From an uncultured Amylibacter sp. (GTDB lineage: Bacteria > Pseudomonadota > Alphaproteobacteria > Rhodobacterales > Rhodobacteraceae): DNA of 64,000 bases. The DNA lies in NCBI GenBank assembly GCA_905182285.1, contig CAJJAY010000012.1, forward strand, positions 1-64,000, written 5' to 3'. Every line of letters begins with the position of its first letter. The stretch's first letter is position 1. The notes beneath the pieces are model-generated. The model did no database searches. It was not told the origin of the DNA and was given only the letters and a program-made list of their open reading frames with translations. Below are positions 1-64,000 of the stretch, in pieces. The position numbers were made by a program, and so were the translations under genes.

Positions 1-1521
1 AAACAATGCAAAACCAAATGGCGGTGTTAAGAAACTGGTTTGGATGTTTAAGCCTATCATAACCCCAAGCCATACAGCTGTAACGTTAGCTCCTGGGTCA
101 GCTAATAAAATTGGCGCAACAATAGGAACTACAACAACAGCAATTTCAATAAAATCAAGAAAGAAGCCTAATATAAAGATTACAGCCATTACTATAATGA
201 ATTTTGACCAGAAGCCCCCAGCAAGGCCATCTAAAAACTCTTTTACTAAATGTTCCCCGCCAAAAGCACGAAAAGCAGCAGTCAAAATAGCTGCCCCTAA
301 TAGAATTATGAAAACCAAAGCTGTAGCTTTTGCAGTCTCCATCATCACACCATTTAGCGTATCCTCTATTTTTAATGCGCGATAACCACTCCAAATTAAA
401 CTTGCTAACAAGCCAATAGTAGCGATTACAGCCAGAGCAACTCCAAGTTGATCACGGCCAGTCTCCATTCCCTTAATATTTGTGTCAAAATTTGATAAAA
501 TTAAACCTACAGCCAATAGACTAGCTAGGCATAATATTGCAGGATGATAACACCCTTTTTGACCTTCTGTTAATCTATAGCCAGCCATTATTAACGCACC
601 AGCCGCCCCTATAGCACCAGCTTGATTAACAGTAGCTATTCCAGACATAATAGACCCAAGAACTATGAATATAAGTAAGAGTGGCGGAACTAACGCTAAG
701 AAAACTTTATTAGCGAACGCTCGATCATATTTCCCTTTGTATGGAACAGATGGAGCCGCCGATGGCTTTAAAAAAGCAAATACCAAGATATAAATTATGT
801 ATAAACAGACAAGAACTAATCCTGGTATAAATGCGCCAAGAAACATTTCACCCGCAGATGTTGAAGTTACATCAAATGTTGATGGCATTGAGAGTTCGCC
901 AGTTGTTTCTTTATGAAGCGCCTTGCGAATACTTGAGCCTTGATCCGCAGCAGAAGCCAACTGGTCTGCAAGAATTATTAACACAATTGATGGGGGAATA
1001 ATTTGACCCAATGTTCCTGAAGCAGCTATAGTACCAGTCGCCAAAGATTGAGAATAATTATTACGCAACATTGCAGGTAATGATATGAGCCCCATTGCAA
1101 CAACGGTTGCACCAACAATACCTGTCGTTGCTGCTAATAAGGCACCCACGAACACAACAGAGACACCTAAACCACCCCGAACAGGTCCAAATAAGTTTGC
1201 CATTGTTAACAATAAATCTTCGGCAATTTTTGAGCGCTGCAACATAATACCCATAAAAATGAACAATGGTATAGCTATAAGAGTATCACGTTCTGGAACC
1301 CAGTATGTCCCCCTGAGATTTGCATTGCCAGAACTGAGCCATGTCCAAGCATCTCCTTGACTAAAATATGCGCCTTGGTCACCCGTAACCAAATAGCCTG
1401 AGACACCCGCTAGCACCAATGTAATTATTGAAGCACCTGGCAATGCAAAAGCAACAGGGTAACCAGAGCCAAGTGCCCCAGCCATTAGAACTATAAGAAG
1501 AATTAGAAAAAACAGTTCCAT
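1..1521 (-). CDS. dctM: TRAP transporter large permease (DctM family), 3' end outside window
   Basis: Manual minus-strand reading from ATG at 1521 is open to the window edge: MELFFLILLIVLMAGALGSGYPVAFALPGASIITLVLAG...IPLFIFMGIMLQRSKIAEDLL...GTLGQIIPPSIVLIILAD. ATG overlaps the upstream dctQ stop by 1 nt. Absent from the ORF track because it is truncated. Confidence 0.93.
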   Translation of the reverse strand, partial: MELFFLILLIVLMAGALGSGYPVAFALPGASIITLVLAGVSGYLVTGDQGAYFSQGDAWTWLSSGNANLRGTYWVPERDTLIAIPLFIFMGIMLQRSKIAEDLLLTMANLFGPVRGGLGVSVVFVGALLAATTGIVGATVVAMGLISLPAMLRNNYSQSLATGTIAASGTLGQIIPPSIVLIILADQLASAADQGSSIRKALHKETTGELSMPSTFDVTSTSAGEMFLGAFIPGLVLVCLYIIYILVFAFLKPSAAPSVPYKGKYDRAFANKVFLALVPPLLLIFIVLGSIMSGIATVNQAGAIGAAGALIMAGYRLTEGQKGCYHPAILCLASLLAVGLILSNFDTNIKGMETGRDQLGVALAVIATIGLLASLIWSGYRALKIEDTLNGVMMETAKATALVFIILLGAAILTAAFRAFGGEHLVKEFLDGLAGGFWSKFIIVMAVIFILGFFLDFIEIAVVVVPIVAPILLADPGANVTAVWLGVMIGLNIQTSFLTPPFGFALF

Positions 1522-2504
1522 CAGTGAGCTCCCGAACCTGTTGGTACATATTTACCATCTTCACCTCGGTAATCTGCAACAGCAGCCATTAAATAACTGA
1601 CAAACTGGATCATCATAGATATGGCAAATATTCCTAAAAATCCTGCCATCATATATTTTACGTATAACCCAAATCCAGATTGAGTAGTTTCAAAGTTTAA
1701 AAGTGGACTATTAATAATTGAAGTTTTTTGTGCCATCCCAGTTAAAATAATCATCCAGCACAATGAAATTCCAAGAAAGATTGTTCCAATTGCGTTAATG
1801 CGTCCTTTAGATTTTTCCTTTAAGCCTGCGTAAACAATATCAACACGTACATGACCTTCTTCTAATAATGTATGGGCAGAAGCAAAAAGAAACAAAGCTC
1901 CATACCAAAAACGAACAAGATCTGACATAAATGCCTGCTCATAAGAAAAAATAAAACGGAAAATTACAATCATCAGTTCTCCAACCACTATTAATAGTGC
2001 TAACCAATGAAACCCTAGAGTTTTAGTTCTTGTTGCGAGCAGTATTCCCATAATCATCAATGGTACGTGTACATATGGACCTCGGAATTGCGATCGGCCA
2101 AGGTTTTTATCCATCGCTTCTCCTACCAAGCTCGACAACATATCTTCAACTCTAAGAAATGATATTAAGCTGTCTACACAGCCCATTAAAACTACTATCC
2201 AAAATGCAGCGCGAATTACGAAAGCATTCATATTGGAAATCTTGAAGCTGTCTTGACGCAATGTTGCATCCCGCCTCCTTAAAGTCCAAACGACTGCCAA
2301 AACTACAGCAGCAGGATAAAGTAATAATTGCAAAAAGCCTATTGGGCCATTTTGCAAAGACGCACCTGGAAGTCCTCCCCAGAATGTAGCAAAATTATTA
2401 AACAAATATGCGAACATTACCCATAAATTTGACCAACCAAGGGATCTTATAAACAAGGGATTTGAAAACAAACCATTACTCTTTTGGACTGTTGTCGAAG
2501 CCAT
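1521..2504 (-). CDS. dctQ: TRAP transporter small permease subunit (long DctQ type)
   Basis: 327-aa hydrophobic ORF between dctP and dctM; contains ALFLFASAHTLLEEGHVRVDIVYAGL, typical of DctQ. Confidence 0.88.
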   Translation of the reverse strand: MASTTVQKSNGLFSNPLFIRSLGWSNLWVMFAYLFNNFATFWGGLPGASLQNGPIGFLQLLLYPAAVVLAVVWTLRRRDATLRQDSFKISNMNAFVIRAAFWIVVLMGCVDSLISFLRVEDMLSSLVGEAMDKNLGRSQFRGPYVHVPLMIMGILLATRTKTLGFHWLALLIVVGELMIVIFRFIFSYEQAFMSDLVRFWYGALFLFASAHTLLEEGHVRVDIVYAGLKEKSKGRINAIGTIFLGISLCWMIILTGMAQKTSIINSPLLNFETTQSGFGLYVKYMMAGFLGIFAISMMIQFVSYLMAAVADYRGEDGKYVPTGSGAH

Positions 2505-2527
2505 TGCATTTCCTTTTCAAAAATAAA

Positions 2528-2557
2528 AAGGCCAAAGCAGATATCTGCTTTGGCCTT
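2528..2557 (-). terminator. Intra-operon hairpin/attenuator between dctP and dctQ
   Basis: Perfect 30-nt palindrome AAGGCCAAAGCAGATATCTGCTTTGGCCTT, followed on the minus strand by TTTATTTTTG. Confidence 0.8.
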
Positions 2558-2570
2558 ATGTAAAATTTTA

Positions 2571-3653
2571 TTAGCGGTTTAAAACATTGTTACGCTTAAC
2601 AACATAAGCTGTATCTGATAACGCAGTCCATGCACCAATTTCTTCTCTAGCTTTTAAGTGGCTATCGTAGATTCTTGCTGACAAATCTGAATGATCACGT
2701 GCTTCTTCGATGACCTCAGATGCAGCATCACCAAAGCTGTCGTAAATATCATCATTAAACTCACGAAGTTGCACACCATGATCATTAATCAGTTTAGTAA
2801 GATATGCACCGTTGTTAGCATTAGTTTCTGCTAATGTACGCGCATTCTCTTCATTACATGCTGCTTCAATGATTTGTTGGTGCAAGCTAGATAAGCTACC
2901 CCACCATGATGCATTCATGCCTAATGCAAGCTGTGAACCTGGCTCATGCATACCTGGGAAATAGTAATATTTTGCCGCTTCATAAAACTTCATGAAGTAA
3001 TCATTATAAGGTCCAACCCATTCTGTTGCATCAATTGCACCTGAAATAAGGTTTTCGTATATTTGACCACCTGGAACAGAAATAGGTGATCCACCTAATT
3101 TTGCCAAAACGTCACCGCCCAAGCCTGGTATACGCATTTTAAGGCCTTGAAGATCATCAGCTGAATTAATTTCTTTGTTGAACCAACCGCCCATTTGAAC
3201 GCCTGTATTACCCATAGCAAAGTTTTTCAGACCAAATTCGCCTGCTAATTCATCCCACAACTGTTGGCCACCAGCATATTTTGTCCATGCGTCCATTTCA
3301 CCAGCCGTTAATCCAAATGGAATTGCTGTAAATGGAGCCCAACCTGGATGTTTACCCTTCCAGTAATAATCCGCACCAATATATGCTTGCGAATTACCTG
3401 AAGCAACTTCGTCAAATGAGTCAAAAGCACCAACTTTTTCCCCTGCTGCGAAATATGTTACTTGGATTTCTCCATCAGTTAGTTCTTGGATACGCGCAGC
3501 TAAACGCTGTGCCGGCAAACCTAAGCCTGGAAAATCTCTTGGCCATGTCGCAACAATAGCCATTTCAATTTTACCCTGAGCGACTGATGGTGCAGCCAAT
3601 GATGTTGCAGCGCCAGCAACTGCTGCGCCTGTTAGAAACTTACGTCTTTCCAT
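2571..3653 (-). CDS. dctP: TRAP transporter substrate-binding protein, DctP family, resembling TakP/lactate-type binders
   Basis: MERRKFLTGAAVAGAATSLAAPSVAQG Tat-like signal; GNTGVQMGGWFNKEI..LKMRIPGLGGDVLAKLGG..EWVGPYNDY..KYYYFPGMHEPG. Start moved to 3653 because AGGAGG precedes it; the ORF-track start at 3680 lies in a leader hairpin. Confidence 0.92.
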   Translation of the reverse strand: MERRKFLTGAAVAGAATSLAAPSVAQGKIEMAIVATWPRDFPGLGLPAQRLAARIQELTDGEIQVTYFAAGEKVGAFDSFDEVASGNSQAYIGADYYWKGKHPGWAPFTAIPFGLTAGEMDAWTKYAGGQQLWDELAGEFGLKNFAMGNTGVQMGGWFNKEINSADDLQGLKMRIPGLGGDVLAKLGGSPISVPGGQIYENLISGAIDATEWVGPYNDYFMKFYEAAKYYYFPGMHEPGSQLALGMNASWWGSLSSLHQQIIEAACNEENARTLAETNANNGAYLTKLINDHGVQLREFNDDIYDSFGDAASEVIEEARDHSDLSARIYDSHLKAREEIGAWTALSDTAYVVKRNNVLNR

Positions 3654-3916
3654 TAATTTCCTCCTAAAAAAATAAAACATGCCAAAAAGTAATGGCAGGC
3701 GATTCCTCCCGAATCTGTCATATTTTTATAAAAACCTATAGAAACCATTCTAGCAACAGCTAAAATAAATAAATAATATCTTAATTTATAATATCTAGGT
3801 GTTTTTTTATGAATTCATTGCTGTTTCTAACGATAAAAACTCATAAAAATGTCGATTTTTTTATGCTTTAACTACCACAAATAGCTCATTCTCTTAATAT
3901 ATTAGGGAATTTTTAC

Positions 3917-5167
3917 ATGCGATATTCAGCATTTGGTATATTAAAGCAGGGATTAACCGGCAATAAAGGCTGGAAACCTGTTTGGCGTGAACCAGAGCCA
4001 AAAAAATCTTATGACTACATAATAGTTGGTGGAGGTGGCCATGGATTGGCTACAGCACACTATCTAGCAAAAGTTTTTGGTGGGAAAAATATAGCTGTTT
4101 TAGAAAAAGGTTGGATTGGTTCAGGCAATATAGGCAGAAATACAACAATTGTGCGATCTAATTATGGTCTTGATGGCAACCAGCCGTTTTATGAGATGTC
4201 CTTAAAATTGTGGGAAGGTCTTGAGCAAGATCTTAATTACAATGCCATGATGTCACAACGTGGTATATTAAACTTAGCACATTCAGATGGTCAGCGAGAT
4301 GCATATGCACGCCGTGGCAATGCAATGCTAATGTCAGGTGCAGATGCAGAATTGCTTGATAGAAGTGCGATAGAGAAAATGTGCCCGTTTTTAAACTTTG
4401 ACAACGAGCGCTTTCCAATAAAAGCAGGATTGTTACAGCGTAGAGCTGGTACAGCAAGGCATGATGCAGTCGCATGGGGGTATGCTCGTTCAGCCGACTT
4501 ACACGGGGTTGATATTATTCAAAACTGTGAAGTAACTGGCTTTCAAATGAAGAATGGCAAATGCTTAGGAGTGCAAACCAATCAAGGCTTAATTAAAGCA
4601 AAGAAAACAGCAGTTTGTGTAGCAGGTGCCTCTAGTCGTGTAATGGAAAAAGCCGGCATGCGGCTACCAATTGAAAGTCACGTTCTTCAAGCATTCGTTT
4701 CAGAAGGATTAAAGCCTACAATCCCAGGTGTCATTACATACGGAGCTGGACATTTTTATGTTAGTCAGTCTGATAAAGGTGGATTGGTATTTGGAGGCGA
4801 CCTTGACGGATATAACTCTTATGCTCAAAGAGGTAACCTACCAGTTGTAGAGGATGTTTGCTCTGGGGGCATGTCAATAATGCCTATGATTGGGAGAGCC
4901 CGTTTATTAAGGATGTGGGGAGGTGTCATGGATATGTCCATGGACGGCTCACCTTTCATTGATAAGACTGGTATTGAAGGATTATATTTTAACGGTGGAT
5001 GGTGCTATGGAGGCTTTAAAGCAACTCCTGCATCTGGATATTGTTACGCACATTTACTCGCAACTGATACTCCTCATGAAAATGCAAGCCAAATGCGTTT
5101 AGACCGTTTTATTCGCGGTAATATGATTGATGAAAAGGGTGTAGGCGCCCAACCAAATTTACATTAG
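3917..5167 (+). CDS. soxB: Sarcosine oxidase subunit beta
   Basis: FAD-binding DYIIVGGGGHGLATAHYLAKVFG and RNTTIVRSNY; followed by soxD, soxA, soxG. Confidence 0.95.
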   Translation: MRYSAFGILKQGLTGNKGWKPVWREPEPKKSYDYIIVGGGGHGLATAHYLAKVFGGKNIAVLEKGWIGSGNIGRNTTIVRSNYGLDGNQPFYEMSLKLWEGLEQDLNYNAMMSQRGILNLAHSDGQRDAYARRGNAMLMSGADAELLDRSAIEKMCPFLNFDNERFPIKAGLLQRRAGTARHDAVAWGYARSADLHGVDIIQNCEVTGFQMKNGKCLGVQTNQGLIKAKKTAVCVAGASSRVMEKAGMRLPIESHVLQAFVSEGLKPTIPGVITYGAGHFYVSQSDKGGLVFGGDLDGYNSYAQRGNLPVVEDVCSGGMSIMPMIGRARLLRMWGGVMDMSMDGSPFIDKTGIEGLYFNGGWCYGGFKATPASGYCYAHLLATDTPHENASQMRLDRFIRGNMIDEKGVGAQPNLH

Positions 5168-5179
5168 GGGAATATTGAA

Positions 5180-5467
5180 ATGATTATTAACCACCCCTTA
5201 TTGGGGCCACGAGACGCTAGTGAATTTACACATCTTGGAGATGAATCTATGATTGATCGCCCTGATGGTATGAACGAAGGTGCTGCTGAAAAATTCCATG
5301 ACTATTTATATCTTCGAGACAATCCTGCAGGAAAGTATCGCGAACTTTGGTACCATGAGGCAGGTGATAGATCATGGCTAGTGGTCACACGCGATACTGT
5401 AACTCACGAAATTTTCAAAGTTGAGTTGGCACGTGACGTTGCCCGTTCACGGGGGCGTTCAAAATGA
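5180..5467 (+). CDS. soxD: Sarcosine oxidase subunit delta
   Basis: 95 aa, MIINHPLLGPRDASEFTHLGDESMIDRP..., between soxB and soxA. Confidence 0.93.
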   Translation: MIINHPLLGPRDASEFTHLGDESMIDRPDGMNEGAAEKFHDYLYLRDNPAGKYRELWYHEAGDRSWLVVTRDTVTHEIFKVELARDVARSRGRSK

Positions 5468-8409
5468 GCCAAGACTTTAGAATTAATGGTGGTTTAATTA
5501 ATAGAGATAAACCAATCAATTTTACTTTTAACAATAAGAAAATGACTGGATATGAAGGTGATACACTTGCATCAGCTTTATTAGCAAATGGCCAAAGATT
5601 AGTAGGAAGATCATTCAAATATCACAGACCTCGTGGTATATTTAGTTCAGGCTCAGAAGAGCCAAATGCTTTAATCCAATTACGTTCAGGGGCACACCAA
5701 GAACCAAATACTCGAGCAACTGTCGTGGAACTTTTTGATGGTTTAACTTCAGAAAGCCAAAATCATCGCGGTTCCCTAGAATTTGATTTAATGTCTGCTA
5801 CTGATTTATTATCACCATTTCTGGGCGCAGGTTTTTATTACAAGACATTTATGTGGCCCAAAGCATTTTGGGAAAAAATTTATGAACCAATTATCAGATC
5901 AAGTGCAGGGCTGGGTAGTTTGTCTAAATTAGAAGACCCAGACAAATATGACAAAGGTTTCTTACATTGTGATTTATTAATCGCAGGTGCTGGCCCATCA
6001 GGATTGACTGCAGCACTTGCAGCTGGACGATCAGGTGCACGAGTAATTATTGCTGATGAAGACTTTCTCCTTGGCGGTCGATTATTAGAAGAAGACCACG
6101 CAGTTGCAGGAATTCCGGGACGTGATTGGGTTCTAAACACGCAAAGTGAATTAGAGGCAATGCCAAACGTTCGTATTTTATCACGAACAACAGTTTACGG
6201 TGCTTATGATCATGGCATCTATGGTGCTCTTGAAAGAAAAACTGATCACTTAGCAGACAGTGGAGATAAACCACGTCAAGTATTATGGCGAATTTACTCA
6301 AAAAAAGCTATGATATGTGGGGGTGCAACTGAACGTTCGATTGCATTTCCAAATAATGATCGGCCAGGCATAATGCTTGCAGGGTCTGTTAGAGCATACG
6401 CCACAAGATACGGCGTAGCAGCAGGTACTAAAGTTGCTATTTTCACAAACAACGATAGCGGTTGGCAGACTGCAGTAGAGTTGGTAGAAAAAGGTATAAA
6501 TGTTATTGCAGTAATTGACCCAAGAGATACTGCACCTAGAGCGCACATTCCTAATGTGGCAATGATAATGGGCGCCAGCGTTTGTGATACTCAAGGTCGC
6601 AAAGCTTTAAATCGAATTACGCTGACTAACGGGCAAGTATTAAATGTTGATTGTTTAGCAGTTTCTGGTGGTTGGTCACCAAACGTACATCTCACCTGTC
6701 ACCAAAGAGGGCGGCCTATTTGGAATGATGAAATTGCCGGCTTTGTTCCAGGGGGAGATTTACCTGTTGGCCAGTCAATTGCAGGAGCTGCAAATGGTGA
6801 AATGACACTTGGATTAGCAATTAAATCAGGTCATAAAATTGCTAATACTATTGTCAAAGAATTAGGTTTTACACCATCGCGAGCTCAAGCCGCAAAAGCT
6901 GACGATGAAAGTTTTGCAATAAAACAATATTGGCATGTTGCAGGTTACAAACAACGTGCATGGATTGATTTGCAAAATGACGTCACAACAAAAGATGTCA
7001 AACAATCACAAGCAGAAGGTTTTAAATCAGTTGAACATTTGAAGCGTTATACCACACTTGGAATGGCGACAGATCAAGGTAAAACTTCAAATATCTTAGG
7101 CCTTGCAGTAATGGCAGAAGCTACAGGGAAAACTATTCCTGAGACGGGAACAACTATTTTTCGACCACCTTATTCACCCGTAGCTATTGGAGCATTTGGT
7201 GGCAGAGAACGTGGCCAGCACTTCCATCCAACACGCCTAACTCCAAGTCATAAATGGGCGGATGAACAAGGTGCAGAATTTGTTGAAGTAGGCAATTGGA
7301 TGCGAGCCCAATGGTTCCCTAAAGCAGGTGATAAAACATGGCGTGATAGTGTAGACCGCGAAGTTACAAAGACACGCCAATCTGTAGGTGTGTGTGATGT
7401 ATCAACACTTGGTAAAATTGATATAAAAGGTAAAGATGCTGCTGAATTTTTAAACAAAATTTACTCCAATCCTTTTGCAAAGGTTCCTGTTGGCAGAGTT
7501 CGTTATGGCCTGATGCTACGTGAAGATGGAATTTGCTATGATGATGGCACAACTGCTCGTTTAGCAGAAAATCATTTTGTTATGACAACCACCACAGCTA
7601 ACGCAGTACTTGTTTACAGGAATATGGAATTTGCACGACAATGTTTATTTCCTGATCTTGATGTACATATCATTTCCACAACAGATCAGTGGGCTCAATT
7701 TGCAGTTGCTGGACCAAATAGTCGGGCTGTTCTATCAAAAATAATTGATAATGTTGACATGTCAAATGATGGCTTTCCTTTCATGGCCTGCTCAGACGTA
7801 ACAGTTTGTGGCGGAACGCCAGGGCGATTATTTCGTATAAGTTTTTCTGGTGAATTAGCATACGAAGTAGCTGTGCCAGCAAGGTATGGGGATGCATTAA
7901 TTCGTGAAATCATTTCAGCTGGAGAAGAGTTCAATATCACCCCCTACGGGACAGAGGCTCTTGGTGTGATGAGAATAGAAAAAGGTCATGTAACTGGCGC
8001 TGAACTTAATGGCCAAATGACTGCTTTCAACATTAATATGAATAACATGATTTCGACTAAAAAAGACAGCATTGGATCTGTACTTTCACGAAGAGAAGTA
8101 ATGGTTGCAGATGATCAAGTTCGATTAGTTGGAGTAAAAACTATTAAAAAATCTGATAGTCTATCATCAGGCGCTCATTTCCTTGCAGAAAATGACAAGC
8201 CAACAACTCAAAATGATCAAGGCTGGATTACATCTGTTTGTTATTCACCACACTTTGAACAGCATATAGGGCTTGGCTTTCTTGAGCGTGGCCATGAACG
8301 ACATGGTGAAGTTCTTCGAGCATGGGATGGCATCAGAGGAACAGACGTATTAGTAGAAATTGTATCATCTCATATGTATGATCCAGAGGGAGGGCTACAA
8401 CGTGGTTAA
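5464..8409 (+). CDS. soxA: Sarcosine oxidase subunit alpha (2Fe-2S, FAD and C-terminal GcvT-like domains)
   Basis: 981 aa; FTFNNKKMTGYEGDTLASALLANG, SFKYHRPRGIFSSGSEEPNALIQL, GAGPSGLTAALAAGRSGARV; GcvT-like C-terminus. Confidence 0.96.
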   Translation: MSQDFRINGGLINRDKPINFTFNNKKMTGYEGDTLASALLANGQRLVGRSFKYHRPRGIFSSGSEEPNALIQLRSGAHQEPNTRATVVELFDGLTSESQNHRGSLEFDLMSATDLLSPFLGAGFYYKTFMWPKAFWEKIYEPIIRSSAGLGSLSKLEDPDKYDKGFLHCDLLIAGAGPSGLTAALAAGRSGARVIIADEDFLLGGRLLEEDHAVAGIPGRDWVLNTQSELEAMPNVRILSRTTVYGAYDHGIYGALERKTDHLADSGDKPRQVLWRIYSKKAMICGGATERSIAFPNNDRPGIMLAGSVRAYATRYGVAAGTKVAIFTNNDSGWQTAVELVEKGINVIAVIDPRDTAPRAHIPNVAMIMGASVCDTQGRKALNRITLTNGQVLNVDCLAVSGGWSPNVHLTCHQRGRPIWNDEIAGFVPGGDLPVGQSIAGAANGEMTLGLAIKSGHKIANTIVKELGFTPSRAQAAKADDESFAIKQYWHVAGYKQRAWIDLQNDVTTKDVKQSQAEGFKSVEHLKRYTTLGMATDQGKTSNILGLAVMAEATGKTIPETGTTIFRPPYSPVAIGAFGGRERGQHFHPTRLTPSHKWADEQGAEFVEVGNWMRAQWFPKAGDKTWRDSVDREVTKTRQSVGVCDVSTLGKIDIKGKDAAEFLNKIYSNPFAKVPVGRVRYGLMLREDGICYDDGTTARLAENHFVMTTTTANAVLVYRNMEFARQCLFPDLDVHIISTTDQWAQFAVAGPNSRAVLSKIIDNVDMSNDGFPFMACSDVTVCGGTPGRLFRISFSGELAYEVAVPARYGDALIREIISAGEEFNITPYGTEALGVMRIEKGHVTGAELNGQMTAFNINMNNMISTKKDSIGSVLSRREVMVADDQVRLVGVKTIKKSDSLSSGAHFLAENDKPTTQNDQGWITSVCYSPHFEQHIGLGFLERGHERHGEVLRAWDGIRGTDVLVEIVSSHMYDPEGGLQRG

Positions 8410-8956
8410 ATTATCAGCAACTGACTCTTTGGGTGGATATGATAAAGAAATTGGCACGATGCGATTACGTGAAATTTCTAATTATTCTTTAATTTCCCTT
8501 GCAATTCCACAAGATAAAGAAACTTTATTTAAGAAAAAAATCAAAGATACATTTGGCTTAAATATGCCATCACCAATTGAAACAATATCTAATAAAGAAA
8601 CACGCTTGCTTTTTACTCAACCAGATCAAATCTTTGCCTTAACAGAAAACTCAATCGATCCTGAAAAAGATATGGCAGAAAAATTTGAAAGCTCTGCATA
8701 TATTACAGATCAAACTGATGCTTGGGTTGTTTTAGAACTTAGTGGTGCATCTTCTCGTGAAGCATTAGAGCGTATTTGTCAGATTGATTTAAACAAAGAT
8801 GCTTTTAAATTAAATTCAATGGCACGTACTAGCATGGAACATATGTCTGCAATCATTGTGCGTACATCAAAAGACACATTTTTATTAATGTCCGCTAGCT
8901 CCTCAGCATTTTCATTTTTACATGCCGTAGAATTATCAGCACAACATATATCTTAA
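8402..8956 (+). CDS. soxG: Sarcosine oxidase subunit gamma
   Basis: Small ORF overlapping the soxA 3' end; GTG at 8402 is in frame and gives an 8-nt overlap. Contains LRYT-like and DAWVVLELSGASSREALERIC elements. Confidence 0.82.
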   Translation: MVKLSATDSLGGYDKEIGTMRLREISNYSLISLAIPQDKETLFKKKIKDTFGLNMPSPIETISNKETRLLFTQPDQIFALTENSIDPEKDMAEKFESSAYITDQTDAWVVLELSGASSREALERICQIDLNKDAFKLNSMARTSMEHMSAIIVRTSKDTFLLMSASSSAFSFLHAVELSAQHIS

Positions 8957-9003
8957 TTTAATATATTTTTATTAAAACGATATAATATTTTTTCTGCTAA
9001 ATA

Positions 9004-9040
9004 TAAAAGAGGCCGTTACTAATTATAGCTGCCTCTTTTA
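9004..9040. terminator. Bidirectional intrinsic terminator between soxG and soeC
   Basis: TAAAAGAGGC-N17-GCCTCTTTTA, perfect 10-bp inverted repeat between convergent genes. Confidence 0.85.
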
Positions 9041-9060
9041 TAGTTTTTAGCCGGGTTATA

Positions 9061-9939
9061 TTAACCACGTTTGCCGTAGTATAAACCCACAACATGTTCA
9101 GCTTGAGCAAAGAATAACCAGCGTGACGCAAAAACACCAACTACGTGAGACAATACTGCTATAATTGCTTTAATTCCATGTTGAGCACCCATTCCTATCA
9201 TTAGTATTGGAATAACAATCATCAAAATTATTGCTATTAACCTTAACTTTGCCGCGTGCTTACGACCTATTACATATACCATTTCTTTTAAAAGATAGTT
9301 AGTGCCAGTATGTGGTGGTTCAAACATTCTCACCTTACCAATATTACCTAGGCCAGTAGCCGTTTCTATTGTAGTTCCACTTTTTGAAAAACTACTATCA
9401 CTTATAAACCAGGCAAAAATTTGAATTAAACCAACAGCTACAAATCCATACATTGCTACAGTAACTTGGCCTGTCATAAGTGCCCCACCAAATATGGATA
9501 AGCTTACAAACAAAACTGGTGTTGACCAGTGATTCCACCTAGGAACAGTTTTTAGTTGTGCATAAATCATTGATGTAGTGAATACAGTTACTACTGATAA
9601 CATTGCGCCAATTACACCCACAAACATCCAGTGTGTTTCAAAGAAAATTGCTCCAATTGCATATACACCCATGACAGTTAATGCAGCTACTGCACAGCAG
9701 CCCTCACGGCTAAGCCAACTTGTTCGCCATTGGCTAAATGCTTTTAAAGAATTTTTTGGATTGCCTAGGTGAAATGTTGCAGACAATAGGCCACCTACAG
9801 AAAGCGCATATGCCACAAAGAAAAATATAAATGCCGAAAAGCCAGTCATTGGTGGTTTTCCAATTCCTAACCAAGCCAACATACCAAAGCCTAAGCCAGA
9901 TAAGACAGAAAAAAGAATGACGGATGGTGCTGGATGCAT
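9061..9939 (-). CDS. soeC: DmsC/SoeC-family membrane anchor subunit
   Basis: 292-aa polytopic ORF, MHPAPSVILFSVLSGLGFGMLAWLG...FHLGNPKNSLKAFSQWRTSWLSREG, downstream of the Fe-S subunit. Confidence 0.75.
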   Translation of the reverse strand: MHPAPSVILFSVLSGLGFGMLAWLGIGKPPMTGFSAFIFFFVAYALSVGGLLSATFHLGNPKNSLKAFSQWRTSWLSREGCCAVAALTVMGVYAIGAIFFETHWMFVGVIGAMLSVVTVFTTSMIYAQLKTVPRWNHWSTPVLFVSLSIFGGALMTGQVTVAMYGFVAVGLIQIFAWFISDSSFSKSGTTIETATGLGNIGKVRMFEPPHTGTNYLLKEMVYVIGRKHAAKLRLIAIILMIVIPILMIGMGAQHGIKAIIAVLSHVVGVFASRWLFFAQAEHVVGLYYGKRG

Positions 9940-10685
9940 TAGATTTTCTCCAAATTACGATCAAGCCATCCAAGAAAGCCAGAAGTTTCGGTAGCAATAG
10001 GTGCTAATAATGGCGCCAAAATATCAATTTCATTACCCTGGTCTTTTGGACGTGGTGGCAAATATTTATTTACTGGTTTAGTTCCAAGCTCTGGCATTAA
10101 GTCCATACCACCACGCTCTTCAACTAATTTTGACACAGCACTATCTGCATCGCCCAAATCTCCAAAATGACGTGCACCCGATGGACATGTACGAACACAT
10201 GCAGGCTCACGATCTTCTTCCGGTAAATTTTCATTATAAATTCGATCAACACAAAGTGTACATTTCTTCATTACACCTGCAGCCTGATCAAGTTCACGAG
10301 CCCCATATGGACACGCCCATGCGCAAAGACCACACCCGATGCATGCGTCTTCATTCACTAAAACGATACCATCTTCAGCTCGCTTGTAGCTTGCCCCAGT
10401 TGGGCACACAGTTACGCAAGGTGCATCTTCACAATGAAGGCAAGACTTTGGAAAGTGTATTGTTTGAGCTGCGCCCTGCTCTGGCTGAACTTCGTAAGAA
10501 TGCACACGATTTAAAAAAGTACCAGATGGATTTTCACCATAAGCATCTTGATCAGATAATGGCGCTCCATAATTTTCTGTATTCCAGCCTTTACACGAAA
10601 TAACGCACGCATGGCAGCCTACACATGTATCTAGATCAATTACTAATCCAAGTTTTACATCAGATTTAGGGGGTAATGCGGTCAT
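9939..10685 (-). CDS. soeB: 4Fe-4S ferredoxin subunit, DmsB/SoeB-like
   Basis: Four cysteine clusters: CVGCHACVISC, CLHCEDAPCVTVCP, CIGCGLCAWACP, CTLCVDRI. Start set at MTALPPKSD. Confidence 0.78.
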   Translation of the reverse strand: MTALPPKSDVKLGLVIDLDTCVGCHACVISCKGWNTENYGAPLSDQDAYGENPSGTFLNRVHSYEVQPEQGAAQTIHFPKSCLHCEDAPCVTVCPTGASYKRAEDGIVLVNEDACIGCGLCAWACPYGARELDQAAGVMKKCTLCVDRIYNENLPEEDREPACVRTCPSGARHFGDLGDADSAVSKLVEERGGMDLMPELGTKPVNKYLPPRPKDQGNEIDILAPLLAPIATETSGFLGWLDRNLEKI

Positions 10686-13486
10686 GTTCCCACCTTCCAA
10701 GTTAAGTTCTTAGGGCCTTTACCAACTGGTGATTTCTGTGCCGGTATATTTGGCTCACATTCACTTGGTGCACCCACTTTTTCAATTGCAACTTTCAAAT
10801 CAAACCACGCAGCCTGTCCAGTAATTGGATCTGAATTAGCCCAACGCATGCCGTCACCTTTAGGTGGCATAAGTTCATGAATTAAATGATTCAGTAAAAA
10901 GCCTTTTGTTGCCTCAGGAGCTTTTTCGTCTAAAGCCCAAGCACCTTTTCGTTTCCCAATAGCGTTCCACGTCCATATTGTATTTTCATTTAATGCTGCT
11001 TGGTGTGCAACTGGCACTGTAATCTCACCGTGTGGCGAAGATACTTTTGCCCAGTCACCTTCTTTAAAGTCATTTTCTTGCCAAATTTTCGTTGGGACAT
11101 ATAATGGGTTTACTCCATGGATTTGTCTTAACCATGCATTCTGAGTTCCCCATGAGTGATACATAGCCATTGGACGTTGTGTCAGTGCATGAATAGGAAA
11201 ATCTTTATCTGTTGAGTTATTCCATACTGGGAGAGGGCTCATTGCCTCTCGAACCCGTTCTCGAAGATGCTCTGGAGGCTGTCTTTCTCCATGGCCTTCT
11301 GCAGCTAATTGGAATTTACGCATTGGTTCCACATAAAGCTGAAATAAATAAGGAGATGGTGCATCAAATAATCCCATCCCAACAGCCCATTCTTGGTAGG
11401 CCATATTCCATGGTTTATAATAAGAAGCATCTTCCTTGATATGTTCAACAAAGAAACCACCATTTTCAATATACTTATTAAGTTGCTCTGGATTTACTTC
11501 TCCACGACCTGAATCAGAGCCATCACCACGGAAACCAGCAAGTGGACCAATTCCAGGTTTTCTTTGGTGGTTAACAATATAATCAGCATAATCAGCAAAC
11601 TTTTGAGATCCATCTTCATTGGTAAAGTTTGGCAATCCAAGACGAGCTCCTAAATCACAAAGCACGGACTGAAAGCCTCGCACATCACGGTCTGGTTCTA
11701 TTACAGGCCAACGAATTGCATCCGCTGCACCATCAGCTTCACAAATTGGGCGATCTAATAGCGAAATACAATCATGGCGTTCAAGATAAGTTGCATCTGG
11801 GAGAACAAGATCAGCGTATGCAACCATTTCAGAAGAATATGCATCTGAGTAAATAATGTTTGGAATTACGTAGTCACCATTCTCATCTTTGTCAGTTAGC
11901 ATCTTCATGACACCACCGGTATTCATTGAAGAATTCCAAGACATGTTAGCCATATACATAAACAATGTATCTATTTTATATGGGTCACCAGCATGCGCGT
12001 TTGAAATAACCATGTGCATCAATCCATGTGATGACATAGGATTTTCCCAAGTAAATGCTTTATCAATGCGGGCTGCTGTACCATCTGCTTTTAAAGCAAG
12101 ATCTTCTGGTCCATGCGTAAAACCTAAATGGGGTCCATCGAGAGGTTTATTTGGCGCATAACCATAATGAGGTTTTGGGTGAATTTCTGATGATTTTGGA
12201 TATGGCGGCTTGAAACGGAAACCTCCAGGAACTTCAACACTTCCCAAAATAATTTGCAAAATATGTAAAGCTCTACATGTCTGGAAACCATTTGCATGCG
12301 CAGATATTCCTCGCATAGCATGGAAAGAGACAGGACGACCTGTCATTTTTGTATGCTTTTCACCGCGGAAATCAGTCCATTCAATCGGCAGGCTAATTTC
12401 TTGTTCAAATGCGACATGCGCTAATTCTGCTGCTAGGCGGCGAATTGTTTCTTCAGTAATACCACATCGCTCTGCTACATTTGCGGCGTCATGCTCAGGC
12501 GCCATATATGTTTCAGCCATTTTATGAAACACTGTTGTATGAGTAATGCCAGCTTGTCTGATTGACCCATTTAAATCTGGCTTAATGCCTTTTTTATCAT
12601 ACGCTACTTTTTTGCCAGACTTTAAATCAATAACTAGGGGCTTATTGTCTTTATCACGTAAAAATAAACCATAACTTTCACTATCTGGATTGCTATCCAA
12701 TAGAACTGGAGCATTTGTATATTGAGCCAGATAGTGGAGATCAATCTTCCCTGCCTTCATTAATTCATGAATAAGAGCTGTAATAAATAATCCATCAGTC
12801 CCTGGAGTTATTCCAACCCATTCATCAGCAATTGCATTATAACCCGTTCTAATTGGGTTAACGCCTACCACTTTAGCACCACGTTTTTTAAGCTTACCTA
12901 ATCCCATTTTTATAGGATTACTGTCATGATCTTCAGCAACACCAAAAAGCATAAACATTTTAGTATGATCCCAGTCAGGTTGACCAAACTCCCAAAATGC
13001 CCCACCCATTGTGTAAATACCAGCCGCAGCCATATTCACCGAACAGAAGCCACCGTGGGCTGCATAGTTTGGCGTACCAAATCCCTGTGCCCAAAAACTT
13101 GTAAATGACTGTGACTGATCTCGACCAGTAAAAAATGCTAATTTAGATGGATCATCAGCGCGAACTTTCGCAAGGCGTGTTGATGCAATCTCTAATGCTT
13201 CATCCCAGCTGATTTCTTCAAACTCACCTGAACCGCGTTCACCTACTCGTTTCAGAGGAGATCTCAAACGAGATGGTGCATTCACTTGCATAATTCCAGC
13301 AGATCCTTTGGCGCATAACACACCTTTATTCACTGGATGGTCACGGTTTCCCTCTATGTATGCTACCTTCCCTTCCTTCATATGAACATTGATGCCACAG
13401 CGGCATGCGCACATATAACACGTGGTTTTTCTAATCTCGTCAGATACTTTGGGGGAAGTGTCTATTACAGGTTGGGAATGATTCAT
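10682..13486 (-). CDS. soeA: Molybdopterin oxidoreductase catalytic subunit, SoeA-like (putative cytoplasm-facing sulfite dehydrogenase)
   Basis: MNHSQPVIDTSPKVSDEIRKTTCYMCACRCGINVHMKEGKVAYIEGNRDHPVNKGVLCAKGSAGIMQ; 4Fe-4S/bis-MGD family, no obvious Tat signal, soeABC gene order. DmsA/PhsA-like substrate is not excluded. Confidence 0.75.
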   Translation of the reverse strand: MNHSQPVIDTSPKVSDEIRKTTCYMCACRCGINVHMKEGKVAYIEGNRDHPVNKGVLCAKGSAGIMQVNAPSRLRSPLKRVGERGSGEFEEISWDEALEIASTRLAKVRADDPSKLAFFTGRDQSQSFTSFWAQGFGTPNYAAHGGFCSVNMAAAGIYTMGGAFWEFGQPDWDHTKMFMLFGVAEDHDSNPIKMGLGKLKKRGAKVVGVNPIRTGYNAIADEWVGITPGTDGLFITALIHELMKAGKIDLHYLAQYTNAPVLLDSNPDSESYGLFLRDKDNKPLVIDLKSGKKVAYDKKGIKPDLNGSIRQAGITHTTVFHKMAETYMAPEHDAANVAERCGITEETIRRLAAELAHVAFEQEISLPIEWTDFRGEKHTKMTGRPVSFHAMRGISAHANGFQTCRALHILQIILGSVEVPGGFRFKPPYPKSSEIHPKPHYGYAPNKPLDGPHLGFTHGPEDLALKADGTAARIDKAFTWENPMSSHGLMHMVISNAHAGDPYKIDTLFMYMANMSWNSSMNTGGVMKMLTDKDENGDYVIPNIIYSDAYSSEMVAYADLVLPDATYLERHDCISLLDRPICEADGAADAIRWPVIEPDRDVRGFQSVLCDLGARLGLPNFTNEDGSQKFADYADYIVNHQRKPGIGPLAGFRGDGSDSGRGEVNPEQLNKYIENGGFFVEHIKEDASYYKPWNMAYQEWAVGMGLFDAPSPYLFQLYVEPMRKFQLAAEGHGERQPPEHLRERVREAMSPLPVWNNSTDKDFPIHALTQRPMAMYHSWGTQNAWLRQIHGVNPLYVPTKIWQENDFKEGDWAKVSSPHGEITVPVAHQAALNENTIWTWNAIGKRKGAWALDEKAPEATKGFLLNHLIHELMPPKGDGMRWANSDPITGQAAWFDLKVAIEKVGAPSECEPNIPAQKSPVGKGPKNLTWKVGT

Positions 13487-13547
13487 AATGCCTCCTAAAC
13501 GTACCCCTAAATAGGATAACATTCTTATCAAAACAAACACTATTTTA

Positions 13548-13553
13548 ATTATA
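13548..13553 (-). promoter_or_regulatory. Predicted -10 element of the soeABC promoter
   Basis: TATAAT on the minus strand, about 62 nt before the soeA ATG; no good -35 at 17 bp. Confidence 0.5.
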
Positions 13554-13609
13554 GAAAGTAGTCTTCGAGAAAGCCGACAGTAAAGGCATTTTTGCGACAG
13601 TTTGTCGTT

Positions 13610-13948
13610 TTAAAACAGCCTTCCACCCAATGGGACGTTTTTATCTGGAGCAATTAAAACAACTGCTCCATTTTCATCTGGAACGCCCAAAACCAAAACT
13701 TCAGACTTTACTGGCCCAATTTGTCGGGATGGAAAATTTACAACTGCCATTACGCGTTTTCCCACTAATTCTTCAAGACTATAATGCACTGTGATTTGCG
13801 CCGAAGACTTTTTCTCACCAATGCTCTCACCAAAATTTATCCAAAGTTTATAGGCAGGTTTTCGTGCTTCTGGAAATGGTTCAGTGCGTGTAATTTCTCC
13901 AACTCGAACATCAACCGCCATAAACTCATCAAATGTAATTTCACTCAT
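13610..13948 (-). CDS. csaA: tRNA-binding protein (CsaA/EMAP-type OB fold)
   Basis: 112 aa, FDEFMAVDVRVGEITRTEPFPEARKPAYKLWINFG...ALV-type OB-fold motifs, VVNFPSRQIG. Confidence 0.88.
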   Translation of the reverse strand: MSEITFDEFMAVDVRVGEITRTEPFPEARKPAYKLWINFGESIGEKKSSAQITVHYSLEELVGKRVMAVVNFPSRQIGPVKSEVLVLGVPDENGAVVLIAPDKNVPLGGRLF

Positions 13949-14769
13949 GCTTTTCCTAATTCTTTACTTCGATTAGCTGCAGCTTTAACGCCTTCCAATA
14001 GCACTTTTGGAAATCCAGTTTCTACATCCATTAAAATTTCTAATGCCGCTTGAGTTGTACCCCCTGGTGAGGTCACATTAACCCTCAATTGTTCTGGACT
14101 TTCCTCTGAGTGGAACGCAAGTGCTCCAGCTCCTGCAACTGTCTTCTTAGCCAACTTCATAGCCAACTGCGCTGACAAACCTTGATCTACTCCAGCTGCA
14201 GCTAACGCTTCAATTAAATGAAATACATATGCGGGCCCAGATCCTGAAACAGCTGTTACTGCATCCATTTGAGATTCTGATTCCAAAACAACTGTATCGC
14301 CTACTGCCTGTAAAAGGGTCTCACAAAGTTTAATATCATGATTTGAACTATTACTGTTACCAATAAGGGCTGATATTCCTTGCCCGATTGCCGCTGGAGT
14401 GTTGGGCATTGCTCTCACTATTTTACAATTATTACCCAAAACAGATTGAAAGCTTTCAATAGATGTGCCCGCCGCAATAGATAAAAATACAGTATCAGTC
14501 CTCGCAATCACTTTTAGAGATGGCAAGGCTTCCCCCATCATCTGGGGTTTCACTGCTATAATACAAACAGCAGGTTCTTGAGGTAGCGTTTTATTTAAAT
14601 TTAATCCTTTTTCCTCAAGCTCATGCAACCATTCAGAAGGGAAAGGGTCTAGGACATATACCGAGCTTGGTTTCAAGCCATCAGCTAACCAACCCTGAAG
14701 CATTGCAGACCCCATTTTACCACAGCCCAATAGAACTAATCCTTTTTCAGAAACAGTCATTAAAGCCAT
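13945..14769 (-). CDS. proC: Pyrroline-5-carboxylate reductase
   Basis: LLGCGKMGSAMLQGWLADG, VRAMPNTPAAIGQGISAL, VSGSGPAYVFHLIEALAAAGVDQGL, TSPGGTTQAAL. Confidence 0.95.
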   Translation of the reverse strand: MALMTVSEKGLVLLGCGKMGSAMLQGWLADGLKPSSVYVLDPFPSEWLHELEEKGLNLNKTLPQEPAVCIIAVKPQMMGEALPSLKVIARTDTVFLSIAAGTSIESFQSVLGNNCKIVRAMPNTPAAIGQGISALIGNSNSSNHDIKLCETLLQAVGDTVVLESESQMDAVTAVSGSGPAYVFHLIEALAAAGVDQGLSAQLAMKLAKKTVAGAGALAFHSEESPEQLRVNVTSPGGTTQAALEILMDVETGFPKVLLEGVKAAANRSKELGKA

Positions 14770-14795
14770 GTAATTATCCTTATTTTAAATCCAAA

Positions 14796-15299
14796 TTATG
14801 CGTGACCATAAGCTTCCGCAATAGCTACATCCATTGCAGAGGCAGGTGTTTGATCGCCCCAACAAGCCAGTTGGAATGCTGGGTAATACCGCTCACATGC
14901 TGTAACTGCCATGTGAAGAAGATGGTCAATTTGATCAGCACTTACGATAGCACCACCTGATAAAACTAAACCATATCGAAATACCATCATTTTATGTTCT
15001 CGCCAGTATGAGAATCCACCAGTCCAACAATCATCATTTGCTAGATTTAATGCTTCAAACAGTTCTGGTAATTTTTCTTTAGGCGGATCTAGGTCGAATG
15101 AAGATACTAATCTAAGTGTCTCATCATATCCTGACCAAGCTAAGTTTACAGAATAAGTTCTCCACTTACCCTCAACCATCATAGCTATTTGATCATCCCC
15201 AACTCGGTCAAAATCCCATGAACGATTCTTGATTAAGTTTTCAACTATATCAATCGGGTGAATTTCACTTTCACTCAAGTAATGCTCTGTATCTGCCAC
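14796..15299 (-). CDS. YbjN domain-containing protein
   Basis: 167 aa; LNLANDDCWTGGFSYWREHKMMVFRYGLVLSGGAIVSADQI, upstream of proC as in other alphaproteobacteria. Confidence 0.8.
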   Translation of the reverse strand: MADTEHYLSESEIHPIDIVENLIKNRSWDFDRVGDDQIAMMVEGKWRTYSVNLAWSGYDETLRLVSSFDLDPPKEKLPELFEALNLANDDCWTGGFSYWREHKMMVFRYGLVLSGGAIVSADQIDHLLHMAVTACERYYPAFQLACWGDQTPASAMDVAIAEAYGHA

Positions 15300-15569
15300 T
15301 TCTAGCCCTCTTTTTGGGAGGAAAACACGCCACTAAATGCAGGTGCTAACCCAATGAGTCGAGGTTTATTAATTACCCCTTACTACATATAGTGTGCCAG
15401 CAAATGCATTCTGTAAAGTTATTTATTTGTAAAAAAACAATCTATCCCCAAGTAAATTTGGTTATCCACAGATATTTAATATTTATTTTTGAATATCTAC
15501 CAGGTTCCAAATGCTATGGAAAAAAATATGCCAAAATCAATAAATTTATAGAATCAATTTATTGATTTA

Positions 15570-15830
15570 TTATTTTTTTGCTTTTGGAGATTTTTTCTTC
15601 TCAAAAGCATCTAATCGCTTTGAGAGCGCAATATTTTCTTCACGAGCTTTTTGGGCCATTGCCTTGACTGCGTCAAATTCTTCTCGCGTTACAAAGTCTC
15701 GATCAGCCAACCATCGGTCAATCCAGCTTTTCATAGTTGTTTCAGCTTCTTCTTTTGCACCCTGAGCAACGCCCATTGCGCTTGTCATAACTTTTGACAT
15801 GTCATCAAAAAATTTGTTGTTGGTTTGCAT
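15570..15830 (-). CDS. ubiK: UbiK-family accessory factor (YqiC/BMFP)
   Basis: 86 aa: FFDDMSKVMTSAMGVAQGAKEEAET...FVTREEFDAVKAMAQKAREENIALSKRLDAFE. Confidence 0.85.
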   Translation of the reverse strand: MQTNNKFFDDMSKVMTSAMGVAQGAKEEAETTMKSWIDRWLADRDFVTREEFDAVKAMAQKAREENIALSKRLDAFEKKKSPKAKK

Positions 15831-15948
15831 ATTCAGGCTCCAAAGATTGTGTTATTCTTTATATATGGTATTTTTTTACGACTTTGCCAATGGTAGCTTG
15901 ACACACTGGGACACCAAACCGCACAAACAACTAAAACGGATGGCTTAA

Positions 15949-16839
15949 ATGCTAGCAATATTACCTTTCCCAAACATTGATCCAATTCTTATTTCTTTTG
16001 AAATAATGGAACGTAATTTTGCAATCCATTGGTACGCAATATCATATATTGCAGGGTTTCTTTGCGCTTTGGCTTGGATGCGATTTGAAGTTAGTAAACT
16101 AGATTTATGGCAAGACAATACCCCCCCTCTCACAAAAACTAAAATTGAAGATGTAATTACATGGATGATCATAGGAACAATATTAGGTGGTCGGCTTGGA
16201 TATGTATTATTTTATCAGTTCGAGGCTTTCCTATTAGATCCACTTAGAATAATTCGAGTATGGGAAGGTGGCATGTCCTTTCATGGTGGCTTTATGGGCG
16301 TTATATTAGCCGGCCTCCTTTACTGCAGAAAAACAAATAGTAATCCATGGTCGGTCGGTGATTTAATTGCATCAAGTAGTTGCTTTGGTCTTTTATTTGG
16401 CCGTATTGCAAACTTTATTAATGCAGAACTTTGGGGCCGCCCAACTGATGCCCCTTGGGGTATTGCCTTCCCTACACAAGCAGCCCAAAACTGTGGTCAG
16501 GCTTTAGGTGAAATATGCGGTCGACACCCATCTCAATTATATGAAGCCGCTTTAGAAGGTATAATACTTTTCGCAGTAATGGCCTTCTTAATATTCAAGC
16601 GGCACTGGTTTAAGATACCAGGTCAAATCATAGGAATATTTTTTATTGGATACGGCTTAGCTCGTGTGATCGTCGAAAGTTTCAGACAGGCAGATTTACA
16701 GTTTATATCTATTGATAATCCAAACGGATATATAATACGAATTTACGAACTTGGACTAACAATGGGGCAAACCCTATCTATTCCAATGGTCTTCATTGGA
16801 ATTTTAATAATTTACATGGCAAGAAGACGCGTAAAATGA
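15949..16839 (+). CDS. lgt: Prolipoprotein diacylglyceryl transferase
   Basis: MLAILPFPNIDPILISFEI, GGRLGYVLFYQ, WEGGMSFHGGFMGV, GRIANFINAELWGRPTD, HPSQLYEA. Confidence 0.97.
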   Translation: MLAILPFPNIDPILISFEIMERNFAIHWYAISYIAGFLCALAWMRFEVSKLDLWQDNTPPLTKTKIEDVITWMIIGTILGGRLGYVLFYQFEAFLLDPLRIIRVWEGGMSFHGGFMGVILAGLLYCRKTNSNPWSVGDLIASSSCFGLLFGRIANFINAELWGRPTDAPWGIAFPTQAAQNCGQALGEICGRHPSQLYEAALEGIILFAVMAFLIFKRHWFKIPGQIIGIFFIGYGLARVIVESFRQADLQFISIDNPNGYIIRIYELGLTMGQTLSIPMVFIGILIIYMARRRVK

Positions 16840-17897
16840 CTGCACTAAGTGATATCATAATAAATCAAATAAAACGTTTCGGCCCAATGCCTGTCTCAGA
16901 ATACATGACACTCTGCCTACTTCACCCTGAGCATGGGTATTATACAAATCGAGACGCACTCGGAGCATCTGGTGATTTTACAACCGCGCCAGAAATCAGT
17001 CAAATGTTTGGAGAATTAATTGGTCTCACAATCGCCCAAGCTTGGATTGATCAGGGAATGCCCAAACCATTTGTCCTAGCAGAATTAGGCCCTGGAAATG
17101 GGACGCTCATGGCAGATATTTTGCGCGCTACTAAATCTGTTCCAAAATTTCACTCATCAATGGATTTGCATTTGATTGAAGCAAGTCCAGAAATGAGAAA
17201 ACGTCAAAAGTCAGCTCTCGATGGATTTTGCGTCACATGGCTAGATTACTTTTCTGAATTACCACAAAAACCACTTTTTTTAGTGGCAAACGAATTCTTT
17301 GATTGCCTTCCAATTAAACAATATCGACGAACAGCAGAAGGTTGGCAGGAACAAATGATTGGTGCAGATGAAAACCAACTTCATTTTATTTTGGGCACTG
17401 CAACATCTGAAGATGTTTTTACAAAAAGTAATGATATTCCAAATGGAGATATGCTGGAGATTTCAGCTTCGAGTGTTGCCTTTGCTTCTGCTATAGGTGA
17501 GCATGTTAATACTAATGGTGGCTGTGCTATTATAATTGACTACGGTGAATGGGATAGCGACGGCGATAGTCTGCAAGCTATTCAAAACCATAATAAGATT
17601 GACCCCTTAACAAATTGTGGGGCGGCTGATCTAACGGCTCATGTAAGCTTTAGAGATTTAACAAATGCAGCATCCAAACATGCAAAAGTTAGTTCAACAA
17701 TTCCACAAGGAATACTCCTAGAACGCCTCGGAATAACTCAACGTGCTCAAACGTTGGCAAAAAATATAGATGGGAAAGCATTAGAAACCCATATCTCAGC
17801 GCACAAACGCTTGACCCACCCAGATGAAATGGGAAAGTTGTTCAAAGCCATTGCAATAATACCTAATCATACTGACTTGCCCACAGGATTTAATTAA
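16836..17897 (+). CDS. SAM-dependent methyltransferase, MidA/NDUFAF7 family
   Basis: GPMPVSEYMTLCLLHPEHGYYTNRDALGASGDFTTAPEISQMFGELIG, AELGPGNGTLMADILRA, VANEFFDCLPIKQY. Confidence 0.93.
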   Translation: MTALSDIIINQIKRFGPMPVSEYMTLCLLHPEHGYYTNRDALGASGDFTTAPEISQMFGELIGLTIAQAWIDQGMPKPFVLAELGPGNGTLMADILRATKSVPKFHSSMDLHLIEASPEMRKRQKSALDGFCVTWLDYFSELPQKPLFLVANEFFDCLPIKQYRRTAEGWQEQMIGADENQLHFILGTATSEDVFTKSNDIPNGDMLEISASSVAFASAIGEHVNTNGGCAIIIDYGEWDSDGDSLQAIQNHNKIDPLTNCGAADLTAHVSFRDLTNAASKHAKVSSTIPQGILLERLGITQRAQTLAKNIDGKALETHISAHKRLTHPDEMGKLFKAIAIIPNHTDLPTGFN

Positions 17898-18655
17898 TGA
17901 CGCTACAAATTATTACATCAGACTATTTGGCTACTCATAGGCATGGTTTTTTTACGCGCCATGGCGGCATATCCAGTGGAATATACAAAGGTTTAAATTG
18001 CGGTGCTGGCTCAACTGACCAAGTAGACGCAGTCAAAAAAAATAAACTATTGGTCTGTGATGCAATGGGTGTTTCTTTAGATAAATTAGTTACAGTTCAT
18101 CAGGTCCATTCAGCAGATGTAATTATAAGTACCGAACAGTCCAATGGCCTTGCACAAAAAGCTGACGCAATTGTGTCAAAATCAAAAGGCTTAGCACTTG
18201 GAATTCTTACAGCAGATTGTGCACCAATTCTATTTTGTGATCCAAATTCAGGTGTTGTGGGCGCAGCACATTCTGGTTGGCAAGGCGCAATAAAAGGTAT
18301 CGCGCAAAATACAATCACAAAAATGATTGAAATAGGTGCAGATATTGCAAATATTCAAGCTGTTGTAGGCCCGTGTATTAGCCAAAAAAATTATGAAGTT
18401 GGGGAAGAGTTTCTTGAGAACTTCCTAATAGATGATCAGTATAACATGAGATTTTTTGCAAACGGAAAAAATGATAAATACCAATTCGATTTGCCTGGCT
18501 TCTGCCTCCATTCTTTAAGAAATGCTGGAGTTACTAAGCCTGAATGGACTGGACATTGCACATATGAAGATGGAAACAAGTTTTATTCTTACAGAAAATC
18601 TACACATTTAAACGAACCTGATTATGGCCGCCTTATTTCTGTTATTTCTGTTTAG
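17897..18655 (+). CDS. pgeF: Peptidoglycan editing factor PgeF (YfiH/laccase-domain)
   Basis: HGFFTRHGGISSGIYKGLNCG, VHQVHSADVI, TADCAPILFCDP, AHSGWQGAIKGI, GPCISQKNYEVG. Confidence 0.94.
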   Translation: MTLQIITSDYLATHRHGFFTRHGGISSGIYKGLNCGAGSTDQVDAVKKNKLLVCDAMGVSLDKLVTVHQVHSADVIISTEQSNGLAQKADAIVSKSKGLALGILTADCAPILFCDPNSGVVGAAHSGWQGAIKGIAQNTITKMIEIGADIANIQAVVGPCISQKNYEVGEEFLENFLIDDQYNMRFFANGKNDKYQFDLPGFCLHSLRNAGVTKPEWTGHCTYEDGNKFYSYRKSTHLNEPDYGRLISVISV

Positions 18656-19121
18656 GTAAAGGAATAGGTACACCAGGAACATCTTTTGCACACCTAATGA
18701 CAAGAGATGTCTTCACACTAGCAACGTTCACGGCACTTGTAAGATTTTCTGTTAAAAATGTTTGAAAGCTTGAAAGATCTGGGGCAACGCATTTTAATAC
18801 AAAGTCAATTTCGCCATTTAGCATATGGCACTCACGCACATAATCCCATTCTTTACATTTTGCCTCAAAGGCTTGCAAATCTGCTTCCGCTTGAGAATGC
18901 AATCCAACCATTGCAAAAACTTGCACATCAAATCCAAGCGCCTTGCCATCCACAATGCCATGATATCCTCTAATAAGCCCTACATCTTCCAGCGCTCGAA
19001 TTCTTCGCAAACATGGCGGTGCCGACAGCCCCACTTGTGTAGAAATCTCAACGTTACTCATTCTCCCATCTTCCTGGAGAAGTTTTAGAATTTGAAGATC
19101 AATTGCATCAAGCTTATGCAT
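18642..19121 (-). CDS. Lrp/AsnC family transcriptional regulator
   Basis: LDAIDLQILKLLQEDGRMSNVEISTQVGLSAPPCLRRIRALEDVGLIRGY plus RAM domain. Confidence 0.93.
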   Translation of the reverse strand: MHKLDAIDLQILKLLQEDGRMSNVEISTQVGLSAPPCLRRIRALEDVGLIRGYHGIVDGKALGFDVQVFAMVGLHSQAEADLQAFEAKCKEWDYVRECHMLNGEIDFVLKCVAPDLSSFQTFLTENLTSAVNVASVKTSLVIRCAKDVPGVPIPLPKQK

Positions 19122-19241
19122 TCAATAGTTCCCTGTTTCACATATTCGTACACTATCATTCTATTTTGCGCAATTAAATTACAATACCTTGTAATAAAAT
19201 AAGCATTTAAATCTAATTAAAATGGTTCAAATTTTCTTTAA

Positions 19242-20225
<984 letters not shown>

Positions 20226-20245
20226 ACTTAAGATTATTTATTTTT

Positions 20246-20710
20246 TTATTTAAGAGCAATTTTAAATCTTTTAATACTCTCACTAGAGTATATTTCTTCG
20301 CGCCTGTAAAATGCATCAAAGGAAGGAATATCGTCACAGATTTTAAGCCATGAAAGTTTACTTTTTACAAAAATATGTGCTTGTGGCGGATAACGATTTG
20401 CGTCGTTTAGAGTTGTTGTCTTAAGAACTAATAAATTATCTAATCCAGAAAATTGGCTGTAAATTTGATCTCCACAAGTTTGGCAGCGTTTAATTGTATG
20501 ACCCTTTCCACTACCTGATGGACCCATTGTTTCAATTAGATTTCCTCGCTCTAGAGAAAAGTTAGTTTTTTCCATTAATGAATGCACTATAAATGCTGAT
20601 GCAGAATATCTCTGGCATAAAGTACAATGGCACGCATGAGTAAATATTGGGTCACTATTGATTGTATACTGCACCTGACCGCATGAGCACTCGCCATTAT
20701 GTTTTGTCAT
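20246..20710 (-). CDS. GFA family protein (glutathione-dependent formaldehyde-activating fold)
   Basis: GECSCGQVQYTINSDPIFTHACHCTLCQRYSASAF and CQTCGDQIYSQF cysteine motifs. Confidence 0.88.
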   Translation of the reverse strand: MTKHNGECSCGQVQYTINSDPIFTHACHCTLCQRYSASAFIVHSLMEKTNFSLERGNLIETMGPSGSGKGHTIKRCQTCGDQIYSQFSGLDNLLVLKTTTLNDANRYPPQAHIFVKSKLSWLKICDDIPSFDAFYRREEIYSSESIKRFKIALK

Positions 20711-20858
20711 TTCTTTCCCACTTGCTTTAAAATAAATAAGACGTTGGAGCCCTTTTAAAAATTATCATAAAAACTATATCAAAGCTATCATTGCACATAT
20801 CCATAACAAGTTTAAAGTATATGTGTCTATGTGTGGAACACGAACGAATAGGTTTAAG

Positions 20859-21116
20859 ATGATAGTAATTTTAAGGATAGCAGCTGGAATACTTCTAGTG
20901 GGTGTAGTGTTTTGGGCTATAAATAGCGCCATAACATGGATAGGCCATTCAATCCGCAATTACAGAATATCTAAGAATAAACCAGACCCAACTCAAGAAG
21001 AGCTTCGCAACAAAAAAATCGAAAATAAGAAAAAATTAAAAAAACTTGTTATCATTTATTTGAGCCTATGCGCTGCACTTATTTTGATCATAATTTCTGC
21101 AGATATGTATTTTTGA
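20859..21116 (+). CDS. Hypothetical two-TM protein
   Basis: MIVILRIAAGILLVGVVFWAINSAITWIGHS...KKLKKLVIIYLSLCAALILIIISADMYF; start moved from 20823. Confidence 0.45.
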   Translation: MIVILRIAAGILLVGVVFWAINSAITWIGHSIRNYRISKNKPDPTQEELRNKKIENKKKLKKLVIIYLSLCAALILIIISADMYF

Positions 21117-21177
21117 CATTAATATATAAAAAATTTAAATTTCTTGACGTTATAAAAAACTACACTAATTACTATCA

Positions 21178-21242
21178 TAACGAGTTTGTATAATAACCAT
21201 CACGGTAGCTTCTCCCCCTTAGCATTTTATACGAACTCGTTA
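21178..21242 (+). repeat. Inverted repeat H1: 16-bp stem, 33-nt loop
   Basis: TAACGAGTTTGTATAA-N33-TTATACGAACTCGTTA, continuous pairing with one U-G wobble if read on the + strand. Confidence 0.9.
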
Positions 21243-21309
21243 CACAATATATTTCAAAATTGTCGTTTAAACCTATTGTATTTTACCTGACAAATGATAC
21301 TTTATCTCA

Positions 21310-21368
21310 TAACGAGCCTATTAGTATCTTCCCGAGTTTTGCGATTCAAACAAAAAATAGGCTCGTTA
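21310..21368 (+). repeat. Inverted repeat H2: 13-bp perfect stem, 33-nt loop
   Basis: TAACGAGCCTATT-N33-AATAGGCTCGTTA; shares the outer TAACGAG/CTCGTTA with H1 but has a different, still complementary inner stem. Confidence 0.9.
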
Positions 21369-21451
21369 ACCATACATAGATTGATATTATTTAAAATAAT
21401 TGATAAGAGTTTTAAGCCTCATAATCCATAAAGTATAATTGGTTAGTTATC

Positions 21452-21589
21452 TTAACTTGCCATATTTATTGATTCAAAATGCTTTAAAAGGCGGTTTCGC
21501 TCTCTGTCATCGCCATTAAAGTAACCATCTATAAAATATATAATTAGTCCAAAAACAGCTATAAAAATCAGTTTCCAAATATTACTCAC
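21452..21589 (-). CDS. 45-aa single-TM microprotein, GTG start, overlaps upstream gene stop
   Basis: Manual translation: (V/M)SNIWKLIFIAVFGLIIYFIDGYFNGDDRERNRLLKHFESINMAS*; AGTGAGTAA overlap with the 21582 ORF suggests coupling. Below the ORF-track length cutoff and not ATG-initiated. Confidence 0.55.
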   Translation of the reverse strand: MSNIWKLIFIAVFGLIIYFIDGYFNGDDRERNRLLKHFESINMAS

Positions 21590-21812
21590 TTGGCATTTCG
21601 ACTGTGGCTTCATCAGAAGATAAGAAATCTAGAGCCATTGCGCTAACCTCTTCTTTTGACAAACCCATCTGCTCAAGTATATTAGCACCTTCAACAAACA
21701 TACATAACGCGATGTCGCCTAATTCGCTTCCCGAATCTTCAAGGGTAGTAATTGTAGTATCAATTGCTTCATGAATTTTATCAAAGTTTTCGTCTGTTAT
21801 ATTGTCTGACAT
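21582..21812 (-). CDS. Hypothetical acidic protein (76 aa)
   Basis: MSDNITDENFDKIHEAIDTTITTLEDSGSELGDIALCMFVEGANILEQMGLSKEEVSAMALDFLSSDEATVEMPSE; start moved from 21866. Confidence 0.6.
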   Translation of the reverse strand: MSDNITDENFDKIHEAIDTTITTLEDSGSELGDIALCMFVEGANILEQMGLSKEEVSAMALDFLSSDEATVEMPSE

Positions 21813-21901
21813 TTTGTATTCCTCATATCTAAAATTGATTATAAAGCTTAAATTCCGCATCAGCAAAGGCTATATGCTAAATACTACAGCAATGTGATAA
21901 A

Positions 21902-21978
<77 letters not shown>

Positions 21979-22018
21979 ATTAACTTTCTCTTAAATCGAG
22001 AGAACAAATAGGGCAAGC

Positions 22019-22330
22019 TTAATGTGTCCAAGTTTCTTTACGATTTGTGGCAAAATTATCCCCATAACCTCCATTTCGGATTACATGTTTGCGCTCTTTT
22101 GGTTCTTGAAGAGTATATGCAACACCTTTTTGATCTGCATATGCAATTGCTTCGTCTTTTGTTTCAAAAAATAGCTTCACTTGACTGTTTGTATCTCCAG
22201 AACCCGTCCATCCCATTAAAGGATCAATATTCCTTACTTCACTTTGCGAGAATTCCAACACCCATCTCTTAGTTTTACCTTGGCCTGATTGCATTGCATT
22301 ACGACTTGGCTGATATATACGAGCTGACAT
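22019..22330 (-). CDS. ETC complex I subunit region protein (NDUFS4-like)
   Basis: MSARIYQPSRNAMQSGQGKTKRWVLEFSQSEVRNIDPLMGWTGSGDTNSQVKLFFETKDEAIAYADQKGVAYTLQEP. Confidence 0.92.
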   Translation of the reverse strand: MSARIYQPSRNAMQSGQGKTKRWVLEFSQSEVRNIDPLMGWTGSGDTNSQVKLFFETKDEAIAYADQKGVAYTLQEPKERKHVIRNGGYGDNFATNRKETWTH

Positions 22331-22481
22331 TTAAATCTCCACAATTGTTAAACTTGTTATTGCTATTATTGGAGAAAAACTCAAGAGCTTAAGGAGCGGC
22401 AATTCGTATCAAAAACACTTAGTACTCTTGTCCCTGAGCATTAGCCTATGCAAAATTGAAATAAACAAACGAATCAAATTA

Positions 22482-24665
22482 ATGTCTGATCCATCTCTAT
22501 TAAATAAAGTACCTGAAATCGCCTCTCGCAAAAAATTAGAGGGTGGACAGAAATTTGTTTTAAACAGTCCATTTGAGCCTGCGGGTGATCAGCCCGTTGC
22601 AATAGCTGAATTGGTACAGGGGCTAGCTGACGGTGAACAAAATCAAGTTTTATTAGGGGCAACTGGAACTGGTAAAACTTTTACAATGGCAAAAATTATT
22701 GAACAGACCCAGCGCCCTGCAATAATATTAGCCCCAAATAAAACTTTAGCAGCCCAATTATTTGGTGAATTTAAAAACTTTTTTCCAAATAATTCAGTTC
22801 AATATTTTGTTAGTTTTTATGATTACTATCAGCCTGAGGCTTATGTTGCCCGGTCAGATACATACATTGAAAAAGAAAGTCAGATAAACGAACAAATAGA
22901 TCGAATGCGCCACGCTGCAACACGCTCACTCTTAGAACGCGATGACGTCATAATTGTTGCATCTGTTTCCTGTATCTATGGGATTGGATCTGTTGAAACC
23001 TACGGAGCGATGACACAAGATTTAGTATCAGGGAATGAATATAGTCAACGCCAAGTAATGGCAGATCTGGTTGCACAACAATATAAACGTAATGATACTG
23101 GCTTTTCACGTGGATCATTTAGAGTAAGGGGCGACACCCTAGAAATTTGGCCAGCACATCTAGATGACCGCGGCTGGAGATTATCTTTTTTTGGAGATGA
23201 GTTAGAAGCTATTCAAGAATTTGACACACTTACTGGCCAAAAAACTGCGCTACTAGAAACTGTTCGAGTATATGCTAATTCTCACTACGTCACACCTCGC
23301 CCTACAATGCAGCAAGCCATGAAAGGCATAAAAGCTGAACTAGTCACACGCTTAAAGCAACTCAACGGTGAAGGGAAACTTCTAGAAGCTCAACGCTTGG
23401 AGCAGCGAACAAATTTTGATCTAGAAATGCTTGAAGCAACAGGTGTGTGCAATGGCATTGAAAACTACTCACGATATCTTACTGGCAGAGCTCCAGGTGA
23501 ACCACCACCAACACTTTTTGAATATATTCCAGACAACGCAATAGTTTTTGCAGATGAAAGTCATGTTGCCGTCCCACAAATTGGTGGGATGTATAAAGGT
23601 GATTATCGGCGTAAAGTTACACTCTCTGAACATGGTTTTAGATTGCCGTCCTGCACAGATAACAGACCATTAAAATTTGAAGAGTGGGATGCAATGCGCC
23701 CACAATCAGTGTTTGTTTCCGCCACACCACAAAAATGGGAATTAGAACAGTCAGGTGGTATTTTTGCAGAACAAATAATAAGACCAACTGGGTTACTGGA
23801 CCCACCCATCGAGATAAGACCAGTTGACACCCAGGTTGATGATTTGCTCTCGGAAATAAGAATAGTGACTGAACAAGGCAACCGAGTTTTAGTCACTACG
23901 CTGACAAAGCGAATGTCTGAAGATTTAACAGAATATCTCCATGAGCAAGGCATCCGTGTTCGATATATGCACTCAGAAATTGATACTCTTGAACGAATTG
24001 AAATTCTACGCGACCTTCGGTTAGGCGCTTTTGATGTTCTAATAGGAATTAACTTATTAAGAGAAGGCTTAGACATTCCAGAATGTTCACTTGTGGCTAT
24101 ACTCGATGCCGATAAAGAAGGTTTCCTGCGGTCTGAGACTTCGTTGGTTCAAACTATTGGGCGAGCTGCGAGAAACTCTGAAGGTCGAGTAATAATGTAT
24201 GCAGATAAAATAACTGGATCAATGGATCGTGCAATTGGTGAAACAAATAGGCGACGTGAACGCCAAATTAAATATAATATAAAGCATTCAATTACACCTG
24301 AAACTATCAAGAAAAATGTAGAAGATATTATGGGTGGATCTTTTGCGGGCGATACAGATGAAAGTCGTATTACTGCAAAGATTAATAAAAAACCACTTGT
24401 AGGCGCGAACCTTCAAGCTCACTTGGATGGATTAAGAAAAGATATGATTAAGGCTGCCGAAAATTTAGAATTTGAAGAAGCGGCGCGTATTCGCGATGAA
24501 GTTAAAAGACTCGAGGCAGTAGAGCTAGCGATAGCAGATGATCCGCTTGCAAGACAATCTGCTGTAGAGCAGGCCGTGGAAAAGGCAGTAAAAGGTGGTG
24601 GGCGCAGCACAGCTGGCAGAGGAGGAACACGAGCGTGGCGTGGAAAAAGCAGTCCTAAATTTTAA
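22482..24665 (+). CDS. uvrB: Excinuclease ABC subunit B
   Basis: [84 protein letters not shown]-terminal UVR domain. Start moved to MSDPSLLNK. Confidence 0.97.
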
Positions 24666-24671
24666 TACTTT

Positions 24672-25073
24672 TTATATAGCCATAATTTCTGTTCTTAAAA
24701 ATTCAACACCTGCTATTTTCCAGTTACCTTTTAATAATATCAAACGATATCTCAACAAATGTAAATCACCAGATAAATCTTCAATTAAAACATTTTGAAA
24801 TGCTACAGAATTATTACTTTTTGTTTCTTTAAATGTAAGATTTTTTTGCCTAAATACCATTGGGTACCCTTGGCGCACCATTGATCCAAATCGCATATAA
24901 TTACCAAAAATACTTTTTATAGATGGCGATGCAAATTGAAATGCAGTTTCCATGTCATCTTTGCTAAATGCCTCAATCTGGCTTCTTATAACTTTCTGAT
25001 AATCAGTCTCATTTGATGAGGCTGGCCCAGTGATAAGCATGAAGCTGAATATTGCTATAATTAAATTTTTCAT
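24672..25073 (-). CDS. DUF4864-like secreted protein
   Basis: Signal peptide then YQKVIRSQIEAFSKDDMETAFQFASPSIKSIFGNYMRFGSMVRQGYPMVFR. Confidence 0.75.
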   Translation of the reverse strand: MKNLIIAIFSFMLITGPASSNETDYQKVIRSQIEAFSKDDMETAFQFASPSIKSIFGNYMRFGSMVRQGYPMVFRQKNLTFKETKSNNSVAFQNVLIEDLSGDLHLLRYRLILLKGNWKIAGVEFLRTEIMAI

Positions 25074-25202
25074 GATTCATAATTAGTTTTTTTAGAAAAT
25101 ACGTCAAATTTTAATACCTAAATATGATATTACTTACGAAGGACTTGTAAATTTAATAAAATTTAGTAGTTGTATTGGCAGAGGTTTTACAAAGGAAATG
25201 TC

Positions 25203-25511
25203 GTGCTATTTAATTTAATTGTTGGGGTAATTGCAGGCTTTGCTTCGCGTTATTTTGAAAATTTTCTAAATACAGTTATCATTGGAAAATATAAAATGTC
25301 AAAATCTGATCTGCATGTTCTAGCATTTGCAGCTTTATTACTTGGCGCTTCAATTTTAATTAGCTTAGGTGGCAGGGATGGATTACCCTTTGCTCTGATT
25401 TTTGGTGCAGGTATTGGGTATTTTTACAAATATTTATGGGATATTTGCAAAGACCAATACAAAATATTTAGAGCTGAACATTCTGATGATAAATCAGATG
25501 AAGGTAACTAA
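25203..25511 (+). CDS. Hypothetical membrane protein
   Basis: Hydrophobic ORF, candidate GTG start at 25203 (VLFNLIVGVIAGFASRYFENFLNTVIIG...); the ORF-track ATG is at 25170. Confidence 0.5.
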   Translation: MLFNLIVGVIAGFASRYFENFLNTVIIGKYKMSKSDLHVLAFAALLLGASILISLGGRDGLPFALIFGAGIGYFYKYLWDICKDQYKIFRAEHSDDKSDEGN

Positions 25512-25524
25512 ATTTTTATAATAA

Positions 25525-27711
25525 TTAATTGATATTATAATAAGCATAAAATCCTTTTCCACTCCTATCTAATTCATAAAATATTTCTGGTGTAGAAAAT
25601 CTGATCCCATGTTTTTTAGTCAGATTATCACATATCACTATAGCCCGTTTAGTTCCAATCATATCAATCCAGCCAAAAGGCCCCCCCGACCAAGGCTGGA
25701 AACCCCAGCCAAGAACAGCGCCTACATCTCCTTCTCGTATATCCTCAAGAACACCTTCCTCGAGGGCACGCACAGCCTCTAATACCTGCGACATAGCAAG
25801 TCTAATTTTTACTTCTGTAATATCAGGTTGGCTTTTTGATACTCGCCAATGCAATTTCAATCCATCCCAAAAATCTGACCTCTTTCCTTTATCATTATAT
25901 ACATAAAATCCTTTTAAGGATTTTCGCCCCATCCGGCCCTCATTACACATCTTTTCAACAATAGTATCTGCAGGACTATAAGGATAAGAATTACCCATTG
26001 CAGTTTGAGTTGCTTTCATGATTTTTAAACACAATTCAATTGAGATCTCATCAGCCAATTGCAATGGACCAACTGGCATACCCATCAACTTTGCAGCACC
26101 TTCAATCAATCCAGGTTCAATGCCCTCATCTAACATTCTAATACCCTCATTTATGTAGGGCAATATGCATCGGTTTGCGTAAAAGTATCGTTCATCATTC
26201 ACTACAATTGGAGTTTTTTTGATTTGTTTTACAAAATCTAAAGCCATAGCGACTGCCTTATGGCCTGTATTTTTTCCTTTAATAATTTCAACTAAATTCA
26301 TTAAATGCACTGGGCTAAAAAAATGGATACCAATATAATTACTTTGATTACGGCTTGCTTTTGCCAGTTCAGAAATTGGTAAAGTTGAGGTATTCGTTGC
26401 AAAAATTATGTCTGGGGCAATCTCAGCTTCAACTGCTTTAGTAACAGAGTATTTAATTTTTGGATCCTCAAATACCGCTTCGATTATTAAATCACATCCC
26501 TTTAGGTCATCATATTTTATAGTTGGCAGAATTCTTGAAGTAATTTCATTTGCATCTTTTTTTGAAATTTTATTTCGCTTAACACTTTGATCTAATGTAT
26601 TTTCAATAGATAATAATCCTCTATCAACGCCCTCTTTATTTTGGTCTAACAAGACAACATTAATGCCAAACTTTGCTGATACAAAAGCAATGCCAGCACC
26701 CATCATTCCTGCACCTAAAATACCAACTTTTTTGATATGCATAGGTTTAATAGCTATTGGTCTTGAGTATCCATTTTCTAGAGCTGGCTTATAGTTATGT
26801 ATAGTTTTTACCATAGAATTTTGAGATGAATTTGTAAGAATATTTACAATCCAATTTATCTCTTTTTGAAGTGCGTAATCAAATTTATCATTTATATCTT
26901 TGTATAAGTCTTCAATCATGGCTTCAAAACTAGCATGAATACCATTTGCATCAGATTTCTTATTAGTTTCTGTTATGTAACTTTCAAAACTTATAAAATC
27001 TGAAATTATTGATTTTGTGGTTGTTTCAGTTTTTATATCAAACGGTTTTATAATATCTTTATTTGCTGCATTTTTTATCCATAATTTTGCTGATGGCATT
27101 AACTCCACCAATGGTAAAATTTGATCAACCATGCCATGGATTAAAGCATTCTCAAAATCTATTAATTCTCCTTTTTGTAATATCGATTTGCATAAGTCTT
27201 TGTTTACTTTTCTCATAAGTCTAGAAATGCCACCTGCTAGTGGCAGCATACCAACTAAAATATCAGGAAAGCCAATTTTTCCATTTCGATTATCACTGAC
27301 AAAAATTTTGTGACATGAGAGCGCAATTTCATATCCTATTCCAAGAGCATCACCGTTTAATGCGCACACAATTGGCTTCCCACCTATATTATCATTATCC
27401 ATTCCTGCTCGCTCAATCTTACGAGTTAAATCGTTAAAAACTTTAATACCTTTAAATAAGTTTTCTTTATGATCATTTGTAAATATCCCAGGAATTTTAC
27501 TCAGAGTATTTAGATCCATTCCACCAGAAAAATTATTTTTTTCAGAAAAAATGATAATACCAATTACTGTATCATTTGCTAACGCATGATCTATTTTAAT
27601 TTCTAAATCTGAAATAGATTGATGATCTATTATGTTAATATTTTTTAAGGGTGTGTCCCAAGAAAGCATAGCTATGCCATCTTCATCTATTTCATACTGA
27701 AAATCATTCAT
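25525..27711 (-). CDS. Fatty oxidation complex alpha subunit-like 3-hydroxyacyl-CoA dehydrogenase/enoyl-CoA hydratase
   Basis: Crotonase N-terminal region plus VGILGAGMMGAGIAFVSAKFGINVVLLDQ and GIHFFSPVHLMNLVEII. Confidence 0.93.
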   Translation of the reverse strand: MNDFQYEIDEDGIAMLSWDTPLKNINIIDHQSISDLEIKIDHALANDTVIGIIIFSEKNNFSGGMDLNTLSKIPGIFTNDHKENLFKGIKVFNDLTRKIERAGMDNDNIGGKPIVCALNGDALGIGYEIALSCHKIFVSDNRNGKIGFPDILVGMLPLAGGISRLMRKVNKDLCKSILQKGELIDFENALIHGMVDQILPLVELMPSAKLWIKNAANKDIIKPFDIKTETTTKSIISDFISFESYITETNKKSDANGIHASFEAMIEDLYKDINDKFDYALQKEINWIVNILTNSSQNSMVKTIHNYKPALENGYSRPIAIKPMHIKKVGILGAGMMGAGIAFVSAKFGINVVLLDQNKEGVDRGLLSIENTLDQSVKRNKISKKDANEITSRILPTIKYDDLKGCDLIIEAVFEDPKIKYSVTKAVEAEIAPDIIFATNTSTLPISELAKASRNQSNYIGIHFFSPVHLMNLVEIIKGKNTGHKAVAMALDFVKQIKKTPIVVNDERYFYANRCILPYINEGIRMLDEGIEPGLIEGAAKLMGMPVGPLQLADEISIELCLKIMKATQTAMGNSYPYSPADTIVEKMCNEGRMGRKSLKGFYVYNDKGKRSDFWDGLKLHWRVSKSQPDITEVKIRLAMSQVLEAVRALEEGVLEDIREGDVGAVLGWGFQPWSGGPFGWIDMIGTKRAIVICDNLTKKHGIRFSTPEIFYELDRSGKGFYAYYNIN

Positions 27712-27844
27712 CTTAGGGGCTCCTAAATTCAACATAGAGTTTAGTATATTAATTAGAAATTCTTCATAGCTTGTATCTCATAGTAATAGCATTGTATGCC
27801 ATAAATGATTAATTTTTCTACTAGGTTTAAGGGTAAGCTTTAAA

Positions 27845-29110
27845 ATGCCAACCAATCCATCATTAAAACAAAGCACTCCAATATGGTGTAAAATTGGATT
27901 ACTCTCGTTTGGTGGCCCAGCGGCACAAATAGCATTAATGCATCGTGAAATTGTTGAAAATAAAAACTGGCTATCAGAAGAACAGTTTTTAAATGCACTC
28001 AATTTCTGCATGTTACTACCTGGTCCAGAAGCAATGCAATTAGCTACATACTCAGGTTGGCGGATAAATGGAATTCTAGGTGGATTAATTGCTGGTCTAC
28101 TATTTATCTTACCAGGCGCTATTGTAATTACATTCTTAGCAACCATGTATGCCTTTTTTGGTGATATGCCTCTCGTAAATTCTTTATTTATTGGAGTTAA
28201 AGCAACAGTAATAATTATTGTTCTTGAGGCTTTACTTAAAGTATCAAAGAAAGCACTGAAAACACACACTCATTCATCAATAGCAGCTATTGCTTTTGTA
28301 GGTATATTTTTCTTTAACCTACCATATCCATTAATTATTTTGGCTTCAGCCATATTTGGATATTTTGCATTACCAAATAAATTTGGTTTTACTCCTATCC
28401 AACGAACACAAACCATTACCAAAACATTAAAGACAGTTCTCATCTGGCTGGCAATATGGTGGATTCCTATTCTAATGGTGTATCTATTTTCAGATCATGA
28501 AATACTTAGTGAAATAACAATCTTTTTTTCAAAATTAGCCGTTGTGACATTTGGAGGTGCATATGCAGTTTTAACTTATATGGCTCAGGATGTTGTGACT
28601 ACAAAAGAATGGTTAACAGCCGGCCAAATGATGGATGGATTAGGCCTCGCGGAAACAACTCCAGGACCTTTAATTTTAATAACAGAATTTGTGGGATTTA
28701 TTGCAGGGTTTAAAGATGGGGGAATCATAGTAGCAATTTCGGCTGCTTTTTTAACTTTATGGGTCACCTTTGCACCATGCTTTTTATGGATATTTGCGGG
28801 CGCTCCTTATATCGATTGGGTTGGTTCTCAGCCACGATTACATGGAGCATTATCAGCTATAACAGCGGCAGTCGTAGGAGTAATATTAAACTTATCTGTT
28901 TGGTTTGCTCTGCACGTATTTTTTGAAAAAGTGAATGAATTACAATTTGGTCCCATTAATTTATTATGGCCAAATTTTAATAATGTAAGTCTTATTGCAG
29001 TTTTTTTGACTATTATATCTGCTTGGTTACTTATCAAACTAAAATGGAATATAATATGGGTTTTACTAATTAATGCCACTTTGGCACTGATGCAAAGCCT
29101 TATATTCTAA
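27845..29110 (+). CDS. chrA: Chromate efflux transporter (ChrA family)
   Basis: SFGGPAAQIALMHREIVENKNWLSEEQFLNALNFCMLLPGPEAMQLATYSGW and second-half TFGGAYAVLTYMAQDVV..GLAETTPGPLILITEFVGF. Confidence 0.94.
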   Translation: MPTNPSLKQSTPIWCKIGLLSFGGPAAQIALMHREIVENKNWLSEEQFLNALNFCMLLPGPEAMQLATYSGWRINGILGGLIAGLLFILPGAIVITFLATMYAFFGDMPLVNSLFIGVKATVIIIVLEALLKVSKKALKTHTHSSIAAIAFVGIFFFNLPYPLIILASAIFGYFALPNKFGFTPIQRTQTITKTLKTVLIWLAIWWIPILMVYLFSDHEILSEITIFFSKLAVVTFGGAYAVLTYMAQDVVTTKEWLTAGQMMDGLGLAETTPGPLILITEFVGFIAGFKDGGIIVAISAAFLTLWVTFAPCFLWIFAGAPYIDWVGSQPRLHGALSAITAAVVGVILNLSVWFALHVFFEKVNELQFGPINLLWPNFNNVSLIAVFLTIISAWLLIKLKWNIIWVLLINATLALMQSLIF

Positions 29111-29116
29111 AATTTA

Positions 29117-29146
29117 TCTGACCAAATTTATAATAATTTGATCAGA
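29117..29146. terminator. Hairpin between convergent chrA and lysS
   Basis: TCTGACCAAATT-N6-AATTTGATCAGA, 12-bp arms with one non-Watson-Crick position. Confidence 0.65.
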
Positions 29147-29165
29147 TAGAATAAATATTTTTTTA

Positions 29166-30815
29166 TTAACCTATTAACTCACCATTAAGGCCTTGATTGA
29201 TAAGTTCTATGGTTTCATTAACACCATAGAGAGCAATAAACCCTCCAAACCTCGGGCCTTGTGAAGCTCCTAAAAGAATTTCATAAATTGCTTGGAACCA
29301 ATCACGAAGGTTTTCAAAGTTGTGATTTTTACCAACTGCAAAAACCAATGTCTGCAAATCGTCCCCATCAGATAATGAATAATTTGTAAGATCTTCTGGA
29401 TCTTTACCTATATCCAAATTCTTTTTATCAATCATACCTTTTGCAACATCAACCGATGCAAGACCCAAAACTAAATCATTTAATGCAGCCCGCTCTTGAT
29501 CTGATGGAATTCTGAATATTTTCGATGGCTTTACAAAATCATGAAAATAACGAACTGCAAAACCAGCAGCATTATCCATAACAGGATTGGTTTCTGGGGA
29601 TGCTTCAGGGGCATATTTATTAATAAAACCCCACATTGCATCTTTAGTTTCTGCACTAGAAACTGAAGCCAAATTTAGAAGCATTGCAAATGGAATTACC
29701 ATATCTGATTTTGGGACATTTCCTTTATGAATATGATAAACAGGATTGTTGAGTTGAGCTTTAACATCCTGAGTATGATAAGCACGTAATTGTTGGTGAT
29801 ATTCATCAACAGCTTTTGGTATAACGTCAAAATGCATACGTTTTGCTGTTCCTGGTTTTTGATACATAAAGTATGATAAACTTTCAGAGCTCGCATAAGT
29901 CAGCCACTCATCTATGGAAACACCATTTCCTTTAGATTTTGAAATTTTTTCACCATTTTCATCCAAAAATAATTCATAGAAAAAATGTGATGGAGCTGGT
30001 GCTCCTAGTATACGGCAAATCTTATCATAAATATGTGTATTGGTTGAATGGTCTTTACCATACATCTCAAAATCTACATTTAAGGCTGACCAACGTGCAC
30101 CAAAATCTGGTTTCCACTGCAATTTAACATTACCACCAGTCACACTTAGTGTTGTTTCTGTTCCATCTTCATCATCAAATGTAATAGTACCACTTTCCTT
30201 ACTCACAGACTTCATTGGTACATAAAGAACTCGGCCAGTTTTTGGGGAAATGGGCAGAAATATTGAATAACTTTTTTGTCGCTCTTCGCGAAGAGAAGCT
30301 AACATTACTTCCATTATCTCATCATACTTTTCAACAGCTCTTAATAACACTTCATCAAATGCACCTGATCGATAATATTCTGTTGATGAATAAAAATCAT
30401 ATTCAAATCCAAACGTATCCAAGAAACGGCACAACATAGCATTATTGTGCGCACCAAAACTATCATGCGTGCCAAATGGATCTGGGACATCTGTTAAAGG
30501 TTTTTGCAAAAAGTCCTGCATCATATCTTGATTGGGTACATTTCCTGGAACTTTGCGCATTCCATCAAGATCATCAGAAAATGAAACCAATTTTGTCGGC
30601 ATACCACTTATTACTTCGAATGCATGTTGAATCATTGCAGTTCTAGCCACTTCACCAAAAGTTCCAATATGAGGCAAGCCAGATGGTCCATAACCAGTTT
30701 CAAAAAGTACATAACCCTTTTCTGGTAATTGACCTTTTAAACGTTTTAACACCTTACGGGCTTCATCAAATGGCCAAGCTTTAGATTTTAAGGCTTCTTC
30801 GTGCAAATTAGACAT
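29166..30815 (-). CDS. lysS: Lysine--tRNA ligase, class I
   Basis: [21 protein letters not shown] (HIGH-like), [16 protein letters not shown] (KMSKS-like); class I LysRS architecture. Start moved to MSNLHEEA. Confidence 0.93.
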
Positions 30816-30908
30816 ATTTTTTCCAATAAAAATGGTTATTCCACTACTCCCTATTGCTCCCAAGCCAGTTGGTCAATATTCTGTTAACAACAAAAATAAA
30901 GATTCCAA

Positions 30909-31334
30909 ATGACACAAGATGAAACAACCCCGTGGTCACCCCAAGATGCTCTGATAGCAATGATGGTTGCAATTTCTGTATCTGACCAAAATATTAAGAC
31001 ATTAGAACTACTTTCAATTGAAAGAACAGTTAATCATTTACCTATTTTTGCAAATTATAATGTTGATCATTTAAAAAGTGTTTGTAATGCCGTTTTTGAC
31101 TTACTTTCAGAAGAAGAAGGCCTAGATGCTCTCTTTGGTCTGGTCACTGCGGCATTACCAGAAAAACTTTACGAAACTGCGTATGCTTTATGCTGTGATT
31201 TAGCAGCAACAGATGGTCGCTTAAGAGAAGAAGAATTACGCTTTTTGCAAGAAACACGTTATGTATTAAATATTTCACGATTAAATACTGCAGCTATTGA
31301 ACGTGGAGCAAGAGCCAGACACATGGTTCTCTAA
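30909..31334 (+). CDS. TerB-like tellurite resistance domain protein
   Basis: SPQDALIAMMVAISVSDQNIKTLELLSIERTV...LAATDGRLREEELRFL. Confidence 0.85.
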   Translation: MTQDETTPWSPQDALIAMMVAISVSDQNIKTLELLSIERTVNHLPIFANYNVDHLKSVCNAVFDLLSEEEGLDALFGLVTAALPEKLYETAYALCCDLAATDGRLREEELRFLQETRYVLNISRLNTAAIERGARARHMVL

Positions 31335-31937
31335 TCATTTAGACCAGTTGCCCTCCCTTCTAATCCGTGAAGAAGACTCTTCATCCATCGGCCCAGTTAA
31401 AAGGCTCCAAGATGGAGCTTCTTTAAAAGGTAGTGCAGTTGAAAATTGTGCTGGAAGGCGACTTTCTCTAAACATTCTTGCTGCAGGGGAACAATTGGCA
31501 GCAAGTTGTTGGTTTGGTCTGGCCATAACACCGACTGGAAGCATGTGCATAATATCTTGCCATCTATCCCAATGGTGAAATGTTGCTAGATTATCTGCAC
31601 CCATCAACCAAACGAACCTAACGCCTAAATACTTTGCCTTTAGCATCGTTAGAGTTTGAGCCGTGTATCGAGTTTTAAAAGTTCTCTCTAAATCAGTAAC
31701 AATTATATTTGGATGATTGACCAATTCCATACAAGCAGACATTCGTCTATCCAAATCTGCCGGCATATCATTCTTTAATGGATTGCCAGGGCTGACCAAC
31801 CACCAAATACGATCTAGGTTAAATTCTTTCATAGCCCATTTACTAATATGCAAATGTCCAGAATGAGGTGGGTCAAATGACCCCCCAAGAAGGCCTACTC
31901 GCAAACCATGTGTTGCTAGTGGCATACCATTTTTCAT
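31335..31937 (-). CDS. nadD: Nicotinate-nucleotide adenylyltransferase
   Basis: VGLLGGSFDPPHSGHLHISKWAMKEF, WWLVSPGNPLK, WLMGADNLATFHHWDRW. Confidence 0.94.
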   Translation of the reverse strand: MKNGMPLATHGLRVGLLGGSFDPPHSGHLHISKWAMKEFNLDRIWWLVSPGNPLKNDMPADLDRRMSACMELVNHPNIIVTDLERTFKTRYTAQTLTMLKAKYLGVRFVWLMGADNLATFHHWDRWQDIMHMLPVGVMARPNQQLAANCSPAARMFRESRLPAQFSTALPFKEAPSWSLLTGPMDEESSSRIRREGNWSK

Positions 31938-32716
31938 TTTTCCAACCTTTTTTGAGCTTGATGCTCATCTTCAATTAAACCTATTTTCCAATAGCCACTT
32001 ATATAAATATCATCTTTAGGAATTTGGGTTTCGTCTTTAAAAAAAGTGCGTAAAGATTTAATAACCCCACTTTCACCAGCTATGCATGTTTGTATAATTC
32101 CATCTGGAAAACTTTTTGCCCTTATGATTGTTTCTTGTGCTCGTGAAGGAATATGTGGATCAGATTGGATTAACCAATTTATATCAATACCTTTTGGAGC
32201 ATATATATTTTGTATATCTTCTTTACTTTGAACTTCTATTATGGCCATTCCAACAGCATTTTTGGGTAATTTTTCTAATGTTGCTGCCACAACAGGTAAA
32301 GCAGACATGTCTGCGGCCAATAGATACCAGTCTGCATAATAATCTTTTATTTTTACTTCACTTGGGCCCCTAAAACCTAAGAAGTCGCCAGGCTTTGCGT
32401 TTAAAGCAAAATTTGATGCAGGCCCTTCGTCACCATGTACAACAAAATCAATATCAAGTTCCAAAAGATCCTTACGAAAATTTCTCACAGTATAAGTTCG
32501 AACAGTCGGCCTTGGGCCACTTAATATTTGTTCTATCAAATCATCGGGGCTTTGATTCTTATTTGGAATAAAAATCTTGCAATTTGCCCCTTCACAACCT
32601 TCTGACCTACTTTTTAATTCAGGTGAGGTTAATACAATGCGTATCATATGTGGAGATAAAAAAAATGCATCTTTCACAGACAAAATACATGGCATTGGTT
32701 TGGGCTTTATTGACAT
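31934..32716 (-). CDS. Siderophore-interacting protein family (FAD/NAD(P)-binding ferric reductase-like)
   Basis: GPRPTVRTYTVRNFRKDLLELDIDFVVHGDEGPASNFALNAKPGDFLGFRGPS; YISGYWKIG. Confidence 0.9.
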   Translation of the reverse strand: MSIKPKPMPCILSVKDAFFLSPHMIRIVLTSPELKSRSEGCEGANCKIFIPNKNQSPDDLIEQILSGPRPTVRTYTVRNFRKDLLELDIDFVVHGDEGPASNFALNAKPGDFLGFRGPSEVKIKDYYADWYLLAADMSALPVVAATLEKLPKNAVGMAIIEVQSKEDIQNIYAPKGIDINWLIQSDPHIPSRAQETIIRAKSFPDGIIQTCIAGESGVIKSLRTFFKDETQIPKDDIYISGYWKIGLIEDEHQAQKRLEK

Positions 32717-32898
32717 ACTATTATCCTTGAGTATTTCCAATTTAGAAACAAGCTAGCTGCATTTTGTTATATTAATAAAACAAACAAGCCAATATACATA
32801 TAAAACTAAAAGGTTATTTAAAATTTAAAGTCACCGATTGCACCCTTCGTCATGCTCAGATAAAACGCAACAAATCATTAATTTCTTGGAGTCAAAAA

Positions 32899-34554
32899 AT
32901 GGCCGCATACCAATACGTATATCATATGGATGGAGTATCCAAAACATACCCTGGTGGGAAAAAATGCTTTGAAAATGTCCGGCTTTCATTTCTTCCTGGA
33001 GTGAAAATTGGTGTGGTTGGAGTTAACGGTACCGGTAAATCAACTCTTATGCGCATCATGGCGGGTATTGATAAGGATTTTACTGGCGAAGCTTGGCATG
33101 CTGAAGGTGCTACTGTTGGTTATCTAGAACAAGAACCTATTCTAGATCCTACATTATCAGTTCGAGATAATGTTATGTTGGCCGTTGCTGAGAAAAAAGC
33201 CATTCTGGATAAATATAATGATTTAGCAATGAATTATTCTGAAGAAACAGCAGATGAGATGGCATCATTACAAGATCAAATTGATGCTGAAGATTTGTGG
33301 AACTTAGATGCATCGATAGATATTGCAATGGAAGCGCTACGCTGCCCAGCTGATGATGCTGATGTAACAACATTATCAGGTGGTGAGGCTCGACGCGTAG
33401 CTCTGTGTAAACTGCTTTTACAAAAACCAGACATGTTACTTCTTGACGAACCAACAAACCATTTAGATGCAGAAACTATTGCTTGGCTACAAAACCATTT
33501 AAAAGACTATAAAGGTACTATACTAATTGTTACACACGATAGATATTTCTTAGACGATATAACAACCTGGATCCTTGAATTAGATCGTGGACGCGGAATT
33601 CCTTACGAAGGCAATTATTCAGCTTGGGTAGAGCAAAAAGCTAAAAGACTAGCCCACGAAGCTAAAGATGATAAAACTCGTCAGAAAACTCTAGAACGAG
33701 AGTTAAAATGGATGCGCCAAGGTGCAAAAGCACGCCAAGCAAAATCAAAAGCCCGTATATCTGCTTATAATGAAATGGCAGATCAGTCAGAGCGCGAAAA
33801 AGTAGGCTCAGCTCAAATAGTTATACCGAATGGCCCAAGGCTAGGCTCTAAAGTAATTGAAGTTAATAATATTTCAAAAGCATTTGGTGACAATCTCCTT
33901 ATAGACGACCTATCTTTCAGCTTACCACCAGGTGGAATTGTTGGTGTAATTGGCCCAAATGGTGCAGGTAAATCAACATTATTTCGAATGTTGACTGGAC
34001 AAGAAACTCCAGACAATGGTGCCGTGGAATTTGGCGATACAGTTCAGCTATCATATGTAGATCAATCTCGCGCCGACTTAGATGGTAAAAAAACTGTTTG
34101 GGAAGAAATATCAGGTGGCCAAGAGATTATTGAGTTAGGCGATGCTGAAATGAATAGTCGTGCTTACTGTGGCGCTTTTAATTTTAAAGGTGGTGACCAA
34201 CAAAAACCTCTAAATCTATTATCAGGTGGTGAGCGTAATCGAGTTCATATGGCAAAATTATTACGAGAAGGTGGAAATGTTTTACTTCTCGATGAACCAA
34301 CAAATGATTTAGATGTAGAAACACTACGCGCCTTGGAAGATGCCATTGAAGATTTTGCAGGTTGCGCAGTAATTATCTCTCACGACAGATTCTTTTTAGA
34401 TCGATTGTGTACACACATGTTAGCATTTGAGGGCGATAGTCACGTAGAATGGTTTGAGGGTAACTTTGAAGAGTATGAGGAAGATAAAAAACGCCGCCTA
34501 GGTCCTAATGCTCTAGAACCAACACGCGTTAAATACAAAAAATTTACACGTTAA
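32899..34554 (+). CDS. ettA: Energy-dependent translational throttle protein EttA (ABC-F)
   Basis: Two ABC domains (GVNGTGKSTLMRIMAG, GPNGAGKSTLFRMLTG), LSGGEARRVALCKLLL, ABC-F linker; C-terminus NALEPTRVKYKKFTR. Confidence 0.96.
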   Translation: MAAYQYVYHMDGVSKTYPGGKKCFENVRLSFLPGVKIGVVGVNGTGKSTLMRIMAGIDKDFTGEAWHAEGATVGYLEQEPILDPTLSVRDNVMLAVAEKKAILDKYNDLAMNYSEETADEMASLQDQIDAEDLWNLDASIDIAMEALRCPADDADVTTLSGGEARRVALCKLLLQKPDMLLLDEPTNHLDAETIAWLQNHLKDYKGTILIVTHDRYFLDDITTWILELDRGRGIPYEGNYSAWVEQKAKRLAHEAKDDKTRQKTLERELKWMRQGAKARQAKSKARISAYNEMADQSEREKVGSAQIVIPNGPRLGSKVIEVNNISKAFGDNLLIDDLSFSLPPGGIVGVIGPNGAGKSTLFRMLTGQETPDNGAVEFGDTVQLSYVDQSRADLDGKKTVWEEISGGQEIIELGDAEMNSRAYCGAFNFKGGDQQKPLNLLSGGERNRVHMAKLLREGGNVLLLDEPTNDLDVETLRALEDAIEDFAGCAVIISHDRFFLDRLCTHMLAFEGDSHVEWFEGNFEEYEEDKKRRLGPNALEPTRVKYKKFTR

Positions 34555-34566
34555 TTTGAAAATTAA

Positions 34567-34602
34567 TTAAAGGCTCTGGGTGCAAAAACTCAAAGCCTTT
34601 AA
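34567..34602. terminator. Terminator between ettA and glycosyltransferase
   Basis: TTAAAGGCT-N18-AGCCTTTAA inverted repeat with flanking A/T tracts. Confidence 0.75.
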
Positions 34603-34617
34603 TTTATATATATCTAA

Positions 34618-35670
34618 TTAATCTTTTAAAAGGCTCAGATAGGCCTTATTGATACCATTGACTTCTTGTTCAATGGAATAATTTTCTAAAATATATTTCC
34701 TAGAAATTTCTGAAAAAATATCTAATTCATCATTTTTAGAAAGCCAGTGCAAGACTGCTTTAGCTGCATTAGCTACATCTTCTAACTCAACAACCGACCC
34801 ATATTTTCCGTGAGATGAAAACTCTTCAAAATATCCAGTTTTCGAACCAACAAATGGCGTTCCAGAAGCTAAAGCTTCTAATGGTGTCATTCCATATCCT
34901 TCATATCTCGGAAGCGCAATTAATAGCGAGATCGCTGATATAACTTTTGGCATATTTTCAGCACTAATTTCATCCGTAAATATTATTCGGTCAGATAAAT
35001 TTTCTTTTGCAATTTTTTTAATTAATTTTTCTTTAAATTTTTTATGTTTATTTTCAGTTTTACCAATAATAAGCGCAACCATACTTGGTTTCTGTGGCAT
35101 TATAGTTAACATCGTTTCAACAAATAGATCTGTACCTTTTTCTGGTCGAATTCTTCCAACACAAGCTACACCAAAATCTCCACCATACCCTAGTTGCCTC
35201 CATGCTTTGTCTCTATCCAAAATAGGAAAGAAATTCTCTGTAGATACCCCGTGTGGTACTACTGAATGTACATTATCAATAAATGAAGCCGCTTCTTTAG
35301 ATGTTGCAATCAAAAGATCCATTTTAGATATCAACCAACGTGGATAAAGCGAATGTCGCCTCTGTGCTGCTGAAGTAAATACTATTTTAATTCGTTTTTT
35401 TAATACATCTCGCACCCAAATTGCTATTCGCATTTCTTGATTCCGTCGAACATGCCAAATTGTAAAATCAGAGTCATTTTCAAATCTATTTGATATTTCT
35501 ATTGCTTCCTTTTTTGAAATTGGGTCAGGACAATCTGGCAGTGGCACACCAACCAAATGAATATCCAGTGAATTCTTTTGAACGGCCACTACGTTAGCAG
35601 TAGTTGATGAAACACCTGTAAAATTCTTATTAAAGTTTGTGACTAAAACTCTAGGTATTTGCATTTTCAC
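34618..35670 (-). CDS. Glycosyltransferase family 4-like protein
   Basis: GVACVGRIRPEKGTDLFVETML, ALPRYEGYGMTPLEALASGTPFVGSKTGYFEE. Confidence 0.9.
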   Translation of the reverse strand: MKMQIPRVLVTNFNKNFTGVSSTTANVVAVQKNSLDIHLVGVPLPDCPDPISKKEAIEISNRFENDSDFTIWHVRRNQEMRIAIWVRDVLKKRIKIVFTSAAQRRHSLYPRWLISKMDLLIATSKEAASFIDNVHSVVPHGVSTENFFPILDRDKAWRQLGYGGDFGVACVGRIRPEKGTDLFVETMLTIMPQKPSMVALIIGKTENKHKKFKEKLIKKIAKENLSDRIIFTDEISAENMPKVISAISLLIALPRYEGYGMTPLEALASGTPFVGSKTGYFEEFSSHGKYGSVVELEDVANAAKAVLHWLSKNDELDIFSEISRKYILENYSIEQEVNGINKAYLSLLKD

Positions 35671-35787
35671 ATTCCTTTATAGATGTTCATTAGTATAATA
35701 TGCATAAATTTAAATTGCACTAACCGAAAACACAGTTTCCATTGTAAAGCATGATCTAGTATACAAAAAAAAACGGGGTGAAGTTCA

Positions 35788-37044
35788 TTGCTTAAATACA
35801 ATTTATTTCTTTTTTGCGCTTGGTTATTTATAATTCCTGCAGCAATAGTGCGATTATATACAAAAAAGGATACGCTCCATACTCTTAAAAGTAGGTTTTC
35901 TATTTTTAAAAAGTTAGATGTACATAATGAAACTATCTGGTGCCATGCAGCAAGTGTAGGTGAGTTTAATACATTAGAAACACTTATACCTGATTTGAAA
36001 AAACACTTTAAAAACCATGAAATACTTTTAACAGTTTCAAATATTATTGCCTATGAACAGGCAAAAATTTGGGCTGATGAAAACACATATATCAAAATAG
36101 CACCACTCGACTTTCCAGTGGTTTTGAAAAGATTCATTAATTATTGGAACCCAGTTGTTTTGCTAACAATGGAGAATGAAATATTTCCAAACAGAGTCTC
36201 ATTGTTAAAAAAAACAAAATGTAAAATTATATGGGTAAATGCAAGAATTTCAAAAAAAAGTGCAACTTTTTGGGAAAGAAATTCAAAATTAAAAGATCAT
36301 ACAATAGAAAATATTGATTATATTTTTGCTCAAGACAAGTCTGCATATCAAAGATTTAAAAGGCTTGGCTTTAATGAAGCTAAACTAACTCAAACTGATA
36401 ATTTGAAGAAATTCAGAAGCCCATCAATAGTTAATATAGATCATATAAAAGAAATAAATCATTTTTTTCCATATCAAGACACAATTTGTATTGCTTCATC
36501 ACACCCAGGGGAAGAGGCCTTAATTTTAGAAGCTTATGAAATAGCACTAAGAAATAATTCAAATTTAAAAATGATATTGGTGCCTAGGCATCCTAAAAGG
36601 ATGAAAGAAATCACATCACAAATTGATAATTTCAAATTTAAATATTTAATTAGATCACAAAATCAAACATTGGAAAAAGACACTCAAATATATCTTGCCG
36701 ATACAATTGGTGAACTTCCATTATGGTATTCATCCTGCTCTATCACATTTATAGCAGGATCACTTTTACCTATCGGTGGGCATACACCTTATGAGCCAAC
36801 GCTTTATTCATCAGCAATTATTCACGGCCAATATTTTTCAAATTTTGAAGAGATATATGATGAGTTAGATAAAAATAAAGGTGCCATAAAAGTAACCAAT
36901 CCTAAAGAATTAGCGGCAGCCTGGGAAAAATTAAAGATTGTGAAATTTAGAGAGCAGACTTTGTCAAAAGCTAAAAGTATATTGCTCAAGGGTGATGAAA
37001 AAGAAAAGTTGGTAAATTCAATTTTGGAAAAAATATCAAATTAA
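35788..37044 (+). CDS. waaA: 3-deoxy-D-manno-octulosonic acid transferase
   Basis: IWCHAASVGEFNTLETLIPDLKKHF, ETDN-like TQTDNLK, IASSHPGEEALILEAY, PRHPKR; TTG start. Confidence 0.88.
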   Translation: MLKYNLFLFCAWLFIIPAAIVRLYTKKDTLHTLKSRFSIFKKLDVHNETIWCHAASVGEFNTLETLIPDLKKHFKNHEILLTVSNIIAYEQAKIWADENTYIKIAPLDFPVVLKRFINYWNPVVLLTMENEIFPNRVSLLKKTKCKIIWVNARISKKSATFWERNSKLKDHTIENIDYIFAQDKSAYQRFKRLGFNEAKLTQTDNLKKFRSPSIVNIDHIKEINHFFPYQDTICIASSHPGEEALILEAYEIALRNNSNLKMILVPRHPKRMKEITSQIDNFKFKYLIRSQNQTLEKDTQIYLADTIGELPLWYSSCSITFIAGSLLPIGGHTPYEPTLYSSAIIHGQYFSNFEEIYDELDKNKGAIKVTNPKELAAAWEKLKIVKFREQTLSKAKSILLKGDEKEKLVNSILEKISN

Positions 37045-37058
37045 AATTCTATTTAACT

Positions 37059-37934
37059 TTATTCTTTATTCCATCTATTATGTAACCAATACCATTGCTC
37101 AGGGTTTTTTTTAATACGTACACCAATACGGTCATTTATTTCATTAGTCATTCTTATAGCATCAGTATGCATAATTGGTTTTTCATATTCTAATTTGATA
37201 TCTTGCCCATTTAATTGACGGGTTGCAAATACTGGTACCAAAAGTAGATCATACCTTAAAGCCATCTCAGCAGGAGCAGTAGTTGTCCTAGCAGGCTGGC
37301 CTAAAAATTTTACAGACTGACCTGAATGACTATCTTGATCTACCAAAAGTGCAAAAAATCCCCCTTTTTTTAAATGTCGAACCATCGCTATATTACCAGC
37401 CCCACCCCGAGCAATAATAGGAAGACCTCCATACTTTATTGAACGAAGGAATAACCGTTCATACCAAGGATTATTATTCTTACGATACACAGCACCTGTT
37501 TCCATATCATTTTCTGCTAAATGATGACGAATTGCTTCCCATTGCCCAAAATGGGCAGAAACAATGATTGCACCTTGCCCACTTTTCTTGGCTTCTCTTA
37601 ATGCATCAAAACCTTCTCCACCCGCTGAAATTAATTTTTTTCGTTTTTTGTAATCATCATTCATAAGAATTTCAGATAAAGTAAGTGCAGTATTTCGCCC
37701 AACCGCTTTAGTAATTAAATTCATTTCTTTTTGTGATAAATTTGGGAATACAGTATTAAGTCCTCTGCGAACTCGATTTCTTGCCTGGGGAAAATAACTA
37801 ACAATTATTTCACCAACAAAACCAAATATTTTACCTCGCAAATAAAATGGAAGGATACGGCCAAAAGTTATAGCCAACCAAATTGGTGCAAATTCAATAA
37901 CGCGATATAAACTTGATTTTGTATTTTCGGGCAT
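37059..37934 (-). CDS. Lauroyl/lysophospholipid acyltransferase (LpxL/HtrB family)
   Basis: GAIIVSAHFGQWEAIRHHLAE, FFALLVDQDSHSGQSVKFLGQPARTTTAPAEMALRYD, YWLHNRWN. Confidence 0.9.
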   Translation of the reverse strand: MPENTKSSLYRVIEFAPIWLAITFGRILPFYLRGKIFGFVGEIIVSYFPQARNRVRRGLNTVFPNLSQKEMNLITKAVGRNTALTLSEILMNDDYKKRKKLISAGGEGFDALREAKKSGQGAIIVSAHFGQWEAIRHHLAENDMETGAVYRKNNNPWYERLFLRSIKYGGLPIIARGGAGNIAMVRHLKKGGFFALLVDQDSHSGQSVKFLGQPARTTTAPAEMALRYDLLLVPVFATRQLNGQDIKLEYEKPIMHTDAIRMTNEINDRIGVRIKKNPEQWYWLHNRWNKE

Positions 37935-37970
37935 TTTAAAGCTTTAATTTTCCTTTATTTTTATAAATCA

Positions 37971-38663
37971 TTAAATAGATTTAATAATTTCTGCTGCATG
38001 CGATAAGCTTTTTGCTTCAAAGTAACATTCATGGTTAATCATAGGCTCAGCTACTTCTAGTTCCCAAGTTATAGGATATGGAACATGAATTCCCCAAGCA
38101 CCTGCTTGAACCGCTGGAACCGCGTCAGATTTAATAGAATTTCCAACCATCACACTTTCATTCATATTGCCAAATCTACTAAAAATATTTTTGTATGTAT
38201 TGGTACGTTTTTCACTTACAATTTCAATATGTTTAAACCATTTTCGAACGTCAGATATAGCAACTTTACGTTCTTGATCTATTAAGTCACCTTTTGTAAT
38301 CAAAACCAATTCATAAGATTTACTTAGATCATCTAAAATATTTGTAACACCATCTATAAAATCAACAGGATGCGACATCATATTTTTGCCAATATCAATA
38401 ACCTCCCTCATTGCATTAGCACTCAGTTTTCCGTCACTTAAATCTAAAGCAACTTGCATCATTGCAATCGTAAATGATTTTATACCATACCCCAATGATT
38501 TTACATTTTGGCGCTGCATTTCCAATACTGCTTTTGAAACTGTTTCTTTATCGGCATATTCACGCAACAAATCTTTTAAAGTGTCCTGAGCTTCACCAAA
38601 AAACCTTTCATTATGCCAAAGCGTATCATCGGCATCAAAGCCAATTGTTTTTATATAGCTCAT
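37971..38663 (-). CDS. HAD family hydrolase
   Basis: IGFDADDTLWHNERFF, LVLITKGDLIDQERK, VMVGNSIKSDAVPAVQAGAWGIHVPY. Confidence 0.92.
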   Translation of the reverse strand: MSYIKTIGFDADDTLWHNERFFGEAQDTLKDLLREYADKETVSKAVLEMQRQNVKSLGYGIKSFTIAMMQVALDLSDGKLSANAMREVIDIGKNMMSHPVDFIDGVTNILDDLSKSYELVLITKGDLIDQERKVAISDVRKWFKHIEIVSEKRTNTYKNIFSRFGNMNESVMVGNSIKSDAVPAVQAGAWGIHVPYPITWELEVAEPMINHECYFEAKSLSHAAEIIKSI

Positions 38664-40654
38664 AAACCACTAATCCTTGGGCGACCTGATGCAATAGCTA
38701 AGATAGATCCCTCAATGAACACCTCTCGCCCATCAATCGTTGCAGACTGCTCATCATCTTCAAATTGAATTTGGATATTCTCAGCACCAGCATTTTTTGC
38801 CGCTAATTCTACTTTATCAATTAAAATTTTTCTAAGTACATCATAAGCATCATTTTTTTTTATATAATCAACTGGGCCATTATCAGAAAAAACACGCCAA
38901 ATACCTTCTCCACCACTAACTATTTTTCCAGATTCTCGCATTGTTATTTGTCCAACCACTGCACCAATAGCATTAGCAACATCTCCATGTTTTGGAAGAA
39001 TAGTTTTTGTAGATAATCTTTTCCCAACAGCACCATAATATGTTTTAGCGGATGCACCTAATCCAATTATTGGTAAGTTAATAGACGCATCAAGTGAAAT
39101 AATATTTCTATGATGATTAAGGCCTGATTTTACTAAAATATGTCGTGCTAAATCTCTTGCTTTTCCATCTATATCTTCCTCACCGAAAGCTGTTTCTAAA
39201 ATCACTTCAGATGTTTGTTCAGTTAATTGATTTATAATTCTAAAGGCTAATTCTTTAGCATCTTTAGAGAGGATTTCACCTGATCCAGTTCTCATTCTTC
39301 CAAAGATTAATAATGATTTTTGAGCAGCCACTGAATCCCAATTATTTACAGTACCTAATACATGACTTGCATCAGATGGCGTTAATGCTGAATGCATGAT
39401 AATTCCACGCTCCAGCAATCTATTTATCGAGCCTAAGTCAATTCTTGTCTTTACGGCTTGGGACATCGGAACTGGCCCATTTTTAATTCTATTGAAAACA
39501 ATAATATCACGGTCACTTAATTCTGATGCATTATCAGTCATTGGAACTAAAAACTGTCCATCAAATTCATTAACTTTATTCGAATTTAAAGCACTATCTA
39601 ATGCATCATGTACGATTTTTTTATATTCAACCGCCAGCAATGAAACCGGCAAAACACGTCTTGGCCCAAGAAATAATTCACCTTTCAGGCCTTCTCTATT
39701 TAGGTGCACCTGACTATCCCCACCCAGACCGAATGTACGCATTGCTACAGCTTCAACCATAGTTCTCAATCCTCCCACCATTGCACCATCAGGGTCAATT
39801 TTAGGCTTACCTTCTTTTAGAATTGCAACATCAGTGGTCGTACCGCCAATATCAGAGATAAGGGCATCTTTTTCATTTGATAACCAACTTGCCCCTACTA
39901 TACTAGCTGCAGGGCCAGATAGTATAGTCTCAATAGGCTTTTTTCTTGCTTGCTCAGCACTTATTAATGCACCATCACCTCGCACAACCATCATTTGAGA
40001 AGATATACCAATACTTTTAAGATAGCTTTCTGTTGCGCCGATTAAATGATCTATCATACCAATTAGACGCGCATTCAATACCGCTGTCATCGCACGCTTT
40101 GGACCACCCAATTTTGCTGAGAGTTCGTATGAGCATGAAACAGGAATTCCTGTAAACTCACGAATTACATCACGAGCAGCTTTTTCATGTGAAGGGTTTC
40201 GTGTTGCAAATTGCCCAGCAATAGCAAATCCAGTTACATTATCAATCTTATCTAACTCAATACGTAATGTATTTAAATCAAGTTTAGCATTTTCATTTCC
40301 TGAATGATCATGTCCACCTGATATAATAATTACTGGGTCTCCCCTTAACGCATCAGCCAATCCTTGGCGCTCGATATCTTTTGCATTAAAACCAATATAA
40401 ACTAGGCAAACTTTTCCACCTTTTCCTTCAACCAAAGCATTCGTAGCCAAAGTGGTTGAAAGTGAAGTCATCACAATATCTTTTGCACTTACACCACTTT
40501 CTTTTAAAACAGAAGAAACAGCGTTTCCTACTCCGATTGCTAAATTAAATCTGGTTGTTAAAGATTTTGAGCTGGCGATTACTTCAACACCATTTTTTAT
40601 TAAAACAGCGTCTGTATAAGTTCCACCTGTATCAACACCTAACATGACTGCCAT
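38660..40654 (-). CDS. Hydantoinase/oxoprolinase family protein
   Basis: MLGVDTGGTYTDAVLI, GGDSQVHLNREG, DIGGTTTDVAILKEGKP. Confidence 0.93.
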   Translation of the reverse strand: MAVMLGVDTGGTYTDAVLIKNGVEVIASSKSLTTRFNLAIGVGNAVSSVLKESGVSAKDIVMTSLSTTLATNALVEGKGGKVCLVYIGFNAKDIERQGLADALRGDPVIIISGGHDHSGNENAKLDLNTLRIELDKIDNVTGFAIAGQFATRNPSHEKAARDVIREFTGIPVSCSYELSAKLGGPKRAMTAVLNARLIGMIDHLIGATESYLKSIGISSQMMVVRGDGALISAEQARKKPIETILSGPAASIVGASWLSNEKDALISDIGGTTTDVAILKEGKPKIDPDGAMVGGLRTMVEAVAMRTFGLGGDSQVHLNREGLKGELFLGPRRVLPVSLLAVEYKKIVHDALDSALNSNKVNEFDGQFLVPMTDNASELSDRDIIVFNRIKNGPVPMSQAVKTRIDLGSINRLLERGIIMHSALTPSDASHVLGTVNNWDSVAAQKSLLIFGRMRTGSGEILSKDAKELAFRIINQLTEQTSEVILETAFGEEDIDGKARDLARHILVKSGLNHHRNIISLDASINLPIIGLGASAKTYYGAVGKRLSTKTILPKHGDVANAIGAVVGQITMRESGKIVSGGEGIWRVFSDNGPVDYIKKNDAYDVLRKILIDKVELAAKNAGAENIQIQFEDDEQSATIDGREVFIEGSILAIASGRPRISGL

Positions 40655-40711
40655 GTTTCACCTCAAAACCTACATTAAGAAACAAAAAATAATTAAAAAG
40701 TTTATGTATTC

Positions 40712-41941
40712 CTAATCTTCGTTCATATCCCATCCAAGAGCTCTAGCAACTGTGAATATATCTTTATCACCTCGACCACACATATTCATAACCATTATAT
40801 GATCTTTTGGTAAATCACCTGCTATTTTTCTAACATGTGCTAAAGCATGGGCTGGCTCGAGAGCTGGGATAATTCCTTCTGTACGGCACGAAAATTGAAA
40901 TGCATCCAATGCTTCTTGATCAGTTACGGAAACATATTCTGCTCGTCCTGTTTCGTGCAACCAACTATGTTCTGGACCTATTCCTGGGTAATCTAAGCCT
41001 GCAGAGATAGAATGGCCCTCTAATATTTGACCGTCATCATCCTGAAGCAAATATGTTCGATTTCCATGTAAAACACCTGGCCTACCGCCTGTTAGAGAAG
41101 CACAGTGTTCCATTTTGTCATTAACACCCTTGCCACCAGCTTCAACTCCAATAATCCGAACATCTCGCTCATCTAAAAATGGGTGAAAGAGACCTATAGC
41201 ATTTGATCCACCACCAATACATGCAATAAGACTATCTGGTAGGCGACCTTCTGCTTCCATTATTTGTTCTTTAGTTTCTTTGCCTATAATTGATTGAAAA
41301 TCACGTACCATTGCAGGGTATGGATGAGGTCCTGCAACAGTACCAATACAGTAAAACGTTTCATCCACATAAGTTACCCAATCACGCAAAGCGTCATTCA
41401 TTGCATCTTTTAAAGTCCCACGTCCACTTGTAACTGGGATAACTTCTGCCCCTAATAGTTTCATCCTAAATACATTTGGAGCTTGGCGCTCAACATCATG
41501 TGCACCCATATAAATTATACATTTTAATCCAAATTTCGCACAAACAGTTGCAGTTGCCACACCATGTTGGCCAGCACCAGTTTCTGCTATTATACGTGTT
41601 TTCCCCATTCTTCGGGCTAAAAGAATTTGACCTAAAACATTATTAATCTTATGGGCCCCAGTGTGATTTAGTTCATCACGTTTATAATAAATTTTAGCCC
41701 CACCAAGCTCAGCAGTTACTCGATCTGCAAAGTAAAGAGGTGAAGGTCGACCAACGTAGTATTTCCACAAATAGTTCATTTCATCCCAAAAGGACTCGTC
41801 AGTTTTTGCTTTTTCATATTCAGCTTCAAGATCTAAAATAAGGGGCATAAGTGTCTCTGAAACAAATCGCCCACCAAATTCACCAAACCTACCTTTTTCG
41901 TCAGGTACGTTCATGAAAGAATTAAACATATCATTTGCCAT
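40712..41941 (-). CDS. trpB: Tryptophan synthase beta subunit
   Basis: [67 protein letters not shown]. Confidence 0.97.
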
Positions 41942-42579
41942 TATGGATCTCCATTAGCCGCTTGAATAAAATCTGAAATAAGTTTTATATCTTTAACCCC
42001 AGTTGATGTCTCAACACCAGAGGAAACATCAAATTGCCTTGCACCAGTCAGTTTAGCAGCTTGCAACAAATTACTGGAATTCAAACCACCCGCAAGCATC
42101 CATGGAGTTGACCAACGTCTACCAGCTAACAATTTCCAATCAAAGGACAGACCATTTCCTCCTGGCAAAACTGCGTTTTTAGGAGGCTTAGCATCAACCA
42201 ATATTTGATCAGCTATTCTACTATGTTCATACAAATTAACTAAATCTGATTCATCAGAAATTCCAACTGCTTTCATCACTGGCAGGCCAAATTTATCTTT
42301 AACTTCTGACACCCTTTCAGCACTTTCATGGCCATGAAGCTGTATCATATCAACTGGGACTTTATCTAGAAGGTCATCCAAGTCTTTATCAGAAGGATCA
42401 ACAACCAATGCAGTTTTACATATGCCATCTGGAACAATATTTGCCATTTTAATTGCTTGTTCAATTGTTAAGTGACGAGGTGATTTTTCAAAAAAAACAA
42501 ACCCAACATATGTTGCACCTGAATTAATTGCAGCACTCAATGTGTTGAGCGTTGTTAATCCACAAATTTTCACTCGCAT
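41941..42579 (-). CDS. trpF: Phosphoribosylanthranilate isomerase
   Basis: [56 protein letters not shown]. Confidence 0.95.
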
Positions 42580-42650
42580 GGTTTTATCTTTTCATATCTC
42601 GGGTTAGTTTCATAAAACTTTATTATAGTTTAAATAGCTAAATTTAGTCT

Positions 42651-42992
42651 CTATTCAAGTAATTCAAGAATTTGATCGGCTTCATTATTATTAATATTTT
42701 TTAATTTTTTGATTTCATTTTCTAAAACTTTAACTCGTTTAGCTTTCTCTGAGAGTGCTTTACGGTATTTATGTTCACGTAAATATTCCGCAAAGAACCC
42801 TAGAAGTACTCCTAATAAAACTCCAAAAAAAACTATCAAAAATAAAGGGATTAAGAAATTTCCAGCAATGCCCAGCTGATTAGATAAGTTAATTGGTATA
42901 AATCGAAAATCTACAAGCTGGCGGTTTACTAATGCTAAAATTAACAAAATAACAGATATAAAAGAGATAATGGTAAAACGAACTATACGCAT
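42651..42992 (-). CDS. LapA domain-containing inner membrane protein
   Basis: N-terminal two-TM region then coiled coil; located between ihfB and trpF. Confidence 0.8.
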   Translation of the reverse strand: MRIVRFTIISFISVILLILALVNRQLVDFRFIPINLSNQLGIAGNFLIPLFLIVFFGVLLGVLLGFFAEYLREHKYRKALSEKAKRVKVLENEIKKLKNINNNEADQILELLE

Positions 42993-43026
42993 GAAGGCCT
43001 TTAATAGAGTGATGACTTTTAATTAT

Positions 43027-43308
43027 TTAGTCATTATTTAAACGGTCTCGCAGAAGTTTGCCGGTTTTAAAGAAAGGAACATGTTTTTCTTCAACATCTA
43101 CTGTTTCACCTGTCCTAGGGTTCCTACCTCTTCTAGCTTCTCTCTGCTTAACTGAAAAAGAACCAAAGCCACGCAATTCAACTCTATTTCCACTTGCCAT
43201 GGCATCAATAATTTCATCAAAAACAGTTGCAATAATACGTTCTATATCTCGTTGGTATAAATGTGGGTTCTCAGCAGCAATCTTTTCCACCAACTCTGAA
43301 CGTATCAT
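43027..43308 (-). CDS. ihfB: Integration host factor subunit beta
   Basis: [72 protein letters not shown]. Confidence 0.96.
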
Positions 43309-43511
43309 TATTGTATCTCCATGATATTATTACTTGAAACTTGAAATATAGTTACAGATTTTAACCTACGTGCAAAGTCCCTCAATTAAAAAAATTTCGA
43401 AAAACCTTATTTAATTACTATTTTTTTTTAAATTAATAAAAGTTTTTTGATTTATTTAGTAAATTATCAATAATAATTCGATTAATTTTTATGATTTCGA
43501 ATCGTAAGCAA

Positions 43512-43543
43512 AAAAATAGCGCTGAAAAATCAGCGCTATTTTT
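43512..43543 (-). terminator. rpsA intrinsic terminator
   Basis: AAAAATAGCGCTGA-AAAT/TTTT loop-TCAGCGCTATTTTT, perfect stem just after the rpsA stop. Confidence 0.92.
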
Positions 43544-43558
43544 ACATTATATTTTTAT

Positions 43559-45238
43559 TTAATCGTTACTTTTCAAAGCTGCACCGAGGATATCACCTAA
43601 TGACGCTCCAGAGTCTGAGGAGCCATACTGTTCAACAGCTTCTTTTTCTTCCGCAATTTCACGTGCTTTAATTGATAATCCAAGTTTACGAGTTTTTGCA
43701 TCTATTGATGTTACACGTGCATCTAACTTATTTCCCACACTGAAACGCTCAGGGCGTTGCTCAGCACGATCTCGAGATAAATCTGATCTACGAATAAATG
43801 CCTTCATGCCATCGTATTCAACTTCAATGCCACCTTCTTCGATAGATGTAACTTCAACTGTTACAACTGCTCCACGCTTAACTCCTGAAACTGCTTCAGC
43901 AAAAGGATCTTGACCTAGATTTTTAACTGATAAAGAAATACGCTCTTTCTCTGCATCAACATCTATTACAACAGCTTTTACGATATCACCTTTTTTGTAA
44001 TTAGCTAAAGCTTCTTCACCAGATTGATCCCAAGCCAAATCTGACAAATGAACCATACCGTCAATCTCACCTTCAAGCCCAATGAACAAACCAAATTCAG
44101 TGATGTTCTTAACTTCACCTTCAACTTCAGCTCCTTCAGGGAAGTTTTTAGCAAAACCTTCCCATGGATTACCTTGTGTCTGTTTTAAGCCAAGTGAAAC
44201 TCTGCGCTTATCTGTCTCGATTTCTAAAACCATTACTTCAACTTCTTGTGAAGTTGATACGATCTTTCCTGGATGAACATTCTTCTTTGTCCAGGACATT
44301 TCAGAAACGTGAACTAGTCCTTCAACACCTGGCTCTAACTCAACAAACGCACCATAATCAGTAATGTTTGTAACTCGGCCAGTGTGTAACGATTCTAATG
44401 GGAAACGGGCAGCAACATCACCCCATGGGTCATCCTGCAATTGCTTCATTCCTAGAGATATACGATGTGTATCTTTATTAATCTTTATAACTTGTACTTT
44501 AATCGTTTCACCAATTGTTAAGACTTCAGAAGGATGATTTACCCTTGACCATGCCATATCAGTAACGTGAAGCAATCCATCAACGCCACCTAAGTCAACA
44601 AAAGCACCATAATCAGTAATGTTTTTAACTACACCATCTACCGCATCACCTTCAGCTAATTTGCCTACAATTTCTGCACGCTGTTCAGCACGTGATTCTT
44701 CTAGAATAGCACGACGAGAAACAACAATATTACCTCGGCGGCGATCCATTTTAAGAACGATGAATGGCTGAGCCATTCCCATTAAAGGTCCTGCATCTCT
44801 GACTGGACGGACATCAACCTGCGAACCAGGTAAGAATGCTACCGCTCCGCCTAAATCAACAGTGAAGCCGCCTTTTACGCGACCAAATATTGCACCATCA
44901 ACACGTTCTTCTGATGCATGCGCTTTTTCCAATCGATCCCAAGCTTCTTCACGACGAGCTTTTTCACGAGAAATAACTGCTTCACCACGCTGGTTTTCAA
45001 CACGATCAAGAAATACCTCAACAGTATCTCCAACTTCAATTTCGGGTGCTTGACCAGGGTTTGCAAATTCTTTGAGGTCAATTCGACCTTCCATTTTGTA
45101 ACCAACATCAATAATGGCCTGACCAGATTCGATTGCGATTACTTTACCTTTTACGACAGAACCTTCATCAGGTGTGTCAATGTCGAAGCTTTCGTTTAAG
45201 AGGGCTTCGAATTCCTCCATTGTCGCTTTTGCGCACAT
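43559..45238 (-). CDS. rpsA: 30S ribosomal protein S1
   Basis: Repeated S1 domains (VKNITDYGAFVDLGGVDGLLHVTDMAW etc.), 559 aa, downstream of cmk. Confidence 0.97.
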   Translation of the reverse strand: MCAKATMEEFEALLNESFDIDTPDEGSVVKGKVIAIESGQAIIDVGYKMEGRIDLKEFANPGQAPEIEVGDTVEVFLDRVENQRGEAVISREKARREEAWDRLEKAHASEERVDGAIFGRVKGGFTVDLGGAVAFLPGSQVDVRPVRDAGPLMGMAQPFIVLKMDRRRGNIVVSRRAILEESRAEQRAEIVGKLAEGDAVDGVVKNITDYGAFVDLGGVDGLLHVTDMAWSRVNHPSEVLTIGETIKVQVIKINKDTHRISLGMKQLQDDPWGDVAARFPLESLHTGRVTNITDYGAFVELEPGVEGLVHVSEMSWTKKNVHPGKIVSTSQEVEVMVLEIETDKRRVSLGLKQTQGNPWEGFAKNFPEGAEVEGEVKNITEFGLFIGLEGEIDGMVHLSDLAWDQSGEEALANYKKGDIVKAVVIDVDAEKERISLSVKNLGQDPFAEAVSGVKRGAVVTVEVTSIEEGGIEVEYDGMKAFIRRSDLSRDRAEQRPERFSVGNKLDARVTSIDAKTRKLGLSIKAREIAEEKEAVEQYGSSDSGASLGDILGAALKSND

Positions 45239-45336
45239 ATATAAGTTCCTTCATATATTTTTCGGGCCACGCGGTTTTTCCCACGGGTCTTTAGGTTAAA
45301 GTTACAATCATACTCAATATGGATCAGCTACAAACA

Positions 45337-45444
45337 CACAAAAGGCCGGATATTTCCAGCCTTGCCTTACCAACAGATGACATAAGCCACCTAAAACAGT
45401 ACAATCTCGCGTGCGTATAGGGTATATTCTCCATAAGGTAAAGG
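45337..45444 (-). ncRNA. Candidate small RNA or rpsA leader/attenuator with its own promoter and intrinsic terminator
   Basis: Minus strand TTGAAT-N17-TATAAG (45479-45451), then about 108 nt ending in AAGGCTGGA-AATA-TCCGGCCTT-TTG (45363-45337). Confidence 0.5.
45340..45363 (-). terminator. Intrinsic terminator upstream of rpsA
   Basis: 9-bp stem AAGGCTGGA/TCCGGCCTT (one G-U) with a short U-run, minus strand. Confidence 0.7.
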
Positions 45445-45450
45445 TACTAG

Positions 45451-45479
45451 CTTATAAATTCAGATTCTTTATTATTCAA
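45451..45479 (-). promoter_or_regulatory. Sigma70-type promoter TTGAAT-N17-TATAAG
   Basis: Near-consensus -35/-10 with 17-bp spacing on the minus strand. Confidence 0.6.
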
Positions 45480-45536
45480 TTAAAGTGGCTCCACAAAAAA
45501 ATATTACATTTTTCTTAAGCATGATTAGAAAATTTA

Positions 45537-46070
45537 TTATCTACTAAATTGATCACAAAATGCCTGAAAATTATCATTTCCGTTGTTACAATATTTTCGA
45601 ATAATACCAATCTGCCATTCACCATCACAATTTATTGAAATCTCATTTCTTAATTTAGTAAATTTAGAAATAAATAACATAGAATCTTCTTCTAATTTTT
45701 CGCCATATTTATTTAACTGATGTATTCTTTTAGTTATGTTTTCATAAATTTTATAAGTTGCTTCATACTTTTCCCAAAATTCTGAATTTGAAGGGTTTTC
45801 TTTTATTTGCTTTTCTATTTTTTGGATCTTTAATTCGTACAAATTTAACTCAGATAAAAGTGCGTCATATTCTTGATTATAATTTACACCATCTAATTTA
45901 TATTTTTTCAACATGCTTTGATACTCTGTAAGAGTATTTGATTTATTTGAACACTTCTCAAAAGCCAGCGGACTTTGATGAATTTCCTCAGCGTTTAATG
46001 AAAAAGTTAGCAAGAGCAACATCGAAAGAAAATAAAAAAATCTCAATCTTACCCTCCCAAGTAATATCAA
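45537..46070 (-). CDS. Hypothetical exported coiled-coil-like protein
   Basis: Signal peptide (FFYFLSMLLLLTFSLNAEEIH) then Lys/Glu-rich helical region; no family recognised. Confidence 0.65.
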   Translation of the reverse strand: MILLGRVRLRFFYFLSMLLLLTFSLNAEEIHQSPLAFEKCSNKSNTLTEYQSMLKKYKLDGVNYNQEYDALLSELNLYELKIQKIEKQIKENPSNSEFWEKYEATYKIYENITKRIHQLNKYGEKLEEDSMLFISKFTKLRNEISINCDGEWQIGIIRKYCNNGNDNFQAFCDQFSR

Positions 46071-46132
46071 AACATATTAGTAGAAGTTAACAAGGTTGTT
46101 TTATGTTTTCAATTTGATTTTATTACACTGAT

Positions 46133-46768
46133 TTATAAATTTTTGAATTTTTCATTGATATGATCAATTGCAACTCCAACTGCATCGTTTGCTGATAATG
46201 ATGAAGTATCTATTTCATAGGCATCATCCGCAATAATTAATGGTGATGCATTTCGTTCTTGATCTCTTTTATCTCTAGAAACTACATCTCTCATTACATT
46301 TTCAAAACTAATTTCGAGTCCATTATTTTTTAATTCTTCGTATCTTCGTATTGCACGGATTTCAGCACTGGCTGTTATAAATAGCTTTACGTGTGCATAG
46401 GGGCAAATCACAGTTCCTATATCTCGCCCATCTAAAACAGCCCCACCCTCTTGATTTGCAAAATTACGTTGAAAATCTAATAGAACTTCGCGAACTTCAG
46501 GAATTACTGCTATTTTACTGGCTGCCTTTGCAACCTCAGGTGTGCGTAAATCATTAGCCTCTAAATCCACAGGTTTTAAATCTAAGGCTAATTGCTTAGC
46601 AATTTCAGGATAGTAAGATGTTCTTGAATAAGCCAAAGCCTTTTTTCCAACCCCACGATACAATAATCCAGTATCTAGATGAGGAAATTTAAAGTATTTT
46701 GCTACAGCTTTTGCTATAGTTCCCTTACCTGCTGCAGCCGGTCCATCTATTGCAACTATAAATTTCAT
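46133..46768 (-). CDS. cmk: Cytidylate kinase
   Basis: VAIDGPAAAGKGTIAKAVAKYFKFPHLDTGLLYR, DGRDIGTVICPYAHVKLFITAS. Confidence 0.96.
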   Translation of the reverse strand: MKFIVAIDGPAAAGKGTIAKAVAKYFKFPHLDTGLLYRGVGKKALAYSRTSYYPEIAKQLALDLKPVDLEANDLRTPEVAKAASKIAVIPEVREVLLDFQRNFANQEGGAVLDGRDIGTVICPYAHVKLFITASAEIRAIRRYEELKNNGLEISFENVMRDVVSRDKRDQERNASPLIIADDAYEIDTSSLSANDAVGVAIDHINEKFKNL

Positions 46769-46784
46769 TTTAAACCCTTTGAGA

Positions 46785-48122
46785 TCAGCCAGTAATACTA
46801 GCTCCTAAATCGGTCATTAAACTTTTAAAAATTGGGAATGATGTAGCAATAGCATGCCCATCATCAACTTTTATTGATTTCTTAGATGCTAAGCCCAAGC
46901 ACAAAAATGACATAGCAATGCGATGATCTAAATGTGTTTGTGCTGTTCCACCACCCTCTACTTCACCATTTTGACCGTGTACAATTAAATAATCTTCACC
47001 CTCTTCAACAGTAACTCCCATTGTCTCTAAGCCACGGGCCATAGCATCAATTCTATCGCATTCTTTGACCCGAAGCTCTTTAATACCACGCATAATAGTT
47101 TTACCCTTCGCAAAAGCAGCAACAACAGACAAAATTGGATACTCGTCAATCATTGAAGGAGCCCTATTTGGAGGAACTTCTATGCCATTTAGACATGAAG
47201 ATTTTACGCGCAAATCTGCAACAGGTTCCCCACCCTCTAAGCGATTATTTTCAAACTCTATGTCTGCACCCATTTCAACCAACGTCGTAAATAGCCCTGA
47301 TCGAGTAGGGTTTAGACATATATTAGGTAAAAATATTTCTGAGCCTTCCACTATCAATGCAGCACAAACAGGGAAAGCTGCTGAAGATGGATCACGGGGT
47401 ACAACAATGTCTTGAGCAGTTAATTCTGGTCTACCTTGCAATGTAATTGCAAATCCATCCTTAATTTCAACTGTCTCGATATCTGCACCAAATCCACTTA
47501 GCATTCTCTCCGTATGGTCACGAGTTTTTTCAGGCTCGATTAATGTAGTTTCCCCAAGTGCATTTAAGCCTGCGAGCAGAATAGCTGATTTAATTTGGGC
47601 AGATGGGTGCGGTGAAATATATCTAATAGCGTGCGCATCTCTAGCTCCAACCATTGTTAAAGGTAAAAAACCATTTGTTCTTCCATAAGATTTTGCGCCA
47701 AACAGTTCTAAAGGGTCTGTAATTCTATCCATTGGCCTTGAACGCAAACTAGCATCACCAGTAAAAGTTGCATTAATTGGGCTTGTAGACATCGCACCCA
47801 TAATAAGCCTGACACCCGTACCAGCATTTCCACAATCAATCACATCAACAGGTTCAGAAAACCCACCAACACCAACACCATTTACAGAAAAGTTTCCTTC
47901 ACCGTGGTCTGTAACTTTAGCTCCAAAAGCACTCATTGCTTTAGCAGTATCCAGTACATCTTGTCCTAATAAAAGTCCTGATATTTTAGTTTCACCTACT
48001 GAAAGAGCTCCTAATATCAGCGATCTATGCGAAACTGATTTATCCCCAGGAATAATTGCAGTTCCCTTCAAAGGTCCAACAGATTGAGATGCCATAGGAA
48101 TGGGTGTTAAATGGCCTGCCAT
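46785..48122 (-). CDS. aroA: 3-phosphoshikimate 1-carboxyvinyltransferase
   Basis: [60 protein letters not shown]. Start set at [10 protein letters not shown]. Confidence 0.97.
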
Positions 48123-48227
48123 AAATAATCTCCTAATTAAGGCTTTTGTATTAATCCAGATCAACTAAAGCGTCCATTGCGAAATTGATGTAACTATTCA
48201 ATATCCTATAATATTTGAAACATAATC

Positions 48228-48950
48228 TTATATTTTTCTAAAAGTTAAATAATGAGGCGTACGATTTTCACGTAATGCTTTAAGTTCATACCTTGTTGAT
48301 ATCCAATCACCCCACGGTTCTTGCCAATCACGTGCATTCTCTGCAAGCCATTCAAACTTTCCATTTAAATGGACTTGTTCAAGTGTTTGCCTAACATAAT
48401 CTTCAATATCAGTCGCAATTCTAAATATTGCCCCAGGCTTTAAGCACGCTGCTAAAGGCTCTAGATGTTCTGGCGTAACAAATCTGCGCCTGTGGTGGCG
48501 TGATTTTGGCCAAGGATCTGGGTATAATAAAAATGCACGAGATACAGACTCCTTTGGCAACACATCCATCATATCCCTAGCATCACCTGGGTGGACTAAA
48601 ATATTATTAACTTTCGACGTACGGATTTTTCCCAACAACATGGCAACACCATTTATATATGGCTCACATCCAATTATTCCTACATTAGGATTGGAACTTG
48701 CTTGGTGAACCAGGTGTTCTCCACCTCCAAATCCAATTTCCAACCATATATCCCTATTATCTCCAAACCATTTACTTGGTTCTATTAAATTACGATCTGG
48801 ATTATCTGCCCATGTGACATTCTTAGGCTTTAATGACTCAAGATCTTCAGTCATATATCTTTCTTGTGATTTTTGAAGGGACTTACCTTTAATTCTGCCA
48901 TAGAAATTTCTTCTAGGCGCACCAGAAACATGTTTCTCACGTTTAGTCAT
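48228..48950 (-). CDS. trmB: tRNA (guanosine(46)-N7)-methyltransferase
   Basis: WLEIGFGGGEHL, IGCEPYINGVAMLL, RAFLLYPDPWPKSRHHRRRFV. Confidence 0.96.
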   Translation of the reverse strand: MTKREKHVSGAPRRNFYGRIKGKSLQKSQERYMTEDLESLKPKNVTWADNPDRNLIEPSKWFGDNRDIWLEIGFGGGEHLVHQASSNPNVGIIGCEPYINGVAMLLGKIRTSKVNNILVHPGDARDMMDVLPKESVSRAFLLYPDPWPKSRHHRRRFVTPEHLEPLAACLKPGAIFRIATDIEDYVRQTLEQVHLNGKFEWLAENARDWQEPWGDWISTRYELKALRENRTPHYLTFRKI

Positions 48951-48961
48951 TATTTTACCCT

Positions 48962-48987
48962 AAAAAAAGCCCCAATAATATTGAGGC
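48962..48987 (-). terminator. metK intrinsic terminator
   Basis: Minus strand GCCTCAATATTATTGGGGC then TTTTTTT. Confidence 0.85.
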
Positions 48988-49013
48988 CTCTTAACTTTAA
49001 TTAATATATTTCG

Positions 49014-50180
49014 TCAAACAGAGTTCTTTAATGAATTTATCAAATCTGTTTTTTCCCATGAAAATCCACCATCATCCATCGGTGCGCGTCCAAAATGGCC
49101 GTAAGACGCAGTTCTAGAATATATTGGTCTTCGCAGATTTAAATGATTAATAATACCAACTGGTGTGAGATCCATTGCGAGAGACACAGCTTTTTCAATA
49201 CTTTCGTCTGAAACCTGACCAGTTCCATGTGTGTCACAGTATATTGAGAGTGGCTTAGAAACACCAATTGCATAAGATAATTGAATCGTACATTTGTCTG
49301 CTAACCCAGCTGCTACAACATTTTTCGCCAGGTAGCGAGCAGCATATGCTGCTGAACGATCTACTTTTGTTGGATCTTTTCCTGAAAACGCTCCTCCACC
49401 ATGTGGAGCAGCTCCACCATAGGTATCAACAATTATTTTGCGACCAGTCAAACCAGCATCTCCGTCAGGACCACCAATAACAAACTTACCAGTTGGATTT
49501 ACATGCCATTCTGTTTCAGATGAAACCCAATCAGAAGGTAATGTTTTGCGAATGTAAGGTTCAACTAATTCCCTCACATCTGATGAAGATAAAGTTTCAT
49601 CTAAATGTTGGGTAGACAATACTATAGATGTAACTCCAACAGGTTTACCATTTTCATACTTTACAGATATTTGTGATTTTGCATCAGGACCTAATTGTGA
49701 AAGTACTCCTGAATGTCTAGCTTTTGCCAAATTGCTTAAAATTGCATGTGAATATTGTATAGGTGCTGGCATTAATTCTGGTGTTTCATTAGTTGCATAA
49801 CCAAACATTATTCCTTGATCACCTGCTCCATCATTATCTACTCCCTGTGCAATATGGGCAGATTGGTCATGTAATAAGTTATCAATTTTTAGTGTTTCCC
49901 AATGAAATCCTTCTTGTTCATAACCGATGTCTCTAACGCATTCTCGGACAATCGCATCAACATTTGATTTTACTAATTTTAATTTTGATTGATCTGATAG
50001 ACCAACCTCTCCTCCTATGACAACTCTATTTGTTGTAGCAAAAGTTTCACAGGCGACACGGGCCATCTCCTCTTCACTTAAGAATGCATCCAATACTGCA
50101 TCTGATATTCTATCGCATATTTTATCTGGATGGCCTTCTGAAACAGACTCAGAGGTAAATAGGTAATTTTTTCGTGACAT
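49014..50180 (-). CDS. metK: S-adenosylmethionine synthetase
   Basis: [73 protein letters not shown]. Confidence 0.98.
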
Positions 50181-50184
50181 TAAT

Positions 50185-50230
50185 TGCTCCGTTTATAAAA
50201 AAACTTACTTCAGGTAGCCGTTATAAGTTT
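50185..50230 (-). promoter_or_regulatory. SAM/SAH-type riboswitch in the metK 5' UTR
   Basis: Minus strand AAACUUA-UAACGGCUACCUGAAG-UAAGUUU then UUUUUAUAAAC-GGAGC-A before AUG; 7-bp P1, AACGGCU-x-CCUG core, possible pseudoknot with the GGAGC Shine-Dalgarno. Confidence 0.82.
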
Positions 50231-50249
50231 CATGTTTAGTATCATAATG

Positions 50250-51776
50250 TTATTTATAATATGATCTATAATGCTTCATATATATATTATTGAAACAAGC
50301 CAATAGTAATAAAGCAAAAAATATTTTCCATATTAGATCACCAAATCTTGCATAAAGTGTAGGAGGTATTTTATCTGGAAGTATTGCATCAAAGTATCCA
50401 GCCGTATTCAATTCTATTGAACTTATAATATTTCCGTAAGGATCTATAATTGCACTTATTCCCGTATTTGCTGAGCGCACCAATGGCAAACCTTGCTCAA
50501 TTGCTCGCACCCTAGCTTGAGATAAGTGTTGATAAGGCCCTGAAAAGTTTCCAAACCAAGCATCATTTGTTATGTGAACAATCCAATCTGCTCGGCTTTC
50601 AATATTATTTGAATAATTAGGAAATATAGACTCATAGCAAATCAATGCTAAAAAATTTGGTAAATTTTCACTTTGAATAATTCTTGGGCCATTGCCAGAT
50701 TCAAAGTTTCCCACAAAGCCAATTAAACTTGATAGACCTATATTTCTCAATAAATAAGCCATTGGCATATACTCTCCAAACGGAACCAGATGTTGTTTAT
50801 CAAATATTGTCCCTAGATCCCCACGCTCATTTACTAATATCAATGAATTTCGTGATTTATTATTTTCTCTACGCACAATACCAGTAATTAAAGACGTGTT
50901 AGGGCCAGCTGTATTTGAAATCTCTTTAATTATTTCTCCACTATCTTTTAACAATCTAGATATTGCAGTTTCTGGCCAAATAACAACATTAGGCGATTTT
51001 GTATTTTTAATTCCCGTATAAGCTAATTGTTTTGTATAAAATACTTTCAGCATATCTTTACGCCATTTTAGGTTTTGTGTGGCATTGGGCTGAACAACTC
51101 GAACAATTATATTCCTAGAATTGGATAATATTTCACCATTAGACCGCCATAAACCAATTAGTGTAAAAATAAGTAAAAAGCTCAACATAAGCACTAACCC
51201 AGTTTTTATTCGAGGGCTGCAAATCGCTGGCATAAAACAGATAATAATAACAATAAGCCCTAATCCATGAATTCCAAACCATGCAACAACTTGGATGATG
51301 GGCAATCCAAGCAATCCATAACTTAAATGTCCCCATGGAAATCCTGTAAAAATAAATGACCTTAGGTATTCAAAAAATGTCCAAGATAATGCTAAAAAAA
51401 TAACACGGAATTTACCTTCCGATGTAAACCAAACAGCAACATAAAATGCTAATGCCCAAAATACTGCTAAGCCACCAGCCATAAGAACCAAAGCAAAAGG
51501 TGCAAGCCAGCCAGTTATTGCAGGTTCTATCAAAAATGGTTCAACAATCCATATCATTGTGAATCCAAAATAGCCAAAAGCTGTCCACCAGCCAATTTTA
51601 AAACTGATTTTCTTTTCACGAAGATTACGTAAATACAAACCTATAATGGGTATTGTAAAAAAATATATAAAACTGAAATTAAATGGAGCTTGTGCAAAAG
51701 CCATTATCAATCCAAGCAAGAAAAATGAAAAATAAATTTTCCACTGCATGTGACTTTTCATGAGGGCTTTTAACAT
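50250..51776 (-). CDS. lnt: Apolipoprotein N-acyltransferase
   Basis: GFPWGHLSYGL, VVIWPETAISRLL, KQHLVPFGEYMP, CYESIFPNY, ITNDAWFGNFSGPYQHLSQARVRAIEQGLPLVRSANTGISAIIDPYG. Confidence 0.96.
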   Translation of the reverse strand: MLKALMKSHMQWKIYFSFFLLGLIMAFAQAPFNFSFIYFFTIPIIGLYLRNLREKKISFKIGWWTAFGYFGFTMIWIVEPFLIEPAITGWLAPFALVLMAGGLAVFWALAFYVAVWFTSEGKFRVIFLALSWTFFEYLRSFIFTGFPWGHLSYGLLGLPIIQVVAWFGIHGLGLIVIIICFMPAICSPRIKTGLVLMLSFLLIFTLIGLWRSNGEILSNSRNIIVRVVQPNATQNLKWRKDMLKVFYTKQLAYTGIKNTKSPNVVIWPETAISRLLKDSGEIIKEISNTAGPNTSLITGIVRRENNKSRNSLILVNERGDLGTIFDKQHLVPFGEYMPMAYLLRNIGLSSLIGFVGNFESGNGPRIIQSENLPNFLALICYESIFPNYSNNIESRADWIVHITNDAWFGNFSGPYQHLSQARVRAIEQGLPLVRSANTGISAIIDPYGNIISSIELNTAGYFDAILPDKIPPTLYARFGDLIWKIFFALLLLACFNNIYMKHYRSYYK

Positions 51777-51786
51777 AAACTATTAG

Positions 51787-52644
51787 CTACTTTTTCTTTA
51801 ATTTTTGATAAACCCGTAACTTTTTAATTTTTCTTGGATCTGCTTCAATAACTTCAAAATCATATCCAGAAGGATGAGATATTACTTCACCCCTTACTGG
51901 AACCCGGCCAGTCATCATAAAAACAAGCCCCCCCAAAGTATCAATTTCGTCATCATCAGTATCAGAAGCTAGATCGACTCCTAGAACTTTTTCAAATTCT
52001 TCTAGTGAAGCCCTTGACTGACAAATATAAACCCCAGGATTTACTTCCACCCAGGTAGCATCATCATCAGTATCATGTTCATCAGATATATTTCCTACTA
52101 GCTGTTCAACCAGATCTTCAATTGTTGCCAAACCATCAACACCACCATACTCATCAACAACTAATGCCATATGTGTTCGTTCAGTTTGCATTTTTTGCAA
52201 TAAAACATCCAAAGGCATTGATGGAGGGACAAATAAAACAGGACGGACTAATTCAACAAAATTAAAAGCTTCCGACTTATCATCAAAAATATATTTTAGA
52301 GCCAAATCTTTTAAATGAACCATTCCTATTGGATTATCTAAAGTGTCTTCAAAAACTGGTAATCGTGAATACCCACTCTCACGAAATTCCTTGATTAGGA
52401 CATCTGAATTAAGTTCAGATGAAACACTAACAATGTCTGCCCGCGGTATAGCTACATCTTCAACCCGTAAAGTTTTAAGTTTTGATATACCTTCATCTGT
52501 TAAAGAGCTTTCATTTTGACTTGCTTGTCCTTTATTTGAATCAAGACCGCTTAATAAGCGCTTAAAAAATCCACTTTGCACATTTTTTTGGGATAGATGT
52601 ACGCCTTGCGTCACATTTGTATTCCCTTTTTTTATATTGGTCAT
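51787..52644 (-). CDS. Hemolysin/CorC family CBS-domain protein
   Basis: VEDVAIPRADIVSVSSE, ESGYSRLPVFEDTLDNPIGMVHLKDL, DEYGGVDGLATIEDLVEQLVGNISDEHD. Confidence 0.94.
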   Translation of the reverse strand: MTNIKKGNTNVTQGVHLSQKNVQSGFFKRLLSGLDSNKGQASQNESSLTDEGISKLKTLRVEDVAIPRADIVSVSSELNSDVLIKEFRESGYSRLPVFEDTLDNPIGMVHLKDLALKYIFDDKSEAFNFVELVRPVLFVPPSMPLDVLLQKMQTERTHMALVVDEYGGVDGLATIEDLVEQLVGNISDEHDTDDDATWVEVNPGVYICQSRASLEEFEKVLGVDLASDTDDDEIDTLGGLVFMMTGRVPVRGEVISHPSGYDFEVIEADPRKIKKLRVYQKLKKK

Positions 52645-52669
52645 TTGCCCTTTCCAAAATTATGGCAAG

Positions 52670-53179
52670 TTATTTATTTTCTAAATATGGGTCAGATATT
52701 CCCATTACTTTTAAAAGTCTCGTTTCCAATTCTTCCATTATTATCGCATCCGCTTCATTAATATGATCATAATTTAATAAATGCAAACAACCATGCATCA
52801 ATAAGTGTATAATATGATCTATAAAATCTACATTATTATCAGCTGCTTCACGTTTACACGTATCAAATGAAATTGCTATGTCACCAAGAGAATCATCTTC
52901 ATAAACACTAAGTGATGGTTTGTTAGGCACTTCACCAACTTGTTGTGATTTCAGGTTATAGTTTGGCCAAGAAAGTACATTGGTCGCCGTCGGCTTATCC
53001 CTAAATTCCGCATTCAGTTCAGTTATTTTTGCATCATCACAAGCAAGTATACTAATTTTCCATTTTGAAGACAAAATCAAATTTTCAAAAATAATTCCAA
53101 ACGTTTTATCTGCAAGATTTTGCAATCTAAAATCATTCCATCGCTTATCTTCAATGAGTATATCTGCAATATTAATCAT
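52670..53179 (-). CDS. ybeY: Endoribonuclease YbeY
   Basis: ELNAEFRDKPTATNVLSWP, GDIAISFDTCKREA, HIIHLLMHGCLHLLNYDH metal-binding motif. Confidence 0.94.
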   Translation of the reverse strand: MINIADILIEDKRWNDFRLQNLADKTFGIIFENLILSSKWKISILACDDAKITELNAEFRDKPTATNVLSWPNYNLKSQQVGEVPNKPSLSVYEDDSLGDIAISFDTCKREAADNNVDFIDHIIHLLMHGCLHLLNYDHINEADAIIMEELETRLLKVMGISDPYLENK

Positions 53180-54207
53180 TTTTCTTTTTTGTTAGCATCA
53201 TACGCTCGAATAATTTTTGCGACCATAGGATGGCGTACAACATCAGAAGCATCAAATTCAGTAAATCCAATACCTTTTACTTTTCTAAGAACATGTTTAG
53301 CTTCTATTAAGCCAGATGGAACACCGCGGGGTAAATCGATTTGACTAGTATCTCCAGTAATTGCCATCCTAGAACCTTCACCCATACGGGTTAAAAACAT
53401 TTTCATCTGCATTGTTGTTGCATTTTGCGCCTCATCTAGCACAACAAATGCATTAGCCAAAGTTCGCCCTCGCATAAAAGCTAGTGGAGCAATTTCAATT
53501 TTCTTTTCTTCAATTAATTTACCTAATTGATTGGATGGTAAAAAATCATTTAAAGCGTCATATAATGGTTGCATGTATGGATCTATTTTATCTTTCATAT
53601 CACCAGGCAAAAAACCCAAACGCTCACCTGCCTCTACAGCTGGTCGAGATAATACAATTCGGTCAACTTGACCTTCAATAAACATGGATACTGCAGCTGC
53701 CACTGCCATATAAGTTTTTCCTGTACCGGCTGGACCTAACCCAAAAACCAACTCATGTTTAAAAAGTTGCTCCATATATTTTTTCTGAGTGGGCGTTCTT
53801 GGCTCTACAGTTTTCTTTCTTGTACGTATTTCAGCGCCACCCGCTGAAAACATTTCAATTTGATCACCGTTTTGGATCTCTGAATTTTCTTTAGAATTTG
53901 AAAATCGAAAGATTGCATCTATTTCTGGGGATAGCAGCACTTTACCATTTTCTAACCTGTCATACATTGTTTTTAAAGCATTTTGGGCATTTGAAATGGA
54001 TTGCTGTTCACCGATTAAAGTCAACTCATTTCCACGCCTAACTATTTGTATATTTGTATTTTCTTCTACTTGAGAAAGATTTTTATCAAATTCACCACAA
54101 AGGTCTATTAATAACCTATTGTCAGGAAAAGTAATTACTAGCTCTTGAGTGGCGCTAGAAACTAATGCCGGACCACTAACCTTTGTTGTCAATTCTTTAT
54201 ACTCCAA
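53176..54207 (-). CDS. PhoH family ATPase
   Basis: FGLGPAGTGKTYMAVAAAVSMF, RIVLSRPAVEAGERLGFLPGDMKDKIDPYMQPLYDAL, FVVLDEAQNATTMQMKMFLTRMG. Confidence 0.96.
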   Translation of the reverse strand: MEYKELTTKVSGPALVSSATQELVITFPDNRLLIDLCGEFDKNLSQVEENTNIQIVRRGNELTLIGEQQSISNAQNALKTMYDRLENGKVLLSPEIDAIFRFSNSKENSEIQNGDQIEMFSAGGAEIRTRKKTVEPRTPTQKKYMEQLFKHELVFGLGPAGTGKTYMAVAAAVSMFIEGQVDRIVLSRPAVEAGERLGFLPGDMKDKIDPYMQPLYDALNDFLPSNQLGKLIEEKKIEIAPLAFMRGRTLANAFVVLDEAQNATTMQMKMFLTRMGEGSRMAITGDTSQIDLPRGVPSGLIEAKHVLRKVKGIGFTEFDASDVVRHPMVAKIIRAYDANKKEK

Positions 54208-54283
54208 TCAAATTAAATCAAATTCATGATGCAGTAACAAGTAGAACCCCGCAAGTATATTACAACATAATTCGTGAAATAAT

Positions 54284-55612
54284 TTATTTACTGACAAATT
54301 CTGCACGCAGTGAATTAGTGTCAGCGCCAAGAATACGTAAATTTACAATGTCACCTATTTTAGCTTGGTCAATGTTAGCATGGACACCGTGTAAATATTC
54401 TGACCTGCCAACTAACTGTCCAGCCAATCTGCCAGGGCGCTCTAATAACACTGGTAAAATTTTGCCAACCATTGTTCCCATAAATTCTTTTTGGTGCGTG
54501 GAAAGTAATGTTTGCAAGCGCGACAAACGCTCAGCTTTGAGTTCTTCCGGCACTTGATGTTTATTTTCTGCTGCCGGAGTTCCTGGGCGCGTTGAATATT
54601 TAAATGAATATGCTTGAGCATATTTTACTTCACGAACTAATTCTAATGTTTGCTCAAAGTCATCATTAGTTTCTCCAGGAAAACCAACAATAAAATCCCC
54701 TGACAATGCTATATCTGGCCTTGCAATTCGAAGTTTTTCGATAACTTTTAGATAACTTTTTGTAGTATGCTTGCGATTCATCGCTTTAAGGATTTTATCT
54801 GATCCCGATTGAACTGGTAAATGCAAATATGGCATTAATTTTTTTACTTCACCATGCGCATCTATTAACTCTTGCGTCATGTCATTAGGATGAGAAGTTG
54901 TGAATCTAATTCGCTTCAAATCTTCAATCTTCGAAAGCTCTTTTATCAATTGAGGTAAGGTTGCGTCATTTGCACCCATTGAGCCATGATATGCATTAAC
55001 ATTTTGACCAAGCAAAGTAATATCTCGAACACCACGCTCAACTAAATCTTTAGCCTCATTAAATATTTGTAATACTGGACGAGAAGCTTCAGCACCTCGG
55101 GTGAATGGGACAACACAAAAAGCACAAAACTTATCACATCCTTCCTGTACAGTTAAAAAAGCTGAAGGTGCTCGCTTGCTTTTAGGTGCAGTAGGTAAAT
55201 GCTCAAATTTATCTTCTTCTGGAAAATCTGTATCAACCACTTTTTTTCCATTTTCGACAGATTTTGCCATAGCAGGAAGTCTATGATATGCTTGAGGGCC
55301 AACAACTATGTCCACAAGTGGTTGTCTTTTAATAATTTCTTCACCTTCTGCCTGAGCTACGCATCCGGTAACACCAATTTTAAGGTCAGGATTTTTAGCT
55401 TTAAGTGACTTAAATCGACCTAAATCAGAGTAAATTTTTTCGGCCGCTTTCTCACGAATATGGCATGTATTTAATAAAATCATATCAGCTTCTTCAGGTG
55501 AAGAAACTTCATTATAGCCATCAGCACCAAGAGACGTAGCCATTCTTTCAGAGTCGTAAACATTCATCTGGCAACCAAATGTTTTAATATATAAATTTTT
55601 AGTTTTAGACAT
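54284..55612 (-). CDS. miaB: tRNA-2-methylthio-N6-dimethylallyladenosine synthase
   Basis: IKTFGCQMNVYDSERMA, QEGCDKFCAFCVVPFTRGAEASRP, LLGQNVNAYHG, FIVGFPGETNDDFEQTL. Confidence 0.97.
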   Translation of the reverse strand: MSKTKNLYIKTFGCQMNVYDSERMATSLGADGYNEVSSPEEADMILLNTCHIREKAAEKIYSDLGRFKSLKAKNPDLKIGVTGCVAQAEGEEIIKRQPLVDIVVGPQAYHRLPAMAKSVENGKKVVDTDFPEEDKFEHLPTAPKSKRAPSAFLTVQEGCDKFCAFCVVPFTRGAEASRPVLQIFNEAKDLVERGVRDITLLGQNVNAYHGSMGANDATLPQLIKELSKIEDLKRIRFTTSHPNDMTQELIDAHGEVKKLMPYLHLPVQSGSDKILKAMNRKHTTKSYLKVIEKLRIARPDIALSGDFIVGFPGETNDDFEQTLELVREVKYAQAYSFKYSTRPGTPAAENKHQVPEELKAERLSRLQTLLSTHQKEFMGTMVGKILPVLLERPGRLAGQLVGRSEYLHGVHANIDQAKIGDIVNLRILGADTNSLRAEFVSK

Positions 55613-55768
55613 TATTAAGCCCTAAATATATATGACGTTTTTTAGGCCTTACACTGCATTCAGTATCTATTCAATGCTATCTGAAAATAGAGATAATAAG
55701 AATTTTCACTATAAATATTTTAAAGCTAAAAAAATATTAGTTAATAATAATCAAATATTAATAAATTT

Positions 55769-56185
55769 TTATAAGTCTTTCAGGCGTATAACCACATCAA
55801 CACGTGAAACATTGTATCCTTGCGGTACGTCTGGTAATTTTTCAAATCTTATAGATTCTTTTGGAGCATCAGTTAATTTTCCACTGCTTTCCCAGTAAAA
55901 ATGAGGGTGATCGTCAGTTCGAGTGTCAAAATAAGATTTATGACCATCAACATGAATTTCATGCATCAAGCCAGCATCACAAAAGGTTCGAAGAGTATTA
56001 TAAATAGTTGCCAGTGAAACGTTTAAAGAATTACTACAAACAGTTTCATGCAAACTTTCAGCACAAACATGACGATTTAAACCATCACCAATTAACAACT
56101 CAGCTAACGTTAACCGTTGCCTAGTTGGCCGAACTCCAGCACTCTTTAGCCATTCTCGGCCTCTGTTTTCTTGAATATTTACCAT
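55769..56185 (-). CDS. irr: Fur-family regulator, probable Irr
   Basis: SAGVRPTRQRLTLAELLI..SLATIYNTLRTFCDAGLMHEI..TDDHPHFYWESSGKLTDAP; divergent from fabAB. Confidence 0.88.
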   Translation of the reverse strand: MVNIQENRGREWLKSAGVRPTRQRLTLAELLIGDGLNRHVCAESLHETVCSNSLNVSLATIYNTLRTFCDAGLMHEIHVDGHKSYFDTRTDDHPHFYWESSGKLTDAPKESIRFEKLPDVPQGYNVSRVDVVIRLKDL

Positions 56186-56339
56186 TAAAAACCTCTATAT
56201 CACTTATATTATGATCCTAAAATAATTAAAATTCAATCCACTTCATTAAAACTCTTTAAATTTCTACTTGCAAGCTTCTATTGCAAGCAAATGCAATGAG
56301 ATGGTAAGTGTTGGTAAAATTGAGGCACGGAGCAAAAAT

Positions 56340-56852
56340 ATGACCGAAAGACCAACTAGTTATAACTATGAAGATTTAATAAAATGTTCACGTGGAGAAT
56401 TATTTGGACCCACAAATGCCCAATTACCTGCTCCACCAATGCTTATGATGGACCGAATTACTGAATTGTCTACAGATGGAGGCGAATTTGGCAAAGGCCA
56501 TGTAGTTGCTGAGTTTGATATCAAGCCTGAATTATGGTTTTTTGAGTGTCACTTTCCAGGAAATCCCATAATGCCAGGCTGTTTAGGATTAGACGGTTTA
56601 TGGCAATTAACGGGCTTTAATCTTGGGTGGAGAGGAATGCTTGGTAAAGGAATGGCATTAGGTGTTGGAGAAGTAAAACTAACAGGAATGGTTACTCCAT
56701 CACGGAAAATGTTGACTTATAATGTAGAATTTACCCGTGTAATTGATCGAAAACTCAAAATTGGTGTTGCTAATGGTACAGTACATGCTGACGGCGAATT
56801 AATTTATGCTGTAAAAGATATGAAAGTTGGCTTAGCAAACCAAGAAGTTTAA
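56340..56852 (+). CDS. fabA: Bifunctional 3-hydroxydecanoyl-ACP dehydratase/isomerase
   Basis: APPMLMMDRITELS, WFFECHFPGNPIMPGCLGLDGLWQLTGF. Start moved to MTERPTSYNYE. Confidence 0.96.
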   Translation: MTERPTSYNYEDLIKCSRGELFGPTNAQLPAPPMLMMDRITELSTDGGEFGKGHVVAEFDIKPELWFFECHFPGNPIMPGCLGLDGLWQLTGFNLGWRGMLGKGMALGVGEVKLTGMVTPSRKMLTYNVEFTRVIDRKLKIGVANGTVHADGELIYAVKDMKVGLANQEV

Positions 56853-56880
56853 GCCTAAATATAATTTTAAGGAGATTTAA

Positions 56881-58107
56881 ATGCGTCGAGTAGTAGTCAC
56901 AGGGATGGGCATCATTTCTTCCATTGGAAATGACATAAATGAAGTAACAGATAGTTTAATAAATGGGCGCTCAGGAATTGTAGCTGCACCAGACTATACG
57001 GAAAAAGGCTTTAGATCTCAAATACATGGTTTACCAAAAATTGATGTAACAGAGCATATAGACAAACGACAAATGCGATTTATGGGGCAAGGAGCCGCTT
57101 ATAATTACCTAGCAATGGAACAAGCCATTGCAGACAGCGGCTTAGAAGAAAGTCAGGTTTCAAATGAACGCACTGGAATGGTGATGGGATCTGGTGGTCC
57201 ATCAACTATTAATTTATTTAATGCACATCAAATTACGCTTGAAAAAGGTGCGCCAAAACGAATGGGGCCTTTTATGGTCACTCGTTGCATGTCTTCAACA
57301 AATTCAGCGTGTTTAGCAACACCATTCAAAATAAAAGGTGTAAACTATTCAATTACTTCTGCTTGCTCTACGTCTGCGCATTGTATTGGTAACGGAGTTG
57401 AACAAATTCAAATGGGAAAACAAGACATAGTATTTGCAGGAGGTGGAGAAGAATTAGATTGGTCAATGTCTTGTTTATTTGATGCTATGGGAGCTATGTC
57501 TTCTAAATATAATGACACACCAGAAAAAGCGTCTCGTGCATTTGACGCAAATCGTGATGGCTTTGTGATTGCAGGTGGTGGAGGCGTAGTTGTTCTAGAA
57601 GAACTAACACATGCACTTGCACGTGGTGCAAAAATTTATGCTGAAGTTACTGGATATGGGGCAACATCAGATGGCCATGATATGGTTGCACCATCAGGTG
57701 AAGGTGGTGAACGTTCTATGAAGCTTGCTATATCTACCATTGGTGAGCGTAGCGTAAATTACATAAATGCACATGGAACTTCCACTCCTGCGGGAGACGT
57801 TACTGAAGTTGAAGCGGTACGTAGAGTATTTTCGGACAAAGAGCAGCCTATTATAAGTTCAACAAAGTCTTTAACAGGCCATTCACTTGGAGCGACTGGA
57901 GTTCAGGAGGCAATTTATTCTTTGATTATGCTTGATAAAGATTTTGTTGCAGCATCTGCAAATATTTCTGAATTAGATCCCGCTTTAAAAGAAAATGAAA
58001 TTGCTACAAAACGTATTGATAATGCAAGTTTAGATACGGTTTTATCAAATAGCTTTGGCTTTGGTGGTACTAATGCCAGTTTAGCTATGAGCAAATATAA
58101 TGGGTAA
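56881..58107 (+). CDS. fabB: 3-oxoacyl-ACP synthase I
   Basis: [59 protein letters not shown]. Confidence 0.97.
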
Positions 58108-58112
58108 AAAAT

Positions 58113-58901
58113 ATGTCTGATTTAATGAAGGGTAAACGCGGCCTTATAATGGGTGTTGCAAACGATAAATCAATCGCTTGGGGTATAGCTCGTGAAATGG
58201 CAGCACAAGGCGCTGAGCTTGCCTTTACATACCAAGGTGAAGCATTCGGAAAGCGTGTTCAACCACTGGCAGCAAGCCTTGGGTCAAGTATATTAGTAGA
58301 TGCAGATGTAACTGATGATGCTTCTTTAGATATCGCATTTAATGAACTTAAAGAAAAGTGGGGTAAATTAGACTTTATTGTTCACGCAGTAGCATATTCT
58401 GATAAAAATGAATTAGTAGGCAGGTTTGTGGATACAAGTCGTGCGAATTTTAAAAATTCACTTGATATTTCATGTTATTCTTTAATTGAAGTCTCCCGAA
58501 GAGCCTCAGAACTTATGACAGATGGTGGAACAATCTTAACATTGACATATCAAGGCTCAAATCGTGTTACGCCATTCTATAATGTCATGGGTGTTGCAAA
58601 AGCTGCATTAGAAAGTGCAGTTCGATATCTTGCAAATGATTTAGGTCCCCAAGGAATTAGGGTTAATGCAATAAGCCCTGGACCAATGAGAACATTAGCT
58701 GGCGCTGCAATTGGTGGTGCACGAAAAACATTTCGTACAACTGAAGCAAATTCACCCATGCGCGCAAACGCAACATTAGAAAGTGTTGGCGGGACTGCTG
58801 TTTATCTTGCTTCCGATTATGGGCAGTGTACAACAGGCGAAATTATTTATGTTGATGGCGGGTATCATGTTTTAGGTATGGCACAATCTGAAAATCTTTA
58901 A
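58113..58901 (+). CDS. fabI: Enoyl-ACP reductase (FabI)
   Basis: GKRGLIMGVANDKSIAWGIAREMAAQGAELAFTYQGE, GAAIGGARK, YVDGGYHVLGM. Confidence 0.96.
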   Translation: MSDLMKGKRGLIMGVANDKSIAWGIAREMAAQGAELAFTYQGEAFGKRVQPLAASLGSSILVDADVTDDASLDIAFNELKEKWGKLDFIVHAVAYSDKNELVGRFVDTSRANFKNSLDISCYSLIEVSRRASELMTDGGTILTLTYQGSNRVTPFYNVMGVAKAALESAVRYLANDLGPQGIRVNAISPGPMRTLAGAAIGGARKTFRTTEANSPMRANATLESVGGTAVYLASDYGQCTTGEIIYVDGGYHVLGMAQSENL

Positions 58902-58954
58902 TTAGATTGACGCTACACTCCTTTTATTAAATGCTATAAATAAAGGAGATAAAC

Positions 58955-59644
58955 ATGGCTAATATTTGTATATTTGACGCATATGGAACTCTTTTTGATG
59001 TAATGTCTGCAGCTCGAATGCTAGCTAACGAAAAAGCATACGATAAATTTTCAAAATATTCAGAAAAAGTTTCTAATACTTGGCGTATCAAGCAGCTTGA
59101 ATATACTTGGCTGCGCAATATTATGGATGATTATTTGGACTTTTGGCAGATTACAAAAGACGGATTAGATTTTGCTTTAGAAGAGAGTCAGATACAAAAT
59201 ACTCAGCTAAGAAACCGCCTACTAGATTTATATTGGAATTTGTCAGCATATTCTGAAGCTCGTGATGTTTTAATAGCATTAAAATCAAATAATATTCGCA
59301 CGGGTATTCTATCAAATGGCTCAAGAGATATGCTAGATAGTGCAGTTAAATCTGCAAATTTAAATGACAATTTAGACGTTGTTCTGTCTATTGATAAAAT
59401 AAAGATTTATAAGCCAGACCCAAAAGTCTACCAAATGGTTTTGGACCACTTCAATTGCACCAAAGGAGATGTATTATTTATATCTTCAAATGGTTGGGAT
59501 ATTTCTGGTGCAAGTAAATTTGGCTTTAAAACACTATGGGTTAACCGTAATTTTAACCCTCAAGATCGTCTTAATTTTAAACCCTGGAAGATAGTAAATA
59601 ATTTATCAGCCATACCTAGCATTGTGAAAGAATTAAATGAGTAA
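58955..59644 (+). CDS. Haloacid dehalogenase type II
   Basis: IFDAYGTLFDVMSAARML, GILSNGSRDMLDSAV, YKPDPKVYQMV, FISSNGWDISGASKFGFKTLWVNR. Confidence 0.93.
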   Translation: MANICIFDAYGTLFDVMSAARMLANEKAYDKFSKYSEKVSNTWRIKQLEYTWLRNIMDDYLDFWQITKDGLDFALEESQIQNTQLRNRLLDLYWNLSAYSEARDVLIALKSNNIRTGILSNGSRDMLDSAVKSANLNDNLDVVLSIDKIKIYKPDPKVYQMVLDHFNCTKGDVLFISSNGWDISGASKFGFKTLWVNRNFNPQDRLNFKPWKIVNNLSAIPSIVKELNE

Positions 59645-60614
59645 CTTCCAAATGATATTGGCAGCTTATGATCGAATAGCTCCTCATTCTATATATACAC
59701 CGTTACTATCATCACCTTTTTTGGACAGAATTGCTAAACGTAGACTATGGGTAAAAGCAGAGTGTTTACAGCACACAGGCTCATTCAAATTTCGAGGTGG
59801 ATGGTCTGCAATCTCTGCACTGAAACCTAAAGATCGCGCACGTGGTGTAATAACCTTTTCATCTGGCAATCATGCTCAAGGAATTGCATCAGCTGCTGCA
59901 CACCATGATGTTTCAGCAACTATAATTATGCCAAGTGATTCCCCTGATGTGAAAATTAAAAACACTAAAGATTTAGGTGCAAAAGTAATATTATATAACC
60001 GCAAAACAGAAGATCGAAATCTTATAGAAACGGAAGTCAATCCTGATAAATCGCTTCTACTAATTAAACCTTATGACGATCATAATGTAATTGCGGGTCA
60101 AGGTTCTGTAGGCATTGAAATTGCCGCCCAAGCTAAAACAAGAAATATTAAAAAGGCTGATGTTCTTGTTTGCTCTGGAGGAGGAGGGTTGGCATCTGGC
60201 ATTGCTTTAAGCTTAGAGCAGCTTAATCCTAATATGTTAGTTAGAACCGCTGAACCTGATAAATTTGATGATATAAAAAAATCTTTAAAAAGTGGAAAAA
60301 TTGAATGTAACAAACATACTAGTGGTTCGGTTTGTGATGCAGTCTTAACACTATGTCCAGGTGATATAACATTTCCAATTCTAAAACGCTTATGCGGAGC
60401 AGGTTTCAGTGTTTCTGATGAAGAAGCGCTAAGAGCAATGGTTCTTGCATTTGAACAGTTACGAATTGTTGTGGAACCAGGAGGAGCAGTGGCATTGGCT
60501 GCCGCATTATTTCACGGAAAAGAATTAAATAATGAAGATGTGATAGTAGTTGCAACAGGCGGTAATGTTGATAGAAAAATTTTTCAAAATGCACTAATAA
60601 AATACGGAAAATAA
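59637..60614 (+). CDS. PLP-dependent threonine/serine dehydratase-like protein
   Basis: LQHTGSFKFRGGWSAI, ITFSSGNHAQGIASAAAHHD, VCSGGGGLASGIAL. Confidence 0.92.
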   Translation: MSNFQMILAAYDRIAPHSIYTPLLSSPFLDRIAKRRLWVKAECLQHTGSFKFRGGWSAISALKPKDRARGVITFSSGNHAQGIASAAAHHDVSATIIMPSDSPDVKIKNTKDLGAKVILYNRKTEDRNLIETEVNPDKSLLLIKPYDDHNVIAGQGSVGIEIAAQAKTRNIKKADVLVCSGGGGLASGIALSLEQLNPNMLVRTAEPDKFDDIKKSLKSGKIECNKHTSGSVCDAVLTLCPGDITFPILKRLCGAGFSVSDEEALRAMVLAFEQLRIVVEPGGAVALAAALFHGKELNNEDVIVVATGGNVDRKIFQNALIKYGK

Positions 60615-60672
60615 TTATATTTAGATAAAATTATTAAGCAATATTATTGATACTGCTTAATAATAATTTAAG

Positions 60673-63174
60673 TTAAATATCAGTTCGAATTGTAATATTT
60701 TTTGGATCATATGGACTATCTTTAACTATCTCACAAGAATAAAGATTACCTAAAATATTTACAGTTAATTTTTGTCCAACTTTTGCTAATTCAGGATTAA
60801 CATATCCCATACCAATAGATTTATTAAAGGTTACTGAATAACCACCAGAGGTTAATCGACCAACTTTTATATCATTACTATATAGAGCTTCCCGACCCCA
60901 TGGGTCTGCATCTGATGGGCCATCAATTAATAGAGTCACACATTTTGATCGAATACCAGTTTCAATCATTGCATCTTTACCAAAAAAATCTTTTTCTAAA
61001 TCAATAAACCTAGGAAGGTCCGCTTCTTGTGGTGTTGCATCTCGTCCTAATTCAGTACCAAAAGCTCGATATGATTTTTCTTGTCGCAACCAATTCTGCG
61101 CTCTACCTCCCACAAGCTTAATTCCAAAATCAGAACCAGCATCCATTATTAAATCATATAAATAGTTCTGCATTTCAATCGGGTGATGCAATTCCCATCC
61201 TAATTCACCTGTATATGCAACTCTTATCGCATTTACTGGACACATTCCTAATTCAATTTTTTGCGTTGAAAGCCAAGGAAACCTTTTATTTGAAAGCGCT
61301 GTTAATGGGTCTGAATCTTTAATAATTTTTGATAATACATCACGTGTTTTTGGTCCTGCAATTGCGAAAACACCCCACTGATTTGTTACATCATGAATTT
61401 CTATGTAACCAAATTCAGCTGCTTTATCTTCAGCAGCTTTTGTCAAATAATCTGAATCATATGCAGTCCAAGCACCCGCAGAAACCAGATAATAATCATT
61501 TTGCCCATTTCTAACAATCGTATATTCTGTGCGTGTAGTACCAGACCTGGTCAATGCATATGTAAGATTTATACGGCCTATTTTTGGCAGCTTATTACAT
61601 GTAAACCAATCTAAAAATTGTGTGGCACCAGGACCTTTTACAATATGTTTTGTAAAAGCAGTTGCATCGATTAGCCCTACACTTTCACGAATTGCCCTTG
61701 CCTCATCAACAGCATATTTCCACCATTTACCTCTACGAAAAGATCTACTGTCATGGTCAAAATTTTCATCAGCATCAATTGGACCAAAATAGTTAGGGCG
61801 ATCCCATCCATTTACACGGCCAAATTGAGCGCCTGCAGCTTTTTGGCGATCATAAGCAGGTGATGTTCGCAATGCATTACATGCAGGCCTCTCTTCATCT
61901 GGGTGATGTAATATATATACATGCTCATAGCATTCTTCATTTTTGCGAGCAGCGTATTCAGTGGTCATCCATGAGCCATATCGTTTGGGGTCTAATGAAG
62001 CCATATCAATTTCAGCTTCTCCATTAACCATCATTTGTGCCATATAGTTGCCAACACCACCTGCTGCGGTAATACCAAAACTAAATCCTTCTGCTAACCA
62101 CATATTCCGCAAACCAGGAGCTGGACCAACTAGTGGATTACCATCTGGCGTATAACAAATAGGGCCATTAAAATCATCCTTAAGGCCACTTTCTTCACAT
62201 GAAGGCATACGATGAATCATTGCCATATACTGATCTTCAATTCTTTCTAAATTTAATGGAAATAAATCTGCCCTGAAACTATCAGGAACACCATATTCAA
62301 ATCTTGCTGGAGCATGCTTCTCATATACGCCTAATATCCATCCGCCCCGCTCTTCACGAACATAAGACTGTGCATCAGCATCGCGTATAACTGGATGTTC
62401 AGGATTTCCCTCTGCTCGCCATTTTTGCAACAATGGGTCTACATCAGTAACAATAAATTGATGCTCAACAGGTATTGCAGGGATTTTTATTCCCAAAAGC
62501 CTTGCAGTTCTTTGGGCATGATTGCCCGTTGCAGTTACAACATGTTCAGCAGTTATAACTATTTGTTCCTCAGATGGTATTAAGTTTCCACCCTTCTCAA
62601 CCATTTTGGTACATGTAACTTTCCATTCTTCACCAGTCCACTTGTAGCCATCAACCTGCCATTTTCTTTCAATACTTACGCCCATTTGTCGCGCGCCCTT
62701 GGCCATTGCCATAGTAACATCAGCAGGATTAATATATCCATCTGTTGGATGGTATATTGCACCTTCCAAATCATCAGTTCTAATCAGTGGCCAACGCTCT
62801 TTAATTTGATTTGGGGTAAGTTTTTCATATTCTATTCCTAGTGTCTCTGCTGTTGAGCCATATAACATATATTCATCCATACGGTCTTTGGTTTGAGCCA
62901 TACGAAGATTACCTACAACTGAGAAGCCTGCATTTAATCCTGTTTCTGCTTCCAATGATTTGTAAAAATCAACTGAGTAATCATGTAAGTGTGAAGTAGC
63001 ATAACCCATATTAAATAGTGGCAACAATCCAGCAGCATGCCAGGTAGATCCAGATGTTAATTCATCACGCTCTAACAACATAATATCATTCCAGCCGTAT
63101 TTGGCTAAATGGTATGCTATACCTGTCCCAACAGCACCACCACCAACTACTAAAGCTTTTACATGAGTTTTCAT
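60673..63174 (-). CDS. FAD-dependent oxidoreductase with C-terminal GcvT domain (dimethylglycine/sarcosine dehydrogenase-like)
   Basis: VKALVVGGGAVGTGIAYHLAKYGWNDIMLLERDELTSGSTWHAAGL; GcvT-like IAGPKTRDVLSK..RVAYTGELGWELHHP. Start set at MKTHVKAL. Confidence 0.92.
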   Translation of the reverse strand: MKTHVKALVVGGGAVGTGIAYHLAKYGWNDIMLLERDELTSGSTWHAAGLLPLFNMGYATSHLHDYSVDFYKSLEAETGLNAGFSVVGNLRMAQTKDRMDEYMLYGSTAETLGIEYEKLTPNQIKERWPLIRTDDLEGAIYHPTDGYINPADVTMAMAKGARQMGVSIERKWQVDGYKWTGEEWKVTCTKMVEKGGNLIPSEEQIVITAEHVVTATGNHAQRTARLLGIKIPAIPVEHQFIVTDVDPLLQKWRAEGNPEHPVIRDADAQSYVREERGGWILGVYEKHAPARFEYGVPDSFRADLFPLNLERIEDQYMAMIHRMPSCEESGLKDDFNGPICYTPDGNPLVGPAPGLRNMWLAEGFSFGITAAGGVGNYMAQMMVNGEAEIDMASLDPKRYGSWMTTEYAARKNEECYEHVYILHHPDEERPACNALRTSPAYDRQKAAGAQFGRVNGWDRPNYFGPIDADENFDHDSRSFRRGKWWKYAVDEARAIRESVGLIDATAFTKHIVKGPGATQFLDWFTCNKLPKIGRINLTYALTRSGTTRTEYTIVRNGQNDYYLVSAGAWTAYDSDYLTKAAEDKAAEFGYIEIHDVTNQWGVFAIAGPKTRDVLSKIIKDSDPLTALSNKRFPWLSTQKIELGMCPVNAIRVAYTGELGWELHHPIEMQNYLYDLIMDAGSDFGIKLVGGRAQNWLRQEKSYRAFGTELGRDATPQEADLPRFIDLEKDFFGKDAMIETGIRSKCVTLLIDGPSDADPWGREALYSNDIKVGRLTSGGYSVTFNKSIGMGYVNPELAKVGQKLTVNILGNLYSCEIVKDSPYDPKNITIRTDI

Positions 63175-63336
63175 CTTCGAATCTCCAAATGAAAATAATA
63201 TGCAGAATTGCAGAAAAATCAGCAATAGCAGTCAACCTGCCGACTGTTTTTTTCAAAAAACGACAATGTTTGGATTTGATACTGGATTAGTAACAGCAAG
63301 CGCCCTAGATACATTAAAATAATAAGGAATTTCTTC

Positions 63337-64000
63337 ATGCAAACATCAAATCCACTACTGTTCAACTGGGAATCTAAATTTCAACTTCCACCTTTTGATT
63401 TAATAAAAGATTATCATTTTGATGAGGCGTTCAAAGAAGCTTTTTCTCAAATTGAATTAGCAATAGAAAAAATTGCCAATCAAGCTAACCTACCCACATT
63501 CGAGAATACTATAGAAGAACTAGAGCGATCTGATGGTTTAATGAATAAGGTTGCTAGTATTTTTGCAAACTTAGCAAGTTCAGATTCAAATTCAAAACTT
63601 GAAGAACTCCAGCGCGACTTAGCTCCCAAATGGGCTAAAATGGATTCAGACATTAAACTTAATAAAAAATTATTTGCTCGTGTTGATAGCCTTTATAAAA
63701 AAAGAGCATATTTAAACATAACAAAAGAACAGCTAAGAGTTTTAGAATTGTACCATCTTTCGTTTGTAAGATCAGGCGCAGAACTAAAAGACATTAAGCA
63801 AAAAAAATTAAAAAAAATACTCCAGCGTTTAGCTGAATTAGGTACAAATTTTACACAAAATTTACTAAAGGACGAACGCGATTGGTTTATGAGCATAACA
63901 GATGAGGATCTTATCGGATGCCCTCAATTTCTAAAAGATGCAGCCAGAGAAGCCGCTCAAGAGCGAAGTATCAATGGATATATAATAACGCTATCACGAA
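63337..64000 (+). CDS. M3 family metallopeptidase (oligopeptidase A/Dcp-like), 3' truncated by window
   Basis: Manual translation MQTSNPLLFNWESKFQLPPFDLIKDYHFDEAFKEAFSQIELAIEKIANQANLPTFENTIEELERSDGLMNKVASIFANLASSDSN, open to the window end; absent from the ORF track. Confidence 0.9.
   Translation, partial: MQTSNPLLFNWESKFQLPPFDLIKDYHFDEAFKEAFSQIELAIEKIANQANLPTFENTIEELERSDGLMNKVASIFANLASSDSNSKLEELQRDLAPKWAKMDSDIKLNKKLFARVDSLYKKRAYLNITKEQLRVLELYHLSFVRSGAELKDIKQKKLKKILQRLAELGTNFTQNLLKDERDWFMSITDEDLIGCPQFLKDAAREAAQERSINGYIITLSR

Follow-up and report, generated by a model that had tools for sequence, protein, structure and literature searches.

Ribosomal protein S1 is essential for the translation of most mRNAs in Gram-negative bacteria. 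As far as one account of the gammaproteobacterial system describes it, S1 binds single-stranded RNA rich in U or AU. It also represses the rpsA mRNA, whose start region has no good Shine-Dalgarno, by competing there with S1 bound to the 30S subunit, and this autogenous control is conserved in several gammaproteobacterial families (PMC10931766). Within that account and a 2020 catalogue of ribosomal-protein leaders (r-leaders), a structured S1 leader is described only in gammaproteobacteria (PMC10931766, PMC7247131). Some r-leaders are known to work through conditional terminators (PMC7247131). Termination inside a leader can also yield an RNA product: UpsM, a short RNA, is made when transcription stops within the mraZ leader, which polymerase reads through about once per hundred transcripts (PMC5089854).

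Here we examine a window of 64,000 nucleotides from an uncultured Amylibacter species (Rhodobacteraceae), in which a sequence-only reading had singled out positions 45337-45479 as a possible small RNA gene or, alternatively, an attenuator in the rpsA leader. Comparison among relatives shows a leader with a conserved fold; throughout the family, genomes have about one copy, placed immediately before rpsA. We think it probable that the singled-out piece is the middle of this structured rpsA 5' leader, and that the leader acts in cis as a ribosomal leader in which a terminator-like hairpin (H4) serves as a leaky attenuator and S1 is the likely signal. The structure is kept across almost the whole family, and it is therefore probably how these bacteria tune S1 production.

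A conserved promoter ahead of the leader

A full-length rpsA relative was found in nearly all genomes searched, and upstream regions were aligned for relatives fetched via their rpsA (n = 30). The sequence-only reading had proposed looking for conservation in relatives, and promoter, helices and place before rpsA are conserved in 30 of them. The TT and TATA letters of TTTACC-N17-TATACG (45442-45414) are kept in 100% of the sequences scored (n = 29), and 24 of 28 other genera have CTTG-N18-22-[TG]ATA at the equivalent position, against 0.11 expected from shuffles. The conserved -10 predicts that transcription most likely starts at about 45408-45406, within the small RNA originally proposed. The structured leader would thus run for ~165-170 nt, from a start near 45407 to the rpsA start codon; we infer its status as a 5' UTR from the conserved promoter. 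Sequence upstream of the leader varies among relatives while the leader itself stays, which supports a promoter of its own. In this window, a 177-aa ORF with a likely signal peptide (45537-46070, minus strand) lies between cmk and rpsA.

Two other promoter elements had been suggested. The letters of TTGAAT-N17-TATAAG are present (minus strand 45479-45451), but the columns are unconserved, with the commonest letter at 28-55%. Promoter-like sites in the stretch also show no excess over shuffles (11 found, 15.3 expected), and for both reasons we regard this match as chance level. A second -10, TATGAT (45312-45307), is likewise present as letters but turns out to belong to the 3' strand of H1, a conserved RNA helix. 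No conserved promoter was found between H4 and rpsA in the 28 other genera, and merely two of them have a TATANN- or TATGAT-like sequence between H4 and the next hairpin, H5.

Table 1. Elements of the rpsA leader in the window, listed in the direction of transcription
Feature	Position	Strand	Remarks
-35 element TTTACC of rpsA leader promoter	45437..45442	-	CTTTACC/CTTG in relatives; TT in 29/29 aligned
-10 element TATACG	45414..45419	-	17 nt past -35; TATA in 29/29 aligned sequences
H1 5' strand (GATTGTAC)	45399..45406	-	pairs with 45306-45313, across the supposed terminator
H2 small hairpin (GGTG..CATC)	45376..45391	-	includes the GC-rich AGGTGGC block; two-sided changes in 4/4 pairs
H3 5' strand (GGTAAGGC), outer helix around H4	45364..45371	-	covaries with 45321-45328
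H4 terminator-like hairpin	45342..45363	-	9-bp stem, 100% of cells paired
U/G-U tract TTGTGTGTTTGTA after H4	45329..45341	-	terminator tail and/or single-stranded protein site
H3 3' strand (GCTGATCC)	45321..45328	-	duplex test and covariation
H1 3' strand (GTATGATT)	45306..45313	-	contains TATGAT; duplex test and covariation
H5 hairpin AGACCCGTGGGAAAAACCGCGTGGCC	45265..45290	-	precedes rpsA across Alphaproteobacteria
Shine-Dalgarno AAGGAA	45246..45251	-	7 nt ahead of ATG; from sequence
rpsA, ribosomal protein S1, 559 aa	43559..45238	-	ORF

Long-range helices bridge the terminator-like hairpin

The GC-rich blocks pointed out in the sequence-only reading are present as described, and the 110-nt segment it had marked folds mildly better than shuffles (z -1.66). 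Folding of single sequences pointed to pairing between the leader's 5' end and a segment downstream of the supposed terminator. Folded alone, the window leader has a minimum-energy structure containing H1, H2, H3, H4 and H5, with H3 here limited to four firm pairs at a pairing probability of 0.38. Single-sequence folds and duplex tests together revealed the helices, which were then modelled; MAFFT alignments alone misplace H1 and H3.

Both bridging helices are favoured by their own species' partners. In a short-strand duplex test, own-species strands of H1 paired better than between-species swaps (mean -11.1 vs -8.0 kcal/mol, z -5.3), as did those of H3 (mean -10.3 vs -6.9 kcal/mol, z -6.7), differences to which shared base composition could add a little. 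On whole 5' and 3' halves the duplex test is uninformative, because the G/U-rich tract pairs with everything.

Covariation points the same way. A covariance model built on 8 sequences matched all 27 input leaders, the 8 included, at 24-159 bits. Across these 27 sequences, 95.0% of cells are paired and 20 of the 34 pairs show two-sided changes, amounting to 125 two-sided cells vs 38.8 in shuffles; 0 of 500 shuffles reached as high, and sliding the partners by 1-3 columns left 37-44% paired. A set of 48 sequences that included 28 from newly fetched genera gave 93.4% of cells paired, 24 of 34 pairs with two-sided changes and 249 two-sided cells vs 76 shuffled (0 of 500 shuffles as high). In this larger set, H1 changes on both sides in 8 of 8 pairs, with 92.5% of cells paired, and the outer pairs of H3 do so in 5 of 5. 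Because the model alignments are made to fit the structure, they are biased towards it; hence the importance of sliding the partners, of shuffling and of the duplex test, which does not depend on these alignments.

The promoter thus lies elsewhere than first proposed, conserved pairs bridge H4, and no conserved promoter intervenes before the gene; for these reasons the functional unit runs into rpsA and is not the ~108-nt small RNA from 45444 that had been suggested. Nor does the transcript end proposed about 100 nt before rpsA agree with conserved helices that join bases on either side of it.

Three further features lie near or beyond the 3' end of the leader. An A-rich stretch follows H5. 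In this AT-rich genome the Shine-Dalgarno sits in the loop of an 8-bp A/U hairpin (45237-45259, minus strand), which is not obvious in GC-richer relatives. Just past the end of rpsA, a strong 14-bp palindromic hairpin with a T-rich flank (43512-43543, listed on the plus strand) is probably the rpsA terminator.

The leader is tied to rpsA across the family, and H5 beyond it

In the source genus the first model matches 27 of 33 genomes, 26 of them strongly, with one match per genome except for one genome that has a weak second match. Family-wide, the same model (8 sequences) matches 132 of 299 genera and a refined model 289 of 299, mostly once per genome; about 268 of the refined-model matches, as read off the table, have E < 0.001. 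Loci fetched with model R1 lie directly before rpsA for all 26 strong genus matches and all 28 matches in other genera, and the only two R1 loci found elsewhere scored weakest of all (E 0.01 and 0.06). A search of a phage collection gave no match.

Outside the family the refined model matches few genomes, and its best matches are at rpsA, through H5. Of 289 alphaproteobacterial genomes sampled, 48 carry the 26-nt H5 pattern, with about one copy each. Among 30 such loci outside the family (L107, L108, L121-L148), 28 are immediately upstream of rpsA, one is at a contig edge and one is elsewhere. In other families, an H5 model detects the hairpin at 14 of 43 rpsA loci with E <= 0.0011, and looser H5 variants were seen by eye in further loci. 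Two variable inner pairs of H5 covary, with 16 and 11 two-sided cells.

The hairpin, its tract and competing explanations

The terminator-like hairpin noted from sequence is there: a 9-bp stem (45363-45342) followed by TTTTGTGTGTTTG, whose stem, U-rich tail and flanks are conserved and which is for that reason beyond chance. T makes up 61% of the 12 nt that follow H4 in the 21 leaders parsed from other genera, vs 13% ahead of H4 and 24% further on. The GC content of these 21 leaders is 50-65%, and the U-rich tail is kept in GC-rich genomes. Such a T-rich segment is the signature of either an intrinsic terminator or a U-rich protein site. The tract in the source genus is broken by Gs (TTGTGTGTTTG), so termination at H4 may be weak or absent. 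A TATA-like sequence separates H4 from H5 in only 2 of 28 other genera, so transcripts of rpsA most likely continue past H4, and the hairpin would be no more than a leaky attenuator. Inspection by eye turned up no conserved antiterminator able to pair with the 5' arm of H4. In other alphaproteobacterial lineages, T-run hairpins that resemble terminators or attenuators occur ~80-150 nt upstream of rpsA (L125-L127 and L141).

One alternative, possible if somewhat doubtful, is a purely structural or translational leader, in which H4 is no terminator and the tract is a protein-binding internal loop, for S1 or S1-containing 30S, between H4 and H3. The tract UUUGUGUGUUUGU is nearly invariant in the source genus, Gs included, and lies inside a covarying helix frame, as such a loop might, and the preference of S1 for U-rich single strands, as far as it is described, would suit it (PMC10931766). 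In other genera, however, the tract changes letters and stays T-rich directly after the stem, like a terminator tail, and the same place is occupied by a plain TTTTTGTTTTTG terminator in a sister lineage (L090/L107). Loci L107 and L141 of the sister lineage carry a plain terminator ahead of H5.

It is unlikely that the main role of the locus is to make a stable, short, trans-acting RNA by termination at H4, with rpsA served by occasional read-through. The conserved hairpin with its U-rich tail and the same-family precedent of UpsM in the mraZ leader (PMC5089854) speak for such a product, but the strongest covariation, in H1 and H3, bridges H4, and the terminated RNA would be without it. Moreover, rpsA must be highly expressed, which makes near-complete termination at H4 unlikely.

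An independent ~108-nt small RNA gene transcribed from 45479-45451 is very improbable. Promoter-like and terminator-like sequences are present, but relatives do not conserve that promoter and instead keep one further downstream, and the element is always tied to rpsA, unlike a free-standing gene with its own promoter and terminator and no downstream tie. The 36-codon ORF (45434-45324) does span the hairpin, but its first codon falls between the -35 and -10 elements, ahead of the likely start of transcription, and in eight of eight relatives checked the frame is interrupted after 9-17 codons; we therefore reject leader-peptide attenuation, which would have a conserved short ORF overlapping alternative hairpins, as next to impossible. 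What survives of the proposed rpsA leader attenuator is the placement of the block in the rpsA leader, with its conserved terminator-like hairpin and U-rich tail; its leader-peptide form does not.

A model for control of rpsA

The reading we prefer, a cis-acting leader with a leaky attenuator, can be set out as a sequence of steps. The leader would adjust rpsA expression in cis, most likely in response to free S1, the probable ligand. H4 and its tract would form a leaky intrinsic terminator that sets how much transcription continues, and S1, preferring U-rich single strands, could bind the tract. Polymerase that stops at H4 would release an RNA of 65-75 nt, a possible UpsM-like by-product. Once polymerase had read past H4, H3 and H1 could form, and H5 would govern how accessible the start site is. 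Such control would explain an intrinsic-terminator signature before an essential, highly expressed gene.

A bolder form of this model, which we offer tentatively, is that the locus belongs to an unrecognised S1-sensing leader of Alphaproteobacteria, with H5 as its ancient core and H1-H4 as an attenuator added in Rhodobacteraceae, exerting dual control and releasing a short RNA. If so, H5 would be an S1-responsive core at the start site, and the long-range helices would bridge an intrinsic terminator within the added module. A single leader would then govern both transcription and translation of rpsA and free a short RNA.

Comparison with known leaders

The alphaproteobacterial rpsA leader is likely undescribed so far. 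An Rfam check, also proposed in the sequence-only reading, drew a blank: neither this leader nor any of 16 related loci reached the gathering score of an Rfam 15 family, and matches were only chance-level when this leader and one other were searched permissively. Elsewhere in the window, 50185-50232 (minus strand) matches the SAM/SAH riboswitch (RF01727, 47 bits), which fits the lineage; that motif, located upstream of metK, is reported to be restricted to Rhodobacterales (PMC2864571). For Alphaproteobacteria, the 2020 r-leader catalogue lists L2 and L17 in its Table 1, which contains no S1/rpsA entry at all (PMC7247131). No paper on an alphaproteobacterial rpsA leader was found in open-access text; because the search was of open-access text, priority is likely and unproven. 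The leader would give a new RNA family for annotation, and a covarying leader across the family together with an H5 core across Alphaproteobacteria makes S1 control in the class directly testable.

Our best reading is that the RNA element is real and conserved and belongs with the ribosomal leaders, with a putative regulatory function. Like the catalogued r-leaders, it combines covarying RNA structure with a consistent place before one r-protein gene, here rpsA (PMC7247131). With UpsM, its nearest precedent in the family, it shares the Rhodobacteraceae as host group, a long 5' leader and an internal terminator to be read through, with no second promoter before the gene, here judged by sequence features (PMC5089854). 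The two differ in their operons, mraZ/dcw and rpsA, in the covarying helices that bridge the terminator here, and in that the rpsA leader is known from sequence alone.

Another close system is the gammaproteobacterial rpsA leader. As far as it is described, its fold is different and no terminator-like hairpin is mentioned, and its translation initiation region has no canonical Shine-Dalgarno, unlike the good AAGGAA here (PMC10931766); the gammaproteobacterial S1 mechanism is therefore not simply transferable. Within the same description, the likenesses are a structured region with hairpins, U/A-rich single strands between them (here the U/G-U tract and the A-rich stretch), a single gene and S1 as the obvious ligand (PMC10931766).
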